The notes under the pieces: generated by a model
The model's database searches: none
Seen by the model: only the letters and a program-made list of their open reading frames with translations
Told to the model about the DNA's origin: nothing
NCBI GenBank assembly: GCA_019779905.1
Contig: JABAKE010000005.1
Span: 124,001-188,000 of the forward strand
From: Modestobacter lapidis
GTDB lineage: Bacteria > Actinomycetota > Actinomycetes > Mycobacteriales > Geodermatophilaceae
DNA: 64,000 nucleotides
Direction of reading: 5' to 3'
Made by a program: the position numbers and the translations under genes
In this document: positions 1 to 64,000 of the stretch, piece by piece
Layout: each line of letters begins with the position of its first letter
Position numbering within the stretch: the stretch's first letter is position 1

Positions 1-1
1 C

Positions 2-483
2 TTCCTGACCGGCCGTGGGTGGAAGCACGTGATGGGAACGGGCTCCGGGGCCGGGCAGCGCCCGCACCTGACGCTGCACGACGAGCTGCTGGGGTTCGGC
101 CGCTCCTCGTCCACGCCGGCGGCCTGCGCCGACTACCGCCGCGGCTACCTGACGGGCATGGTGCGCGGTGATGGTCACCTGGCGACCTACCGGTACGCCC
201 GGGCCGGCCGGGCGCACGGCGATGTGCACCGGCGATGGAGGACCGGCGCCGGGCGAACGGCCTCGCCACGGTCCGGCTGCGCGGCGGGCTGGTCGAGCAC
301 CTCCGCTTCATCCACCTGGTCGACCCGGCGATCCGCCGGAAGTGTGGAGTGCAGGGAACCGCCATCAAGTCCTCGGCGGACCTCCGCGTCACTGCGGTCG
401 AGGACATCGGGACCGAGATGCCCATGTTCGACATCGCCACCGGTACCGGCGACTTCATCGTGAACGGCGTGGTCAGCCACAAC
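2..483 (+). other. Degenerate LAGLIDADG intein with internal out-of-frame deletion
   Basis: In frame 2, bases 2-232 encode intein sequence including a first LAGLIDADG-type motif (GYLTGMVRGDG, about 143-175) and end at AHGDVHR. In frame 1, from base 235, the sequence resumes at EDRRRANG and continues through a normal intein C-terminus (MFDIATGTGDFI, then VVSHN at 469-483) directly followed by Cys+1. From memory, full-length inteins of this family carry the second endonuclease motif between these two segments. That middle part is missing here, and the join shifts frame. The splice-site His-Asn and Cys+1 are intact, but they can no longer be joined to the N-terminal half. Confidence 0.75.
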
Positions 484-1236
484 TGCTTCGCCCGGGGCAC
501 GCACGAGTGGCTGGAGCTCGACAGCGGCGCCGAATTCGACCAGCAGATCGTGGTCAAGACCAACCTCGTCGAGGTGCTGCGCCGCGAGCTGGGCCGTCCG
601 TCCTGGAAGCGCGAGCACGTCGCGCCGGGCACCAACACCGACCCGTACCAGCGGGCCGAGGGTAGGTACCGGCTGATGCCCGGGGTCATCGACGCGCTGG
701 CCCGGTCGGGCACGCGGTTCTCCATCCTCACCAAGGGCACGCTGGCCCGCCGCGATCTGCCCCTGCTGACCGCGGCGGCCCTGGACGTGCCGATCGGCAT
801 GGGCGTCTCGATGGCCATCGGGGACGACGGCCTGCACGCCGCGCTGGACCCCGGCGCCCCCACCCCCCGCGCCCGGCTGGAGCTGGTCCGCGCCATCACC
901 GACGCCGGGCTGCCCTGCGGGGTGTTCCTCGCCCCGGTGCTGCCCGGGCTGACCGACCGCCTCGACCACCTGGAGGCGGCGATCGACGCGATCGCCGAGG
1001 CCGGCGCCACCGGGGTCACCGTGCTGGCGCTGCACCTGCGCCCCGGCGCCCGCGAGTGGTTCACCAGCTGGCTGGTCCGCGAGCACCCTGCGCTGGTCAG
1101 CCGGTACCGGGCGCTCTACGGGCGCGACGCGTACGTGCCGGCCGAGCACCGCAGCTGGCTGGCCCGCCGGGTCGCCCCGATCCTGGCCCGGCACGGGCTG
1201 GACCGGCAACGGGGCGGTACCGCCCGGGGCATGACC

Positions 1237-1281
1237 GGGAGCAGTGCAGCCGGGAGCAGTGCAGCCGGGAGCAGTGCAGCC
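1237..1281 (+). repeat. Three tandem 15-bp units in the radical SAM 3' end
   Basis: Three exact copies of GGGAGCAGTGCAGCC run head to tail and encode GSSAA three times in the tail of the radical SAM protein. They are in frame, so copy-number changes would not disturb the reading frame. Confidence 0.9.
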
Positions 1282-1429
1282 GGGAACGGCCAGGTCGCGG
1301 CAGGGGCGGCGACCGGGCTGCCCGGGGGCGAATCGGCCGGCCTCCCGCCGGGCAGCCTGCCCGGCATCCGTCCGGCCCCGGCCGGCTCACGAGCCTGCTC
1401 GGCCGAGCAGCTCACCCTCTGCTGAGCGG

Positions 1430-2275
1430 TCAACCCGCCAGCCTGGCCGCGCGGCTGACGCTGCGCAGCGCCCGGGTGGCCCCCCGGGCGGCGACCGGGG
1501 CGGCGCCGCCGGCCAACGCCAGCCGGCGGTAGGAGTCGTAGGAGAGGGCGAGGTACCCGGCGGCCACCGCCTCGGCGGAGCTCCGCCGGCGCTCCGGGGT
1601 GGTGGCCCTGAGGTTCAGCGCCGTCCGGACGGCATGCTTGGCGAAGGTCACCTGCAGCGCCTGCGGGGACAGTTGCCCGCCGACATGGGAGGCAAGTCCG
1701 GGGCCCCGGCGCAACGCGGGCAGCACCCAGGGGCTGGCGGCCAGGGCCGGGAACCTGTTGCGCAGCGACTCCCAGGCATGCCACGCGGTCAGCGCACCGG
1801 GCACCTGCCACTCGCCGTCGTCGGTGCTGACGACCAGCCGGCGGGTGGTGGCCCGGACCTGGTCGCGGCGCAGATCGCGGAACTGGGCGATCGGCGCCGG
1901 CCAGCTCAGCGCGATGGCGCACCAGCACACGGCGCGCAGGTGCTCGGCCTCCCCGCCGCGGACCTGGATCAGCGGCCGCAGGTCGAGCGTCGGCGGATCC
2001 GGTTCGGGGGTCGGCGGGAGGGGCAGGTCGAGCCCGCCGTACCGGGCGACCTTGCTGTAGAGCGTCACCGTCGCGGGCTTCCAGCCGCGGGCAGCGGCGA
2101 GCGGGTCGAGCCCTGTCTCGGCCAGCTGGTCGGGGCCCAGATCCTGCTCGAGGGCCGCCTCGACCAGCCGGCGCCACTGGTCCTCGTAGTGCTCCGGCGG
2201 GCTCAGCCGGCGCCAGGCACGGGCGGGGGGCGGAGCCGGCATATCGGGCAGCGGCGGCTGCCACTCACCTCGCAT
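1430..2275 (-). CDS. Hypothetical protein, faint resemblance to tyrosine recombinases
   Basis: A 281-aa soluble protein of unknown function. The N-terminal half (about 30-85) is helical and ends TVTLYSKVARYGG, reminiscent of the DNA-binding domain of phage-type integrases. A central stretch (about 120-150) with LRAVCWCAIALSW and QFRDLRRDQVR resembles the start of the catalytic domain. A late LSPQALQVTFAKHA plus SYDSYRRLAL sits where the C-terminal catalytic box would be. The complete R-H-R-Y set is not visible, so it may be a decayed or repurposed recombinase or something unrelated. It converges on the broken radical SAM gene with a 4-base gap. The 16-bp dispersed motif lies 12 bases upstream of its ATG, and only a weak ribosome site is present. 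Confidence 0.55.
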   Translation of the reverse strand: MRGEWQPPLPDMPAPPPARAWRRLSPPEHYEDQWRRLVEAALEQDLGPDQLAETGLDPLAAARGWKPATVTLYSKVARYGGLDLPLPPTPEPDPPTLDLRPLIQVRGGEAEHLRAVCWCAIALSWPAPIAQFRDLRRDQVRATTRRLVVSTDDGEWQVPGALTAWHAWESLRNRFPALAASPWVLPALRRGPGLASHVGGQLSPQALQVTFAKHAVRTALNLRATTPERRRSSAEAVAAGYLALSYDSYRRLALAGGAAPVAARGATRALRSVSRAARLAG

Positions 2276-2286
2276 GATCCAACTCT

Positions 2287-2306
2287 ACCGTTATCCCCAA
2301 CAAAAG
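2287..2306 (-). repeat. Dispersed 16-bp motif, copy A (TGTTGGGGATAACGGT on minus strand)
   Basis: The minus strand reads CTTTTGTTGGGGATAACGGT. All 20 bases are shared with the copy at 29229-29248, and the last 16 with the copy at 43046-43061. It lies between the recombinase-like ORF and plsC. Function unknown. Confidence 0.85.
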
Positions 2307-2477
2307 TCTCGACTGATTTTTGTGAACACCTACCACCGTCGCCCACCGAGAGGAGCACGGTGCGGCAGTAAAAGGGCCGAGCGCTCCCCGGCGAGCGGTC
2401 CGGGACACCGACGTCCCGGTGGGCGGGTGCACGAGGAGGCCGCTCCCACCCGGGTGCGGCCCGTTATGGTCCCGACC

Positions 2478-3347
2478 ATGTACACCGCGAGCTGGCACGA
2501 CGTCGTGCGCCGCAACCTCTTCGGGCCGCACCCCGACCGGCGGGACCGGCCCTACCGGCTGGTCATCCGGGTGGCGCTCGTCGTCTTCCGGCTGTTCGGC
2601 TTCCGGTTCGACGTCCGCGGCTCCGAGCACGTGCCGACCACCGGTGGCGCTGTCCTGTGCAGCAACCACGTCAGCTACCTCGACTTCACCTTCCTCGGTC
2701 TGGGCGCGCTGCCCCAGCACCGGTTGGTGCGGTTCATGGCCAAGGCATCGGTATTCCACCACTGGTTCTCCGGGCCCTTCATGCGCGCCATGCAGCACAT
2801 CCCGGTCGACCGCAAGGCGGGGACGGCGGCGTTCGAGGCCGCGGTGCGGGCGCTGCAGGACGGGCACGTCATCGGCGTCTTCCCCGAGGCGACCATCAGC
2901 AGCTCGTTCACCCTCAAGGACCTCAAGGCCGGCGCCGCCCGGATGGCCGTGGACTCCGGTGTGCCGATCCTGCCCGCCGCGGTCTGGGGCGGGCAGCGGA
3001 TCGCCACCAAGCGCCGCAAGATCGTGCTGCGCCGAGGGGTGGCGATCACCGTGATCATCGGCGAACCGCTCGTCCCGGAGCCGGGGGAGAAGGTGCAGGC
3101 CCTGCTGCGGCGCACGAAGGCCGCGATCGAGGAGCTCGTGGTCGAGGCCCAGCGCACCTACCCCGACCAGCCCGCCGGTCCCGACGACCGCTGGTGGATC
3201 CCGGCGCACCTGGGTGGCACTGCACCGACCCTGGAGGAGGCCGCCGTGATCGATCTCAGGCACGCCGACGGCCACAAGGTCCACGTGCCGCGGCCGCATC
3301 CGGCCCGGCGGCTCGCCGCGCTGGTCAGCCGGCGCCGCGGCCGCTGA
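2478..3347 (+). CDS. 1-acylglycerol-3-phosphate O-acyltransferase family protein
   Basis: A 289-aa PlsC-type acyltransferase that probably transfers an acyl group to a lysophospholipid at the inner membrane face. It has the catalytic HX4D motif NHVSYLD (His64, Asp69) and the substrate-binding FPEATIS block near residue 135, with a hydrophobic N-terminal stretch (about 23-40). The chosen ATG begins MYTASWHD, a typical start for this family. An in-frame ATG 12 bases upstream (2466) cannot be excluded, and neither has a clear ribosome site. It is transcribed away from the recombinase-like gene, and its last 23 bases overlap the convergent lipase-maturation-factor-like gene. Confidence 0.85.
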   Translation: MYTASWHDVVRRNLFGPHPDRRDRPYRLVIRVALVVFRLFGFRFDVRGSEHVPTTGGAVLCSNHVSYLDFTFLGLGALPQHRLVRFMAKASVFHHWFSGPFMRAMQHIPVDRKAGTAAFEAAVRALQDGHVIGVFPEATISSSFTLKDLKAGAARMAVDSGVPILPAAVWGGQRIATKRRKIVLRRGVAITVIIGEPLVPEPGEKVQALLRRTKAAIEELVVEAQRTYPDQPAGPDDRWWIPAHLGGTAPTLEEAAVIDLRHADGHKVHVPRPHPARRLAALVSRRRGR

Positions 3348-4761
3348 GCGTCAGCGGGCCGACCAGCACCCCGAGCGGCTCGCGGTGCCACCAGGCGCCC
3401 GACTCCCGCCGCTCGGCCCAGGTGGTGAACCGGTAGCGGTACCGCACCGCCCGTACCGCGGCCGGCGGCGTCGTCCCGAACGGTGCCGACCGCAGCAGAC
3501 CCAGCGTCGCCGGGTCGGCGGCCAGCAGCTCGTGCAGCAACGGCACGAGCCACCCCCGGCCGTAGCCGGGGTCGATCCCGACGAACCACATCAGCCAGTC
3601 CAGCCGCAGGTGGTACGGCGCCACCTGCGGCGGACGGCGGCGCGGATCGCCGGGCTTGCCGCGGAACTCGTACTCGCGCCAGACCGTGCCCGGGCCGGGG
3701 GCCGGGTCGTCGGTGGCCTCGAGGACGACCTCGTAGCGGACGCGGGTGACCGACCCGAACGCCCCGTAGCTGTTGACCAGCCGCAGCGGGTCATGGGTGG
3801 TGTTCATCCGCTGCCGGGGCGACAGCAGGTTGCGCACCGGCGCCCAGCTCAGCACCGCGACCACGCCGGTGAGGACGATGGTCAGCGCGGTGAACCAGGT
3901 GGGGGAGTCGAGGTCGGCCGGCGGATCGACGGGCAGGACGGCGGCGTACCAGCGGCCGTCGATCACCGAGAGCGCGATGACCAGCGTCAGCAGGTTCAGC
4001 CAGGCGAAGTTGCCGCTGACGATCAGGTACCCCTGGGCGACCACCATCACGAGTGCGGCGATGCTCGCGACCGGCTGGGGTGCCAGCAGGCCGAAGACGA
4101 CGACCAGCTGGGTGGCGTGGTTGGCCAGCGTCTCCGCCTTGTGCAGCCGCGGAGGGAGCCGGTGGAACCACCAGCTGGCCGGGTTGGGCAGCGGCTGGGT
4201 CTCGTGGTGGTACGCCAGGCAGGTGAGGTCCCGCCAGCACCGGTCGCCCCGCATCTTGATCAGCCCGGCGCCGAACTCCAGCCGGAACAGCAGCCAGCGC
4301 AGCAGCCACAGCACCAGCAGCGGCGGCGCGACCGACGCCGGGCCGAGGAAGACCGCGAGAAACCCGGCCTCCACCAGCAGCGTCTCCCAGCCGAAGCCGT
4401 ACCAGACCTGACCCACGTTGACGATGGAGAGGTACAGGGCCCAGAGCACCAGCCACAGCGCCATCCAGCCCGGCAGCGGCAGCCGATCGGCCACCCCGAG
4501 CAGCGCGGCGGCCGACAGCGCGATGCCGGCCCAGCAGCAGCCGGCGAAGAAGCGATCCGACCAGTGCAGGTGGAACACGCTGGGAGAGCGGCGGAACGTC
4601 GTCCGGGTCAGGTACCGCGGCACCGGGGTGAGCCCGTCGGTGCCGATCAGCGGCCGGAACTGCCGCAGCGCGGCCACGAAGGCGATGAGGTAGACCAGCG
4701 CCACGCCGCGGGTGAACACCAGCCGGCTCAGCCAGGCGCCCGGATCCGCTGCCCAGTCCAT
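3325..4761 (-). CDS. Lipase maturation factor family membrane protein
   Basis: A 478-aa polytopic membrane protein. The diagnostic block GAGLIKMRGDRCWRDLTCLAYHHETQPLPNP (given here only as its start GAGLIKMRGDRCW and end HHETQPLPNP, about residues 170-200) is followed by a Trp/His-rich FHRLPPRLHK segment, as in vertebrate LMF1/LMF2. Several membrane spans cover residues 15-300, and the C-terminal third is a soluble domain. Eukaryotic members help lipases fold in the ER; the bacterial role is unknown. It lies 12 bases after the acetyltransferase gene upstream, so the two are probably cotranscribed. Its 3' end overlaps plsC. Confidence 0.8.
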   Translation of the reverse strand: MDWAADPGAWLSRLVFTRGVALVYLIAFVAALRQFRPLIGTDGLTPVPRYLTRTTFRRSPSVFHLHWSDRFFAGCCWAGIALSAAALLGVADRLPLPGWMALWLVLWALYLSIVNVGQVWYGFGWETLLVEAGFLAVFLGPASVAPPLLVLWLLRWLLFRLEFGAGLIKMRGDRCWRDLTCLAYHHETQPLPNPASWWFHRLPPRLHKAETLANHATQLVVVFGLLAPQPVASIAALVMVVAQGYLIVSGNFAWLNLLTLVIALSVIDGRWYAAVLPVDPPADLDSPTWFTALTIVLTGVVAVLSWAPVRNLLSPRQRMNTTHDPLRLVNSYGAFGSVTRVRYEVVLEATDDPAPGPGTVWREYEFRGKPGDPRRRPPQVAPYHLRLDWLMWFVGIDPGYGRGWLVPLLHELLAADPATLGLLRSAPFGTTPPAAVRAVRYRYRFTTWAERRESGAWWHREPLGVLVGPLTLSGRGAG

Positions 4762-4773
4762 CCCCGCCTCCGC

Positions 4774-5283
4774 TCACTCCGGCGCGACCAGCCGGAACGC
4801 CTCCAGCTCGACGTCGTACCAGCGCCGCAGCCGGCCCAGCGGCGTCATGCCCAACCGGCGGCAGACCGCCATGGAGGGGTCGTTGCCCGGCCGGACGACG
4901 GCGTAGACCTCGGGCAACCCGCCGTCGAAGGCGCGGTCGACCACCGTCCGCGCGGCCTCGGTGGCGTAGCCGTGCCCCCAACTGTCCGGGTGCAGATGCC
5001 ACCCCACCTCGACCTCGCCGACGCCGTTGGGCAGCGGCTTGAGCAGCACGGTGCCCGCCGGTGCTCCGCCGTCCACGGGGTCGACGGCCCAGCAGCCGTG
5101 CAGCGGGTCCAGCTCGTGCACCCGCTGCCAGCGCTCGACCAGCTCCCGGACCGGCACGCTCGGCGGGCCGCCCAGCCAGCGGACGACCTCCGGACGGCCG
5201 TAGAGGTCCGTGAGCCGGGCGAGGTCACCGGGCTCCGTCGTCCACGCCCGGAGCCGCAGCCGGGCAGTGCACAGCACCTCCAT
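4774..5283 (-). CDS. GNAT family N-acetyltransferase (RimJ/RimL-like)
   Basis: A 169-aa protein with the layout of RimJ/RimL-type acetyltransferases. It has an N-terminal TARLRLRAWTTEDL-like strand-helix opening, a central VGEVEVGWHLHPDSWGHGYATEA segment (about 100-123) containing the acetyl-CoA binding RxxGxG-like turn, and a C-terminal NDPSMAVCRRLGMTPLG segment typical of the last helix and strand. The substrate cannot be deduced. The following gene starts 12 bases downstream on the same strand, and kdd is divergent with a 184-base gap. Confidence 0.8.
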   Translation of the reverse strand: MEVLCTARLRLRAWTTEPGDLARLTDLYGRPEVVRWLGGPPSVPVRELVERWQRVHELDPLHGCWAVDPVDGGAPAGTVLLKPLPNGVGEVEVGWHLHPDSWGHGYATEAARTVVDRAFDGGLPEVYAVVRPGNDPSMAVCRRLGMTPLGRLRRWYDVELEAFRLVAPE

Positions 5284-5467
5284 CGGGGAGGGCTACCGCC
5301 GCCCGTCCACCGGGAAACCCGGCACCGCCCTCCGCACCGTGTCGCCGCCGTCCGCCCCCCACGGCGCGAGGACGGCGACCACAGGGTGCGGCCGGTCGTC
5401 CTCAGCCGGCCGGACGTCGCGCACCGATAGGTTCTCGCGCCATGGGGGCCGAGGGGAGGAGAAGCCG

Positions 5468-6502
5468 GTGAGCTGCACCGCACTGGAGCACAGCCTGGGG
5501 GTGCACCGGGTGCTCGAGCCGCCGGGCGTGCTGCCCCAGGCTGCCCTGCGCCTGGACGCCGACCCCGCGCTGGGCCCCGACGAGGTCCGCATCGCGGTGT
5601 CCCGGCTCGACCTGGACGCGGTCTCCTTCCGGCAGCTGTCCGTGGCGCACGGTGGGGACGGCGACCGGGTGCGCGCCGCGGTGCTGGAGATCGTCGAGCG
5701 ACGCGGGAAGCTGCACGACCCGGTCACCGGCTCCGGCGGGATGCTGATCGGCGTGGTCGACGAGGTGGGCCCCGACTCGCCCCTCGGGCTGCAGCCGGGG
5801 CAGTCCGTCGCCACCCTGGTCCCGCTCACCCTGACCCCGCTGCGGATCACCGACGGCCTGGCCGGCTGGGACGGCCGCAGCGAGCGGGTGCCGGCCAGCG
5901 GGACGGCGATCCTCTTCGCCCGCTCGATCGCCGCGGTGCTGCCCGACGACCTGCCGCGGGAGGTGGTGCTCGCGGTGCTCGACGTCTGCGGCGCGCCGGC
6001 CACCACCGAGCGGGTGGTGGCCCGCTCCGGTCACCGCCCGTCGGTCGCCGTCCTCGGGGCCGCCGGCAAGTCCGGGTGCCTCAGCCTCGCCGCGGCGCGG
6101 GACGCCCGGGCCGGGCACCTGGTCGGCGTCGTCCGGGACGAGCGGGAGGCCGCCGCGCTGCGGGCCGCCGGGCTCGCCGATGAGGTCGTCATCGCCGACG
6201 CCACCGACCCGCTGGCCGTGGCGGCCGCGGTGGACCGGTGCGTCGACGTCACCGTGGTCTGCGTCGATGTGCCCGGCGCCGAGCACGGGGCGGTGCTGAC
6301 CACGGCCGACGGCGGCACCGTGGTCTTCTTCTCCATGGCCACCTCCTTCTCGGCGGCGGCCCTGGGCGCGGAGGGGATGGCAGCAGACGTGACCATGCTC
6401 GTCGGCAACGGCTACACACCGGGGCACGCCGCCCTGGCCCTGGACCTGTACCGGCGGACGCCGGGTGTCCGGGCGCTCATCGACCCGCGGGTCCGCCCAT
6501 GA
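5468..6502 (+). CDS. kdd: L-erythro-3,5-diaminohexanoate dehydrogenase
   Basis: A 344-aa oxidoreductase of the lysine fermentation pathway, which deaminates L-erythro-3,5-diaminohexanoate to 5-amino-3-oxohexanoate with NAD(P). Family hallmarks are the N-terminal HRVLEPPGVLPQAALRLD region, the GSGGMLIGVV block near 95, and a Rossmann motif VAVLGAAGKSG near 195. The GTG start has a strong GGAGGAG ribosome site about 7 bases upstream. Its stop overlaps the start of the amidohydrolase (ATGA), so the two are translationally coupled. The other lysine fermentation genes (kamA, kamDE, kce, kal) are not in this window. Confidence 0.85.
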   Translation: MSCTALEHSLGVHRVLEPPGVLPQAALRLDADPALGPDEVRIAVSRLDLDAVSFRQLSVAHGGDGDRVRAAVLEIVERRGKLHDPVTGSGGMLIGVVDEVGPDSPLGLQPGQSVATLVPLTLTPLRITDGLAGWDGRSERVPASGTAILFARSIAAVLPDDLPREVVLAVLDVCGAPATTERVVARSGHRPSVAVLGAAGKSGCLSLAAARDARAGHLVGVVRDEREAAALRAAGLADEVVIADATDPLAVAAAVDRCVDVTVVCVDVPGAEHGAVLTTADGGTVVFFSMATSFSAAALGAEGMAADVTMLVGNGYTPGHAALALDLYRRTPGVRALIDPRVRP

Positions 6503-8022
6503 CCCGGGAGGGCCTGCTGGTCGCCGACGTCACGATCGGCGACACCCCGGGCCGCGCCGTCCACCTGGTCGACGGGGCGATCGGCTGGCTCGGCCCGGCC
6601 GCGGACGCGCCGCCCGCCGCCCGCACGGTGTCCGGCGAGGGGGCGCTGCTGACCCCGGCCTTCGTCGACGCCCACGTGCACGCCACCGCCACCGGGCTGG
6701 CGCTCACCGGCCTGGACCTGCACGGCACCGACAGCCTGCGGGCCGCGGTCGGCCGGATCGCCGCGCACGCCGCGGCCGCCCCCACCGGGACGGTGCTGGG
6801 CACCGGCTGGGACGAGACCGACTGGCCCGAGGGCCGCGGTCTGACCCGGGCCGACCTGGACGCCGTGCTGGGCGCCCGACCGGCCTACCTGGCGCGGGTC
6901 GACGTGCACTCCGCCACCGTGTCCACCGCCCTGCTGGACCGGGTGCCGGGGATCACCGCCCTGCCCGGCTACGCCCCGGACGGGCGGCTGCGCCTGGACG
7001 CCCACCACGCCGCCCGGCAGGCCGCCTACGGGTCGGTCCACCCCGACCAGCGCCGGTCCGCCCAGCGGGCGACGCTGCGGGCCGCCGCCGCGCTGGGCAT
7101 CGGCAGCGTGCACGAGATGGCCGGCCCCGAGGTGTCCAGCGCCGAGGACCTCGCCGGGCTGCTGGAGCTGGCCGGCGCGGAGCCCGGGCCGGCGGTGGTC
7201 GGCTACTGGGGCGAGCTGTCCGAACGCGGTGGGCTGGACGTCGTGCGCGAGCTCGGCGTGGCCGGGGCCGGCGGCGACCTGTTCTGCGACGGTGCCTTCG
7301 GCTCGCACACCGCCGCGCTGAGCGCCCCCTACGCCGACCGGCCGGAGACCGCCGGCGCCCTGCGCTTCGACACCGGCTCGCTGGTCGAGCACCTGCGTGC
7401 CTGCACCGCGGCGGGGGTGCAGGCCGGCTTCCACTGCATCGGCGACGCCGCGGTGGCGCAGGTGCTCACCGCCGTCGGCGCCGTCGTCGACGAGCTCGGC
7501 CGGAACGCCGTGCGCGCCTGCCGGCACCGGCTCGAGCATGTGGAGATGGTCGACGAGGACGCCATCGAGCGGATGCGCCGGTGGGGAATGGTCGCCAGCG
7601 TCCAACCGGCCTTCGACGCCGCCTGGGGTGGGGACGCCGGCATGTACGCCGAGCGGCTCGGTGCCGACCGGGCGGCCGGCTGCAACCCGCTGGCCGACCT
7701 GGTCGATGCCGGGGTGGCCGTGGCGCTGGGCAGCGACGCCCCGGTGACCCCGCTCGACCCATGGGGCGGCGTGCACGCCGCCGTCGACCACCGGACCCCG
7801 GGTGCGGGGCTACGCCCCTTCGATGCCTTCGACGCGGCCACCCACGGCGGCTGGCACGCCGTTCGGGCCGAGCATCCCGACGGCCCGCTCGCCGTCGGCG
7901 CCTGGGCGCACCTGGCGCTCTGGGCGACCGAGCGACCGCTGTCCGCCGTCCTCGCTGCCCGGGCGCGGCCCGCCTGCCGGCAGCTGCTCGTCGCCGGCCA
8001 GTTGATCGGAGCCGCACGATGA
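6499..8022 (+). CDS. Amidohydrolase family protein (YtcJ-like)
   Basis: A 507-aa metal-dependent hydrolase. FVDAHVHA (about 54-61) gives the HxH metal ligands. Later GFHCIGDAA, HRLEHVEM and LGSDAPVTPLDPW (about 410-425) supply the remaining His and Asp expected in the YtcJ-type amidohydrolase barrel. A beta-sandwich surrounds the barrel at both ends. It overlaps kdd by four bases, which suggests a substrate linked to the same catabolic route, but none can be named. A strong hairpin follows 15 bases after the stop. Confidence 0.85.
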   Translation: MTREGLLVADVTIGDTPGRAVHLVDGAIGWLGPAADAPPAARTVSGEGALLTPAFVDAHVHATATGLALTGLDLHGTDSLRAAVGRIAAHAAAAPTGTVLGTGWDETDWPEGRGLTRADLDAVLGARPAYLARVDVHSATVSTALLDRVPGITALPGYAPDGRLRLDAHHAARQAAYGSVHPDQRRSAQRATLRAAAALGIGSVHEMAGPEVSSAEDLAGLLELAGAEPGPAVVGYWGELSERGGLDVVRELGVAGAGGDLFCDGAFGSHTAALSAPYADRPETAGALRFDTGSLVEHLRACTAAGVQAGFHCIGDAAVAQVLTAVGAVVDELGRNAVRACRHRLEHVEMVDEDAIERMRRWGMVASVQPAFDAAWGGDAGMYAERLGADRAAGCNPLADLVDAGVAVALGSDAPVTPLDPWGGVHAAVDHRTPGAGLRPFDAFDAATHGGWHAVRAEHPDGPLAVGAWAHLALWATERPLSAVLAARARPACRQLLVAGQLIGAAR

Positions 8023-8036
8023 CGACCCGGCTCCGG

Positions 8037-8076
8037 GCTTCCTGTACCGAAGCCCGGGGCTTTCGGTACAGGAAGC
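8037..8076 (+). terminator. Perfect 15-bp stem hairpin after the amidohydrolase gene
   Basis: GCTTCCTGTACCGAA pairs exactly with TTCGGTACAGGAAGC around a 10-base GC-rich loop. It lies just after the kdd-amidohydrolase operon and is a good candidate terminator. No U-tract follows, as is common in high-GC actinobacteria. Confidence 0.75.
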
Positions 8077-8504
8077 GCCCGGACGACGGCCGTCAAGGGC
8101 TCGCTCGGTAACGATCTGGTCACAGGTCGCACCGAAGCCCTCCGGTGCTTGGTGCGTCGACCAGCGCTCTCTATGGTCGGTCCGCGTCACACCCGGGACA
8201 TCCGGCGTGTCGTGCCTCTCCGGCACAGCCACACGTGGGGCCCCGCGCCACCAGACAACGGTGGACCGGCCGCAGCCAGCGACCGTCCCACCGGCCCGAA
8301 GGCGCGGGGTGCCCCGCGGGTGGCTCGCCCGGGCGAGCGCCCCCGTACGTGCCCGGCGACGGACGCCTCCGTCGCCCCACCGGGACGCCTGCGCGGGATG
8401 GGATGCTGGGCGGGGTCGTCGCGACGCAGCGGCGGCCCGGCCCCGTCCGACCGGTGCGGGGCCACCTGAGGTGGACCCGGGAACGCCGGGCGGTGGGAGG
8501 GACG
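8077..8504 (+). other. Gene-free interval upstream of lnt
   Basis: No convincing gene was seen in these 428 bases; open frames here lack homology and ribosome sites. Bases 8108-8123 hold an imperfect direct repeat, GTAAC-N6-GTCAC, resembling the GTAAC-type repeats bound by MtrA in other actinobacteria. A short imperfect hairpin (GCACCGAAGC with GCTTGGTGC) follows at 8129-8155. The lnt promoter probably lies in this interval. Confidence 0.35.
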
Positions 8505-10160
8505 GTGCCGGCAGTGGCGGCGACCGGCACGATGCAGCTCGGGACGCCGGCTGAGAACGGGCCGGCCGCCGCGGACGACGCCGTCCGCCGCCGGTGGTCC
8601 CCGCCCTGGCGTACCGCGCTCGCGGCGGCCGGTGGCCTGGCGCTCTTCCTCTCCTTCCCCGGACACGACCTGGGCTTCCTGGCCGTGCTGGGCCCCGCCG
8701 CGCTGGCGCTGGCCACCCGCGGCCAGCGGGTCCGCAGCGGCGTGTGGCTGGGCCTGGTCCTCGGGCTGGTCTTCCTGGTACCGCTGCTGTCCTGGACCGG
8801 CATCTACGTGGGTGCCTTCCCCTGGCTGGCGCTCGCCGTCTTCGAGTCGCTGTACCTGGCGCTGCTCGGCGGCGCCCTGGCGCTGACCTCGCGGCTGCCC
8901 GGCTGGCCGGTGTGGGCCGCCGCGCTGTGGGTGGCCGACGAGGCGCTGCGCGGGCGCTTCCCGATGGGCGGCTTCCCCTGGGGCCGGCTGGGGTTCAGCC
9001 AGGCCGACGGCCCGTTCACCGCGCTGGCCGCGTACGGCGGGGTGCCGCTGGTGAGCTTCGCCGTCGCGCTCACCGGATCCGCCCTCGCCGCGGCGGCGGT
9101 GGCGCTGCACCGCGCCCGCCGGGCTCCCCGCGGAACCGGACGGCGGCGCGGAGCGCGGGCGGCGGCGCTGGCCCTCGCCGGCGCGGTGGCCGTGCCGCTG
9201 GTGGGGGTGGTCGCCGAGCTGCCGCTGGCCGGCGGCTCGCTGACCGCCGGGGGCCCGACCCGCACCGTCGCCGTGATCCAGGGCAACGTGCCCCGCGCGG
9301 GTCTCGACTTCAACGCCCAGCGCCGCGCGGTGCTGGACAACCACGTGAGCCGGACCGTCGAGCTGGCCGACGACGTCCGGGCCGGTACCGCCGCCCGGCC
9401 CGACCTGGTGATCTGGCCGGAGAACAGCTCCGACATCGACCCCTACCGCAACGCCGACGCCGCCGCCGCGATCAGCCGCGGCGCGCAGGCCATCGGGGCG
9501 CCGATCCTGGTCGGTGCGGTCGTCGACGGGCCGGGGGAGAAGCTGTCGAACACCGGCATCGTCTGGGACCCGGTCACCGGGCCCGGCGCCACGTACGTGA
9601 AGCGCCACCCCGTCCCGCTGGCCGAGTACGTGCCGGCCCGGTCGTTCTTCCGCTTCTTCAGCGAGAAGGTGGACCTGGTGCGCCGTGACTTCGTCGCGGG
9701 GGAGGGCAGCGGGGTGCTCGACATCGGTGGCGCCCGGATCGGCGACGTCATCTGCTTCGAGGTCGCCTACGACTCCCTGGTCGCCGACACGGTCGCCGAT
9801 GGCGCCGGCATGATCGTCGTGCAGACCAACAACGCCACGTTCGGGTACACCGACGAGAGCGCCCAGCAGCTGGCCATGGGCCGGTTGCGCGCCGTCGAGC
9901 ACGGCCGCACGGTGGTGGTGGCCGCCACCAGCGGGATCAGCGCGATCGTCGCCCCCGACGGGTCGGTCGTCCGCCGGTCGGAGCTGTTCACCCCCGACGT
10001 GTTCGTCGAGGAGATCGCCCAGCGGGAGCAGCGCACGGTGGCCTCGCGGCTGGGCGGCGGCCCCGAGTGGCTGCTGACCGCCCTGGCGGTGGGCGCGGTG
10101 ATCGCCGTCGTCGTCCCGGCGGCGGCCCGCCGCCGCTCCGGCCGCGGAGCGGCCGCATGA
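8505..10160 (+). CDS. lnt: Apolipoprotein N-acyltransferase
   Basis: A 551-aa integral membrane enzyme that adds the third acyl chain to the N-terminal Cys of lipoproteins. About eight N-terminal hydrophobic segments are followed by a nitrilase-like domain with the catalytic triad Glu306 (VIWPENSS), Lys366 (YVKRHPVPLAEYVP) and Cys417 (GDVICFEVAYD), then a C-terminal membrane anchor. GTG 8505 is preceded by GGGAGGG; ATG 8532 is an alternative. The frame is open further upstream without homology. It overlaps ppm1 by four bases. Mycobacterium fuses these two functions in one polypeptide; here they are separate but coupled genes. Confidence 0.9.
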   Translation: MPAVAATGTMQLGTPAENGPAAADDAVRRRWSPPWRTALAAAGGLALFLSFPGHDLGFLAVLGPAALALATRGQRVRSGVWLGLVLGLVFLVPLLSWTGIYVGAFPWLALAVFESLYLALLGGALALTSRLPGWPVWAAALWVADEALRGRFPMGGFPWGRLGFSQADGPFTALAAYGGVPLVSFAVALTGSALAAAAVALHRARRAPRGTGRRRGARAAALALAGAVAVPLVGVVAELPLAGGSLTAGGPTRTVAVIQGNVPRAGLDFNAQRRAVLDNHVSRTVELADDVRAGTAARPDLVIWPENSSDIDPYRNADAAAAISRGAQAIGAPILVGAVVDGPGEKLSNTGIVWDPVTGPGATYVKRHPVPLAEYVPARSFFRFFSEKVDLVRRDFVAGEGSGVLDIGGARIGDVICFEVAYDSLVADTVADGAGMIVVQTNNATFGYTDESAQQLAMGRLRAVEHGRTVVVAATSGISAIVAPDGSVVRRSELFTPDVFVEEIAQREQRTVASRLGGGPEWLLTALAVGAVIAVVVPAAARRRSGRGAAA

Positions 10161-10927
10161 CACCGGAGGTCGGCGCGGGTCATGTCCTGGTCGTCATCCC
10201 GACCTACGACGAGGTGGGGAGCCTGGGCGGGGTGCTGGACCGGCTGCACGCCGCGGTCCCGTCGGCGCACGCACTGGTGGTGGACGACGCGTCGCCCGAC
10301 GGCACCGGTGAGCTGGCCGACGCCCGCGCCGCCGGCGACGAGCGGGTGCACGTGCTGCACCGGGCGGGCAAGGCCGGCCTCGGGTCGGCCTACGTCGCCG
10401 GGTTCGGCTGGGCGGCCGAGCGCGGGTACCACGTGGTCGTCGAGATGGACGCCGACGGCTCGCACCCCCCGGAGCGGCTGCCGGCGCTGCTGGCCGCCCT
10501 GGCCGACGCCGACCTGGTGCTGGGCTCGCGCTACGTGCCCGGCGGGCAGGTGCAGGACTGGCCGGCCTACCGGCTGGCGCTGTCCCGGTTCGGCAACCTG
10601 TACACCCGGTGGCTGCTCCGGCTGCCGCTGCAGGACGCCACCGGCGGGTACCGGGTCGCCCGGGCCGACCTGCTGGCCCGGTTGCCCTTCGACGAGGTCG
10701 CCAGCCAGGGGTACTGCTTCCAGGTCGACTGGGCCTGGCGGGCCGTCCGGGCCGGTGCCCGGGTGGCCGAGGTGCCGATCACGTTCACCGAACGTGCCGT
10801 CGGGCGGAGCAAGATGAGCGGTTCGATCGTTGGAGAGGCACTGGCCCGGGTCACCTGGTGGGGCGTGCGCGACCGGCTGGCCGACTGGCTGCCCGGGCGA
10901 GTCCCGCGGGTGGTGCCGGAACAGTGA
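10157..10927 (+). CDS. ppm1: Polyprenol monophosphomannose synthase
   Basis: A 256-aa GT2 glycosyltransferase making polyprenyl-phosphate mannose from GDP-mannose for lipoglycan and protein mannosylation. It has the N-terminal VVIPTYDEVGSLGGVL nucleotide-binding strand, VVDDASPDGTG near residue 40, the metal-binding EMDADGSHPP near residue 95 and the acceptor-side DATGGYRVARADLL and GYCFQVDWAWRA blocks. It has no membrane anchor of its own. Its start overlaps the stop of lnt (ATGA), so its product is made in step with Lnt, which may provide the membrane partner. Confidence 0.9.
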   Translation: MTPEVGAGHVLVVIPTYDEVGSLGGVLDRLHAAVPSAHALVVDDASPDGTGELADARAAGDERVHVLHRAGKAGLGSAYVAGFGWAAERGYHVVVEMDADGSHPPERLPALLAALADADLVLGSRYVPGGQVQDWPAYRLALSRFGNLYTRWLLRLPLQDATGGYRVARADLLARLPFDEVASQGYCFQVDWAWRAVRAGARVAEVPITFTERAVGRSKMSGSIVGEALARVTWWGVRDRLADWLPGRVPRVVPEQ

Positions 10928-11004
10928 CCGTGCCCAGCGGTGGCTCAGGGCGCTCCGGTAGGCGGAGCGCCGGTCACCGAGCACGGCACAGCTGAGGAGG
11001 AGAC

Positions 11005-11583
11005 ATGGCGACAGTCCATCCACCGGCCGGGTACCCGACCCGGCGGCCGGCGTCGCAGCGGCTGCGGGCGGCGATCGGGCTGGGCGTGCTGGCCGAGGTC
11101 GCCGTCTTCGCCTTGGTGGCCAGCCAGCTCGGCGTGGGGTGGACGATCCTGCTCGCCCTCGCCACCAGCGCGCTCGGGGCGGTCCTGCTGGCCCGCCAGG
11201 GCACGAAGGCGCTGGCCGAGCTGCGTGACCGGGCCCAGACCCGCCAGCACCCCGGCCGGGCCCTCGGCGACGCCGGGCTCGTCGCACTGGGTGGCGTGCT
11301 GATGGTGTTGCCGGGGTTCCTGGGTGATCTGCTGGGGTTGCTCTGCCTGCTGCCGTTCACCCGGGCGCTGCCGCGGGCGCTGATCGCCCGTGGGCTGTTG
11401 CGCCGGTTGCCCGACCAGCTCCGTGGGCCGGTCCGGGTCCGGTCGACCCGCACGGCGACCGTCGACCCCGGGGGCCCCGCCGGTCCGACCGGGCCCGCGG
11501 GTCCGACGGAGCCCCCGGGTCCGGCGGGTCAGCGTCCGGCCGGTCCGCCCCGGGTCATCGAGGGCGACATCGTCGGCCACTGA
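11005..11583 (+). CDS. fxsA: FxsA family membrane protein
   Basis: A 192-aa small membrane protein. Two hydrophobic segments cover residues 25-60, and a third (about 90-120, ALGGVLMVLPGFLGDLLGLLCLLP) is the FxsA signature, followed by a basic linker. Residues 150-180 are a Gly-Pro-rich collagen-like stretch (GPAGPTGPAGP), and the tail PPRVIEGDIV is typical of actinobacterial members. In E. coli FxsA relieves exclusion of phage T7 by the F plasmid; the role here is unknown. The ATG has a GAGGAGGAG ribosome site. It lies 77 bases after ppm1, and a 13-bp hairpin follows it. Confidence 0.85.
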   Translation: MATVHPPAGYPTRRPASQRLRAAIGLGVLAEVAVFALVASQLGVGWTILLALATSALGAVLLARQGTKALAELRDRAQTRQHPGRALGDAGLVALGGVLMVLPGFLGDLLGLLCLLPFTRALPRALIARGLLRRLPDQLRGPVRVRSTRTATVDPGGPAGPTGPAGPTEPPGPAGQRPAGPPRVIEGDIVGH

Positions 11584-11596
11584 CGGCCGCGGACAG

Positions 11597-11636
11597 CACA
11601 CGGCCCTGGCAGGGGAGTCCCCACCAGGGCCGTGTG
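11597..11636 (+). terminator. Perfect 13-bp stem hairpin after fxsA
   Basis: CACACGGCCCTGG pairs with CCAGGGCCGTGTG around a 14-base loop, 14 bases after the fxsA stop. It probably ends the lnt-ppm1-fxsA transcript. Confidence 0.8.
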
Positions 11637-11648
11637 CGTTCGGTACGG

Positions 11649-11706
11649 CCTGCCTCCAGGGGCCCGCCGCGAGCCTGCGAGCGGTGGGGAGGAGGCAGGT
11701 CCTTTC
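11649..11706 (-). terminator. 3'-end hairpin of rbpA, conserved-core family (copy T1)
   Basis: It starts directly after the rbpA stop. In the RNA sense, an outer 9-bp stem CCTGCCTCC/GGAGGCAGG encloses CCCCACCGCTCGCAGGCTCG plus CGGCGGGCCCCT. The core is shared with the elements at 25925-25987 and, partly, at 40108-40162, while the outer stem differs between copies but still pairs. It probably acts as a terminator. Confidence 0.7.
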
Positions 11707-12051
11707 TCAGCTGGCGCGGGTCCGCCGGCCGCGGAGCACCTCGAGACGCTCGGCGAGAACCTCTTCGAGGTCATCGACCGAGCGGCGCTCCAGGAGCATG
11801 TCCCAGTGGGTGCGCGGCGGCTTCACCTTCTTGGGGGCGGGCTCGGTGCCGCCCACCAGCTTGGCGGCCGAGCCGTCGTACTTGCACTCCCAGGTGTCGG
11901 GAAGCTCGGCGTCATCAGCGAAGGGCACCGTCACCAGGTGCCCCTGCGGGCACCGGTACTCGGCGTACTGCCGCTCGATGGGCGCGGTGTTGCGCTCGGT
12001 CTCGTAGCTCACGCTGCCCAGTCGGCTGCCCCGCAGGGATCGCTCGCCCAT
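11707..12051 (-). CDS. rbpA: RNA polymerase-binding protein RbpA
   Basis: A 114-aa essential actinobacterial transcription factor that binds RNA polymerase and the principal sigma factor and stabilises the open complex. It has an N-terminal tail, a zinc-binding-like core CPQGHLVTVPFADDAELPDTWEC (first Cys34, His38, last Cys56; longer block described by its ends), and the sigma-interaction helix HWDMLLERRSVDDLEEVLAERL at the C-terminus. Length is normal for the family. A GGAAT-N18-GTT promoter lies 92-117 bases upstream of the ATG, which fits the thiol-stress induction known for Streptomyces rbpA. Confidence 0.95.
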   Translation of the reverse strand: MGERSLRGSRLGSVSYETERNTAPIERQYAEYRCPQGHLVTVPFADDAELPDTWECKYDGSAAKLVGGTEPAPKKVKPPRTHWDMLLERRSVDDLEEVLAERLEVLRGRRTRAS

Positions 12052-12142
12052 GGCACACCGTCCTCTCGTGCTTCGTCGGTGGTCTTGGCTACCCGGGCAG
12101 CCGTGTGCTCATGCCACACGGCCAGGGGAAGTCATGGGGAGT

Positions 12143-12168
12143 AACGACAGAACTCCTGGAGAGATTCC
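12143..12168 (-). promoter_or_regulatory. SigR/SigH-type promoter of rbpA (GGAAT-N18-GTT)
   Basis: On the minus strand GGAAT (12168-12164) and GTT (12145-12143) are separated by exactly 18 bases, the consensus spacing of SigR-family promoters. It points at rbpA with a predicted leader of about 85 bases. Streptomyces rbpA is known to be SigR-dependent, so sequence and knowledge agree. Confidence 0.75.
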
Positions 12169-12256
12169 GCGTTATCAGTTCCCCATCATCTCATGGGGTG
12201 GTATTGCACCGTCGACCACCCCTGTGCGGAGGGGGTCGTCCCCGCCCGGGGTGAGA

Positions 12257-13015
12257 TCATGGGAGGGCCAGCTGTCCCGGTCCGGTGGGGGTCGGCCCGA
12301 GTTGGCCGCGGGCGTGGTGGCGTCGGCAGAGCACCTGGTAGCGCACCGGAGCACCGTCGTCCGCGCCGGCGCCGGGCTCGGCCGGACCGGTGTCGGCGAC
12401 GACCACCGTGGCACCCTCCCGGACCATCGCGTTCCCGGCCACCCGCGCGTTGAGGAGGCCGGGCAGGCCACACCAGCACAGCACCTCGACCTGCACCCGT
12501 TGCACGTCGTCGGCGAGCTCGAACAGCCGTGCGGTGCCCTCGAACAGGCGGGTGCGGAAGTCGGTGGTCAGCCCGAATGCGTAGACGTCGACATGCGACT
12601 CGTCGACGAGCTCGGCCAGCTGCCCGACCTGGTCGCGGGTGAGGAACTGCGCCTCGTCGACGATCAGGTAGTCGACCCGGTGGCCGGCGGCCCAGCGGTC
12701 CCGCACGAGCAGGCGGACGTCGATGTGCCCGGTGAGTTCGACGGCGTCCTGGCGCAGGCCGACCCGTGAGCTGATCTGCGGGTTCCCCGAACGGTCGCCC
12801 TGGGTCAGCAGCAGGCCGTGCCGGCCCTGCCGGCTCTGGTTGTGGTCGACCTGCAGCGCCAGGGTGGACTTCCCGCAGTCCATCGGGCCGTGGAAGAACA
12901 CCAGGTGCGCCGGCGCCGGGTGCCGGCGGCGGTCGCCGGCCACCGGAACGGCATCCGGGCCGAACGCGGTCTCCGGGAGGAGAGCGGTGGTGTCGGTGCT
13001 GGGCAGGGAGGTCAC
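12257..13015 (-). CDS. tdk: Thymidine kinase
   Basis: A 252-aa type II thymidine kinase for pyrimidine salvage (thymidine plus ATP gives dTMP). Walker A is HGPMDCGKST (residues 42-51), Walker B is YLIVDEAQF (about 116-124) with the catalytic Glu121, and LCWCG near residue 170 begins the zinc-binding lasso region. The N-terminus is about 35 residues longer than usual. The GTG start overlaps the stop of the MFS gene (GTGA) and has GGAG upstream, so the genes are translationally coupled. Some actinobacteria lack this enzyme. Confidence 0.85.
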   Translation of the reverse strand: MTSLPSTDTTALLPETAFGPDAVPVAGDRRRHPAPAHLVFFHGPMDCGKSTLALQVDHNQSRQGRHGLLLTQGDRSGNPQISSRVGLRQDAVELTGHIDVRLLVRDRWAAGHRVDYLIVDEAQFLTRDQVGQLAELVDESHVDVYAFGLTTDFRTRLFEGTARLFELADDVQRVQVEVLCWCGLPGLLNARVAGNAMVREGATVVVADTGPAEPGAGADDGAPVRYQVLCRRHHARGQLGPTPTGPGQLALP

Positions 13016-14394
13016 AGGCGCTCCGGTGGGACGTTGCCGGCCTCAACGATCGCCTTCCGCATGTCCAGCGTGGCGAGCAGCACGAAACCGGCGATGAAGA
13101 AGAAGACCAGGCTGAAGATGGCGTAGCGGTAGGAGTCGGTGAGCTGGTAGGTCAGGGCGAACAGGAAGGGGCCCAGCCAGCTGGTGCCGCGGTCGCTGAT
13201 CTCGTAGAACCCGAAGTACTCTGCCTCCTTGCCGGGTGGGATCAGCTGGCTGAACAGCGACCGGGACAACGCCTGGGTGCCGCCGAGCACGAACCCGATG
13301 ACGACGGCCAGCAGGTAGAACTGCGTCGCCGCGCCGGGTGTGAGGAAGTAGGCGGCCACCAGGACTCCGGTCCAGACCACCAGCGCGCCGAGCACGGTGC
13401 GCTTGGCCCCGACGGTGGCAGCGACCCGGCCGAGGGCCACGGCCCCGAAGAAGGCGACCACCTGGACGAGCAGGATCGTGGAGACCAGCGTGGTCTGGGA
13501 GAGCTCGAGCTCCTCGGCGCCGTACTGGGCGGAGACGCCGATGATCGTCTGGACGCCGTCGTTGAACAGCAGGTAGGCAGCCAGGAACCACAGCGTGAGC
13601 CGGTAGCGGCGCAGGTCGCGCAGGGTGGCGCCGAGCTGGCGGAACCCGCCGACGAGGGCGCCGCTGCCCGGCGCGGCGACCACCGCGGACTCCCGAGGCC
13701 GACGGTTGCGCAGCAGCGAGACGCTGACGACGGTGAACCCCGCCCACCAGATGCCCGCCGAGGCCAGGCAGATCCGCACCGCCTCGCCCTCGGTGATCCC
13801 CAGCGACCCGTGCTGGGTGAACAGCACCAGGTTGGCGGCCAGCAGCAGCGCGCCGCCGAGGTAGCCGAAGGCCCAGCCGCGGCTGGACACGGCGTCCCGC
13901 TCGTCCGGGCCGGCGAGGTCGGGCAGCCACGAGTAGTAGACGACGGTGGCCGCGCCGAAGCACAGGTTGGCGACGACGAAGAGCCCGGCGCCCAACAGGT
14001 AGCGCTCGCCGGCGACGAAGAACAGCGCCATCGTGCACAGCGACCCGAGGAAGGCGAAGCCGGCCAGCAACTGACGCTTGCGCCCGCTCCGGTCGGCGAT
14101 CGCGCCGGTCAGCGGCAGCACGAACACCTGCAGCACCACCGACAGGGAGAGCACGTACCCGAAGAAGCTGCCCGGCGGGATGCTGATCCCCAGCGGATGG
14201 ATGCGGTCCGCCCGGTCGGCGGCCGCCTCCGCGATGGAGGTCAGGTACGGGGCCAGGAAGACGGTCGTCACCGAGGTGTTGAAGACCGACATCGCCCAGT
14301 CGTAGGAGTACCAACCGCGGCGCTCGCGGCGCAGCGCCCGGTCCGGCGGCGGCGCCGGGAAGCGGACCGGCGCGGGGTTTCCGGGCTCGCTCAC
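13012..14394 (-). CDS. MFS transporter, UMF1/Atg22-like family
   Basis: A 460-aa permease with about 12 membrane segments. The opening RRGWYSYDWAMSVFNTSVTTVFLAPYL-type block (residues 22-48, typical of the UMF1/Atg22-like group) precedes the loop LPLTGAIADRSGRKRQ (about 95-110), which has the MFS D-x-x-G-R-K motif. The C-terminal half has ALGRVAATVGAKRTVLG. Yeast Atg22 exports amino acids from vacuoles; the substrate here is unknown. The GTG start overlaps the stop of the upstream acyltransferase (GTGA), and its own stop overlaps tdk, so a coupled operon runs from 16057 to 12257. Confidence 0.85.
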   Translation of the reverse strand: MSEPGNPAPVRFPAPPPDRALRRERRGWYSYDWAMSVFNTSVTTVFLAPYLTSIAEAAADRADRIHPLGISIPPGSFFGYVLSLSVVLQVFVLPLTGAIADRSGRKRQLLAGFAFLGSLCTMALFFVAGERYLLGAGLFVVANLCFGAATVVYYSWLPDLAGPDERDAVSSRGWAFGYLGGALLLAANLVLFTQHGSLGITEGEAVRICLASAGIWWAGFTVVSVSLLRNRRPRESAVVAAPGSGALVGGFRQLGATLRDLRRYRLTLWFLAAYLLFNDGVQTIIGVSAQYGAEELELSQTTLVSTILLVQVVAFFGAVALGRVAATVGAKRTVLGALVVWTGVLVAAYFLTPGAATQFYLLAVVIGFVLGGTQALSRSLFSQLIPPGKEAEYFGFYEISDRGTSWLGPFLFALTYQLTDSYRYAIFSLVFFFIAGFVLLATLDMRKAIVEAGNVPPERL

Positions 14395-15296
14395 GGGATG
14401 TCCGTCGGCACGACGCCGCCGGGGTACGCCGCGACGCCGGTCGTGGGGCGCGTGGCGTCGAGGTAGGCCATCCGGTCCCGCGGCTCCCCGGCCCGCAGCG
14501 GTGCCAGGCCACGGGTGATCGCCGCGGCGATGCGGGCCCGGGCCCGGTGGGCGTCGCCGACCCGGCCCACCCGCAGGTCCTCGACGTGCACCGGCGGCCC
14601 GAGGTGCACCTGCAGGGCCGGCCGGTACCGGAGCGCCCGCAGCGCGGTGCTCAGCTTGCCCCGGTCGTTGGCGTACTGCAGCACCTCGTGGGCGCCCCAC
14701 TGGCTGACCGGCACCACCGGGACGTCGGCTGCCAGCGCCATCCGGGCCAGGCCGGTGCGACCGCGTTCGGGCCAGCCGTCGGGTGCCAGCCCGACCCGGC
14801 CCTCGGGGTAGGCGAGCACGTGCCCACCGGCGTCCAGGGCCACCCGGGCCACCCGCACGGCGTGCGCCGCGAGGTCGGTGCCGCGTACCACCCGGATGAC
14901 CCCCGCCCGCTCCAGCAGCGGGCCGACCACGGGGGCGGCGACGATGCTGCCGGTGGCCATGAACCGCGGGTACACCCCGGCACGGTGCAGCGCCGCAGCG
15001 ACGACGAAGGTGTCGAAATCCCCGATGTGGTTGGCCGCCAGCAGCAGCGGCCCGCGCAGCCGCCCCTCCTGGATGCTGCCGGTCACCTGCAGCCGCCCGA
15101 AGATGCCGGGCAGGTGCGCGAAGACGCGCAGCGCCAGCCGTCCGAACCACCAGGGTGGTGCCGCGGCGATGGCCAGCTCGCGGGCGAACCAGGCGGGGTC
15201 GTCCGCGCCGACCATGCCCGCCAGCTGGGGTGGCAGCGGCGGGGGAGCGGGGTGCCAGTCGCGGACCCGTTGCCGCAGGCTCACGACGCTGTCCAT
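14391..15296 (-). CDS. Lysophospholipid acyltransferase family protein
   Basis: A 301-aa PlsC-type acyltransferase. The catalytic HX4D motif is NHIGDFD (near residue 96) and the phosphate-binding YPEGRVGL block is near 160, with VIRVVRG and VPVVPVSQWG in their usual places. Its N-terminal 60 residues are specific to this subgroup. It overlaps the glycerophosphodiesterase gene by 16 bases and the MFS gene by four, so phospholipid turnover genes are grouped here. Paralogous to the protein at 2478-3347 but only distantly similar. Confidence 0.85.
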   Translation of the reverse strand: MDSVVSLRQRVRDWHPAPPPLPPQLAGMVGADDPAWFARELAIAAAPPWWFGRLALRVFAHLPGIFGRLQVTGSIQEGRLRGPLLLAANHIGDFDTFVVAAALHRAGVYPRFMATGSIVAAPVVGPLLERAGVIRVVRGTDLAAHAVRVARVALDAGGHVLAYPEGRVGLAPDGWPERGRTGLARMALAADVPVVPVSQWGAHEVLQYANDRGKLSTALRALRYRPALQVHLGPPVHVEDLRVGRVGDAHRARARIAAAITRGLAPLRAGEPRDRMAYLDATRPTTGVAAYPGGVVPTDIP

Positions 15297-16057
15297 TGGT
15301 CCCGGGCCACCAACAGGTCGCGCAGCATCGTCGGCCGGTCGGTCATGATGCCGTCCACGCCGAGGTCCAGCAGGTCGGTGGCCTCCTGCTCGGTGTCGAC
15401 CGTCCACACGTGCACCTGCAGGCCGCGGGCGTGCGCGGCGGCGAGGAACCGCTCGTCCACCAGCGGCCGGCCACCCAGCTGCAAGGGCACCTGGGCGCAC
15501 CCGGCCTGGATGCGCACCAACCCCGCGGCCCGCGGCGAGTACGACGACAACCGCAGCGCGGCCACGCCCCGCGGGCCGAGCGAGGTGCAGACGTCCGGGC
15601 CGAACAGCCGGCGGGCCGCGGCCAGCCGGGCGTCGGAGAACGATCCCAGGCAGATCCGGTCCTCCACCCCGAGCCGGCGGACGGTGCGCACCAGGGGAGC
15701 CAGCACGCCGGCCGCCTTGATGTCGAGGTTGAACCGGACGTCGGGCCACGCGCCGAGCAGGTCGTCCAGCCGCACGACCGGTTCCCGGCCACCGATCAGC
15801 GCCCCGCGGACCTCCCGCCACGGCAGGTTCTCGATCCGCCCGGCCCGATCGGTCACCCGGTCCAGCGTCGGGTCGTGGAAGGCCACCAGGGCGCCGTCGG
15901 CGGTCACCCGGACGTCGGTCTCCAGGTAGCGGTAGCCCAGTGCGAGGCAGGCCTCGAACGCCGGCATGGTGTTCTCCACGTGATCGATGGCCCCGCCACG
16001 GTGCGCCATCGCCAACGGTGTCGGTGCGTCGAGGAAGGCATAGCGCGAGCCCGGCAC
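15281..16057 (-). CDS. Glycerophosphodiester phosphodiesterase
   Basis: A 258-aa GDPD-family TIM-barrel enzyme releasing sn-glycerol 3-phosphate from glycerophosphodiesters. It has AHRGG (His19), ENT (Glu28), the metal-binding ETDVRVTADG (about 46-55) and HD of VAFHDPTLDR (about 59-68). No signal peptide is seen, so it is probably cytoplasmic (UgpQ-like). It is the first gene of the coupled minus-strand operon and is followed by an acyltransferase. Confidence 0.9.
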   Translation of the reverse strand: MPGSRYAFLDAPTPLAMAHRGGAIDHVENTMPAFEACLALGYRYLETDVRVTADGALVAFHDPTLDRVTDRAGRIENLPWREVRGALIGGREPVVRLDDLLGAWPDVRFNLDIKAAGVLAPLVRTVRRLGVEDRICLGSFSDARLAAARRLFGPDVCTSLGPRGVAALRLSSYSPRAAGLVRIQAGCAQVPLQLGGRPLVDERFLAAAHARGLQVHVWTVDTEQEATDLLDLGVDGIMTDRPTMLRDLLVARDQWTAS

Positions 16058-16183
16058 GCGATCACGTTAATGGCGGGCCGCCGGGCGTCCCCCGGGGGTC
16101 CCCGGTGTTCCCGGCAGGCCTCCGGCGGTCCGGTTGGGCGTGTCCGCCGGGGCCGCCGCGCTCTGCCGTCTACGGTCCCTGAC

Positions 16184-16582
16184 GTGGTTGTAGAGACCGG
16201 CGCACCGCCCCGTCCCGCGTCCCGGACGCGACGGGCCGACGCCGAGGAACGACGGTGCGGATGGTGCCGCAGCGTGCTGCCGGTCCAGGAGACGGTCGGC
16301 CGCCCGCGGCTGTACTGCGGACAGGCGTGCCGGCAGCGCGCCTACGAGCAGCGCTCGGCGACGGCCAAAGCAGGCCTGTCCGACGACGTGGTCCTGGTGA
16401 CCCGCGCCGAGCTCGACGGTCTGCAGGACCGGCTCTACCAGCTGCGCTGCGCCATCGAGGACGTGCAGACCCTGCTGAGCGAGAAGCCCACCAAGGCCGA
16501 GCTGGAACGCTCGCTCGCCGAGCTGGTGCGCTCGACCGGGCGACTGGACCGGCTGTGGCTGTCGGGACGGTCGGCCGGCTGA
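16184..16582 (+). CDS. Small zinc-finger-like protein with coiled-coil tail
   Basis: A 132-aa protein of unknown function. Residues 24-58 hold CGWC, then GRPRLYCGQACRQRAYEQR, a Cys4 zinc finger of the type seen in small actinobacterial DNA-associated proteins. The C-terminal part (70-125) is rich in Leu/Glu/Arg heptads and probably forms a coiled coil. GTG 16184 is chosen because homology begins soon after it. No ribosome site precedes it and a TCTACGGT -10-like box lies about ten bases upstream, so a leaderless transcript is possible. It is divergent from the glycerophosphodiesterase gene. Confidence 0.65.
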   Translation: MVVETGAPPRPASRTRRADAEERRCGWCRSVLPVQETVGRPRLYCGQACRQRAYEQRSATAKAGLSDDVVLVTRAELDGLQDRLYQLRCAIEDVQTLLSEKPTKAELERSLAELVRSTGRLDRLWLSGRSAG

Positions 16583-16605
16583 CGCACACCTGACCACGTC
16601 GCTTC

Positions 16606-16622
16606 CGTCACTGTGACGAATC
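16606..16622. repeat. Palindromic repeat CGTCACTGTGACGAATC (copy 1)
   Basis: CGTCAC-N-GTGACG is a perfect inverted repeat and is followed by AATC. The same 17 bases (one difference at the central N) occur at 17004-17020, on the other side of the small lipoprotein gene. It could be an operator or a mobile-element end. Confidence 0.65.
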
Positions 16623-16668
16623 GAGGTGGTCGGACGGGATCCGGCCGGGGAGCGGCCCGCCGGCCGGC

Positions 16669-16941
16669 TCAGTCGTTGCCGCCGTCGCTCTCGTCCTCGT
16701 CGCGCTCGCTGTCGCTGTTGTCGTCCGGGTCGTTGTCGCTGTTGTCGGGCAGGTTGCCCTGCGAGACGTCGCCGGGATCGTTGCCGCCGGTGTTCTCGCT
16801 GTCGTCGTCGGTCGTGCCGTCGTTACGGGTGTCGCTGTTCTCCCCGCCGCTCGGGTCGCCGCAGGCGGTCAGCGTGCCGGCGCCGCCGCCGACGAGGGCG
16901 AACGCGAGGAACAGGGCGGCCACCGGGCGTCGGGTGTTCAT
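16669..16941 (-). CDS. Small Asp/Asn/Ser-rich lipoprotein
   Basis: A 90-aa predicted lipoprotein of unknown function. The signal peptide has a basic start, a hydrophobic core (8-22) and lipobox LTAC with Cys27. The mature part is almost entirely Asp, Asn, Glu, Ser, Gly and Pro (for example DNDPDDNSDSERDEDESD), with no hydrophobic core, so it is probably disordered and strongly acidic; metal binding or a spacer role is conceivable. It lies 118 bases from the dif-like site and is flanked by two palindromic repeats. The ATG is clear. Confidence 0.7.
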   Translation of the reverse strand: MNTRRPVAALFLAFALVGGGAGTLTACGDPSGGENSDTRNDGTTDDDSENTGGNDPGDVSQGNLPDNSDNDPDDNSDSERDEDESDGGND

Positions 16942-17003
16942 GTCCTGACCCTACGAAGCGATCCCGGCCGCCGCCCGTCGAACGCCCGACAACGCAGTGA
17001 ATA

Positions 17004-17020
17004 CGTCACGGTGACGAATC
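17004..17020. repeat. Palindromic repeat CGTCACGGTGACGAATC (copy 2)
   Basis: Second copy of the 17-bp unit at 16606-16622, same orientation, 63 bases upstream of the lipoprotein ATG and 39 bases from the dif-like site. Confidence 0.65.
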
Positions 17021-17058
17021 CACGGTGTTGTCGGGGGCTCCGGACGGTCGCTCTACCG

Positions 17059-17086
17059 TCCGCCGATAATCGACATTATGTCAAGT
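17059..17086 (+). other. dif: Chromosome dimer resolution site dif (XerC/XerD site)
   Basis: The 28 bases divide as TCCGCCGATAA (XerC arm, 11), TCGACA (central region, 6) and TTATGTCAAGT (XerD arm, 11). This matches the architecture of E. coli dif, whose XerD arm is TTATGTTAAAT and XerC arm GGTGCGCATAA. The inner ATAA/TTAT dyad and the AT-richness contrast with the surroundings. It is intergenic and touches the stop codon of the transporter gene at 17086. If real, it marks the replication terminus. Confidence 0.85.
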
Positions 17087-18000
17087 CAGCCGGCGATCGG
17101 CGGGATCGCTCCGTGCACCGGCACGTGCTCGATCTCCGCGCGCTTCAGCTCGCTGGCCGCGCTCCGTCTGGCCAGCACCAGCACCCCGACCGTCAAGCCG
17201 AGGACGCCGACCACCTGGCCGGTGTGCATCAGGAACCCGGGCGCCAGCTGCTCGCCGTACACCGGGCCGGCCAGCCCGACGGCGACCAGCGGCTCCAGCA
17301 CGGCCATCACCGGCAGCGCCTCGATGAGCGCGCCGGACTGGTAGGCCCACTGGGCGAAGACGATCGACGTGGCCCCGGCGGCGAGCAGCACGTACGTCGT
17401 CCAGGAGGTGAGCCACTCCCCTGCCGGCCGGGTGACGACGTCCTTCACCAGCAGGCCGGTGATGCCGAACCCCAGGCCCGAGGCAACGGCCAGCGCCAGC
17501 GCGCGATGGGCGGCGTCGGGCCGGCGGGCCCACAGCGCCGCGGCCGTGGCTACGACCACCAGGCCGGCGAGGCAGGCCAGCAGCGCGGCGGGGCGGGCCT
17601 CGGCACGGCCGTGCCGGGGCGCGGCGGAGACCACGAACAGCGCCAGGGCGGCCACCACTGCGCCGGCGGCCAGCCACTGCCGCCGGTCGGGCAGCGGCCG
17701 GCCGGGGTGCCGGCGGTCCACCAGCGCGCCCAGTGCCAGGGAGATGACCAGCCCGCCGGAGAGCAACGGCTGGACGATGACGACCGCGCCGTGCCGCAGC
17801 GCCGCGGCGTGCAGCATGAAACCGGTGAGCGCCGCGGCCTGCCCGGCCAGCCAGCCGCGATGGCTGACCAGGGCGCGGATCAGCCGGAACACCTTCCCCG
17901 TGCCGATGTCCGCGGACGCCGACGTGGCGGCGCGGTGCTGGACGACCGTGGAGACGGCGAACATGCAGGCCGACAGCAACGCCAGGACGACGGCCGTCAC
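17086..18000 (-). CDS. DMT-superfamily (EamA-like) membrane protein
   Basis: A 304-aa protein with about nine or ten hydrophobic segments in two similar halves. It opens TAVVLALLSACMFAVSTVVQHRA and has internal GAVVIVQPLLSGGLVISLALGA, as in actinobacterial DMT-family transporters. The second half contains SIVFAQWAYQSGALIEALPVMAVLEPLVAV, the usual EamA-type repeat (positions about 215-245). The substrate is unknown. GTG 18000 is the first start consistent with a membrane segment. Its stop codon abuts dif. Confidence 0.75.
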   Translation of the reverse strand: MTAVVLALLSACMFAVSTVVQHRAATSASADIGTGKVFRLIRALVSHRGWLAGQAAALTGFMLHAAALRHGAVVIVQPLLSGGLVISLALGALVDRRHPGRPLPDRRQWLAAGAVVAALALFVVSAAPRHGRAEARPAALLACLAGLVVVATAAALWARRPDAAHRALALAVASGLGFGITGLLVKDVVTRPAGEWLTSWTTYVLLAAGATSIVFAQWAYQSGALIEALPVMAVLEPLVAVGLAGPVYGEQLAPGFLMHTGQVVGVLGLTVGVLVLARRSAASELKRAEIEHVPVHGAIPPIAG

Positions 18001-18283
18001 CGGCGGCCCGCCCGGGGCACCCCGGGGAGGGCGCCGTGGCGCTGCGGCGGCGGGCTCGTCACCGAGTGATACCAACACATCTCGCGGCTGGACACCCGTC
18101 GGGGCCGGCGCGGCGTGCCGGTGCCGAAGCCGGGCCTGCCGGGTTTGCCGCGCCCCCGACCGTTGGTAGGGAGAGGACGTGCTGACGCCGCTGCACGCGT
18201 GCACGTCGGCCGGCCTGGCGCGTGCTCCGGACCCCGGGCAGTCGCTGGACCGCACCACGACCGCACCGATGCAGGAGGAAGAC

Positions 18284-19336
18284 GTGAAGGCGCTGACCGT
18301 GATTCCCGGGCAGAGCGGCTCCCTCGCCGTGACCGACGTCCCCGAGCCGACACCCGCCGCCGACGAACTGCTGGTGGACGGGCTGGCCGTGGGCATCTGC
18401 GGCACCGACCACGAGATCGCCGCCGGGGAGTACGGCTGGGCGCCGCCCGGCCGGGACCGGCTGGTGCTGGGCCACGAGTCACTCGGCCGGGTCCGCGAGG
18501 CACCGCCCGGCTCGGCCTTCCAGGCCGGTGACCTGGTCGTCGGCGTGGTCCGCCGGCCGGACCCGGAGCCCTGCGGGGCGTGCGCGCACGGCCACTTCGA
18601 CATGTGCCGCAACGGCCGGTACACCGAGCGGGGCATCAAGGAACTCGACGGCTTCGCCAGCGAGCGCTGGTGCGTCCAGGCCGACTACGCCGTCCCGCTG
18701 GACCGCGGGCTGGCCGACGTGGGCATGCTGCTGGAACCGACGAGCGTCGTCGCGAAGGCCTGGGACGAGATCGAGAGCATCGGTAACCGCTCCTGGTTCG
18801 CCCCCGAGCGCGTGCTGGTCACCGGCGCCGGGCCGATCGGGCTGCTGGCCGCGATGCTGGGCCGGCAGCGGGGGCTGGAGGTCCACGTGCTGGACCAGGT
18901 GACCACCGGACCCAAACCCGAACTGGTCGACGCGCTGGGCGCCACCTACCACTCCGACGGCTTCGACGCAGCGGTCGAGGGCGGGCATCCCGACGTCATC
19001 ATCGAGGCGACCGGCGTCCCCTCGCTGGTGCTGGAGGCGATGGCGCGCACCGCCCCCTACGGCATCGTCTGCCTGACCGGCGTGTCCGCTGCCGGGCGCA
19101 CCCGGGAGCTGGACGCCAGCGGGCTGAACCGCTCGATGGTCCTGGAGAACGACGTGGTGTTCGGGTCGGTGAACGCGAACCTGCACCACTACGCGCTGGC
19201 GGCCACCGCCCTGGCGGATGCCGATGGTGACTGGCTGCGATCGCTGGTCACCCGCCGCGTCGGGCTCGAGTCGTTCGCGGAGGCGTTCGAGTTCGCGGAC
19301 GACGACGTCAAGGTCGTGCTCGCCTTCGGCGGGTGA
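18284..19336 (+). CDS. Zinc-dependent glucose 1-dehydrogenase (MDR family)
   Basis: A 350-aa medium-chain dehydrogenase that probably oxidises glucose to gluconolactone. It has the catalytic-zinc block GICGTDHEI (Cys around residue 39) and GHESLG, structural-zinc-like cysteines CGACAHGHFDMC (about 94-105), and a Rossmann motif VTGAGPIGLLAA (about 182-193). The family resembles archaeal glucose dehydrogenase in the LLEPTSVVAKAWDEI segment. GTG 18284 follows AGGAGG at 8 bases; ATG 18269 is an in-frame alternative. A GH15 enzyme gene follows after 50 bases, so glucose release and oxidation are probably linked. Confidence 0.8.
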   Translation: MKALTVIPGQSGSLAVTDVPEPTPAADELLVDGLAVGICGTDHEIAAGEYGWAPPGRDRLVLGHESLGRVREAPPGSAFQAGDLVVGVVRRPDPEPCGACAHGHFDMCRNGRYTERGIKELDGFASERWCVQADYAVPLDRGLADVGMLLEPTSVVAKAWDEIESIGNRSWFAPERVLVTGAGPIGLLAAMLGRQRGLEVHVLDQVTTGPKPELVDALGATYHSDGFDAAVEGGHPDVIIEATGVPSLVLEAMARTAPYGIVCLTGVSAAGRTRELDASGLNRSMVLENDVVFGSVNANLHHYALAATALADADGDWLRSLVTRRVGLESFAEAFEFADDDVKVVLAFGG

Positions 19337-19386
19337 GCCCCCGCCGTCCACCAGCACACCATCCACGACCACGAGAGGGAGCCACC

Positions 19387-21177
19387 ATGGCCAGCAGGAT
19401 CGAGGACTACGGGCTGATCGGGGACCTCCAGACCGCCGCATTGGTCGGCCGGAACGGCTCCATCGACTGGCTGTGCCTGCCGTCGTTCGACTCCCCGGCG
19501 TGCTTCGCCGCCCTGGTCGGCAACGACGGCAACGGCCGGTGGCAGCTCGCGCCGGCCAGTGGGGGCAGCTGCACCCGGCGCCGCTATCGGGGCGATTCGC
19601 TGGTCCTGGAGACGGAGTGGGAGACCCCGGACGGCACCGTGCGGGTGATCGACTTCATGCCGCCGCGCGGCGAGGCGCCCGACGTCGTCCGGATCGTGGA
19701 GGGGGTCTCCGGCCGGGTCCCGATGCGCATGGACCTGGTGCTGCGATTCGACTACGGACACCTGGTGCCCTGGGTGCGTCACGTGGACGGGGACCTGGTG
19801 GCGGTGGCTGGGCCGGACGCGGTCTCGCTGAGCACCCCGGTGCAGCTGCAGGGCCGCGACCGGACGACGCAGGCGGAGTTCGAGGTGGCCGCCGGCGAGC
19901 GGGTTCCCTTCGTGCTCACCCACAGCGCCTCGCACCTGCCCCTGCCGACACCGGTCGAGGCCAAGCGGGCTCTCGGGGACACCGAGTCCTTCTGGGCGGA
20001 GTGGATCAGCCAGTGCAGCTACGACGGCGAGTGGGCGCCTGCGGTCCGCCGGTCGCTGATCACCCTCAAGGCGCTGACCTACCGGCCCACCGGCGGCATC
20101 GTCGCCGCCGCCACCACCTCGCTTCCGGAGGAGCTGGGCGGCAGCCGCAACTGGGACTACCGCTACTGCTGGCTGCGTGATGCGGCGTTCACCCTCCAGG
20201 CGTTGCTGGGCACGGGCTACCTCGCCGAGGCGCGCGCCTGGCGGGAATGGCTGCTGCGGGCTGTCGCCGGCGATCCGGCCGAGCTGCGGATCATGTACGC
20301 CCTCGACGGGTCCCGGCGGATCCCCGAGTACGAGCTGCCCTGGCTGAGCGGCTACGAGGGCTCCGCCCCCGTCCGGGTCGGCAACGGCGCCGCCGGGCAG
20401 TTCCAGCTCGACGTCTGGGGAGAGCTGCTCGACGGTCTGCACCTGGCCCGGGAGTCCGGGCTGTCCCCGATGGAGGACGCCTGGGATGTGCAGAAGGAGC
20501 TGCTGAACTTCCTCGAGGACGTCTGGGACACCCCGGACAGCAGCCTGTGGGAGGTTCGCGGCGAGCCACGGCACTTCGTGCACTCCAAGGTGCTGGCCTG
20601 GGCGGGCGTCAACGGCGCGATCGAGGCGGTGGAGAAGCACGGCCTGGACGGCCCGGTGGACCGCTGGCGCACGCTGCGCCAGCAGATCCACGACGACGTC
20701 TGCGCCAAGGGGTACGACGCCGAGCGGCGGACCTTCACCCAGTTCTACGGCTCCACCGGCCTGGACGCGGCACTGCTGCTGATCCCCCAGGTGGGCTTCC
20801 TCCCCTGGGACGACGAGCGCGTCGTGGGCACCGTCGAGGCGGTCCAGCGCGAGCTCACCGAGGACGGCTTCCTGCTGCGCTACAAGGTCGACGCCGACGG
20901 GCGGGTCGACGGCCTGCCCGGCGAGGAGGCGCCGTTCCTGCTGTGCAGCTTCTGGCTCGCCGACGCCCTCAACGGGATCGGCCGGACGGCGGAGGCGCGG
21001 GAGCTCTTCGAGCGGCTGCTCGGGCTGACCAACGACCTGGGCCTGATGAGCGAGGAGTACGACCCGCGCACCGGCCGGCACCTGGGCAACACCCCGCAGG
21101 CGTTCAGCCACGTCGGCCTGGTCAACACCGCGCGGCACCTCGGCGGAGCGCACCGGGTACCCGGCGAGCACGGCTGA
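19387..21177 (+). CDS. Glycoside hydrolase family 15 protein (glucoamylase or trehalase type)
   Basis: A 596-aa GH15 enzyme without a signal peptide. It opens IEDYGLIGDLQTAALVGRNGSIDWLCLP, typical of actinobacterial GH15 (residues 5-32). Residues 240-280 include NWDYRYCWLRDAAFTL; the region around 310-330 (ELPWLSGYEGSAPVRVGN) should hold the general acid, and EEAPFLLCSFWL (about 520-531) the base. Members act on trehalose or on alpha-1,4-glucans; which one cannot be told here. A gene for glucose dehydrogenase lies just upstream. A 32-bp palindrome follows at 21198. Confidence 0.85.
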   Translation: MASRIEDYGLIGDLQTAALVGRNGSIDWLCLPSFDSPACFAALVGNDGNGRWQLAPASGGSCTRRRYRGDSLVLETEWETPDGTVRVIDFMPPRGEAPDVVRIVEGVSGRVPMRMDLVLRFDYGHLVPWVRHVDGDLVAVAGPDAVSLSTPVQLQGRDRTTQAEFEVAAGERVPFVLTHSASHLPLPTPVEAKRALGDTESFWAEWISQCSYDGEWAPAVRRSLITLKALTYRPTGGIVAAATTSLPEELGGSRNWDYRYCWLRDAAFTLQALLGTGYLAEARAWREWLLRAVAGDPAELRIMYALDGSRRIPEYELPWLSGYEGSAPVRVGNGAAGQFQLDVWGELLDGLHLARESGLSPMEDAWDVQKELLNFLEDVWDTPDSSLWEVRGEPRHFVHSKVLAWAGVNGAIEAVEKHGLDGPVDRWRTLRQQIHDDVCAKGYDAERRTFTQFYGSTGLDAALLLIPQVGFLPWDDERVVGTVEAVQRELTEDGFLLRYKVDADGRVDGLPGEEAPFLLCSFWLADALNGIGRTAEARELFERLLGLTNDLGLMSEEYDPRTGRHLGNTPQAFSHVGLVNTARHLGGAHRVPGEHG

Positions 21178-21197
21178 CCTGCCGGGCGCCCGCCCTC

Positions 21198-21229
21198 GTC
21201 CTCCCGGCCGGCGCCGGCCGGGAGGACGG
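21198..21229. terminator. 32-bp perfect palindrome between convergent genes
   Basis: The left arm CGTCCTCCCGGCCGGC is followed directly by its exact reverse complement. It sits in the 62-base gap between the GH15 gene and the convergent ABC permease gene, so it can act as a bidirectional terminator. Confidence 0.8.
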
Positions 21230-21239
21230 GGGCTGCGGA

Positions 21240-22034
21240 TCAGGCGATCTCGGCGCGCTGGATCCGCAGCCAGCCGACCACCAGCGGCAGCAGCAGCCAC
21301 AGCGCCACGGAGGTGCCGACCTGCGCCCAGCCCTGGCCGTCGAGCTGCCCCTCGTACATCGGGATCGTGGTCATGGACAGGTCCAGCCAGTTCTGTACCC
21401 AGTCCAGTGCACCGACGGTGCTGACCAGGATGGTGAACACCGTCGGCAGCAGGAAGTACAGGACGATGGCCAGCGGCGAGCTGAGCAGCAGCATGCCGAA
21501 CGCGACGCCGACGAGCACGTAGACGATCTGGACGAGCAGCACCTGGGCCAGCTGGGCGCCGCTGAGCTCCCAGCCGGCCTCCAGGTCGGTGACCACCGGT
21601 GTGAGCGCGGTGGCCAGGGCCGAGACTGCGGCTGCGGCCAGGACGCCCAGGACCGCCAGCACGGTCGCTGCCAGCACCTTGGCCGTGAGCACCTGCGACC
21701 TCCGGGGCACCAGCGCGAAGGTGGTCATGGCCGTGCGCTGCGACCACTCGCTGGTGACCAGCAGGATGCCCAGGACGGGCAGCAGGAGGCCCACCGGGAA
21801 CTGGCTCGCGGTGAAGAAGTAGGCGAAGCTGCCATCCACCCCGTCATCGAAGAACAACTGCAGCCCGACGACGAGCAGCGCCGCCGCGGCGATCGCCACC
21901 AGTAGCCAGCGTCCGGCACGGGTGTCGGCGGACTTCCGCAGCTCGACCCGGACCAGTTGCAGCAGCGAGGGGGCGCTGGGCGACTGCTGGAAGCGTGACC
22001 TGTCGTCGGCCGGTGTCAGGACGGTGCTGCTCAT
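21240..22034 (-). CDS. ABC-2 type transporter permease
   Basis: A 264-aa membrane subunit with six hydrophobic segments, the first at 44-62. ELRKSADTRAGRW before that segment and LLVTSEWSQRTAMTTFALVPRR (about 92-113) after the second are typical of ABC-2 exporter permeases. Its start overlaps the stop of the ATPase gene (ATGA). With the neighbouring divergent two-component genes it resembles self-regulated exporters for peptides or antibiotics. No specific substrate is indicated. Confidence 0.85.
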   Translation of the reverse strand: MSSTVLTPADDRSRFQQSPSAPSLLQLVRVELRKSADTRAGRWLLVAIAAAALLVVGLQLFFDDGVDGSFAYFFTASQFPVGLLLPVLGILLVTSEWSQRTAMTTFALVPRRSQVLTAKVLAATVLAVLGVLAAAAVSALATALTPVVTDLEAGWELSGAQLAQVLLVQIVYVLVGVAFGMLLLSSPLAIVLYFLLPTVFTILVSTVGALDWVQNWLDLSMTTIPMYEGQLDGQGWAQVGTSVALWLLLPLVVGWLRIQRAEIA

Positions 22035-22966
22035 GCCCGGGCCTCCTGGACCTGGTGGGCGGCCGGAGCGGTGCCGGCCGGCGGGGTGTCGGTGGACCCG
22101 GTCAGGGACCGGAAGAGCTCCTCGAGGCCGCCGCCGTCGGCCGGGCGCAGTTCCACGAGGACCACGGCGGCCGCCGCGGCCACCCGGCCCACGGCCTCCG
22201 GCTCGGCATCCGCGATCAGCGCGCCGCTCCGGCCGGCGGTCGCGGGGATCCCCGCCGCGGCGAGTGCCTGCTCCAGTGCAGTGGGGTCGGCCGCGCGGAC
22301 CACCGTGCCGCGGGTGGTGAGCAGCTCGGCCTTGCTGCCCTGCGCCACGATCCGCCCGCCGGCGATGACGACGAGCTGATCGGCGACCGCCTCGACCTCG
22401 TGCAGCAGGTGCGAGGAGAGCAGCACGGTGCCGCCGCGGTCGGCAAAGCCGCGCAACAGTCCGCGCATCCAGAAGATGCCCTCCGGGTCCAAGCCGTTGG
22501 CCGGCTCGTCCAGCACGAGCACCTGCGGGTCGCCCAGCAGGGCGGTGGCCAGGCCGAGGCGCTGCCGCATGCCGAGCGAGTACTTCCCCACCCGCTTGCC
22601 GGCCGGGCTGCCCGCCAGGCCGACCAGCTCGAGCACCTCGTCCACCCGGCTCCGCCCGACTCCCAGGACCATCGCCGACAGGACGAGGGACTCCCGCCCG
22701 GTGCGGCCGGCGTGCTGGGCGCCGGCGTCCAGCAGCACACCGACGTGCCGCCCGGCGTTGGGCAGGTCCCGGTAGGCCCGCCCGGCGACGGTCGCCGCCC
22801 CGCTGGTCGGGGTGGCCAGGCCGCAGAGCGAGCGGAGGGTGGTGGACTTGCCGGCGCCGTTGGGCCCGAGGAAACCGGTGACCGTCCCGGGGGCGCATTC
22901 GAAGGACACGTCGGAGACGGCGAGCTGCGTGCCGTACCGCTTGGTGAGGTGCTCGATCGCGATCAT
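22031..22966 (-). CDS. ABC transporter ATP-binding protein
   Basis: A 311-aa ATPase partner of the ABC-2 permease. Walker A is GPNGAGKST (about 34-42), the signature is YSLGMRQRLG (about 131-140), Walker B is VLVLDEPANGLDP (about 152-164), and the H-loop is SSHLLHEVE. The C-terminal 90 residues are an Ala-rich regulatory tail. The gene is coupled to the permease by a four-base overlap and divergent from the histidine kinase gene (138 bases between). Confidence 0.9.
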   Translation of the reverse strand: MIAIEHLTKRYGTQLAVSDVSFECAPGTVTGFLGPNGAGKSTTLRSLCGLATPTSGAATVAGRAYRDLPNAGRHVGVLLDAGAQHAGRTGRESLVLSAMVLGVGRSRVDEVLELVGLAGSPAGKRVGKYSLGMRQRLGLATALLGDPQVLVLDEPANGLDPEGIFWMRGLLRGFADRGGTVLLSSHLLHEVEAVADQLVVIAGGRIVAQGSKAELLTTRGTVVRAADPTALEQALAAAGIPATAGRSGALIADAEPEAVGRVAAAAAVVLVELRPADGGGLEELFRSLTGSTDTPPAGTAPAAHQVQEARA

Positions 22967-23104
22967 GGGGAGAGCCTGGCGGGGCGGCCGGTCACCCGCA
23001 TCGGCCGGCGGGCTCGATCTCGTGGCCGAAGGTCTTCCTCCGGAGGTGGCAGGGGTAGACCTCGGTCGCTACCGGGGGTCGGTCCTCCCTCGTAGCCTGC
23101 TGGT

Positions 23105-24421
23105 GTGCCTTCAGCCACCCGACCGCGGACGGGCACCCCCGGCGTCGAGCACCCCTCGCTGGTGCCCGCCCAGCTGCTCGCCGATCTCGACCTGGACACC
23201 GACCTGGGCACCGGCCTGGACACCAGCGGGGAACCGTCGGGAGCCGGCCCGCCGCGGCGCCGGGTCCGCCGGTCGGTGCGCGACTGGGCCGTCGACGTCG
23301 GCGCGTTCCTGGCCTCGCTGCTGTGCGGCCTGGTCTTCGTGGGCATAGCGCTGTCCGAGCCCTCCCCTCCCTCTGACCCGCTCGTCGCGCTGGACGTCGT
23401 CGCCGGGACGCTCGCCTGCCTGGCGCTGTGGCTGCGGCGCCGCTGGCCGGTCGGGGTGGCGCTCGCCGTCGCCGTGGCGGGCAGCTTCTCCGACATGGCC
23501 GGCCTCGCCGTGCTCATCACCCTGTTCACCGTGGCCGTGCACCGGCGCTGGCCGACGGTGGTCGTGGTCGCCGCGGCCAACTTGGTCAGCCTGACCGGCT
23601 ACGTGCTGGTGCGGCCGGTCTCGGGCGTCGACCAGCTGGTGTTCGCCGCCCTGGGCACCGCGCTCACCGCGGCCGTCGTCGCCTGGGGCATGTTCGTGCG
23701 GGCCCGGCGCCAGCTGGTGCGGTCGCTCCAGGAGCGGGCGCTGCGCGCCGAGGCCGAGCAGCTGTTGCGCGTCGACCAGGCCCGCCAGCTCGAGCGCACC
23801 CGGATCGCCCGGGAGATGCATGACGTGCTGGCCCACCGCATCTCGCTGCTGAGCATGCACGCCGGCGCCCTGGAGTTCCGCCCGGACGCGCCTCCCGACG
23901 AGGTCGCCCACGCGGCCGGGGTGATCCGGGCCAGTGCCCGGCAGGCACTGGAGGATCTTCGCGAGGTCATCGGCGTGCTGCGCGACTCCCCCGACGGTGC
24001 CGCCGGCATCCGGCCACAGCCCGCGCTGCGCGACCTGCCCGCGCTGGTCGAGGAGGTGCGGGGCGCCGGGGTGCGGGTCCGCGCGGAGTACCGGGTGGCC
24101 GACCTCGACGCTGCGCCGGCCGTCGCCGGGCGCACCGCCTACCGCGTCGTCCAGGAGGGGCTGACCAACGTGCGCAAGCACGCCCCGGGGGCGATCTCGA
24201 CCGTCACCGTCTCCGGCGGGCCCGACGACGGGCTCACCGTCGAGGTGGGCAACCCGCCGCCGGTCGGCGCCCGGGTGCACGCCCCGCTGCCCAGCGGCGG
24301 TACCGGGCTGATCGGGCTGCGGGAGCGGGTCGGCCTGGCCGGTGGACGCCTCGAGCACGGCTGGAGTCCGGATGGCGACTTCCGGCTGAGCGCCTGGTTG
24401 CCCTGGCCGGCCGGCGCATGA
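23105..24421 (+). CDS. Sensor histidine kinase (NarL/HisKA_3 type)
   Basis: A 438-aa membrane sensor. Four to five hydrophobic segments (about 65-195) lack a large extracellular domain, as in intramembrane-sensing kinases. The dimerisation domain has REMHDVLAHRISLL with phospho-acceptor His239. The ATPase domain has the N box YRVVQEGLTNVRKHAP and a late GGTGLIGLRERV G box. It overlaps the response regulator gene by four bases and is divergent from an ABC-2 exporter, which it probably controls. The GTG start has a TAGCCT -10-like box close upstream and no ribosome site, so a leaderless mRNA is possible. Confidence 0.85.
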   Translation: MPSATRPRTGTPGVEHPSLVPAQLLADLDLDTDLGTGLDTSGEPSGAGPPRRRVRRSVRDWAVDVGAFLASLLCGLVFVGIALSEPSPPSDPLVALDVVAGTLACLALWLRRRWPVGVALAVAVAGSFSDMAGLAVLITLFTVAVHRRWPTVVVVAAANLVSLTGYVLVRPVSGVDQLVFAALGTALTAAVVAWGMFVRARRQLVRSLQERALRAEAEQLLRVDQARQLERTRIAREMHDVLAHRISLLSMHAGALEFRPDAPPDEVAHAAGVIRASARQALEDLREVIGVLRDSPDGAAGIRPQPALRDLPALVEEVRGAGVRVRAEYRVADLDAAPAVAGRTAYRVVQEGLTNVRKHAPGAISTVTVSGGPDDGLTVEVGNPPPVGARVHAPLPSGGTGLIGLRERVGLAGGRLEHGWSPDGDFRLSAWLPWPAGA

Positions 24422-25119
24422 CCGCTTCCCCGACGGCCCCCGCGGGCGCACCGGTGCGCGTCCTGGTGGTCGACGACGACCCGCTGGTGCGGGCGGCGCT
24501 GTCCATGGTCCTGGGCGGCGCCCCGGGCCTGCTGCTCGCCGGGGAGGCCACCGACGGCGACGAGGTGCCCGGGGCCGTCGAGCGCACCGCACCCGACGTC
24601 GTCCTGATGGACATCCGGATGACCCGGGTCGACGGGCTGACCGCCACCGAGCAGCTGCGCGGCCGCCCCGGCGGGCCGCAGGTCATCGTGCTGACCACCT
24701 TCGACGCTGACGCGTCGGTGCTGCGGGCGTTGCGCGCCGGCGCCAGCGGGTTCCTGCTCAAGGACACCCCGCCGGCCGACATCGTGGCGGCCGTGCGGCG
24801 GGTCGCCGATGGTGAGCCGATGCTGTCCCCCACCGTCACCCGGCAGCTGATGGCGCACGTGGCCCAGCTGGAGCCGGTGCCCGGCGACGCCGGCGCCGAC
24901 CGCCGGGCGCGGGCCCGGAGCAGGCTGGAGCAGCTGGGCGAACGCGAGCTGGAGGTCGCCCTGGCGGTGGGTCGGGGCCTGTCCAACGCCCAGGTCGGCG
25001 CGGAGCTGTACCTGAGCGTGGCCACCGTCAAGGCCTACGTCTCCCGGCTGCTCACCAAGCTGGAAGTGGACAACCGGGTCCAGGTGGCCCTGCTCACCCA
25101 CGACGCGGAGCTCGCCTGA
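24418..25119 (+). CDS. LuxR/NarL-family response regulator
   Basis: A 233-aa two-component regulator. The receiver domain opens VRVLVVDDDPLVR (about 13-25), has phospho-acceptor Asp65 in VLMDIRM and the conserved Lys in FLLKDT (about 117-122). The C-terminal helix-turn-helix (about 170-228) reads ERELEVALAVGRGLSNAQVG, then LYLSVATVKAYVSRLLTKL. It is coupled to the kinase gene by ATGA. Confidence 0.9.
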   Translation: MTASPTAPAGAPVRVLVVDDDPLVRAALSMVLGGAPGLLLAGEATDGDEVPGAVERTAPDVVLMDIRMTRVDGLTATEQLRGRPGGPQVIVLTTFDADASVLRALRAGASGFLLKDTPPADIVAAVRRVADGEPMLSPTVTRQLMAHVAQLEPVPGDAGADRRARARSRLEQLGERELEVALAVGRGLSNAQVGAELYLSVATVKAYVSRLLTKLEVDNRVQVALLTHDAELA

Positions 25120-25213
25120 CCGGGCCGGCCGTGGCCGTGGGGTTGACTGGGGCCGCGCCACGGCCGGCCATCCTGGCGGGCCCCCGCGCCGATGCCCCGA
25201 GGAGGAACCGACC

Positions 25214-25921
25214 GTGGAGTTCCTCGGCCGGTTCTGGGAGCGGGTCAGCGTGGTCGCTCCCCCGCTGCCGGCCCGGTGGCTGCTGGCCGGCGCGGTGCTC
25301 GCCGCCGTCCTGGTCCTCTCCCCCGTCGTCTGGCGGCGCACCCGGCACGCGGTGACCATCGCGCACGAGGGCGCTCACGGGCTGGCCGCGCTGGTCACCG
25401 GACGGCGACTGGCCGGGATCCGGCTGCACTCGGACACCTCCGGGCTCACCGTCTCCGCCGGCCGGCCGACCGGCGCCGGGATGGTGCTGACCAGCGCGGC
25501 CGGCTACACCGGGCCCGGGCTGTTCGGCCTCGGTGCCGCCGCGATGCTGGGGGCCGGGTACGCCGTCGGGCTGCTGTGGGCGCTGCTGGGCCTCCTGGCG
25601 CTGCTGCTGGTGCAGATCCGCAACTGGTACGGGTTGTGGTCGGTCCTGGTCACCGGCGCGCTGGTGTTCGCCGCCACCTGGTGGCTGCCCGCGCAGGGCC
25701 AGTCGGTCTTCGCCCACGGCGTCACCTGGTTCCTGCTCCTGGCCGCCCCGAAGACCGTGCTGGAGCTGCAGGCCAAGCGCCGTCGTCGCGGTGGCGCGCC
25801 GGACTCCGACGCCGACCAGCTGGCCCGGCTCACCGGGCTGCCGGGCCTGGTCTGGGTGGGCGTCTTCCTGCTCGTCGACGTCGCCGCCCTGGTCCAGGGC
25901 ACCCGCTGGCTGGTTCATTGA
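25214..25921 (+). CDS. M50 (site-2-protease-like) family membrane protein
   Basis: A 235-aa membrane protein with about five hydrophobic segments. The metal-binding HEGAH (His51, Glu52, His55) sits at the start of a segment as in M50 proteases, and a later N-W-Y-containing QIRNWYGLWSVL may supply the third ligand side. No PDZ domain is present. Such short forms occur widely in actinobacteria with unknown substrates. The GTG start has GAGGAGG upstream. It converges on the GH65 gene across a 3'-end hairpin. Confidence 0.75.
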   Translation: MEFLGRFWERVSVVAPPLPARWLLAGAVLAAVLVLSPVVWRRTRHAVTIAHEGAHGLAALVTGRRLAGIRLHSDTSGLTVSAGRPTGAGMVLTSAAGYTGPGLFGLGAAAMLGAGYAVGLLWALLGLLALLLVQIRNWYGLWSVLVTGALVFAATWWLPAQGQSVFAHGVTWFLLLAAPKTVLELQAKRRRRGGAPDSDADQLARLTGLPGLVWVGVFLLVDVAALVQGTRWLVH

Positions 25922-25924
25922 TCC

Positions 25925-25987
25925 AGGCCCCGCTGCAGGGGCCCGACCGCGAGCTCGCGAGCGGTTGGGGGGCAGCGGGGTCCTGCC
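25925..25987 (-). terminator. 3'-end hairpin of the GH65 gene, conserved-core family (copy T2)
   Basis: Immediately after the GH65 stop. In the RNA sense, an outer stem CCCCGCTGC/GCAGCGGGG, extended by AGG/CCT, encloses the conserved core CCCCAACCGCTCGCGAGCTC followed by GCGGTCGGGCCCCT. Core shared with the rbpA 3' end, outer stem different. Confidence 0.7.
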
Positions 25988-28360
25988 TCAGTCGCTGGAG
26001 GGCCGGGTGCGCCGCCGCGGCGCGGCGTGCGGGGGCTGGTGCACCGGTTCCACCGAGGGGGCCGGGGGGATGTCGAGGACCAGCTCGCGGTCGGTCACGG
26101 TGACCTGCCGGCCGTGGTGGTGGACGTCCAGCGGCTCGCCGTCCACCACCTGGTAGGTGGCCCGTCGCCCGGCCACCGACACCGACAGCACCCGGCCCTG
26201 GTAGACGACGCGGAAGCCCAGCCGGCCGAGCCGGTCGGGTAGCCGGGGGGCGAAGGACAGCGCCCCGTCGTGGTCGCGCATGCCACCGAACCCGGCCACC
26301 GCCACCGTCCACCCGCCGGCCAGCGACGCGATGTGCAGGCCGTGCCCGGAGTTCTTGTGCAGGTTCTGCAGGTCGGTCAGCGCCGCCTCGGCCCAGTAGT
26401 CGTAGGCCAGCTGGAGGTGCCCGGTCTCGGCGGCGACCACGGCCTGCTGCGCGGCGGAGAGCGAGGAGTCGCGGACCGTCCGGGCCTCGTAGTAGGCGAA
26501 GTCGGCGATCTTCTGCTCGAGGGTGAAGGCGTCGCCGCGCAGGTGCAGCGCCATGACCAGGTCGGCCTGCTTGACCACCTGCTTGCGGTAGATCTCGAAG
26601 TAGGGATAGTGCAGCAGCAGCGGGTACCGGTCCGCCGGCGTGCCCTCGAAGTCCCACTCCTCGTGGTGGGTGAACGCGTCGGACTGCATGTGCACGCCCA
26701 GCCGCTCGTCGAAGGGCACCCGCATCGCGTCGGCGGCCGCCAGCCAGTGCTCGACCTCCTGCGCGGTGACGTCCAGCCGGCCCGCGGTCTCCGGCTGTCG
26801 CTCGACCGCGGCGGCGGCCTCGCGCAGGTTCCGCTGGGCCATCAGGTTCGTGTACACGTTGTTGTCGACGACGGCGGTGTACTCGTCCGGGCCGGTGACC
26901 CCGTCGATCCGGAACCCGTCCGCGACGTCGAAGTGGCCGAGGTCGGCGAACAGGCGCGCGGTCTCCACCAGCAGTTCGGTGCCGTAGTCGCGGTCGAAGG
27001 CGTCGTCGTGGGTGGCGTGGAGGTAGCGGGTCACCGCGTCGGCGATGTCGGCGTTGATGTGGAAGGCCGCCGTCCCGGCCGGCCAGTACCCCGACGTCTC
27101 CTCCCCCCGGATGGTGCGCCACGGGAACGCCGCTCCCCGGTGCCCCAGTTCACGGGCCCGGTCGCGCGCCATGTCCAGGATCGAGTGCCGCCACCGCAGC
27201 GCGTCGCGCGCGGCGGCGGGGGCGGTGTAGATGAGCATCGGCAGCACGTAGGTCTCGGTGTCCCAGAAGGCGTGCCCGTCGTAGCCCGGCCCGGTCAGGC
27301 CCTTCGCCGGGATCGGCTGCCGCTCGGCGCGCAGCCCGGCCTGCAGCACGTGGAAGATGCCGACCCGCACCGCCTGCTGGAGCTCGTCGTCGCCGTCGAT
27401 CTGCACGTCCGACTGCGCCCAGTGGGCGTCCAGCAGCTCCCGCTGCTCGCGGACCAGCCGGTCCCAGCCGGCCAGCTTGGCCGTCGCCAGCCCACCCTCG
27501 ACCTGGTCGCGCAGCGCCTCGGTCGACCGGCGGGAGGACCAGCCGTAGGCCAGGTACTTGACCAACCGCAGCGACGAGCCGGCCGGTAGCCGGGCGGCGA
27601 GGGTGTAGCGGGCCAGGTCGCCGGAGGCCTCGATGTCCTCGGTCGAGGAGTCGGGGATCTCCACCGTGTGGTCCATCCCGGCCGCCAGCCGCAACCGGCT
27701 GCGCCTGGTGCGGTGGGCCAGGACGGCGTGCCGGCCGCGGGCGACCGCCAGCTCGGACTGGAGCGGCCTGGCCAGCGCGGCCCACGCCCGCGGGTCGTCG
27801 TCGGGCCCGGTGCCCTCGACCAGCTGGTTGGCCAGCAGGTCCGACTGCAGGGCGATGTAGAGGTCACCACCGTCGTCGGTGCACTCGACGGTGTAGTCGA
27901 TGGCGGCGATCGAGCGGCGGGTCAGCGAGACCAGCCGGGTGCTGGTGACCTTGACCGTCCGGCCGTTGGGCGAGCGCCACTCGGTGGTGCGCCGGAGCAC
28001 GCCCGCGCGCAGGTCGAGGGTCCGGCGGTGGTCGATGATCTCGCCGTAGGCCAGGTCGAGCGGGGTGTCGCCGACCAGCAGCCGGATGAGCTTGCCGTCG
28101 GTCACGTTGACCACGGTCTGGCCCTGCTCGGGGAAGCCGTACCCGGCCTCGGCGTAGGGCAGCGGGCGCTCCTCGAAGAACCCGTTGAGGTAGGTGCCGG
28201 CGACGACGACCGGCTCGCCCTCCTCCAGGGTGCCGCGCATGCCGATGTGCCCGTTGGCGAGCGCGAACACCGACTCGTTGACCGCCAGGGAGGACATGTC
28301 CAGCCCGATCTCGGTGAGCGCCCATGGCTCGACCGGGAAGTGCGTGCGCCCCTCTGTCAT
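25988..28360 (-). CDS. Glycoside hydrolase family 65 protein (disaccharide phosphorylase type)
   Basis: A 790-aa GH65 enzyme, probably a phosphorylase acting on maltose, trehalose, kojibiose or a related alpha-glucoside and releasing beta-glucose 1-phosphate. The N-terminal domain opens with ESVFALANGHIGMRG, a family hallmark. The (alpha/alpha)6 barrel has GHAFWDTETYVLPM, and GVTGPDEYTAVVDNN holds the catalytic acid Glu493. KQADLVMALHL is near residue 600. It is coupled by ATGA to a beta-phosphoglucomutase gene, which fits the phosphorolytic route to glucose 6-phosphate. No signal peptide. Confidence 0.9.
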   Translation of the reverse strand: MTEGRTHFPVEPWALTEIGLDMSSLAVNESVFALANGHIGMRGTLEEGEPVVVAGTYLNGFFEERPLPYAEAGYGFPEQGQTVVNVTDGKLIRLLVGDTPLDLAYGEIIDHRRTLDLRAGVLRRTTEWRSPNGRTVKVTSTRLVSLTRRSIAAIDYTVECTDDGGDLYIALQSDLLANQLVEGTGPDDDPRAWAALARPLQSELAVARGRHAVLAHRTRRSRLRLAAGMDHTVEIPDSSTEDIEASGDLARYTLAARLPAGSSLRLVKYLAYGWSSRRSTEALRDQVEGGLATAKLAGWDRLVREQRELLDAHWAQSDVQIDGDDELQQAVRVGIFHVLQAGLRAERQPIPAKGLTGPGYDGHAFWDTETYVLPMLIYTAPAAARDALRWRHSILDMARDRARELGHRGAAFPWRTIRGEETSGYWPAGTAAFHINADIADAVTRYLHATHDDAFDRDYGTELLVETARLFADLGHFDVADGFRIDGVTGPDEYTAVVDNNVYTNLMAQRNLREAAAAVERQPETAGRLDVTAQEVEHWLAAADAMRVPFDERLGVHMQSDAFTHHEEWDFEGTPADRYPLLLHYPYFEIYRKQVVKQADLVMALHLRGDAFTLEQKIADFAYYEARTVRDSSLSAAQQAVVAAETGHLQLAYDYWAEAALTDLQNLHKNSGHGLHIASLAGGWTVAVAGFGGMRDHDGALSFAPRLPDRLGRLGFRVVYQGRVLSVSVAGRRATYQVVDGEPLDVHHHGRQVTVTDRELVLDIPPAPSVEPVHQPPHAAPRRRTRPSSD

Positions 28361-29103
28361 GTGTGCTGCTCCCCCGCCAGCAGCTCGTCCAGGTCGGTGA
28401 CGACGACGTCCGCGCCCCGGTCGGTCAGCGCCGCCGCCTGGCCGACCCGGTCCACCCCCACCACGAAGCCGAAGTTCCCGGCCCGGCCGGCGGCCACCCC
28501 GGACAGGGCGTCCTCGAAGACCGCCGCCCGGGCCGGTGGCACGCCGAGCGCGCGGGCGCCGGCGAGGAAGGTGTCGGGTGCGGGCTTACCGGGCAGCCCG
28601 TCGCGGGCGGCGACCAGCCCGTCGACCCGGGTGTCGACGAGGTCGGCGAAGCCGGCCACCTCGAGCACGTGCTCGCCGTTGGCCGACGCGGTCACCACGG
28701 CGATGGCCAGGCCTGCGTCGCGGGCGGCGCGCAGGTACCGCATCGAGCCCTCGTAGACCTCGACCCCGTGCTCCGCCAGCTCGCGCAGCACCAGGTCGTT
28801 CTTCCGGGACGCGACCCCGTGCACGGTGGGCATGTCCGGCGGGTCGTCCGCGGCGCCTTCCGGCAGGGTGATCCCCCGGCTGGCCAGGAAGTCCCGGACG
28901 CCGTCCTTCCGCGGTTTGCCGTCGACGTGCTCGTTGTAGTCGGCCGGGCTGAACTCCGCCGCCTCCGGGTCCCGGCTGCGCAGGAACTCGTCGAAGGTCC
29001 GTTTCCAGGCGGCCTGGTGCACCTTCGCCGTCTGGGTCAGCACCCCATCGAGGTCGAACAGGCAGGCTCGGATGTCGTCGGGGAGTCCCAGCACGCCCGA
29101 CAC
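28357..29103 (-). CDS. Beta-phosphoglucomutase family HAD hydrolase
   Basis: A 248-aa HAD-superfamily protein. It has the nucleophile motif LFDLDGVLTQTAKVH (Asp17 and Asp19 region), a cap domain with VHGVASRKN, motif II VVTASAN, Lys in GLPGKPAPD and motif IV VFEDALSGVAAGRAG. This pattern belongs to the beta-phosphoglucomutase group that converts beta-glucose 1-phosphate to glucose 6-phosphate. It is upstream of and coupled to the GH65 phosphorylase gene, the usual arrangement. Confidence 0.85.
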   Translation of the reverse strand: MSGVLGLPDDIRACLFDLDGVLTQTAKVHQAAWKRTFDEFLRSRDPEAAEFSPADYNEHVDGKPRKDGVRDFLASRGITLPEGAADDPPDMPTVHGVASRKNDLVLRELAEHGVEVYEGSMRYLRAARDAGLAIAVVTASANGEHVLEVAGFADLVDTRVDGLVAARDGLPGKPAPDTFLAGARALGVPPARAAVFEDALSGVAAGRAGNFGFVVGVDRVGQAAALTDRGADVVVTDLDELLAGEQHT

Positions 29104-29228
29104 GCTACGGCCCGGCGCCGGAGCCGACTCGTCGAGCAGCGTGCCGTCACCCGGCCGGGGCAGGGCTGGTGGCGGCGTGGTCGCTGTCGGCGTTCAGAGG
29201 GCGTCTTGGCGGTTCGTCGATATATCGC

Positions 29229-29248
29229 CTTTTGTTGGGGATAACGGT
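29229..29248 (+). repeat. Dispersed 16-bp motif, copy B
   Basis: CTTTTGTTGGGGATAACGGT on the plus strand, identical over 20 bases to the minus strand at 2287-2306. It lies in the 288-base divergent gap between the beta-phosphoglucomutase gene and the PEBP-family gene, with AT-rich TATATCGCC just upstream. Confidence 0.85.
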
Positions 29249-29391
29249 CATGGTCGTGTCCGGTACCGAGTGACCGGAGAGCCGGTGCGCCGGGCAGTAC
29301 GCCGCCGAGCTGCCTAGGGTCGGTGCCGAGTGCGGCGACCGCCGCCCCCGGCGGAGCCGGGGAACCGCCAGTGACCCGAGGAGGACCCGGC

Positions 29392-29937
29392 ATGGCCGGA
29401 CGCCCCATCCCCCCGAACCCGTACGACTTCCTGCCGCAGGTGCCGAGCTTTCCGCTCGCCAGCACCGACGTCCGGAACGGTGAGCCACTGGCCACCCCGC
29501 ACGTCAGCGGCGTCATGGGCGCCGGCGGGGAGGACACCTCACCCCAGCTGTCCTGGTCCGGGTTCCCCGCGGGCACGAAGGGCTTCGCCGTCACCGTCCT
29601 CGACCCCGACGCCCCGACCGCCAGCGGCTTCTGGCACTGGGCCGTCACCGGCATACCGGCCTCGGTGACCGAACTGCCCTCCGGAGCCGGCGACGAGGCC
29701 GGTTCCGGGTTACCCCCGGGCGCCGTCCAGCTCCGCAACGACGCCGGTCTCGCCCGCTACATCGGCGCCGCGCCCCCGGCCGGCCACGGCCCGCACCGGT
29801 ACTACGTCGTGGTCCACGCCCTGGACACCGACGAGCTGGGGATCCCCGCCGAGGCGACGCCGGCCTACCTGGGCTTCACGTTGTCCGGCCACACGCTGGC
29901 GCGGGCCACGCTGGTGCCCACCTACCAGATCGACTGA
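29392..29937 (+). CDS. YbhB/YbcL family Raf kinase inhibitor-like (PEBP) protein
   Basis: A 181-aa cytoplasmic PEBP-fold protein. It has the family's [24 protein letters not shown] segment (about 46-69, ligand-pocket DPDAPT), [11 protein letters not shown] (about 72-82) and [13 protein letters not shown] (about 130-142). The biochemical role of bacterial members is unknown. ATG 29392 follows GAGGAGG at about 8 bases; an in-frame GTG lies 21 bases upstream. Divergent from the GH65 operon. Confidence 0.9.
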
Positions 29938-29968
29938 CCCGGCGGTCCGGCCGGCGTCCCCGCCCCGA

Positions 29969-30769
29969 TCAGCTGCCGGGACGCTCGGCGACGCAGCTGG
30001 TGCCGACCCAGGCGAACCCGGCCCGCTCGTAGACCCGGGCGACGTCATCGTCGCCGGCGGAGAGGAACACCAGCTCGGCGGTCTGCCGGGCGTGCTCCAC
30101 CAGCGCCGACGCCAGCCCGGCACCCAGGCCCCGGCCGCGGAACCGGGGCATCGTGGCCACCCCGACGATCTCGCTGACCTCCCGACCGTCCACGTCCACC
30201 GGCTGGTGCGAGCCGACGGCCACGACCTCGCCGTCGTCGACCGCGACCATCATGACCGTGCGGCCGGACGTGACGCGTTCCCGCAGGACGGTCGTCGGCG
30301 GCAGCTGCACCGGGCTCGGGGCGGCCGGGCTGGGCGCGGCGCCCGGCGCCTCGAACGCCAGCTGGGTGAGCAGCTGGTAGTGCGCCAGCCGGGGATCGTC
30401 CCCGCCGACCAGGTACAACCGAACCTCGGCCGGTAGCAGCACCTCGACCGGGTCGACCGACACCAGGAGCGGTAGCTCCTCGACGACCAGCCCGGCGCTG
30501 CGCGCCACCCCGGCCAGGCCGCGGCACCGGTCACCGAGCCATTCCAGCGACGCGGGCAGCCCGGACCGCTCCTGCAGCTCGACCGCCGCCTGGACATCGG
30601 CTACGGTGACGTCCCCCTCCAGCCCGGGGCGGGGACGCGCGGGATGGGGCCATTCCGGGGAGCCGATGGGCACCGCGAGCGCCCCGACCTCGTGCACCCG
30701 GGCGTCCGGCAGCGGGGCCAGGGAGAAGTAGCGCTCGATCTGGTCGAGCAGCCCGGGATGGGACGGCAC
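29969..30769 (-). CDS. GNAT family N-acetyltransferase with N-terminal extension
   Basis: A 266-aa protein. The C-terminal half (about 155-262) is a GNAT domain with [16 protein letters not shown], the acetyl-CoA loop [24 protein letters not shown] (about 203-226, containing RxxGxG) and [16 protein letters not shown]. The N-terminal 150 residues are a separate alpha/beta region seen in some actinobacterial acetyltransferases. GTG 30769 fits the start of homology, and the frame is open further upstream without support. It is divergent from coaA. Confidence 0.75.
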
Positions 30770-30892
30770 AGGGCCGACCCTAGACGCCGGGGCCGACGCT
30801 GGACGCCGGAGCCGACCCGGCGGCTCGCCCGGCGACGGAAGGGCACCCGGCCGGGTGGGGTGCCGGACGGGATCGCGGTGCCAGACGGCACG

Positions 30893-31852
30893 ATGGGCGC
30901 CGTGACCGTCGGGACGCGAGCGCAGGTCTCGCCCTTCGCCGCCTTCGACCGGGCCTCCTGGCGGGCCCTGGCGGCCGGCTCGACGCTGCCCCTGGACGCC
31001 GCCGATCTGCGGGAGCTCGCCAGCCTCGGCGACCGGATCGACCTGGACGAGGTCGCCACCGTCTACCTGCCACTGGCCCGGCTGCTGGACCTGCACGTGT
31101 CGGCCAGCCGCCGGCTGTGGTCGGCGCAGACCGAGTTCCTCGGTGCCCGGACCGACAAGGTTCCCTTCGTGATCGGGGTGGCCGGCAGCGTCGCCGTGGG
31201 CAAGAGCACCACCGCCCGGCTGCTGCAGGCGCTGCTGGCCGCCGGGCCGGGCTCCCCGCGCGTCGACCTGGTCACCACGGACGGCTTCCTGCTGCCCAAC
31301 GCGGTGCTGGAGTCACGGGGGCTGCTGCAGCGCAAGGGGTTCCCGGAGAGCTACGACCGGCGGTCGTTGCTCCGCTTCCTGGCTGACGTAAAGTCCGGCC
31401 GGCCCGAGGTCAGCGCGCCGCTGTACTCCCACCAGGCCTACGACGTGCTGCCCGAGCGTCAGCGGGTCGACTCCCCCGACATCCTCGTGCTGGAGGGCCT
31501 GAACGTGCTGCAGGCCGGGAGCGGGGCCGGCGGCCGGGTACCGGAGGTGTTCCTGTCCGACTTCTTCGACTTCTCGGTCTACGTCGACGCCACCGAGCAC
31601 GACGTCGAGCAGTGGTACGTCGAGCGGTTCCTCGCCCTGCGGCGCACCGCCTTCCAGGACAGCGCCGCCTACTTCCACCGCTTCGCCGGCCTCACCGACG
31701 AGCAGGCGATCGAGACCGCCCGGGGGATCTGGGGCGCGGTCAACGGCCCCAACCTGCGGCGCAACATCGCCCCCACCAGGTCGCGGGCGCGGCTGGTGCT
31801 GCAGAAGGCCGCTGACCACTCGGTGCGCCGGGTGCTGCTCCGCAAGCTCTGA
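30893..31852 (+). CDS. coaA: Type I pantothenate kinase
   Basis: A 319-aa enzyme catalysing the first step of CoA synthesis (pantothenate plus ATP). It has P-loop GSVAVGKST (98-106), [11 protein letters not shown] (about 126-136) with the catalytic Asp, the KGFPESYD block near 150, and VLEGLNVLQ near 205. Length matches the family. ATG 30893 is chosen, with in-frame GTG 30902 as an alternative. It is divergent from the acetyltransferase gene, with a shared 123-base gap. Confidence 0.93.
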
Positions 31853-32030
31853 CCCGCGCTCCCGGCAGGTGCCGCACTGGCGGGAGTTGTTGAGATCCAG
31901 GTCACTGTTCATCGATTCCCACCCCGGGCCACGCCCGGCGCCCGGCGCACACTCGGTCGCGGGCCGCACGGATGCGGCCGCTGTGCACCACTCCCCCGGT
32001 GCTCCCGGGGGCCGACGAGGAGAGACCCCC

Positions 32031-32222
32031 ATGTGCTTCCACGGAACGCCCTGCCCCGCCGCCGCCGACGACGGCCGCGTGCTCGCCGCCCCGGTCAGCC
32101 GGCACCCCGAGCAGGGCTGGACCCTGCTGTGCAACGGCGTCGTCCTGTTCGACGACGACGGCGAGCTGCTGCCCGACGGCCAGGTGGTCCTCAGCCGCCG
32201 GTGGCAGCTGGCCAACGCCTGA
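32031..32222 (+). CDS. DUF5999 family small protein
   Basis: A 63-aa actinobacterial protein of unknown function. It opens MCFHGTPCPAAAD and ends with HPEQGWTLLCNGVVLFDDDGELLPDG, the family signature (about residues 25-50), with three conserved Cys. The ATG has GAGGAGAGA upstream. It lies 178 bases after coaA and before a serine hydrolase gene. Confidence 0.85.
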   Translation: MCFHGTPCPAAADDGRVLAAPVSRHPEQGWTLLCNGVVLFDDDGELLPDGQVVLSRRWQLANA

Positions 32223-32294
32223 GCCGGGTGGACCCGGGCAGGTTCCGGGCCCGGTTCACAGCCGGACCACAGCCGGGGGGTGGATCATCGGGCG

Positions 32295-33308
32295 ATGGCC
32301 CGACCCGGCCCACGACACGCGGCAGGACGACGTCGGCTGGTGGCGACGCTCCTGGCACCGGTGCTCGCCGTGGTGCTGGCCCTGGCGCTGGCGGTCGTGC
32401 TCGCCATCGGCGGCGCGCTGCGGGCGGCGGGGAACGCGGAACAGCCCGATGTCGCGCTGGTGGCCGGGGCCGCCGCACCCGGGTCCGCGCCGGGTGCCGG
32501 GGCGACCGATGGCAGCGGCACCGTCGAACGGGCGGTCAGCGGCGCCCTGGCCACCGCGGCGCAGGTGGCCACGGCCCACCTCGCCGGAGAGCGCACCGGC
32601 GCCGCGCTCGCCGCGGTGCGCGACGCGGCCGCCCGGGCGGGGGGCACCGTGCACGTCGTGGTTCTCGGGCCTGACGGCCGCGAGCAGCTGGCCGGCCCGG
32701 GCGCCGATCAGCCGGTCTTCACCGCCTCCCTGGTCAAGCTGCTGGTCGTCCAGCAGTTGTTCGCCCGGGAGGCGGCCGGCCTGCTTCCCCTGTCGGCCGG
32801 GGACCTCCGCCTGATGGAGCGGGCCGTGACCTCGTCCGACGACGGCGCGATGAGCACGCTGTGGGACCGGTTCGGCGGCGCGGAGCTGATGACCGCTGCG
32901 GCCGCCCAGGTCGGTCTTCGTGGAACCACGCTGCCGGCGGAGCGCGGTCAGTGGGGCGAGGCGCTCACCACCGCCCGCGACACCGCCGTGTTCCTGTCCC
33001 GCCTCCCCGATCAGCTGGCCGCGGACGACCTGGCCACGCTCACCGGCTGGCTGCGCTCTCCCGCCGCGATCGCCCGGGACGGCTTCGACCAGCGGTGGGG
33101 GCTGCTCTCCCCCGCCGTGACCACCACCGGCCCGGTCGCGGCCAAGCAGGGCTGGATGTGCTGCATCGACGGCCGCCGGCAGCTGCACTCCGCCGGCGTG
33201 CTGGCCGACGGGCGCACCGTCGTCCTGCTCGGCGACTTCCCGGTCACGACGAGCTGGGCCCGCGCCAAGGAAGCCCTGGACGCCGCCGCGCAGGCGGTGG
33301 TCGGTTGA
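32295..33308 (+). CDS. Serine hydrolase, class A beta-lactamase-like fold
   Basis: A 337-aa protein with an N-terminal membrane segment (about 17-42) that probably anchors it outside the cell. FTASLVKLLV holds SxxK (Ser145, Lys148), SSDDGAM stands where the SDN motif would be, and KQGW replaces the KTG motif. The Ala-rich linker (45-95) is probably disordered. The departures from KTG make true beta-lactamase activity uncertain; it may be a peptidase or a non-catalytic cell-wall protein. It converges on gcvP with a 15-base gap. Confidence 0.75.
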   Translation: MARPGPRHAAGRRRLVATLLAPVLAVVLALALAVVLAIGGALRAAGNAEQPDVALVAGAAAPGSAPGAGATDGSGTVERAVSGALATAAQVATAHLAGERTGAALAAVRDAAARAGGTVHVVVLGPDGREQLAGPGADQPVFTASLVKLLVVQQLFAREAAGLLPLSAGDLRLMERAVTSSDDGAMSTLWDRFGGAELMTAAAAQVGLRGTTLPAERGQWGEALTTARDTAVFLSRLPDQLAADDLATLTGWLRSPAAIARDGFDQRWGLLSPAVTTTGPVAAKQGWMCCIDGRRQLHSAGVLADGRTVVLLGDFPVTTSWARAKEALDAAAQAVVG

Positions 33309-33323
33309 CGGCCCCGGCGTCGG

Positions 33324-36362
<3,039 letters not shown>

Positions 36363-36511
36363 TGCATCGACGCTACAACAACGTCGGCCTTCCGGCCGAC
36401 ACCGCGATCAAGTGCCGTCCCCATGCCCGCGGAGCCGCTGCGTCGCGCCTGCGCGGACCCCTCCGGGGCCCACTCGGCACGACAGTGCCTGGCGCTTTCT
36501 GGACGGGGCTA

Positions 36512-37084
36512 CTACGCGGAGGCGGCGCGACGCCGGCGGCGGGCGGTGAGCTCGTCGTCCACCTGCTGGCCGCTGCCGTCCAGCCGTTCGGCCGGGAGCT
36601 CGGCGAGCTCGCCGGAGAGCTCGCGCAGCGCACCGGAGACGGCGATGCCGAACACGCCCTGGCCGCCGGCGAGCAGGTCGACGACCTCCTCGGCAGACGT
36701 GCACTCGTAGACCGTGGCGCCGTCGGACAGCAGCGTGAGGTTCGCGAGCTCACGCACGCCGCGCTGGCGCAGGTGGTCGACGGCCTTGCGGATGTTCTGC
36801 AGCGAGACCCCGGTGTCGAGCAGCCGCTTGACGACCTTGAGCACCAGGATGTCGCGGAAGGAGTACAGCCGCTGCGTGCCCGAGCCGGTCGCCGTGCGCA
36901 CCGACGGGGCGACCAGACCGGTGCGCGCCCAGTAGTCGAGCTGGCGGTAGGTGATGCCGGCGGCCGAACAGGCGGTCGGGCCGCGGTACCCGACGGCGTC
37001 GTTGTCGACCTCGTCGTAGGCGGGCGCGCCCACGGCCCGGTCGGAGAACAGCTGCCCCTGCGCACCGTTGCCCTGGTCGGTCAC
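36512..37084 (-). CDS. MerR family transcriptional regulator (Rv1830-like)
   Basis: A 190-aa MerR regulator. The DNA-binding domain (about 24-95) has YRGPTACSAAGITYRQLDYW, LVAPSVRTATGSGTQRLYS and a helical RDILVLKVVKRLLDTGVSLQNIRKAV region. The rest contains a short effector part with LSDGATVYECTSAEEVVDLL. Gene order matches Rv1830 beside gcvP. The GTG start overlaps the stop of a 26-codon leader ORF (GTGA) and is preceded by GCGAGGAG within that leader. Confidence 0.88.
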   Translation of the reverse strand: MTDQGNGAQGQLFSDRAVGAPAYDEVDNDAVGYRGPTACSAAGITYRQLDYWARTGLVAPSVRTATGSGTQRLYSFRDILVLKVVKRLLDTGVSLQNIRKAVDHLRQRGVRELANLTLLSDGATVYECTSAEEVVDLLAGGQGVFGIAVSGALRELSGELAELPAERLDGSGQQVDDELTARRRRRAASA

Positions 37085-37161
37085 GAGCTCTCCTCGCCGG
37101 CGCTCGTCGACCGCGCTCGCGCTGCTGCTGTACCCATGCGCTCGCTCGCAGGCTCGCTCAC
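37081..37161 (-). CDS. Leader ORF (26 codons) coupled to merR; leader element copy E1
   Basis: GTG start with a strong GAGGAGG ribosome site 7 bases upstream. The peptide begins VSEPASERMGTAAARARSTS and ends in AGEESS. Its TGA stop overlaps the merR GTG (GTGA), so ribosomes finishing it could start merR. The surrounding 82 bases (37081-37162) match 49073-49154 upstream of livM at about 68 of 82 positions without gaps. Most differences change the amino acid, so the nucleotide sequence or the coupling may matter more than the peptide. Confidence 0.6.
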   Translation of the reverse strand: MSEPASERMGTAAARARSTSAGEESS

Positions 37162-37334
37162 GTCGGCGCCTCCTCGTGTCCCACCCCGCCACCGAGTCCG
37201 GGAACGGTCAGCCCGGGCGACCAAGGAGTCACACGGGCGTGATTCGCTGACCGTAGGCCGGGGCCGGGAGCCGGTCAACCGCGGCGGGGGGCGTGTCGCC
37301 CCACTCACCCCTCCCGAGTGGGAGAACACCTCCG

Positions 37335-37412
37335 GCCCCTCTGCAGGGTCCCCACGTGAGGGGAAGCTCGGCCCGGCCTCTGGAGCGGGCCGGGGGCCGT
37401 GGGGCCCCTTCG
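37335..37412 (-). terminator. GC-rich hairpins after the bifunctional nuclease gene
   Basis: Directly after the stop, read on the minus strand: GACGAAGGGGCC, a GGCCCG/CGGGCC stem, and a second TCCCC/GGGGA stem within 80 bases. It shares the GACGAAGG opening with the 3' end of the DUF881 gene at 40163 but not the conserved core. The remaining 170 bases up to the E1 leader hold no gene and presumably the merR promoter. Confidence 0.6.
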
Positions 37413-37907
37413 TCAGGTGGGGCCGCTGCCGCCGGACCCGGAGCCGGCGCCGAAGTCCTCGGGGCTGATGTTGTCCAGGAACTCGCGGAACTTCTCCACC
37501 TCGTCCTCCTGCTCGTCGGGGATCTCGATCCCGACCTCGTCGAGCAGGGCCTCGGCCCCGTAGATCGGCGCCCCGGTCCGCACGGCCAGCGCCACCGCGT
37601 CCGACGGGCGGGCGCTCACCGTGCGCTCGTCGCCGAACACGAGCTCGGCGATGTAGATGCCGTCCCGCATCTCGGTGATGTTGACCGCCTCGAGGCTGGC
37701 GCCCAGGGCGTGCACCACCTCGCGCAGCAGGTCGTGGGTCATCGGCCGGGCCGGCCGGACCCCCTGCTGCTCGAAGGCGATGGCGGCGGCCTCGACCGCG
37801 CCGATCCAGATCGGCAGGTAGCGCTCCCCCTGGGTCTCCTTGAGCAGCAGGATGGGCTGGTTGCCGGGCAACTCGACCCGGACGCCGACGACTCTGAGCT
37901 CCTGCAC
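37413..37907 (-). CDS. Bifunctional nuclease family protein (Rv1829-like)
   Basis: A 164-aa protein of the DUF151 (bifunctional nuclease) family. It has VVGVRVELPGNQPILLLKETQGERYLPIWIG at the N-terminus (about 6-36) and ARPSDAVALAVRTGAPIY (about 98-115), the family core. The C-terminal tail is acidic and ends in a Gly/Ser stretch. Plant members have both RNase and DNase activity; the function here is unproven. It lies between the two MerR genes as in mycobacteria. Confidence 0.88.
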   Translation of the reverse strand: MQELRVVGVRVELPGNQPILLLKETQGERYLPIWIGAVEAAAIAFEQQGVRPARPMTHDLLREVVHALGASLEAVNITEMRDGIYIAELVFGDERTVSARPSDAVALAVRTGAPIYGAEALLDEVGIEIPDEQEDEVEKFREFLDNISPEDFGAGSGSGGSGPT

Positions 37908-38055
37908 GGCTGGCTCCCTCCGCTGTGTGGCACGTCTGCGGACAGACGGTGCAGTGCGGTCTCGGCTGGTCTGGTCGGGGCGGTCGGTGGCGCGTCCGCC
38001 GTCCGGGGACGTCGGGTCGCTCCCCCGTGCCTGTCACCCCGAGGTTACGCCAGGG

Positions 38056-38832
38056 TCAGCTGCCCAGGACGTCCCGCAGTCGGGCTTCCAGCAGGGCGGT
38101 GTGCAACTGCACCGACAGCTCGGCCAGCTCCTGCAACTGCTCGGCCGCCCGGGCGCGCGCCTCCTCCGGGCGGGCCCGCAGGAGCGGTGACACCAGCTGC
38201 TCCAGCAGGCCGGCCTCGCGTTCGGCGGCAGTGCGGTAGACCCGCAGGTGCCGGGGCTCGATGCCGTGCCGCGCCAGCCCGGCGGCCGCCCGGGCCACCG
38301 GGAGGTCGCTGGCCGGGTGGCGGCCGCGGTCGTCCTGGCCGACGAGCCCGAACTGCACGCAGTCGGCGAGCTGGGCGTCGTCCAGCCCGGCCGCGCGGGC
38401 GAACTCCTCGGCCGACAGGGCCGCCGGGGCGGGCCGGCCGGCCGGCGAGCCGCCGAGGGTGACGGTGAGGCCCACCGGTCCCGGGTCCGCGACGGCGCCG
38501 CCGCCCTCGGGCCCGACGCCCGGCACCGGCTCCCCCCGGTCACGGGCGTCGAGGTGCTCCTTGATCACCCGCAACGGCAGGTACTGATCGCGCTGGGCGG
38601 ACAGCACGTACCGCAGCCGGGCGACGTCGGCGTCGGCGAACTTGCGGTACCCCGACGGCGTCCGCTGGGGGTGGACGAGGTCCTCCGCCTCCAGGTAGCG
38701 GATCTTGCTGATGGTGACGTCGGGGAACTCGTCGCGCAGGGCGCCGAGGACCTCCCCGATGGTGAGCCGCGGTGCGGTGCCGTGGGTGGTGTCCCGGTCA
38801 GCGCTCCCGCTGGGCTGGGGCACCGCGTTCAT
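38056..38832 (-). CDS. ftsR: MerR family regulator FtsR (Rv1828-like)
   Basis: A 258-aa MerR regulator. The N-terminal winged helix (about 22-95) reads LTIGEVLGALRDEFPDVTISKIRYLE, then LVHPQRTPSGYRKF and DVARLRYVLSAQRDQYLPLRVIKEHLD (given in parts), characteristic of FtsR, which activates ftsZ in Corynebacterium. The C-terminal half (about 135-255) is the family's second domain with SAEEFARAAGLDDAQL. The ATG starts after a GAAGTGAGA leader. It lies upstream of the nuclease gene and downstream of garA. Confidence 0.85.
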   Translation of the reverse strand: MNAVPQPSGSADRDTTHGTAPRLTIGEVLGALRDEFPDVTISKIRYLEAEDLVHPQRTPSGYRKFADADVARLRYVLSAQRDQYLPLRVIKEHLDARDRGEPVPGVGPEGGGAVADPGPVGLTVTLGGSPAGRPAPAALSAEEFARAAGLDDAQLADCVQFGLVGQDDRGRHPASDLPVARAAAGLARHGIEPRHLRVYRTAAEREAGLLEQLVSPLLRARPEEARARAAEQLQELAELSVQLHTALLEARLRDVLGS

Positions 38833-38886
38833 CTCTCACTTCCCGCTTCGTTCCGCTCCCCGGTCGCCGACGCCACTGCGACCGCG

Positions 38887-39405
38887 TCAGGCCCCGGCGG
38901 ACTCGCCGGTGCGCGGGCCGGTCAGGTACACCAGCCGGAACTTGCCGATCTGGACCTCGTCACCGCCGGCGAGGGAGGCCACGTCGACCGGCTCGCGGTT
39001 GACGTAGGTGCCGTTCAGGCTGCCGACGTCGTGCACGGTGAAGCCACCGCCCTCGCGGTGGAACTCCACGTGCCGGCGGCTGACCGTCACGTCGTCGAGG
39101 AAGATGTCGCTGTCGGGGTGCCGGCCCGCGGTGGTGACGTCCTGGTCGAGCAGGAAGCGGCTACCCGCGTTGGGGCCACGCTTGACCACCAGCAGGGCCG
39201 ACCCCGCCGGCAGCGACTCCACGGCGCCGGCGTGCACGTCGGCCGCCGACTCGGAGACCTCGGCGACCTCGCCGGAGTCCTCGCCGCCGACCTTGGGGAT
39301 CACGCTGGTGGACTCACCGACGCGCTCCGGGCTCAGAGCCGCCCCGCACTGCGCGCAGAAGCGACTGCCCTCGGGGTTCTGGTGGCCACATCGAGTGCAG
39401 TGCAC
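38887..39405 (-). CDS. garA: FHA-domain protein GarA with N-terminal zinc ribbon
   Basis: A 172-aa regulator of 2-oxoglutarate and glutamate metabolism, controlled by Ser/Thr kinases. The FHA domain (about 70-160) has AGRHPDSDIFLDDVTVSRRH (Arg95, Ser109) and GSLNGTYVN (Asn131). The phospho-acceptor region is ESTSV (31-35) where M. tuberculosis has ETTSV. A zinc ribbon CTRC and CAQC (Cys3, 6, 17, 20) precedes it and is absent from M. tuberculosis GarA as I recall it. GTG 39405 follows GGAGGAGA; the frame is open upstream to 39618 but lacks homology. Confidence 0.88.
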   Translation of the reverse strand: MHCTRCGHQNPEGSRFCAQCGAALSPERVGESTSVIPKVGGEDSGEVAEVSESAADVHAGAVESLPAGSALLVVKRGPNAGSRFLLDQDVTTAGRHPDSDIFLDDVTVSRRHVEFHREGGGFTVHDVGSLNGTYVNREPVDVASLAGGDEVQIGKFRLVYLTGPRTGESAGA

Positions 39406-39655
39406 GTCTGTCTCCTCCGGTGCAGCGGCACCGCCGCGGGCTTGTGGTGCGGCCGCGTCGGCCGGCGGACGACGGGCCGGGCGGCCCGTCGCAGGTCGGC
39501 CACCGCGGGGTTGCGGCGGGCCGGGGTCATGGAACCAGTCGGTCGGCCCGAGGGTCAACCGAACGTCCGGGGTGCGGATGGGGTGCCCCGGTCGCGCCTC
39601 GGACGTCGTGACGATCATAGTGACCGGGGTTCCTCCCGCGATCGCGGGAGGTCGG

Positions 39656-40060
39656 TCAGGAAGCGTCCACGACGGCCTGGTAACCGGCCGCGTCGAGCAA
39701 CGCGGCGGTGGGGTCCTCGCCGCCGCCGCTCACCCTGATCTCGATCAGCCAGCCCGCGCCGTAGGGATCGGAGTTCACCGTCTCCGGCTGGGCCTCGAGC
39801 GCCTCGTTGCGAGCGGTGACGACGCCGGCGACGGGGGCGTAGACGTCCGAGACCGACTTGGTCGACTCGACCTCGCCGATCGGGGTGCCCACGACGACCT
39901 CCTCGCCGACGTCGGGCAACTGGACGAACACGATGTCACCCAGCGCGTCCTGGGCGTGGTCGGTGAGGCCCATCCGCACGACGGTCGCCTCACCCGTGGA
40001 GCCCTGGACCTGCGCCCACTCGTGCTGCTCGGTGTAGCGGCGGTCCTCGGGCGTGGCCAT
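39656..40060 (-). CDS. gcvH: Glycine cleavage system H protein
   Basis: A 134-aa lipoyl carrier of the glycine cleavage system. The lipoylated residue is Lys68 in GEVESTKSVSDVY. YTEQHEW at the N-terminus and NSDPYGAGWLIEI near residue 105 are conserved. ATG 40060 is preferred over ATG 40102 because it has GGAG six bases upstream and matches the usual length, and because the upstream ATG would lie beside the previous gene's terminator. Confidence 0.92.
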   Translation of the reverse strand: MATPEDRRYTEQHEWAQVQGSTGEATVVRMGLTDHAQDALGDIVFVQLPDVGEEVVVGTPIGEVESTKSVSDVYAPVAGVVTARNEALEAQPETVNSDPYGAGWLIEIRVSGGGEDPTAALLDAAGYQAVVDAS

Positions 40061-40107
40061 GCGGGCTCCAGGGTGAGCGGGGGCAGGGGTGGGTGCGTTC
40101 ATGGGCC

Positions 40108-40162
40108 TCGGTGCAGGGGCCCGGTCCGGGCGGAGCGAGGGCTGGGGAGCACCGATCCTTCG
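40108..40162 (-). terminator. 3'-end hairpin of the DUF881 gene (copy T4, partial core)
   Basis: After the stop, the RNA reads CGAAGGA, then outer stem TCGGTGC/GCACCGA enclosing CCCCAGCCCTCGCTCC and GACCGGGCCCCT. The opening CCCCA and closing GGGCCCCT of the core match the elements after rbpA and the GH65 gene; the middle differs. Confidence 0.6.
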
Positions 40163-40978
40163 TCAGTCGCCGTCGGCCGGCTCAGCGTATTGAGGCATGT
40201 CCAGCTGCCGCAACGCGTCGACGACGACCAGGTCGCTCTGGACCAGGTCGACGGTGCCGTCGCGGAGCCGGACCTTGTCGACGACGCCGTTGGGGATGTT
40301 CATCGCCGTGGCCATGTCCTGCGGAGAGCCGATCACCTGGAAGACGTAGGGCGCCTCCACCGGCTGGCCGTCGAGCGCGAGGTCGCCGGGGCTGCCGGTG
40401 ACCGCGGTGCTCACCCCCACCCGGACGTCGTCGATCTGCATGGTCTCCGCCCCGGCGCCCCGCAGCTCCTGGATGGCGTCGAGCAGGACGGCTGCGGGCA
40501 CCCGGTCCATCGGGTCGCGGATGGTCATCTCCAGCCCCGGCCCCTGCGCCGGCAGGGTTCCGTTGAGGATGCCCAGGGCCTGGGACCGCTCCCGGGCCTC
40601 GGCCAGGGCGGCTTCGGCCTGGCTGTCGGAGCTGCCGAGCTGAGCGAGGGCGCTGCGCTGCTCGGCGATCTGCTGCCGCAGCCGGTCCTCCCGGCCGGTG
40701 AGGTCGTCGAGGATCCGGACGAGGTCCTCCTCGCGGGCCCCGGCCAGGGCCTGGCCGTCGTCGGTGGTGCGCACCTGGACGGCGAAGGCGAAGCCGAGCA
40801 GCAGGGCGAGCACGCCGATGAGGGCGGCGGCCAGCAGATCACCGCGCTGCTTCCGGCGGGGCGCCGGGGCAGCGGGCCCGTCGTCGGCGGTCGCCGGCTC
40901 GGGACGCACACTCTCCTGCGCCGGACGCACCTCGTCCGGCGTCCCGTCGCCCGGGTCACCGCTCGACGGCGTGGTCAT
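40163..40978 (-). CDS. DUF881 family protein (Rv1825-like)
   Basis: A 271-aa membrane-anchored protein. A charged N-terminal region (1-45) precedes one hydrophobic segment (48-68), then a coiled coil (about 75-125) and the DUF881 domain with LNGTLPAQGPGLEMTIRDP and AGAETMQIDDVRV. Its function is unknown; the cluster is linked to cell envelope and division in actinobacteria. Its start overlaps the stop of the small basic protein gene (ATGA). Confidence 0.85.
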   Translation of the reverse strand: MTTPSSGDPGDGTPDEVRPAQESVRPEPATADDGPAAPAPRRKQRGDLLAAALIGVLALLLGFAFAVQVRTTDDGQALAGAREEDLVRILDDLTGREDRLRQQIAEQRSALAQLGSSDSQAEAALAEARERSQALGILNGTLPAQGPGLEMTIRDPMDRVPAAVLLDAIQELRGAGAETMQIDDVRVGVSTAVTGSPGDLALDGQPVEAPYVFQVIGSPQDMATAMNIPNGVVDKVRLRDGTVDLVQSDLVVVDALRQLDMPQYAEPADGD

Positions 40979-41307
40979 GCGCGGAACAGGTGCCGTCGGA
41001 TGGCCGCGGCGTTGCCGAAGATGCGGATGCCCAGCACCACCACCACGGCAGTGGACAGCTGGGCGCCGACGCCCAGCTGGTCACCGAGGAAGACGATCAG
41101 CGCGGCGACGACGACGTTGGAGACGAAGGAGACGACGAACACCTTGGCGTCGAAGATGCCGTCGAACCGGGCCCGGACGCCGCCGAAGACGGCGTCCAGC
41201 GCGGCCACCACCGCGATGGGGAGGTAGGGCTGCAGCCAGAGCGGGACGCTGGGATCGAGGATCAGGCCGAGCACGACACCGACGGCGAGGCCGAGGATGG
41301 GGATCAT
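40975..41307 (-). CDS. Small basic family protein (DUF1290, Rv1824-like)
   Basis: A 110-aa membrane protein with three hydrophobic segments (about 1-20, 28-40, 55-75). It opens MIPILGLAVGVVLGLILDP and has AVVAALDAVFGGVRARFDG, the DUF1290 signature. It lies between two DUF881 genes, as in mycobacteria and streptomycetes. Function unknown. ATGA overlap with the downstream DUF881 gene. Confidence 0.9.
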   Translation of the reverse strand: MIPILGLAVGVVLGLILDPSVPLWLQPYLPIAVVAALDAVFGGVRARFDGIFDAKVFVVSFVSNVVVAALIVFLGDQLGVGAQLSTAVVVVLGIRIFGNAAAIRRHLFRA

Positions 41308-41310
41308 GCA

Positions 41311-42249
41311 TCAGCCTCCGTTGGTGGGTGTCGGGGTGGAGCCGGCGTCGGCCGACCGTTCCAGCGGCCGCGCGAACCGCAGCTCGGCACCCCTGCCCGC
41401 CGGGAGGGACAACTCGTCGGATCGGGCGAACTCGAACGTCAGACCGTAGTCCCTCTCCAGGCCGGCGACGTACGTCGCCTCGGGCGAGCTCAGGAAGCCG
41501 TTGGCCAGCTCGTCGGGGTCGCCGATGGCCGAGACCTGGTACGGGCTGGCGACCGGCCGGAAGTCGACCAGGATCGCCCCGCCGGCCTGCCGGATCGCGG
41601 TCGTGGGCCCCAGCCGCTGGCCGTTGATGCCGATCGCCTCGGCCCCCGCCGACCACAGCGCGTTGACCACGAGCTGGAGGTCGCTGTCCTGCACCAGGCC
41701 GGCCAGCGCGATCTCCGGGGAGCCGCCGACCGGGTCGGAGTCGGCATCGGCCGCGGCGTTGCCCAGGGTGACCCGCAGCCCGGGGCCGGTGACCGCGACG
41801 ACCCCGGCCCCCTGTTGCGCGGCGGCGAGCCGGGTCAGCGCGTTCTGCCCGATGGCGGTGGCGTCCAGCGCGGCCTCCCGGGTGCGGGTCACCTCGACGA
41901 TGAGCTCGTCCAGCTGCTCGGCGAGGTCGTCGGTGGTCGCCGACTGCGTCCGGATGTCCTCGATCAGGGCCTCCCGGACCTGCTCGCGGCCCTGCGCACC
42001 CTCCGCGGCCTCCCGGTAGGCCACCGCGGCCAGGAGGCCGGCGACGACCAGGGTGGCCGCGACGAGCAGGCTGCTGGCGCGGCGGCTGCGGATCTCGCCG
42101 GTGCCGCCGGTGGCCGCGGCCCGCGCCCGGCGGTCGGCGGCCGCCCGCTCGTAGGCCGGGTCGAGGGTCTCGGCCAGGACCTGGTCGAGCAGCGAGGCGC
42201 CCAGCGAGCGTTGCCGCCCCGGCACCGGACTGCCCGTGTCCCCGCTCAC
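41311..42249 (-). CDS. DUF881 family protein (Rv1823-like)
   Basis: A 312-aa paralogue of the protein at 40163. The membrane segment is at about 57-78 (SLLVAATLVVAGLLAAVAY), followed by a coiled coil and the DUF881 core with VAVTGPGLRVTLGNA and GAEAIGINGQRL. GTG 42249 overlaps the pgsA-type stop (GTGA); the frame is open upstream but that part only shadows the other gene. Coupled translation with its neighbours is likely. Confidence 0.85.
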   Translation of the reverse strand: MSGDTGSPVPGRQRSLGASLLDQVLAETLDPAYERAAADRRARAAATGGTGEIRSRRASSLLVAATLVVAGLLAAVAYREAAEGAQGREQVREALIEDIRTQSATTDDLAEQLDELIVEVTRTREAALDATAIGQNALTRLAAAQQGAGVVAVTGPGLRVTLGNAAADADSDPVGGSPEIALAGLVQDSDLQLVVNALWSAGAEAIGINGQRLGPTTAIRQAGGAILVDFRPVASPYQVSAIGDPDELANGFLSSPEATYVAGLERDYGLTFEFARSDELSLPAGRGAELRFARPLERSADAGSTPTPTNGG

Positions 42250-42911
42250 GGCCGCCCGCCGGCGAACCGCTCGCCGCGGAGCAGTCCGACCGCCTGGACG
42301 ACGTAGAGCACCCCGGCCAGCAGGTACAACGCGCCGCCCCACGCGGTGAGGGCGTAGGCGAACGGCCGGGCGATGCTGGCCAGCGGCCCGTCACCGTCGG
42401 CCAGGAGCAGCAGCGGAAAGGCGTACAGCAGCAGGAAGGTGGCCGCCTTGCCGAGGTAGTGGACCTGCAGCGGTGGCCAGCCGGCCCGGCGCAGGAGCAG
42501 GAGCACGATGCCGAGGACGAGTTCCCGACCGACCAGGACGGCGACCACCCACAGCGGGACGACGTCGCGCAGCACGAAGGCGACCAGCGTGGCGATGATG
42601 TACAGCCGGTCGGCGGCGGGGTCCAGCAGCGCGCCCAGCTTGCTCTCCTGGCCCCAGGCGCGGGCCAGCTTCCCGTCGGCCCAGTCGGTGAACCCCGAGA
42701 TCATCAGCACGATGACCGCCCAGCCGTCGGCCTCCGGCCCGAGCAGGAGCCAGAGGAACAGCGGCACGCCCAGCAGCCGTAGCAGCGACAGCGCGTTGGG
42801 CAGCGTGGCCACCCGGTCGCCCAGGTCGTCGCGGGACGCGACTGCTCCCGGACGCCGTCCATCGGCCCCGCCGCCGGGCTGCCCATCTGCCCGACCGTCC
42901 GTCGCCGTCAC
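42246..42911 (-). CDS. CDP-alcohol phosphatidyltransferase family protein (PgsA2-like)
   Basis: A 221-aa membrane enzyme of phospholipid synthesis. The catalytic motif DG-x2-AR-x8-G-x3-D-x3-D is complete in DWADGKLARAWGQESKLG followed by ALLDPAAD (about 76-100). Five or six hydrophobic segments follow. It may make phosphatidylglycerol phosphate or cardiolipin; position matches Rv1822 (PgsA2). GTG 42911 has GGAGG five bases upstream. It is the first gene of the conserved block on this strand. Confidence 0.88.
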   Translation of the reverse strand: MTATDGRADGQPGGGADGRRPGAVASRDDLGDRVATLPNALSLLRLLGVPLFLWLLLGPEADGWAVIVLMISGFTDWADGKLARAWGQESKLGALLDPAADRLYIIATLVAFVLRDVVPLWVVAVLVGRELVLGIVLLLLRRAGWPPLQVHYLGKAATFLLLYAFPLLLLADGDGPLASIARPFAYALTAWGGALYLLAGVLYVVQAVGLLRGERFAGGRP

Positions 42912-43045
42912 CGATCCTCCGCCTCGCCGTCCACCGCCAGCCAGGTTAGTGCCCGGGACCGGCGGTCCCTGTGTTGCGGCTCGTGCGGTGTCGGCCGGGT
43001 GGCGGGCTCCTTCTCGCCGGGCGACCACTTGATATGTCGACGCAG

Positions 43046-43061
43046 TGTTGGGGATAACGGT
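43046..43061 (+). repeat. Dispersed 16-bp motif, copy C
   Basis: TGTTGGGGATAACGGT on the plus strand in the 225-base gap between the AMIN-like gene and the phosphatidyltransferase gene. Like the other copies it has GTCGA a few bases upstream (43036-43040). Confidence 0.85.
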
Positions 43062-43136
43062 CGAATCACCGACCGGCGTGGGCAGCCGCCCGCCCGGGAT
43101 CAGGACGGTACGGCGAACCGGATCAGCGCCGGAACG

Positions 43137-43709
43137 TCACCACTCGTGGGCGACGTCGACGACCAGCCGCGCGCCCTCGGACGAGTCGGCGTTCCCGGAC
43201 AGCACGAACACCCGGAACGGCAACCGCGCCCGCGTGCCGAGGCCGAGGGATGTCTGCCCCTCGAAGGAGCCGGCCCAGGCGACCTGCTGCAGGGTGCGGT
43301 GGCCGCTGACGTCGACGACCTCGGCGGGGTCGGACGGCAGGAAGGTCGGCCGGCGGGCGTCGTCGTACGCCGGTGCCTGCACGATGAGCCGGAGCACCGC
43401 GCCGCCGCGCAGCGGGACCGGCTCGCCGGATCCCTGCGCGGTCAGCCGCGGAACGTACCGCGCGTCGTAGGCGTCGGTGGCTCCGGAGAGGTCCACCACC
43501 AGCCGGTCGAAGCAGTCGTGCTGTCCGGTCCGCACGTCGACGACGGCGCCTTCCGGCACCGGGCCGCCGGGCTCGACCTCGGGCAGGGACCCCCACCAGA
43601 TCCCGCAGTAGGGAGTGGCCGCGGCGGCCGGTGACACCAGGCCGACCGCCACGGCCATGACACCGGCCAGCACCAGCGGGAGCCGGCGGAGTGAACGGGC
43701 ACTGAACAT
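43137..43709 (-). CDS. Secreted AMIN-like domain protein
   Basis: A 190-aa exported protein. The signal peptide (1-32) has RSLRRLP, a hydrophobic core and a PAAAATP cleavage region. The mature part has CFDRLVVDLSG and YDARYVP, then LRLIVQAPAYD, and an RVFVLSG...RLVVDVAHEW ending, all typical of the actinobacterial AMIN-like family, which may bind cell-wall material. The ATG follows GGAGG at 5 bases. It is divergent from the luciferase-like gene. Confidence 0.75.
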   Translation of the reverse strand: MFSARSLRRLPLVLAGVMAVAVGLVSPAAAATPYCGIWWGSLPEVEPGGPVPEGAVVDVRTGQHDCFDRLVVDLSGATDAYDARYVPRLTAQGSGEPVPLRGGAVLRLIVQAPAYDDARRPTFLPSDPAEVVDVSGHRTLQQVAWAGSFEGQTSLGLGTRARLPFRVFVLSGNADSSEGARLVVDVAHEW

Positions 43710-43950
43710 GACGGACCTCCATCGGTTGCCTTCCACCAGCGTCCCGCAGTGATCGGGCACCCACCTGGTCAGGGCGACATCGTCACCGCCTCCCCGAGCG
43801 TGTCGTCCGCAGATCGCAATGTGTGCCGCGCCGGCGGCGACCGAACAGCGGAGTTCCCGTGACCCACCGCATACTCGGCCTACCGCACCCGCGGGCCCCA
43901 GCCGGGCCCGGCCGCGTTCCCCGGTCCACCGACGCACCCGAGGAGTTCCC

Positions 43951-45129
43951 GTGTCCAAGATGCGCTTCGGCATCTTCATGCCGCCGTTCAACAGCCCGCC
44001 CACCCAGAACCCGACGACCTCGCTGCAGCGCAACGTCGAGACCATCCAGCTGCTGGACCGGCTGGGCTTCGACGAGGCCTGGATCGGCGAGCACCACTCG
44101 GCCGCGACGGAGATCATCGCCGACCCGCTCACCTTCATCGCGCACGTCGGCGCGATCACCCGGGACATCAAGTTGGGCACCGGCGTGGTCTCCATCCCGT
44201 ACCACAACCCGTTGTGGGTGGCCGACCGCGCGATCCTGGTCGACCACCTGCTCCGCGGCCGGCTCATGCTCGGGGTGGGCCCGGGCTCGCTGCCCACCGA
44301 CGCCGCGATGATCGGCCTGGAGCCGGCGCAGCTGCGCCCGGCGCTGGCCGAGGACCTCGACGTCCTGCTGCGCCTGCTGCTCAGCGAGGAGCCGGTGTCG
44401 GTGAAGACCGACCGGTACGAGCTGGTCGACGCCCGCTGCCAGCTGGCTCCTTTCCAGGACCCGTGCTTCGAGCTGGCGGTCGCCGCGACCGCCTCGCCCA
44501 CCGGCCCGACCCTGGCGGGGAAGTACGGGCTCGGGATGCTCTCGGTCGGTGCCACCACCAAGGAGGGGTTCGACGTCCTCGGTCACCACTGGAACGTGCT
44601 GGAGGCCGAGGCGGCCGCGGCCGGCCGGACTCCGGACCGGTCCCGCTGGCGGTTGATGGGCCCGATGCACATCGCCGAGACCCGGGAGCAGGCCGTCGAG
44701 GACATCCGCTACGGGTTCGACGCGTTCGCCGACTACACGCAGAAGACGCTGGCCCTGCCGCCGGTCCGCATCCCCGGGGACACCTTCGACGAGCGGCTGG
44801 CCTGGATCGACGAGAGCGGGTGGGGCGTGGTGGGCACGCCCGATGACGCGATCGCCCAGATCCAGCGGCTGGTCGACCAGTCCGACGGCGGGTTCGGCTG
44901 CTACATCCTGCTGCAGCACGACTGGGCGAACTGGCAGGCCACCCAGCGCAGCTTCGAGCTGTTCGCCCGGCACGTCATCCCGGCCTTCCAGCCGTCGCAG
45001 CGGCGGCTGCTCGCCGCCGAGGCGTGGGCCCGCAGCAAGCACAGCGAGCTGGACGCCAAGAACGGCGCAGCCATCCAGGCGGCATCCGACAGGTACGCCC
45101 AGGAGAAGGCCGCCGCCGGCCAGGCCTGA
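43951..45129 (+). CDS. LLM class flavin-dependent monooxygenase
   Basis: A 392-aa bacterial-luciferase-like monooxygenase. It opens MRFGIFMPPF (residues 3-12), has DEAWIGEHH (about 45-53), the flavin-binding RDIKLGTGVVSIPYHNP strand and RLMLGVGPGSLPTDAAMIG. The C-terminal 60 residues form a helical extension seen in alkane/limonene-type members. GTG 43951 follows GAGGAG. It lies just outside the benzoate genes, and no operator copy was found in front of it. A hairpin terminator follows. Confidence 0.85.
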   Translation: MSKMRFGIFMPPFNSPPTQNPTTSLQRNVETIQLLDRLGFDEAWIGEHHSAATEIIADPLTFIAHVGAITRDIKLGTGVVSIPYHNPLWVADRAILVDHLLRGRLMLGVGPGSLPTDAAMIGLEPAQLRPALAEDLDVLLRLLLSEEPVSVKTDRYELVDARCQLAPFQDPCFELAVAATASPTGPTLAGKYGLGMLSVGATTKEGFDVLGHHWNVLEAEAAAAGRTPDRSRWRLMGPMHIAETREQAVEDIRYGFDAFADYTQKTLALPPVRIPGDTFDERLAWIDESGWGVVGTPDDAIAQIQRLVDQSDGGFGCYILLQHDWANWQATQRSFELFARHVIPAFQPSQRRLLAAEAWARSKHSELDAKNGAAIQAASDRYAQEKAAAGQA

Positions 45130-45132
45130 GCT

Positions 45133-45170
45133 GCAGGAGGCCGCCGGGACCACCCGGCGGCCTCCCCTGC
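45133..45170 (+). terminator. 12-bp stem hairpin after the monooxygenase gene
   Basis: GAGGCCGCCGGG pairs with CCCGGCGGCCTC around ACCA, extended by GCAG/CTGC at the base. It begins 4 bases after the stop. Confidence 0.8.
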
Positions 45171-45290
45171 CGGCCCGGCCCTGGTGACGGTCGCCACCCG
45201 CCGGCACCCCGGGAGATGACAGTGCACGACCCACACAGCACGATGGGATCCCGGTCACGTACGGCCGGACACCGAACGAGGGAGCGGCAG

Positions 45291-45845
45291 ATGAGCGACC
45301 GACCGGGCATCCCCGCCCGCGAGTTGTCCGACGAGGAGCTGGAACGCCAGGGCGTGCACGCCCACGCCATGCGCCACTGGGTGTTCCTGCACGGCACCGC
45401 CGAGCAGTTCCGCACGCACACCGAGCGGATGCTGGAGCTGGAGCAGGAGTACCTCCGCCGGCACCCGCAGCGCACCTGGCAGGGATCGGGCGGCGAGGCC
45501 GCCACGGGCTCACGCGACGACCGGATCCGCGACCTGGTGCTCACCTTCTCCCGGGCCATCACGGCGCTGCTGGACGAGGCCCCGCCCGCGGCGTCGGCCG
45601 GCGGGACCCCGCGGCTGGACCCCGCGGCGGCGCAGGCCGCCCTGCTGCAGCGCTTCGCCGAGGCCCCGGGCGGCCGGATGCACAAGCTGGAGGCGCACCA
45701 CATCGCCCGGGAACTCACCTCCGACAGCCACCTGGTGGCGCGCCTCTACCGGCAGGAGCCGTCCCTGCTGCAGGCCGAGCGGGACATGCGGGTCATCACC
45801 GACGCCGGACGGGCCTGGCTGGCCGAGCACGCCGTGCCGGCCTGA
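45291..45845 (+). CDS. DUF6158-like protein with extra C-terminal domain
   Basis: A 184-aa protein. Residues 5-62 resemble a small actinobacterial family (recalled as DUF6158): GIPARELSDEELERQ, HWVFLHGTAEQFRTHTERM and LEQEYLRRHP. Those proteins usually end about there. Here about 110 more residues follow, with RIRDLVLTFSRAITALLDEA and a C-terminal helical part (ARELTSDSHLVARLYRQEP and so on), whose family I do not recognise. The ATG is preceded by GAGGGAGCGG. It converges on the PaaX-type gene with a one-base gap. Confidence 0.6.
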   Translation: MSDRPGIPARELSDEELERQGVHAHAMRHWVFLHGTAEQFRTHTERMLELEQEYLRRHPQRTWQGSGGEAATGSRDDRIRDLVLTFSRAITALLDEAPPAASAGGTPRLDPAAAQAALLQRFAEAPGGRMHKLEAHHIARELTSDSHLVARLYRQEPSLLQAERDMRVITDAGRAWLAEHAVPA

Positions 45846-45846
45846 G

Positions 45847-46701
45847 TCAGTCCTGCCGGGCGACGGACTCCCACGCCAGCTGGGCTCGCGGAGCCCAGCT
45901 GGCGTGCCGCTCCCGGAACACCTCCGCGGCCCGGTTGCCGCTCCACCGGGGGGGCAGCAGCTCCCGGGGCAGGCCGGGATCCAGCAGCGGGAACCGCCGC
46001 CACTCCTGGATCAGCCGCACCTGGGCCACCAGCGCCTGACGGTCGGTCCGCGGCCGACGACGGCTCACCAGGTCGAGAAAGTGCTCGTACCGGCGCTCGA
46101 TGACGTCGAGGTCCCAGGCGCTCCGGGCCAGTGACCGCTCGTCCCCGACCTGCCCGGCCGATGCCAGGAAGGACCAGCTCCCGGCCAGCAGCCCGAGGTC
46201 GTCCAGCACCCGGTGCGCCTCCGGCTCGCGGCCCGTCCGTGGGGTGACCCAGGTGCTGGCGTTGACCGACCCCAGCCCGGCCCAACCCAGCTGGGTGCGC
46301 AGCCGCTGGCGCAGCGCCCGCTTGTTCTCCGGCACCCCGACGGTCATCACCAGCCAGCGCCCGTCCCACGCCCGTTCGTCGGCGGCGAAGCCGTAGATGC
46401 GGTCGGTGCCCGCCCGCAGCAGCCGGGTGCCGGCGCCGGTGAGCGCCCAGCGCGTCTCCCGGCCCACCCGGCTGCCCTCGATCCAGCCGCTGTCAGCGGT
46501 CCGCATGATCGCCTGGCGCGCGGCCTTCTCGGCGACGTCGAGGTCGGCGAGCAGTTCGATGAGCGTCGCGGTCCACACCGGCCGGCCACTGGGCAGCACG
46601 AACTCACCGAGCACGGTGAGCAGCAGGCTGCGCGCACTCGCGGCGCCCAGCTCCTGACGCCGCGTCACGAACGGCCCTTCGACGACCTCCACGCCCGCCA
46701 T
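45847..46701 (-). CDS. PaaX family transcriptional regulator
   Basis: A 284-aa regulator. The N-terminal winged helix (about 20-85) has ARSLLLTVLGEFVLPSGRPVW, EKAARQAIMRTADSGWIEG and GRETRWALTGAG; the central PaaX domain has WDGRWLVMTVGVPENKRALRQRLRTQL (about 113-139) and the C-terminal part WDLDVIERRYEHFL. PaaX proteins sense aryl-CoA esters, so benzoyl-CoA is the obvious candidate ligand here. It is divergent from the ABC importer genes, whose promoter carries an inverted repeat at 46845-46864. Confidence 0.85.
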   Translation of the reverse strand: MAGVEVVEGPFVTRRQELGAASARSLLLTVLGEFVLPSGRPVWTATLIELLADLDVAEKAARQAIMRTADSGWIEGSRVGRETRWALTGAGTRLLRAGTDRIYGFAADERAWDGRWLVMTVGVPENKRALRQRLRTQLGWAGLGSVNASTWVTPRTGREPEAHRVLDDLGLLAGSWSFLASAGQVGDERSLARSAWDLDVIERRYEHFLDLVSRRRPRTDRQALVAQVRLIQEWRRFPLLDPGLPRELLPPRWSGNRAAEVFRERHASWAPRAQLAWESVARQD

Positions 46702-46802
46702 CCTGGCATCCTCCGGTGGTGGCGTTCCCGGCTGCCGGGCCGACGCCCCACCACGGGGTGGTCACGACTCGGCCACAACGGCCGCGGAAGGCCCTGTGAG
46801 GC

Positions 46803-46830
46803 TTGACACCAGCGGATCGCGCACTACAGG
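46803..46830 (+). promoter_or_regulatory. Possible sigma-70-type promoter of the livK operon
   Basis: TTGACA (46803-46808), 16 bases, then TACAGG (46825-46830). The -35 is perfect and the -10 poor. The inverted repeat at 46845 lies just downstream, where a bound repressor would block initiation. Confidence 0.45.
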
Positions 46831-46844
46831 CTTTGTCGCCAACG

Positions 46845-46864
46845 GACGTGCGATGTAGCACGTC
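46845..46864 (+). promoter_or_regulatory. Operator site 1 of the benzoate region (contains TGTAGCACGTC)
   Basis: GACGTGC-GATGTA-GCACGTC, a perfect 7-bp inverted repeat with 6-base spacer; its right half is the TGTAGCACGTC motif found at 52526, 60390, 61397 and 63183. It sits between the PaaX-family gene and livK. Confidence 0.65.
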
Positions 46865-46890
46865 ACGAGATGTTCGGAGTGTGTGTGTCC

Positions 46891-48111
46891 ATGGCACAAG
46901 GATCGTCCCGACGGAACGGAACCCGACTCGGCGTCGGGCTGCTGGCCCTGACCCTGACCGCCGCCTGCGGTGGCGGCGGCAGCCTCGGCGGTGACGAGGG
47001 CGGCGGTGAAGGTGGCGGCGAGGCCGGCGGCACCGTCACCGTCGGGCTGGTCATCCCCCAGGCCGGCGTGTACACGCCGCTGGGCGAGGACATGCAGCAG
47101 GGCTGGGATCTCTACCTGGACCAGCACGACGGTCAGCTCGGCGGGTACGAGGTCGAGACCGTCGTCGCCGACGAGGGCGAGAGTCCCGACACCGGCGTCC
47201 CGGCCGTCCAGCGGCTGCTGACCGAGGGGGAGGTCGACGCCCTGGTGGGCATCGTGAACTCCGCCACGGCGCTGGGGGTGGCCGAGCAGGTGGCCGAGGC
47301 CCAGATCCCGCTGATCGTCGCCAACGCCGGCGCCGAGGCCGTCACCAAGGACGCGGGCAACCCCTACGTGTGGCGCACCTCGTTCACCAACGCGCAGGTC
47401 GCCGCGGCGATGGGTGAGCACCTCGCCGCCGAGGGCGTCGGCCCGGTCTACGTCATGGCGCCGGACTACGCGGCCGGCCAGGAGGTCGTGGCGGGCTTCA
47501 CCGAGGCCTACGAGGCCGCCGGCGGCACCGTGGCAGGCCAGACGCTGACCCCCTTCGGCAGCACCCAGGACTTCCAGCCCTTCCTGTCCAACGTCCAGTC
47601 CTCCGGCGCCGAGGCGGTCTTCGTCTTCTACGCCGGCGGCGAGGCCGTGAGCTTCGTGCAGCAGTACGACGCCTTCGGGCTCAAGGACAGCACCCCGCTG
47701 TACGGGTCGGGCTTCCTGACCGAGGGCAGCGTCCTGGACGCACAGGGCGAGTCCGCAGTCGGGGTGCGCACGTCGCTGCACTACTCCACCGAGATCGACA
47801 ACCCGGCCAACACCGAGTTCGTCGCCGCCTACCAGGAGGCCTACGGCGAGCTGCCGACGACGTACGCGGTGCAGGCCTACGACGCCGCCAACGTGCTCGA
47901 CAGTGCGCTGGAGGGAGTCGAGGAGGTCAGTGGCCAGGCGATCGCCGAGGCTCTCGAGACCGTGGGCGAGATCGACGACAGCCCCCGTGGGCCGTGGACG
48001 TTCAACGGCCAGACGCCCGAGCAGACCATGTACCTGCGCGAGGTGGCCGAGGTGGACGGCACCCTGCGCAACACCGTGGTCACCGACCTCGGCGTGTTCG
48101 CCCAGCCCTAG
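46891..48111 (+). CDS. livK: Branched-chain amino acid-type ABC transporter substrate-binding lipoprotein
   Basis: A 406-aa periplasmic-binding-type lipoprotein. The signal peptide ends at lipobox LTAAC (Cys26), followed by a Gly/Glu spacer to about residue 45. The mature protein has the Liv-family layout GLVIPQAGVYTPLGEDMQQGWDLYLD, the LVGIVNSATALGVAEQV loop and YAVQAYDAANVL. ATG 46891 has GGAG 11 bases upstream; ATG 46870 would put the operator inside six bases of the start. In a benzoate cluster, an aromatic acid is the likely ligand. Confidence 0.85.
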   Translation: MAQGSSRRNGTRLGVGLLALTLTAACGGGGSLGGDEGGGEGGGEAGGTVTVGLVIPQAGVYTPLGEDMQQGWDLYLDQHDGQLGGYEVETVVADEGESPDTGVPAVQRLLTEGEVDALVGIVNSATALGVAEQVAEAQIPLIVANAGAEAVTKDAGNPYVWRTSFTNAQVAAAMGEHLAAEGVGPVYVMAPDYAAGQEVVAGFTEAYEAAGGTVAGQTLTPFGSTQDFQPFLSNVQSSGAEAVFVFYAGGEAVSFVQQYDAFGLKDSTPLYGSGFLTEGSVLDAQGESAVGVRTSLHYSTEIDNPANTEFVAAYQEAYGELPTTYAVQAYDAANVLDSALEGVEEVSGQAIAEALETVGEIDDSPRGPWTFNGQTPEQTMYLREVAEVDGTLRNTVVTDLGVFAQP

Positions 48112-48120
48112 TCCAGCGCT

Positions 48121-48170
48121 GACCGGCGGCCGCGGTCGGGGTGTTCGCACCCCGACCGCGGCCGCCGGTC
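48121..48170 (+). terminator. 23-bp perfect stem with TTCG loop between livK and livH
   Basis: GACCGGCGGCCGCGGTCGGG plus GTG, then TTCG, then the exact complement. It lies 9 bases after the livK stop and 22 before the livH start. It probably terminates part of the transcripts or protects the livK 3' end, so the binding protein is made in excess over the permeases. Confidence 0.85.
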
Positions 48171-48192
48171 CATGCGGAGCGGAGGTTCTTCC

Positions 48193-49077
48193 ATGGCCGG
48201 CTGGTTCGACGCGAACCTGGTCAGCATCCTCAACGGGTTCGCCATCGGCTCGTTGCTGTTCATCCTCGCCGTGGGCCTGTCGATCGTCTTCGGGATGATG
48301 GACGTGCTCAACCTGGCGCACGGCGCCTTCTTCCTCGTCGGCTCCTACCTGGCGGTCAGCTTCGTGGCCGGCGTCTCCTGGGGTGGTTTCCTCGCCGCGC
48401 TGGCCGTCGCCGCCCTGTTCGGCCTGCTCGCCGGCGGGGTGCTCTCGGGCATGACCGAACCACTGGCGCGCCGGCCGATCCTCGACCAGGCCCTGCTCAC
48501 GCTGGGCATCTCACTGATCGTCGCCGAGGTCCTGTCGATCATCTACGGCAACAACGTCCGTTCGGTGCCCGGCCCCCCCGGGCTGGACGGCAGCGTGCAG
48601 GTCGCCGGCAGCACCTATCCCACCTACCGGCTGATGCTCATCGCGGTCGGGCTGCTGCTGGCCCTCGTGGTCTGGCTGGTCGTGGAGCGGACCTCGATCG
48701 GCGCGCTCGTGCGGGCCAGCGTCGCCGACCGGGAGATGGTCTCGGCGATGGGCATCGACAACCGGAAGGTCAAGTTCGCCGTCCTCGGGATCGGCTCGAT
48801 GCTGGCCGCCGTCGCCGGAGTGCTCGGCGCCCCGGTCTACGGTGCCCGGCCGGGCCTGGACAAGACGATCCTCATCCTCGCGCTCGTCGTCGTCGTCATC
48901 GGCGGCCTCGGCTCGGTCCGGGGCGCCCTCATCGGCGCGCTGGTCATCGGCCAGGTCGAGTCACTGGGCCGGGCACTGCTGCCCGAGCTGGCGTCCTTCA
49001 TCCTGTTCGGGACCCTCGCGCTGGTGCTCATCATCCGGCCGCGGGGCCTCTTCGCCGGAAAGGTGGCCCACTCGTGA
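48193..49077 (+). CDS. livH: Branched-chain amino acid-type ABC transporter permease
   Basis: A 294-aa LivH-type permease with about eight hydrophobic segments. It has NGFAIGSLLFILAVGLSIVFGMMDVLNLAHG-type opening (described by its LNLAHGAFFLVG part, about 41-52) and GSVRGALIGALVIGQVESLG near residue 245, the ATPase coupling region. ATG 48193 has GGAGG at 7 bases; the in-frame ATG 48172 lies against the hairpin. Its stop overlaps the start of a leader ORF (GTGA). Confidence 0.88.
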   Translation: MAGWFDANLVSILNGFAIGSLLFILAVGLSIVFGMMDVLNLAHGAFFLVGSYLAVSFVAGVSWGGFLAALAVAALFGLLAGGVLSGMTEPLARRPILDQALLTLGISLIVAEVLSIIYGNNVRSVPGPPGLDGSVQVAGSTYPTYRLMLIAVGLLLALVVWLVVERTSIGALVRASVADREMVSAMGIDNRKVKFAVLGIGSMLAAVAGVLGAPVYGARPGLDKTILILALVVVVIGGLGSVRGALIGALVIGQVESLGRALLPELASFILFGTLALVLIIRPRGLFAGKVAHS

Positions 49078-49154
49078 GCGAGCTTACGAGTTCGCGCAGG
49101 GGTACAGCAGCGCCGCGAATGCGGCCGACGAGCGCCAGCGAGGAGGACTCATGA
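49074..49154 (+). CDS. Leader ORF (26 codons) between livH and livM; leader element copy E2
   Basis: The GTG overlaps the livH stop (GTGA) and the TGA overlaps the livM start (ATGA), so three reading frames are chained by four-base overlaps. The peptide begins VSELTSSRRGTAAPRMRPTS and ends ASEEDS. The 82 bases 49073-49154 match the merR leader (37081-37162, minus strand) at about 68 positions without gaps. GCGAGGAGGA near its end is the livM ribosome site. Translation of the peptide is inferred from spacing only. Confidence 0.6.
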   Translation: MSELTSSRRGTAAPRMRPTSASEEDS

Positions 49155-50194
49155 GCGTGGTCCCCGACAGCTCGACCGACGCCTCCGGCGTCGGCGCCGA
49201 CCCGAGGACCGGCCCGGCGCCGGGCCCGTCCCGGGCCGCCCGGCTGGCCACGCGCGGCATCCCGCTGCTCGTCCTGCTGGTGCTGCTCGCATCGGCCCCG
49301 CTGTTCGCCGCTCCGTTCACCGCGAACACGCTGTCCCGGATCCTGATCTTCGCGCTGTTCGCGGTGAGCCTCGACCTGCTCGTCGGCATCACCGGACTGC
49401 CCTCCCTCGGGCACGCCGCGTACTTCGGGGTGGGCGCCTACACCGCCGGCCTGGTGTCGATCCACTGGACCAGCGCAGCCCCCGTCCCGGTCCTGCTGGC
49501 CGCAGCCGTAGGGGCGCTGGCCGCGGTGGCCACCGGCTGGCTGGCGGTGCGCAGCGGCGGGGTGTACTTCCTGATGCTCACGCTGGCCATCGGTGAGCTG
49601 GTGCACCAGCTCGCGCAGAGCCTGTCGTCGGTGACCGGCGGCTCGAACGGCCTGTTCGGGATCCCGAGCGTCCGGATCGGGGGCGAGCCGCTGACCCTGG
49701 CCGGCTACGTCTACTGGTACGTGCTGGCCGTGGCGGTGCTCGGCTTCCTCGGGCTCTGGCTGGTCGCGCGCTCCCCGTTCGGTGCCACGTTGCGCGGCAT
49801 CCGCGACAACGAGCCCCGCATGCGGTCGCTGGGCTACTCGCCGTTCCGCTACAAGTACCTGGCGTTCGTCGTCGCGGGCGGGTTCGCCGGGCTGGCCGGT
49901 GGCCTCTTCGCCGCCCTGGTACGCATCGTCAACCCGAGCGACGCCGGCTTCACCACCAGTGCGCTGATCCTCCTCGCGGTGGTCCTGGGCGGCGCCGGGA
50001 CGCTGTGGGGCCCGGTGCTGGGCGCGGCCGTCGTCGTGCTCGTGCGGGACACCTTCGGGCCCCAGCTGGACGGGCACGGTCCGCTCCTGCTCGGGGTCGT
50101 GTTCGTCGTCGCGGTGTACGTGCTGCCCCGCGGCTTCGCCGGTCTCGCCGGCCTGGTTCCCGGTCGCCGGCGCTCAACGGGAGGCACCGCATGA
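49151..50194 (+). CDS. livM: Branched-chain amino acid-type ABC transporter permease
   Basis: A 347-aa LivM-type permease. After a 35-residue cytoplasmic tail there are about nine hydrophobic segments, with ITGLPSLGHAAYFGVGAYTAGL (about 76-97), RGIRDNEPRMRSLGYSPFRYKYLAF (about 213-237) and GAGTLWGPVLGAAVV. The ATG overlaps the leader ORF stop; its own stop overlaps livG (ATGA). Confidence 0.9.
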   Translation: MSVVPDSSTDASGVGADPRTGPAPGPSRAARLATRGIPLLVLLVLLASAPLFAAPFTANTLSRILIFALFAVSLDLLVGITGLPSLGHAAYFGVGAYTAGLVSIHWTSAAPVPVLLAAAVGALAAVATGWLAVRSGGVYFLMLTLAIGELVHQLAQSLSSVTGGSNGLFGIPSVRIGGEPLTLAGYVYWYVLAVAVLGFLGLWLVARSPFGATLRGIRDNEPRMRSLGYSPFRYKYLAFVVAGGFAGLAGGLFAALVRIVNPSDAGFTTSALILLAVVLGGAGTLWGPVLGAAVVVLVRDTFGPQLDGHGPLLLGVVFVVAVYVLPRGFAGLAGLVPGRRRSTGGTA

Positions 50195-50982
50195 GCACCA
50201 CCCTGCTGTCCCTGTCCGGCGTGAGCCGGCACTACGGCGCCCTCCGGGCCGTGGACGACGTCTCGATCGACGTCCCGGCCGGTGCGCGGCACGCGCTCAT
50301 CGGGCCCAACGGCGCCGGCAAGAGCACCCTGTTCAAGCTGGTCACCGGCTCGATGCCGGTCTCGGCCGGCACGGTCACGCTGGACGGCACGGACATCACC
50401 CAGCTGCCCGAGCACCAGCGGGCGCGGCGGGGTGTCAGCCAGACGCTGCAGCACTCGAGCCTGTTCCTGTCCCAGAGCGTGCAGGACAACGTGCTGCTCG
50501 CCGCGCAGCGCCAGCACCGCAGCCGTCGCTCGCTCCTGCCGCGGCGGCAGGCCGCCGCCCGGGACCGGGTGCGCGGCCTGCTGGTGGACGTGGGCCTGGA
50601 GGCGCGGGCCGACACCCCCGTCGCTGCGCTGTCCCACGGCGAGCGGCGTCAGCTGGAGGTGGCCATCGCGCTGGCGTGCGAGCCGAAGCTGCTGCTGCTC
50701 GACGAACCCGCGGCGGGCATGTCGCCGGCGGAGAGCTCACGGTTGGTCGGCCTGCTCCAGTCGCTGCCCGCGTCGGTGACGCTGGTCATCGTCGAGCACG
50801 ACCTCGACGTCGTCTTCGCTTTGGCCACGTCGGTGACCGTGCTCCACCTCGGGCAGGTGCTGCTCACCGGCAGCCCCGACGAGGTGCGGGCCAGCGCGGC
50901 GGTCCAGGAGGCCTACCTCGGCACCGGACGCGAAGCGCTCTTCCTCGACCACCCGGGATCGACCCAGATGGAGGTGAGCTGA
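50191..50982 (+). CDS. livG: Branched-chain amino acid-type ABC transporter ATP-binding protein
   Basis: A 263-aa LivG-type ATPase. Walker A is GPNGAGKST (about 39-47), the signature is LSHGERRQLEVA rather than LSYGxQR, Walker B is LLLLDEPAAGMSP and the H-loop is VEHDLDVVF. The ARRGVSQTLQHSSLF segment is the Q-loop region. The start overlaps livM (ATGA), and the stop abuts livF directly. Confidence 0.9.
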   Translation: MSTTLLSLSGVSRHYGALRAVDDVSIDVPAGARHALIGPNGAGKSTLFKLVTGSMPVSAGTVTLDGTDITQLPEHQRARRGVSQTLQHSSLFLSQSVQDNVLLAAQRQHRSRRSLLPRRQAAARDRVRGLLVDVGLEARADTPVAALSHGERRQLEVAIALACEPKLLLLDEPAAGMSPAESSRLVGLLQSLPASVTLVIVEHDLDVVFALATSVTVLHLGQVLLTGSPDEVRASAAVQEAYLGTGREALFLDHPGSTQMEVS

Positions 50983-51684
50983 GTGCTGGAGGTCCGCGGA
51001 CTGGAGTCCGGGTACAAGCGGAGCACGGTGCTGCAGGGGGTCGACCTCGACCTCGCGGCGGGGCAGGTGCTCGGCCTGCTGGGCCGCAACGGAGTCGGCA
51101 AAACCACGTTGATCAACACGCTGATGGGGCTGGTGACACCGTCGGCGGGCAGTGTGCGGCTCGAGGGCGCGGATCTGGCCGGTCGCCGGCCCGACGTGAT
51201 CGCCCGCGCCGGCGTGGCGCTGGTCCCGCAGGGCCGCCGGGTGTGGGCGCCGCTCACCGTCGCCGAGCACCTGGCCCTGGCCGCGCGCCGGGGACGCGGG
51301 CGGGGGCCGTGGGACACCGCCCGGGTGATCGAGCTGCTGCCCCGGCTGGGCGAGCGGGACCGGCACCAGGCCGGTCAGCTCTCCGGCGGCGAGCAGCAGA
51401 TGCTGGCCATCGCGCGGGCCCTGCTGACCAATCCGCGGCTGGTGCTGATGGACGAGCCCTCCGACGGGCTGGCCCCGGCGGTGGTCGACTCGATCGGTGA
51501 GGTGATCGCCGGCATGAAGCAGGAGGGCGTCACGCTCGTGGTGGTCGAGCAGGACCTCCACCTGGCCTTCGCGGTGGCCGACGAGATCGCGGTGATGGAC
51601 AAGGGGCGGGTGGTGCACCGCTCCCCCACGTTGGAGTTCCGCCGCGACAGCTCGATCGCGCACGCGCTTCTCGGCGTCGCCTGA
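50983..51684 (+). CDS. livF: Branched-chain amino acid-type ABC transporter ATP-binding protein
   Basis: A 233-aa LivF-type ATPase. Walker A is GRNGVGKTT (about 32-40), the signature LSGGEQQMLAIARAL, Walker B LVLMDEPSDGLAP and the H-loop VEQDLHLAF. GTG 50983 follows the livG stop with no gap. It ends the importer operon and is followed by a 19-bp hairpin. Confidence 0.9.
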   Translation: MLEVRGLESGYKRSTVLQGVDLDLAAGQVLGLLGRNGVGKTTLINTLMGLVTPSAGSVRLEGADLAGRRPDVIARAGVALVPQGRRVWAPLTVAEHLALAARRGRGRGPWDTARVIELLPRLGERDRHQAGQLSGGEQQMLAIARALLTNPRLVLMDEPSDGLAPAVVDSIGEVIAGMKQEGVTLVVVEQDLHLAFAVADEIAVMDKGRVVHRSPTLEFRRDSSIAHALLGVA

Positions 51685-51708
51685 CCGAACCGCGCCTCCC
51701 GACCCATC

Positions 51709-51751
51709 CGCATCCGGCGGCCGGCTCCCTGGGAGCCGGCCGCCGGATGCG
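51709..51751. terminator. 19-bp stem hairpin between convergent livF and acetyltransferase genes
   Basis: CGCATCCGGCGGCCGGCTC pairs exactly with GAGCCGGCCGCCGGATGCG around a 5-base loop. It can serve both strands. Confidence 0.85.
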
Positions 51752-51755
51752 CGTC

Positions 51756-52406
51756 TCAGAACCGGTGCTGCTCCTGGTCCACGTAGCCGCCCTGGTCCTC
51801 GGCGCCCGGTCCGAGCGGTTCGCTCTCCACGTCGGCGTCCACCGACCGCGGTCGGACCGCTGCCCGGTCCCGTTCGGCCACGTACCGCGAGCGCCGTCCC
51901 TCGTCGGGCTCGGCAGCTCGACCGGTTCCGGGACGGCCGCCCTGGTGCTGCCCGATGTCCCTGGTCCGGTCCCCCACCTGCTTGCGCAACCGCCCGTCCT
52001 CGGTATCGGCGAAGCCCCGGGCGCAGAACCACGCCGTCACCGCATCACGCTCCGGATGTGTGTCGCGCACCACATTGACGACGTAGTTGAGTCCGCGCGC
52101 GGCGGCCTCCTCCTCCAGCCGGGCGAGGGTGAAGGCCCCGGCACCGGTTCCCCGGGCGTCGGCGTCGATGGCGAGCAGGATCTCCGCGTCCCCCCACACG
52201 TCGTCCAGCCAGCCGTACCCGACGACCCCGTCGGGACCTTCGACCCGCCACCAGTCCCCGGACAGCCGATCGCCGGGGTGCCGGGTCTCAGCCCGGAAGA
52301 CTCCCTCCGGAACGGTGCTGAAGACTCGTTCCCGGGCGGCATCCCAGCGGGGATCGGGCTCCTTCACCCAGTTCAATCGAGTCGTTCCCGTTTCCGCCGT
52401 CACCAT
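51756..52406 (-). CDS. GNAT family N-acetyltransferase
   Basis: A 216-aa protein with a GNAT domain in residues 1-140: VGYGWLDDVWGDAEILLAID is the central strand pair, DARGTGAGAFTLARLEEEA (about 83-101) holds the acetyl-CoA loop, and AVTAWFCARGFADTEDGRL the last helix and strand. The C-terminal 70 residues are charged and probably disordered. The substrate is unknown. It lies inside the benzoate region, divergent from boxC, and shares the intergenic space with operator site 2. Confidence 0.75.
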   Translation of the reverse strand: MVTAETGTTRLNWVKEPDPRWDAARERVFSTVPEGVFRAETRHPGDRLSGDWWRVEGPDGVVGYGWLDDVWGDAEILLAIDADARGTGAGAFTLARLEEEAAARGLNYVVNVVRDTHPERDAVTAWFCARGFADTEDGRLRKQVGDRTRDIGQHQGGRPGTGRAAEPDEGRRSRYVAERDRAAVRPRSVDADVESEPLGPGAEDQGGYVDQEQHRF

Positions 52407-52525
52407 GTCGGTTCCTCTCGGTAGGTCGGCCCGTACCCGCCTCAGCGTCGCAGATCCACGATGGAGCGAGGAAGATGGGAGCTACGCCACATGTCTACAC
52501 TCGGCCGACGGGTTGCACTTCCGTC

Positions 52526-52536
52526 TGTAGCACGTC
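52526..52536 (+). promoter_or_regulatory. Operator site 2 (TGTAGCACGTC) upstream of boxC
   Basis: Exact 11-bp match, 55 bases before the boxC start, in the divergent gap to the acetyltransferase gene. The left half of the inverted repeat seen at site 1 is not conserved here. Confidence 0.6.
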
Positions 52537-52591
52537 AGGATGGGATCGGAAGCCCGCGGGACCCCCTCGCACAGCAAGCCCTGGAGGCAGC

Positions 52592-54322
52592 GTGACCACT
52601 CTCGAAGACGCCCGTCAGGCCGACGCCGGAACGGAGGCTGCCGCGGCTGCACCCCAGCCGGCCCCGACCGTCTCCTTCGACACGTCGCCTGAGGCCTACA
52701 AGCACTGGTCCCTGTCGGTCGACGGCGAGATCGCGACACTGCTGCTCAACGTGGCCGAGGACGGCGGGATCGTCCCGGGCTACGAGCTGAAGATGAACAG
52801 CTACGACCTCGGCGTGGACATCGAGCTCCACGACGCGGTGCAGCGGCTCCGCTTCGAGCACCCCGAGGTCAAGGCCGTCGTGGTGACCAGCGGCAAGGAC
52901 CGGATGTTCTGCGCCGGCGCCAACATCAAGATGCTGGCGGCCTCCTCGCACAGCTGGAAGGTGAACTTCTGCAAGTTCACCAACGAGACCCGCAACGGCA
53001 TCGAGGACGCGACCGCGAACTCCGGCCTGCCCTTCATCGCCGCGGTGAACGGCACGGCCGCCGGTGGCGGCTACGAGCTGGCGCTGGCGTGCGAGGAGAT
53101 CGTCCTCATCGACGACAGCTCCTCGGCCGTCTCGCTGCCCGAGGTGCCCCTGCTGGGTGTGCTGCCCGGCACCGGCGGTCTGACCCGGGTGGTGGACAAG
53201 CGCGGCGTCCGGCGCGACCTGGCCGACATCTTCTCCACCACCGCCGAGGGCGTCCGCGGTGACCGCGCCGTCCAGTGGCGCCTCGTCGACGCCGTCAGCA
53301 AGGCCAGCGACTTCCCGGCGGAGATCGCCAGCCGGGCAACGGCGGCCGCCGCGACCTCCTCGCGTCCGGGGGCCGGCGCCCGCGGCGTGGCCCTCACCCC
53401 GCTGCAGCGCGAGGTGGACGGCGACACCACCCGCTACCAGCACGTGCGCGTGGTGCTCGACCGGGCGGCCGGCACCGCGACCATCACGGTGCTCGGGCCC
53501 ACCGGCGTCCCCTCCTCCATCGAGGAGCTGCACGAGCAGGGCGACCAGGGCTGGCTGCTGGCCGCCACCCGCGAGCTCGACGACGCGATCCTCCGGCTCC
53601 GCACGAACGAGCTCGGTCTGGGCACCTGGCTGCTGCGCACCGAGGGCGACGTCGAGACCGCCATCGCGATGGACCAGTTCCTGCTGGACCACCGTGATGA
53701 CTGGCTGGTCAACGAGCTCATCGGCTTCTTCAAGCGCACCGTCAAGCGGCTGGACACCACGTCCCGCAGCCTGTTCGCGCTGATCGAGCCGGGCAGCTGC
53801 TTCGCCGGTGCGCTCGCCGAGATCGCCTTCGCCGCCGACCGCTCGTTCATGCTCGAGGGGCAGTTCGAGGACGACGACGAGCCCAAGCCCCCGGCGGTCC
53901 TCCGGCTCGACGAGTTCAACACCGGACTGCTGCCGATGGGCAACGACCTCACCCGGCTCCAGGTGCGTTTCCTGGGCTCTGCCGCGGAGCTGGCCGCAGC
54001 CGAGGCCGCCGTCGGCCGTGACCTGCTCGCCGCCGACGCCCTCGAGCTCGGCCTGGTGACGGGCACGCCGGACGACATCGACTGGGAGGACGAGGTCCGC
54101 CTGCTCCTCGAGGAGCGGGCCAGCTTCTCCCCCGACGCGCTGACCGGCATGGAGGCCAACCTGCGCTTCGCCGGGCAGGAGACCCCGGAAACCAAGGTCT
54201 TCGGCCGGCTGACCGCCTGGCAGAACTGGATCTTCCAGCGGCCGAACGCCGCTGGTCCCGAAGGAGCGCTGCGCCGGTACGGGACCGGCCAGCGGGCTGA
54301 CTACGACAGGAAGCGGGTCTGA
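52592..54322 (+). CDS. boxC: Benzoyl-CoA-dihydrodiol lyase
   Basis: A 576-aa crotonase-fold enzyme that opens the ring of 2,3-epoxy/dihydrodiol benzoyl-CoA, giving 3,4-dehydroadipyl-CoA semialdehyde and formate. It has VTSGKDRMFCAGANIKMLAASSH (about 103-125) with the CoA-binding loop, and NGTAAGGGYELALACEEIVLID with SLPEVPLLGVLPGTGGLTRVVDK as catalytic region. A second crotonase-like half follows (ATITVLGPTG and so on). Length is normal. GTG 52592 has GGAGG at 5 bases. boxB follows after 3 bases. Confidence 0.93.
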   Translation: MTTLEDARQADAGTEAAAAAPQPAPTVSFDTSPEAYKHWSLSVDGEIATLLLNVAEDGGIVPGYELKMNSYDLGVDIELHDAVQRLRFEHPEVKAVVVTSGKDRMFCAGANIKMLAASSHSWKVNFCKFTNETRNGIEDATANSGLPFIAAVNGTAAGGGYELALACEEIVLIDDSSSAVSLPEVPLLGVLPGTGGLTRVVDKRGVRRDLADIFSTTAEGVRGDRAVQWRLVDAVSKASDFPAEIASRATAAAATSSRPGAGARGVALTPLQREVDGDTTRYQHVRVVLDRAAGTATITVLGPTGVPSSIEELHEQGDQGWLLAATRELDDAILRLRTNELGLGTWLLRTEGDVETAIAMDQFLLDHRDDWLVNELIGFFKRTVKRLDTTSRSLFALIEPGSCFAGALAEIAFAADRSFMLEGQFEDDDEPKPPAVLRLDEFNTGLLPMGNDLTRLQVRFLGSAAELAAAEAAVGRDLLAADALELGLVTGTPDDIDWEDEVRLLLEERASFSPDALTGMEANLRFAGQETPETKVFGRLTAWQNWIFQRPNAAGPEGALRRYGTGQRADYDRKRV

Positions 54323-54325
54323 TCC

Positions 54326-55807
<1,482 letters not shown>

Positions 55808-55818
55808 GTTCGACGCCG

Positions 55819-55890
55819 GTCGAGTGCGTGGGTGAACCAGCGCACTCGACTGGGCTGCGGCCGGGCCCTTCCCGGGGCCCGGCCGCAGCC
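55819..55890 (+). terminator. Two consecutive hairpins after boxB
   Basis: GTCGAGTGCG/CGCACTCGAC (55819-55850) is followed by a 16-bp stem GGCTGCGGCCGGGCCC with its exact complement (55853-55890). They separate boxCB from the ligase operon, probably terminating or attenuating. Confidence 0.8.
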
Positions 55891-55972
55891 ATGACCTCAG
55901 GTACTCCAGCGGCAGCACCGCCGGTACCGGACCCAGCCGGAACGACTCCACGGCACTGAAGGGACTCCCAGC

Positions 55973-57670
55973 GTGGCCATCCTCGACACCGCACCACCCG
56001 CGACACCCGGCCTCCCGGCCGGTACCGGAACCTCCACGGGGCAGGAGACCTTCAACGCCGCGGAGTGGCTGGTCACCCGGCACGCCCTCGCGACGCCCGA
56101 CCGGCGGGCGATCACCGCCATCGACCTGGACGGCAGCGTCCGGACGCTCAGCTACGCCGAGGTCGAGACAGCGGTCCACCAGTTCGCCGCGGCGCTGCTG
56201 GCCTCCGGCGTGCGCCCGGAGGAGCGCCTGCTGCTGTGCCTCGGGGACAGCCCCGAGCTGCTCATCGCCTTCCTGGCGGGAATGCGGATCGGCGCGGTGC
56301 CCGTACCGGTCAGCACGATGCTCAAGCCCAAGGACATCGCCCTGATGGCCCGGGACAGCCGGGCCCGGATGCTGGTCGTGAGCTCGGAGTTCGTCGCGCT
56401 CGCCCCCGCGGTCGGCGGCCTGCCGGACCTGGCCGACGTCGTGGTGCTGACCGCCGACGCCCTGCCCGAGGTGGCGGGTCCGCGGGTCCGCAGCTGGGAC
56501 ACGTTCGTATCCGACGGCGCCGACTGCCTCGACCGGGTGGCCACGCCCTACCCGACCGTCCCCGACTCCCCCGCCTTCTGGCTCTACACCTCCGGCACCA
56601 CCGGTACGCCCAAGGGGGCGATGCACCGGCACGGGTCGCTGCGCGACACCGCGGAGACCTACGCCCGGGACGTGCTGGCGATCGGCCCGGACGACGTGAC
56701 CTTCTCGGTCGCCAAGTTCTTCTTCGCCTACGGCCTGGGCAACACCCTGACGTTCCCGTTCTCCGTGGGCGCCAGCGTGGTGCTCGACCGGTCCCGGCCC
56801 AGCCCGGCCGGCACGCTGCGGGTCCTCCAGGACCACCGCCCCACGCTGTTCTTCGGGGGCCCGACCTACTACGCCGCCCTGCTCGCCGCCGGGCTGCCGG
56901 GCGATGCGTTCGCCGGCGTCCGCGCCTGCGTGTCGGCGGGCGAAGCCTTCCCGGCCCCGCTGTTCGAGCGCTTCACCAGCACCTTCGACGTGGAGATGCT
57001 CGATGGCATCGGGTCCACGGAGATGCTGCACATCTTCATCTCCGGCCGCCCCGGACGTACCCGGGCGGGCGCCACCGGCGAGGTCGTGGCCGGGTACGAG
57101 GCGAAGATCGTCGACGACGACGGTCAGCCCGTCCCCGACGGCACGCCGGGCAACCTCTACGTGCGCGGCAACTCGGCGGCGACCGGCTACTGGTGCCGGA
57201 CGGAGACCACGCGCCGGGTGTTCGAGGGCGCCTGGGTGCGCACCGGCGACACGTACGTGCGCAGCGAGGACGGCTTCTTCGCGTCGCTGGGCCGCACCGA
57301 CGACATCATCAAGGCCGGCGGCATCTGGGTCTCCCCCACCGAGGTCGAGGAACGGCTGCGACTGCACCCCGAGGTCGTCCAGGTGGTCGTGGTGTCGGTC
57401 CCCGACGTCGACGGGCTGGACAAGCCGGTGGCCTGCGTGGTCCTCAACCCGGGGTCGGCCACGACCGCCGAGGACCTGGTCGCCCACTGCCGCGAGGGCC
57501 TGGCCGCCTTCAAGCGGCCGCGGCACGTGCTGGTGTTCGACGATCTGCCCCAGACCGCGACCGGCAAGCTCCAGCGCTTCCGGGTCCGCGAGCTGGCCCT
57601 GGCCCGCATCGACGGTGCGGGCGCCCCTTCCGCCCCTTCCGCCCCTCTCGCCCCCGGAGGCCCCGCATGA
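55973..57670 (+). CDS. bclA: Benzoate-CoA ligase family protein
   Basis: A 565-aa adenylate-forming enzyme that activates benzoate to benzoyl-CoA. The core ATP-binding motif is YTSGTTGTPKGAMHRH (from Tyr205). KFFFAYGLGNTLTFPFSVGA and FGGPTYYAALL are characteristic of benzoate-CoA ligases, as is IGSTEMLHIFIS. The C-terminal domain has GRTDDIIKAGGIWVSPTEVE and the catalytic Lys in TATGKLQRF. The tail (after about 550) has APSAPSAPLAP repeats. GTG start; its stop overlaps the reductase gene (ATGA). Confidence 0.92.
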   Translation: MAILDTAPPATPGLPAGTGTSTGQETFNAAEWLVTRHALATPDRRAITAIDLDGSVRTLSYAEVETAVHQFAAALLASGVRPEERLLLCLGDSPELLIAFLAGMRIGAVPVPVSTMLKPKDIALMARDSRARMLVVSSEFVALAPAVGGLPDLADVVVLTADALPEVAGPRVRSWDTFVSDGADCLDRVATPYPTVPDSPAFWLYTSGTTGTPKGAMHRHGSLRDTAETYARDVLAIGPDDVTFSVAKFFFAYGLGNTLTFPFSVGASVVLDRSRPSPAGTLRVLQDHRPTLFFGGPTYYAALLAAGLPGDAFAGVRACVSAGEAFPAPLFERFTSTFDVEMLDGIGSTEMLHIFISGRPGRTRAGATGEVVAGYEAKIVDDDGQPVPDGTPGNLYVRGNSAATGYWCRTETTRRVFEGAWVRTGDTYVRSEDGFFASLGRTDDIIKAGGIWVSPTEVEERLRLHPEVVQVVVVSVPDVDGLDKPVACVVLNPGSATTAEDLVAHCREGLAAFKRPRHVLVFDDLPQTATGKLQRFRVRELALARIDGAGAPSAPSAPLAPGGPA

Positions 57671-58728
57671 CCGCCACGGACACGCTGGCACCCACCGACG
57701 CGAGCGGCACCGGACGCGACGTCGAGGTCGACCTGCTCGTCGTCGGCGCCGGCCCGGCCGGCCTGTACGCCGCCTACTACGCCGGCTTCCGCGGGCTGCG
57801 GACGGCGATCGTGGACAGCCTCTCGGAGCCCGGTGGCCAGGTGATGGCGCTGTACCCGGAGAAGAACATCTACGACGTGGCCGCACTCCCGGCGATCAAG
57901 GGCCGCGACCTGGTGGCCGGGCTGGTGGAGCAGGCCGCCCGGTTCGAGCCGGTGTACGTGCTCGGCGAGCGTGCCGAGAGCCTCACCAACGCCGCGGGCC
58001 AGCGCCCCCGGCCCGGTGACCGGCTGATTGTGACCACCGACCGCGGCACCCGCATCCACTGCGGCGCCGTGGTGATCACCGGCGGGATCGGCACCTTCAC
58101 CCCCCGGCCGCTGCCCGGCGGCGCGGAGTGGGAGGGCCGCGGACTGACCTACGTGGTCAAGGAGCTGGCCGCCCACGCCGGGCAGGACGTCGTCATCGTC
58201 GGCGGCGGGGACAGCGCCGTGGACTGGGCGCTGGCCCTGGCCGACATCGCCTCGTCGGTGACGCTGGTGCACCGCCGGAAGGCCTTCCGCGCCCACGCCG
58301 CGAGCGTGGCCGACATGGAGGCCGGCCCGACCGTCGTCGTCACCGATGCCCAGGTGAGCTCGGTCGAGGGCGAGGACCGGGTGCACACCGTCCAGGTGAA
58401 GCACAAGGACGGGTCGATCACCCCCCACAAGGCACAGGCCGTGATCGCCGCCCTCGGCTTCACCGCCGACATCGGCCCGCTGGAGACCTGGGGCATCGAC
58501 ATCGTCGACCGCAAGATCCTGGTCGACACCGCGATGCGCACCTCGGTGTCCGGCGTCTACTCCGCCGGCGACATCACCGAGTACCCGGGCAAGGTGCGGT
58601 TGATCTCGGTAGGTTTCGGGGAGGCAGCCACCGCCGTGAACAATGCGGCCACCTATCTCGACCCCGACCAGCCGCTCTTCCCAGGGCACAGCAGCGACGA
58701 CCCCGCCGGCATCGGCGCCCCCGCCTGA
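57667..58728 (+). CDS. Ferredoxin-NADP+ reductase (thioredoxin-reductase-like)
   Basis: A 353-aa two-domain flavoprotein. The FAD motif is LVVGAGPAGLYAAYYAGFRG (about 25-44), PGGQVMALYPEKNIYDV follows, and the NADPH motif is IVGGGDSAVDWAL (about 178-190). The C-terminal GVYSAGDITEYPGKVRLISVG is the second FAD region. The CxxC of thioredoxin reductases is absent, as in TrxR-like ferredoxin reductases. Coupled by ATGA to the ligase and followed by a ferredoxin gene, it probably supplies electrons to BoxB. Confidence 0.9.
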   Translation: MTATDTLAPTDASGTGRDVEVDLLVVGAGPAGLYAAYYAGFRGLRTAIVDSLSEPGGQVMALYPEKNIYDVAALPAIKGRDLVAGLVEQAARFEPVYVLGERAESLTNAAGQRPRPGDRLIVTTDRGTRIHCGAVVITGGIGTFTPRPLPGGAEWEGRGLTYVVKELAAHAGQDVVIVGGGDSAVDWALALADIASSVTLVHRRKAFRAHAASVADMEAGPTVVVTDAQVSSVEGEDRVHTVQVKHKDGSITPHKAQAVIAALGFTADIGPLETWGIDIVDRKILVDTAMRTSVSGVYSAGDITEYPGKVRLISVGFGEAATAVNNAATYLDPDQPLFPGHSSDDPAGIGAPA

Positions 58729-58755
58729 GCCCCATCGCACCCGAGGAGACATCCC

Positions 58756-59088
58756 GTGCCCTACGTCATCGGCGCCGAGTGCATCGACACCACCGACATG
58801 TCCTGCGTCGAGGAATGCCCGGTCGACTGCATCTACGAGGGTGACCGCAAGCTCTACATCAACCCCAAGGAGTGCATCGACTGCGGGGCCTGCGAGCCGG
58901 TCTGCCCGGTCGAGGCGATCTCGCAGGACCGCCGGGTGAGCGCGGACAACGAGCCGCACATCGCCGACAACCGGCGCTTCTTCGTCGAGCCGCTGCCCGG
59001 TCGGGACGAGCCGGTGGGCAGCCCCGGCGGTGCCTCGAAGGTCGGCCGGATCGGGGCGGACACCGAACTCGTCGCCGACCAGGGGTGA
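58756..59088 (+). CDS. fdxA: 7Fe ferredoxin
   Basis: A 110-aa ferredoxin with eight cysteines (Cys9, 17, 21, 25, 40, 43, 46, 50) in the FdxA pattern for one 3Fe-4S and one 4Fe-4S cluster, for example [42 protein letters not shown] opens it (described by its start YVIGAECID and end CPVDCIY). GTG start with GAGGAG upstream. It follows the reductase gene by 27 bases and probably carries electrons to BoxB. Its stop overlaps the next gene (GTGA). Confidence 0.92.
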
Positions 59089-59603
59089 CCCTCTACGCGC
59101 TCGACGGCGTCGCCCCCGTCCTCCACCCGACCGCCTGGGTGCACCCCGACGCGACCGTGATCGGCCGGGTGGAGCTCGGTGCGGAGGTCAGCGTGTGGCC
59201 CCAGGCGGTGCTGCGCGGCGACTTCGGCGACATCCGGATCGGCGCGCGGACGTCGATCCAGGACGGCACGGTGCTGCACACGACGGCCGAGCACCCCACG
59301 GTGATCGGGGCGGACTGCGTCGTGGGGCACCTCGCCCACCTGGAGGGGTGCACCGTGGGGAACCGAGTGCTCGTCGGCTCGAACTCCGTGGTGCTCAACC
59401 GCGCGGTGCTCGGTGACGGCTCGCTGGTCGGGGCGGGGGCCCTCGTCGCCGAGGGCACCGTGGTGCCGCCGGACCACCGGGCGCTGGGCATTCCGGCGCG
59501 CGTGCGTCCCGGCGCCGGAACGGCCGGGTTCATCGAGTCGGCGGTCGCGGAGTACGTCGGGAACGCCCGCCGGTACCGCGACGGGCTCAGCCGGGTCGGC
59601 TGA
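59085..59603 (+). CDS. Gamma-carbonic-anhydrase/PaaY-like hexapeptide protein
   Basis: A 172-aa left-handed beta-helix protein. The three metal-binding histidines of gamma-carbonic anhydrases are present (His65, His82, His85 in VLHTTAEH and GHLAHLEG), along with Arg44, Asp46, Gln59 and Asp60. PaaY, a homologue in phenylacetate clusters, is a CoA thioesterase that rescues CoA from stalled ring-opened intermediates; the same role is plausible in this benzoate operon. Coupled to fdxA by GTGA. Confidence 0.88.
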
Positions 59604-59613
59604 CCCCAGAGCC

Positions 59614-59647
59614 GGTCAGCGCAGCCCGCCGGTCAGCGCAGCCCGCC
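59614..59647 (+). repeat. 17-bp tandem duplication over the SDR gene stop
   Basis: GGTCAGCGCAGCCCGCC occurs twice in a row. The second unit contains the SDR stop codon (minus strand); the first repeats the same sequence beyond it. Confidence 0.85.
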
Positions 59648-60349
59648 GGTCGCCTCCACCACGGTGCCGGTGACCCAGCGGGCGTCCGGCCCGAGCAGGA
59701 AGGTGATCACGCCGGCCAGGTCGTCCGGGGCGCCCAGCCGGCGCAGCGCGGGCGCGCCGGCCATCGCCTCGATCGCCTTCTCGCTCGTGCTCCCGCGCAG
59801 CTGCGGGGTGTCGGTCGCGCCCGGCCGCACCACGACCACGCGGATCCCCTGCCGGCCCAGCTCCTTCGCCGCCACCCGGGCGGCCGCCTCGGCCGCGGCC
59901 TTGGTCATGACGTAGCTGGCCTGCCGGGGCGGCGCGAGCTCCGCGGCCACCGACGAGACCACCACCACCGCGCCGCCCTCGGGCAGCAGCCGGCCGGCGT
60001 GCTGCAGGGCGAGCACCACCGAACGGCCGTTCATCGCCCAGGCGTCGTCGAGCTCGTCGAGGGTCAGCTCGGCCAGCCGGGTGTAGGTCCAGGCGCCGAC
60101 GCAGTGGACGACCCCGGTCAGCCCCTCCCCTGCCGCCGCGAAGGCCGCGGCCAGCGACTCGGGATCACGCACGTCGCAGTGCACCGTGCGGACGTCGGGG
60201 CCCAGCTCGGCGCAGATGCGCCCCGCCCGGTCCGCACCGGTGCGGTGGGTGAACACCACCGGTGTCCCCCCGGCCACCAGGCGACGGACGGTCGCCTCCC
60301 CGATCCCACTGCTCCCACCGAGCACCAGCACGGTGCCTGTCTGCGCCAT
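59633..60349 (-). CDS. SDR family NAD(P)-dependent oxidoreductase
   Basis: A 238-aa classical short-chain dehydrogenase. The cofactor motif is VLGGSSGIGEAT (9-20), the catalytic Ser132/133, Tyr146 and Lys150 are in VVSSVAAELAPPRQASYVMTK (described by VVSSVAAEL and SYVMTK), and HCVGAWTY stands in the NAG position. It converges on the PaaY-like gene. Its promoter region contains operator site 3. A dehydrogenase step on an aromatic or alicyclic intermediate is conceivable but not shown. Confidence 0.88.
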   Translation of the reverse strand: MAQTGTVLVLGGSSGIGEATVRRLVAGGTPVVFTHRTGADRAGRICAELGPDVRTVHCDVRDPESLAAAFAAAGEGLTGVVHCVGAWTYTRLAELTLDELDDAWAMNGRSVVLALQHAGRLLPEGGAVVVVSSVAAELAPPRQASYVMTKAAAEAAARVAAKELGRQGIRVVVVRPGATDTPQLRGSTSEKAIEAMAGAPALRRLGAPDDLAGVITFLLGPDARWVTGTVVEATGGLR

Positions 60350-60389
60350 TCGGTCACCCTACGGGAACCGCACCTCGACGCAATGGTGC

Positions 60390-60400
60390 CGTAGCACGTC
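60390..60400 (+). promoter_or_regulatory. Operator site 3 (CGTAGCACGTC) upstream of the SDR gene
   Basis: 10 of 11 bases match the motif; it reads on the plus strand although the gene it precedes is on the minus strand, 41 bases away. A small GTGC-CGTA-GCAC dyad overlaps it. Confidence 0.5.
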
Positions 60401-60418
60401 GCAGCGGCCGCGGGATGG

Positions 60419-61279
60419 TCAGGCGGGGTCGAGCCCCGAGTACACCCGGAGCGCGTTGCCGCCCAGCACCAGCGGTACGACGTCCTCGGGCAGCCCGAGC
60501 GACGCCACCGCACGGGCGTTCGCCGCCTGGCCGGGCACGCCGGGCCAGTCCGTGCCGTAGATCCACTTGCGCGCCAGCCGGCCGAGGTCGAACCGGCTGT
60601 AGTACTCCGGCAGCCGCTTCGGCGGCAGCCCGGACAGCTCGATCCAGACGTTCTCGCGCGAGACCGCCAGGAACGCGGCCGCGTCGTACCACCAGCCCCG
60701 GCCGCCGTGGGCCAGCACCACCTGCAGGCCGGGGAAGTCGCGCAGCACCGCGTCGAGGTGCACCGGGTCGGCGAAGGAGTTGGTCGACCCCGGGAAGCTG
60801 CTGGTGCCGCAGTGCACGACGAGGGGGACGCCCCGCTCGACCAGCACCGCGTAGGCGGGGTACAGCGCGGGGTCGTCGGTGCGGAAGCCGCCGTGCACGG
60901 GGTGCAGCTTCAGCGCGGCCGCACCCAGGTCGAGCTGCCGGGTCAGCTCGCGGGCGATCGGGAAGTGCAGGTGCGGGTTGACGTTGGCGACCGGGCGGAA
61001 GCGCCGCGGGTTCTGCGCCACGATGGGCAGCAGGTCGTCGAAGAGCTGGTACCCGGTGGCCTTGGGGCTGTACTCGCAGAACAGCAGCGCGGTGTCGACG
61101 CCCTCGTCGGCGAACAACTGGTCCAGCGCCGCCGGCTTCGGCGTGCCGTCCGCGGCCCAGACCTCCTCGAGGATGCCGGGCCGGCCGAACCGGCGGGCCC
61201 AGTCGACCCAGGCCGGCGCCAGCGTGGACAGCTGCGGCACGTGGACGTGCGCATCGACGAGGACATGACCGTCAAGCAC
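60419..61279 (-). CDS. Amidohydrolase 2 (ACMSD-like) family protein
   Basis: A 286-aa metal-dependent TIM-barrel enzyme. LVDAHVHVP (about 8-16) holds the HxH ligands, LKLHPVHGGF (about 124-133) a further His, VVHCGTSSF (about 155-163) another, and WIYGTDWPGVP near 240 the catalytic Asp. Members decarboxylate or hydrolyse aromatic and cyclic substrates; the exact one is unknown. GTG 61279 follows GGAG at 6 bases. Divergent from the 3-hydroxyacyl-CoA dehydrogenase operon across operator site 4. Confidence 0.82.
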   Translation of the reverse strand: MLDGHVLVDAHVHVPQLSTLAPAWVDWARRFGRPGILEEVWAADGTPKPAALDQLFADEGVDTALLFCEYSPKATGYQLFDDLLPIVAQNPRRFRPVANVNPHLHFPIARELTRQLDLGAAALKLHPVHGGFRTDDPALYPAYAVLVERGVPLVVHCGTSSFPGSTNSFADPVHLDAVLRDFPGLQVVLAHGGRGWWYDAAAFLAVSRENVWIELSGLPPKRLPEYYSRFDLGRLARKWIYGTDWPGVPGQAANARAVASLGLPEDVVPLVLGGNALRVYSGLDPA

Positions 61280-61396
61280 TGCGGGCTCCGTTCTCCATGG
61301 CGGGCGGTCCGGCCGCCGCCTGCCGGTTCACTGTTCCACCGTCGGCCCCGAGCCGGACGACCGGGCTACACGTCGTTCACTTGTGGCAAGGTGTCG

Positions 61397-61407
61397 TGTA
61401 GCACGTC
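61397..61407 (+). promoter_or_regulatory. Operator site 4 (TGTAGCACGTC) between divergent genes
   Basis: Exact 11-bp match in the 226-base gap between the amidohydrolase gene and the 3-hydroxyacyl-CoA dehydrogenase gene; it could serve both. Confidence 0.6.
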
Positions 61408-61425
61408 CCGACGTCGAGGAGATCC

Positions 61426-61505
61426 GTGTCCAGGTCCATTGCCATGCCCAGCCAGCCCAGTCGCGGCGTTCCGCGCCGGGGCTCCGACCAGTCGGCGGTG
61501 CCGGC

Positions 61506-61509
<4 letters not shown>
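61426..61509 (+). CDS. Possible 27-codon leader ORF coupled to the 3-hydroxyacyl-CoA dehydrogenase gene
   Basis: GTG with GAGGAG five bases upstream opens a 27-codon frame (beginning VSRSIAMPSQPSRG) whose TGA overlaps the GTG of the next gene (GTGA). The dehydrogenase GTG has no ribosome site of its own, so entry through this leader is plausible. It is unrelated in sequence to the E1/E2 leaders. Confidence 0.4.
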
Positions 61510-62371
<862 letters not shown>

Positions 62372-62375
<4 letters not shown>

Positions 62376-63148
62376 GCGACGACGTGCTGCGCGTGGCCGT
62401 CTCCCGGGGCGTCGCCACCCTGACGCTGGACTCCCCCGGCAACCGCAACGCCCTGTCCCGGGCGATGCGGGCCCGGCTGCGCACCGCGCTGGCCGACGCG
62501 CTCGCCGACGACGCGGTGCGGGTCATCGTGCTCGACCACACCGGACGGGTCTTCTGCTCCGGGATGGACCTGGCCGAGGCGGCCGGCGGCTCGGCCGCGG
62601 ATCAGGGCGTCCACGAGTTCCCCGAGCTGCTGGAGACGATCTGGCACTCCCCCAAACCGGTGCTGGCCGCCGTCCGCGGCCCGGCGCGCGCCGGCGGGGT
62701 GGGCCTGCTCGCCGCCTGCGACGTCGTCGTCGCCGGGAGGTCGGCGACGTTCGGCTTCGCCGAGGTCCGGATCGGGGTGGTGCCGGCCATCATCTCCGCC
62801 GTGGTGGTGCCCCGGATGATCCGCAACGCCGCGCACCGGCTGCTGCTCACCGGCGAGGTGTTCGACGCCGGCACCGCCGCGGCGGGTGGGCTGGTGGACC
62901 TCGTCGTGGACGACGGCGACGTCGACTCCGCCGTCGCCGGGCAGGTCGCCGCGCTGGCCGCCGGGGCCCCGCTGGCCCTGGCGGAGACCAAGCGGCTGCT
63001 GCGCGCCGAGCGTGGCGGGCCGCTGGGGGCCCAGTTCGAGGAGCTGCTGGGCTTGTCGGCCCGGTTCTTCGCCAGCGAGGAGGGCCAGGAGGGGATCGCG
63101 GCGTTCCGGGAGAAGCGCCCGGCGCGCTGGGTGCCCGCCGCGGACTGA
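62372..63148 (+). CDS. Enoyl-CoA hydratase/isomerase family protein
   Basis: A 258-aa crotonase. It has GRVFCSGMDLAEAAGGS (about 58-74) for the CoA loop and AVRGPARAGGVGLLAACDVVVA (about 98-119) for the oxyanion hole. FAEVRIGVVPAIISAVVVPRM lacks the usual catalytic Glu in the first position pattern seen in typical hydratases, so it may be an isomerase or a specialised hydratase. In context it would act on 3,4-dehydroadipyl-CoA. Its start overlaps the dehydrogenase stop. Confidence 0.85.
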
Positions 63149-63182
63149 CCGGATCCGGTCGGCCCGCACGACGTCGCACCAC

Positions 63183-63193
63183 GACGTCCTACA
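63183..63193 (-). promoter_or_regulatory. Operator site 5 (TGTAGGACGTC on minus strand)
   Basis: 10 of 11 bases match. It lies between the enoyl-CoA hydratase gene and the final monooxygenase gene. A TAGTAT -10-like box follows at 63221-63226. Confidence 0.5.
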
Positions 63194-63253
63194 CCGGGTC
63201 GCCCATCCAGTAGGGTTCTCGTAGTATTTTCCATCGTCCCATCGGAGGCCAGC

Positions 63254-64000
63254 GTGCGCGTCGTGCTCATGCTCAGCAGCGACCAGACCGCCACCGCGAC
63301 CGAGGCCCGAGCCGCGGAAGAGGCCGGCTACGACGGGGTCTCGACCGGTGAGCACGTGTTCTTCCACGGGCCGGTGACCAACGGGTTCATCGCGATGGCC
63401 GCGGCGGCCGGCGCCACGACCCGGATCCGGCTGCTCACCTCCCTGACCGTGCTGCCGCTCTACCCGGCGGCCCTCGCGGCCAAGTTCGCCACCACCCTGG
63501 ACCAGGTCTCCGGCGGGCGCTTCGACCTGGGCGTGGGCGTCGGCGGGGAACACCCGCCCGAGTTCGTCGCCGCCGGCGTCGAGGTCGGCGAGCGCGGAGC
63601 CCGCGCCGACGAGGCGCTGGAGGTGCTCCGCGCGCTGTGGGCGGGCGGGCCGGTCGACTTCGCCGGCCGGTTCACCACCGTTCCCGGGCTGACGCTGGAC
63701 CCCGGCCCCGTGCAGCCCGGTGGGCCACCGATCTGGCTCGGTGGCCGCCGCCCGCCGGCAATCCGCCGGGCCGGGCGGCACGCCGACGTGTGGATGCCCT
63801 ACATGTACACACCCGAACAGGTCGCCCGGAGCCTGGCCGAGGTCCGCGACGCGGCGGAGCAGGCCGGCCGCGACCCGTCGTCCGTGCGGGGCTCGGTCTT
63901 CTGCTGGGGCGCGGTCCACGAGGACCCGGCCCGGGCCCGGCAGGACGCCGTCGAGACCGTCAGCGCGGTCTACCAGCAGGACTTCGGTCCACTCGCCGAC
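63254..64000 (+). CDS. LLM class flavin- or F420-dependent oxidoreductase (3' end outside window)
   Basis: The first 249 residues of a luciferase-like oxidoreductase. It opens VRVVLMLSSDQTATATEARAAEEAGYDG with STGEHVFF near residue 32. TTRIRLLTSLTVLPLYPAALAAKF and RFDLGVGVGGEHPPEF are typical, and PPIWLGGRRPPAIRRAGRHADVWMPY near residue 160 is the flavin/F420-binding region (given in parts of the longer blocks). GTG 63254 follows GGAGG at about 5 bases. The gene is under operator site 5 and may extend the aromatic pathway. Confidence 0.82.
   Translation, partial: MRVVLMLSSDQTATATEARAAEEAGYDGVSTGEHVFFHGPVTNGFIAMAAAAGATTRIRLLTSLTVLPLYPAALAAKFATTLDQVSGGRFDLGVGVGGEHPPEFVAAGVEVGERGARADEALEVLRALWAGGPVDFAGRFTTVPGLTLDPGPVQPGGPPIWLGGRRPPAIRRAGRHADVWMPYMYTPEQVARSLAEVRDAAEQAGRDPSSVRGSVFCWGAVHEDPARARQDAVETVSAVYQQDFGPLAD

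Follow-up and report, generated by a model that had tools for sequence, protein, structure and literature searches.

Probable MIRU-type interspersed elements with covarying ends at stop/start overlaps in Modestobacter lapidis and other actinobacteria

Two copies before merR and livM

The window, a stretch of 64,000 nucleotides of the Modestobacter lapidis genome whose own numbering is used throughout, contains two copies of a short element, each placed directly before a gene. The first copy (37081..37161, minus strand, 81 bp including a GTGA at both ends) precedes merR (36512..37084, minus), in which Pfam recognized a MerR_1 domain on the longer frame 36512-37192 (E 2.6e-15). The copy is also a leader ORF of 26 codons, running from a GTG at 37161 to a TGA ending at 37081. 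Its left GTGA lies at 37158..37161, and in its right GTGA (37081..37084) the leader stop overlaps the merR start. The second copy (49074..49154, plus strand, 81 bp, also a 26-codon leader ORF) begins with GTGA and ends with ATGA. It lies between livH (48172..49077, plus) and livM (49151..50194, plus), both BPD_transp_2 proteins by Pfam (livM on the frame 48842-50194); the liv names are those of the initial annotation. The livH stop and the leader start share the left GTGA (49074..49077), and the leader stop and the livM start share the right ATGA (49151..49154). Both neighbouring genes thus overlap the leader ORF at livM; at merR the downstream gene does so, and just 38 open codons lead up to the left TGA.

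The initial annotation had described these leaders as about 83 percent identical without gaps, each with a GTG-started 26-codon ORF whose stop overlaps the next start, and with the leader start at livM overlapping the livH stop. All of this held on recounting: before trimming to the DTGA ends, 67 of 82 positions (82%) are identical without gaps, the overlaps are GTGA at merR and ATGA at livM, and one GTGA holds both the livH stop and the leader start. It had also credited the merR copy with a strong ribosome site. The motif, AGGAGG at 37169..37174 (minus), is present and now precedes the leader ORF, but we read it as the original site of merR itself, because relatives without the element have GAGGAG at the same place before merR. 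The element supplies ribosome sites of its own, GAGGAG for merR (37090..37095, minus) and GAGGAGG for livM (49140..49146, plus).

Copy number and neighbouring genes

The element has the form DTGA + 73 bp + DTGA (D = A, G, or T), 81 bp in all, with a net unit of 77 bp. A sequence-only model (R1), built from 28 copies, gave 47 matches in the host genome, 43 of them at E <= 1.4e-9 and four of them weak fragments, so the likeness of the two leaders is not chance; a 142-base query matched 31 places. Some copies were solitary; others formed arrays of two to four units spaced by 77 bp, adjoining units sharing one DTGA. The ends are DTGA in direct orientation, and terminal inverted repeats of the MITE type are absent. 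Ten loci with copies gave no match to described RNA families (Rfam 15 covariance models) at the gathering score; within 36000-49400 of the window there were two matches, far below that score and neither on a copy. One copy, used as a query against plasmids and phages, gave no BLAST match, a result of little weight for a query of 81 bases.

We read 34 host arrays, 32 with a right DTGA and two without one. A frame of 106 codons or more opens at every one of the 32 right DTGAs, and the left TGA ends at least 100 open codons in 24 of the 32 and fewer in six, the remaining two having no left DTGA. In DNA this rich in G+C an open frame does not establish a gene, and 19 of the 32 downstream frames, merR and livM not counted, were therefore searched against protein families. 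Matches at E <= 1e-8, or to FlgC, were found for 18 of the 19: lumazine synthase, a molybdopterin-binding protein, GcpE/IspG, FlgK, TruB, a pyridine-nucleotide-disulphide oxidoreductase, a GNAT acetyltransferase, transporters, NuoG, NuoE, RapZ, ribosomal protein S9, SufS, RecG, a response regulator, and an ABC ATPase. FlgC was assigned by TIGR01395 (99 bits, just under the cut-off of 102.1); the frame downstream of one array (L337) had no family match. The genes that follow the copies are unrelated to one another.

Overall, 246 distinct matches yielded 223 copies with both ends (lengths 69 to 96), of which 209 had a length that is a multiple of three. The leader ORF was open and in frame in 208 of 222 copies, with 13 out of frame and one containing a stop. 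Among 127 distinct 81-mers, a stop occurred in the leader frame of one, compared with 127 and 21 in the other two frames, the former number being due to the TGA of the left end. Neighbouring frames were counted for the 180 arrays (from 195) with enough flank, and compared with 12,023 control DTGA sites elsewhere in these loci, those in the window thinned to one in five. A coding frame started at the right DTG(A) in 170 of the 180 arrays and at 37.3% of control sites, and both neighbours, a stop at the left and a start at the right, were present in 114 of the 180 compared with 1.8% of control sites. With its high control rate the downstream test is the weaker; the joint test is the strong one. 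In 61 of the 180 arrays we found no coding frame that stops at the left DTGA; coupling to a gene upstream therefore does not hold throughout. The strand of the element is that of the adjoining gene, and tandem copies share the overlap.

At the merR locus, the 81-bp ORF was intact in six orthologous copies despite drift in sequence, and the outer left pair of the element (described below) was lost in four orthologues that kept the ORF. Substitutions between the two leaders had been called mostly non-synonymous; pairwise comparison of the six orthologous copies put differences at the three codon positions at 67, 62, and 52, which amounts to no synonymous bias. Peptide conservation was considered as the feature kept and was rejected, there being neither a conserved peptide nor a synonymous bias at this locus. 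Comparison of the copies instead supports the frame and the ends as what has been kept.

Occupied and unoccupied sites

Three loci were compared with their counterparts in relatives. At livH-livM, 11 of the 13 relatives in which both flanks were read had an unoccupied site, a single DTGA (seven ATGA, four GTGA); the element was present in the host and one of the 13, and one further relative was ambiguous. At merR, the element was absent from 22 of 30 loci, one congener among them, and these read DTGA in 20 cases and GTGG in two; the host and five congeners were occupied, and two copies were half-eroded. At flgC, preceded by what we take to be flgB, 25 of 30 loci had no element, and the start in some of these reads ATGG or GTGG; the host carried copies, as did three genomes from another genus, and one of the 30 was ambiguous. 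The flgC copies of the host and of the other genus occupy slightly different places, which suggests separate insertions. As to which DTGA was the target, the unoccupied sites of livH-livM point to the right one and those of flgC to the left one among the three loci examined. We also observed that the start at several unoccupied sites is GTGG or ATGG and not DTGA.

Simple inheritance of a conserved 5' leader or peptide gene together with its genes would account for a merR copy common to several congeners. It is contradicted by the unoccupied sites, the unrelated genes, the many copies, the tandem arrays, and the lack of peptide conservation, and we regard it as extremely improbable. These same observations bear on the initial suggestion of a dispersed translational-coupling cassette, to be checked by searching the genome and relatives for further copies and tabulating what follows them. 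The copies are indeed dispersed, numerous (the 43 strong host copies, with family members in other genera), followed by unrelated genes, and chained to them by stop/start overlaps, but they are better described as members of a multicopy element whose sites can be empty in relatives. The regulatory purpose implied by the word cassette was not supported: patchy insertions before unrelated genes are better explained by an element that tolerates operons than by one in their service.

Distribution among actinobacteria

Across the order, 80 of 298 genomes matched at E <= 1e-5, 49 from the host family and 31 from five other families; at least two host-family genomes had no match. A pattern scan with organism names returned at least 120 loci, 101 of the 120 holding a copy with both ends, and genus names were taken from 80 of these at least 120 loci. 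The pattern fixed TGAGCGAGC, GCGAGC, KMAY, and GCGAGG, and is uninformative on those letters; it left free D1 against Y22, and the right D. A non-redundant alignment (A3) comprises 123 of 129 copies, six with long or short internal indels having been left out, after removal of copies that were out of frame, longer than 96 bp, contained N, or matched a retained copy of equal length at 86% identity or more. The genera represented in it include Geodermatophilus, Blastococcus, Modestobacter, Pseudonocardia, Nocardia, Micromonospora, Catellatospora, Phytohabitans, Kutzneria, Saccharothrix, Streptomyces, Microbispora, and Kribbella. Pattern matches in Kitasatospora and a Chloroflexi MAG were not upheld as copies with both ends.

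A structure-aware model (R2), biased toward paired ends, matched at E <= 0.01 in 118 of 396 genomes that we take, from their PPE proteins, to be Mycobacterium; the sequence-only model R1 found none in inferred Mycobacterium among the order genomes. The form in these genomes is mostly 69 bp with a tandem step of 65 bp, and no 77-bp MIRU array was recognized among the matches listed, for which stricter filters applied. As judged from these sequences, members of the family occur in many actinobacterial genera, and also in genomes that are probably Mycobacterium.

Paired ends and RNA-level selection

Both terminal DTGAs covary, each with a partner of its own inside the element, also in copies whose two ends are unlike. 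Across 222 copies, D1 and position 22 formed G-C in 136, A-T in 72, and another combination in 14; in the 123 non-redundant copies the corresponding counts were 69, 43, and 11 (Watson-Crick in 112 of 123). The right D and its partner near the middle of the element formed G-C in 58, A-T in 38, and other combinations in 27 (Watson-Crick in 96 of 123). At positions 19-20, 134 of the 222 copies had GA and 82 had TC, giving tandem G-A or Watson-Crick pairs, respectively. When the structure was slid by one to three columns the covariation was lost. Left and right letters agreed in 149 of 180 single copies, compared with 97 (sd 6) after shuffling. Where the ends differed, 14 of 26 copies matched separately at both ends, nine with G-C at the left and A-T at the right and five the reverse, from which it follows that each end of these matched copies follows its own partner; the other 12 failed at one or both ends. 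Descent from a few element lineages could be part of the cause of the covariation.

The pairing extended to inferred Mycobacterium, at loci found with model R2 and its preference for paired ends, with left ends (47) of A-T in 30, G-C in 11, A-A in five, and A-C in one, and right ends (46) of A-T in 37, G-C in seven, A-C in one, and T-G in one. The five A-A left ends were taken as misread partners, and three rows (L301, 83 bp; L302; and L358, 75 bp) were misbounded. RNAalifold on 28 copies returned part of an inner right hairpin and neither the left hairpin nor the right closing pairs, which were spotted by eye and then counted. No covariation appeared when the inner pairs were set in another register (7-11/16-20). 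Longer complementarity at the right end was in small excess (mean best 4.90 of 8, compared with 4.49 shuffled, n = 221).

Mapped onto the window by covariation (alignments A2 and A3), the left terminal hairpin of the merR copy would occupy 37140..37161 (minus), with G1 paired to C22, G5 to C18, and C6 to G17, a T2/G21 wobble, and mismatches at G3/A20 and A4/G19. Its right terminal hairpin (element positions 44-81; 37081..37118, minus) would pair C47 with G78, close on the merR start, and enclose the internal ribosome site. In the livM copy, the predicted left hairpin (49074..49095, plus) pairs G1 with C22 and the predicted right hairpin (49117..49154, plus) pairs T47 of GAATG with A78 of ATGA. 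The livM copy is therefore a mixed-end copy, G-C at the left and A-T at the right, each end matched.

Hairpins of this kind would allow a regulatory coupling cassette kept for its advantage to the genes that follow, in which start and ribosome site stay hidden unless the upstream gene is translated. The ribosome site and start do fall within the putative right hairpin, the frame is kept (as in the six drifting merR-locus orthologues), and an RNA-unfolding model of translational coupling has been reviewed (PMC12548453, consulted in excerpt). Mispairs at the ten pairs in which both letters are free showed no preference for G-U (G-T, 28) over A-C (33), an even split that is predicted by decay after a matched insertion and not by long selection on the sense RNA. 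Columns 56/96 were excluded from that comparison because the T of the right TGA is fixed; this closing pair had A-T in 85, G-T in 25, and other mismatched T pairs in nine of 120 cells. Its G-U excess leans toward RNA-level selection, opposite to the ten-pair test. Also against a regulatory cassette are its patchiness at orthologous sites, the unrelated genes that follow, and the loss of the outer left pair in merR orthologues that kept the ORF, and we consider it unlikely, though worth keeping in view. Folding energies of four copies were ordinary (z of -0.38, -0.33, 0.56, and -1.01). In the minimum-energy fold of one inferred Mycobacterium copy (L299), both terminal hairpins are visible. The initial annotation had suggested that RNA sequence or coupling may be kept; frame and ends are, and the peptide is not, but it is doubtful that RNA structure is kept by selection.

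A tetranucleotide at both ends, subterminal hairpins, and a covarying, guide-like partner would be expected of a REP- or IS200/IS605-type single-strand DNA element moved by a Y1 transposase. The Y1 (HUH) transposase domain PF01797, however, was found in none of 54 host-family genomes, that of M. lapidis included, while five of 14 control genomes matched, and the left-end geometry is a mirror image of that in IS608. Such an element is quite improbable here.

A model of insertion

We think it probable, from the copies and their unoccupied counterparts, that this is a non-autonomous interspersed element of the MIRU type, whose insertion sites are DTGAs shared by an overlapping stop and start, or DTGA starts standing alone. 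It is likely a mobile element whose ORF keeps operons readable. The sequences of occupied sites show a pair of DTGAs with a spacing of 77 bp. The left DTGA contains the stop of the upstream gene, if one abuts, and the start of the leader ORF, which at merR stands behind the original ribosome site; the element brings its own GAGGAG, and the right DTGA is the downstream start. Unit lengths of 77, 65, and 80 all equal 2 modulo 3, which preserves the register of the -4 overlaps, so that the operon remains readable as a stop-to-start chain, twice over. Ribosomes would translate the leader and re-initiate, so insertion would be nearly harmless, and copies would last mainly at such sites. Less surely, the two terminal hairpins, in which DTGA faces an internal (GA|TC)AY partner, would be ends recognized by an enzyme supplied in trans, the partner acting as a guide in choosing GTGA or ATGA. 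Paired ends may in this way guide target choice. Taken further, MIRU-type elements could be an actinobacteria-wide form of miniature mobile DNA whose (GA|TC)AY guides read DTGA for a non-Y1 enzyme, C-guides leading to GTGA starts and T-guides to ATGA starts, and whose leader ORF makes landing harmless; we put this forward tentatively, as a possibility that we would not favour in full.

The origin and movement of MIRUs become testable in laboratory species through so wide a family in soil actinobacteria, one that has covarying ends and offers natural unoccupied sites. Its copies also amount to many natural experiments in ribosome re-initiation, including those at the genes for ribosomal protein S9, TruB, NuoE, and NuoG.

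Comparison with known systems

Like MITEs, the element is short, non-autonomous, and multicopy; unlike them, it has direct DTGA repeats at its ends and no terminal inverted repeats. With REP/RAYT elements (REPtrons) and IS200/IS605 it shares short dispersed copies, hairpin ends, and a tetranucleotide facing a guide, in so far as the pairing is predicted correctly, and it differs from them in its conserved open frame, its seat at stop/start overlaps, and the lack of a detected Y1 transposase in the 54 family genomes searched.

The closest likeness is to mycobacterial interspersed repetitive units (MIRUs), reportedly introduced by Supply et al. 1997, which follow a DTGA target rule, lie on the same strand as genes, and underlie tuberculosis strain typing. 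We know of no account of their origin or way of moving. The present element shares the orientation with the adjoining gene and the insertion at DTGA, seen here as unoccupied sites, some of which read GTGG or ATGG. In excerpts of a 2025 review, this kind of element is dated to a description of 1997, and MIRUs appear to be mobile and to insert at start codons, with an ORF coupled by -4 (NTGA) spacing (PMC12548453); the small ORF that overlaps flanking genes at DTGA with a -4 overlap is the same here. MIRUs are units of about 40-100 bp. The 77-bp unit and tandem copies are matched by the three 77-bp MIRU units of senX3-regX3 (PMC4213456, in excerpt). Excerpts of other work describe a stem-loop family that contains MIRU repeats (PMC2267715) and, at fpg, an upstream tandem repeat whose length goes with expression (PMC2734929). 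The same excerpt of PMC4213456 gives the range of MIRUs as M. leprae and the M. tuberculosis complex only; the present family, likened to MIRUs by their description, is far wider. We recognized no comparable elements outside mycobacteria among the open-licence papers listed, and found there no description of this branch, which we regard as a wide one of a known kind of element. Paired, covarying ends are likewise not mentioned in the excerpts of PMC12548453 and PMC4213456, nor did we find them described in the open-licence literature searched; they give the present family a new, testable feature.

Copies of the element at the start of flgC were found in two genera (loci L270-L272 and L016), nearly in the same place. 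The copies of the two genera sit at slightly different positions, which suggests that the flgC start has been a target of repeated insertion by the element. Another copy lies directly 5' of the gene for ribosomal protein S9 (L012:6363-6443, plus strand). At the livH-livM junction of genome G222 (L060), the start of livM reads ATGAGCGAGCTGGCC... and is similar to the 5' end of the element; no copy with both ends was returned there by the profile. Judged from its sequence, this livM start is perhaps an eroded copy that became fused into the gene.

In the array at L136 (genome G154), the units are linked by GCGA in place of DTGA, and the chain of starts is therefore interrupted there. Beyond Actinomycetota, the element's pattern had a match in a Chloroflexi MAG (L207), where a search for a copy with both ends confirmed none.

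In the window itself, ARAGORN predicted a tRNA-Ala (ggc) at 32007-32100 (minus strand), its span of 94 bases being long for a tRNA. A dispersed repeat distinct from the element was observed between merR and gcvP (36373-36490, minus strand); an Rfam search of this stretch gave no match. The predicted folding energy of its 118 nt is low (-67.2 kcal/mol, calculated without a shuffle control). Matches of about 105 bp, with 82-94% identity, occur at dozens of sites across genomes of the family. Some of these form tandem arrays whose step is 84 bp, as in genome G027 (G027:C5:317933-318287).
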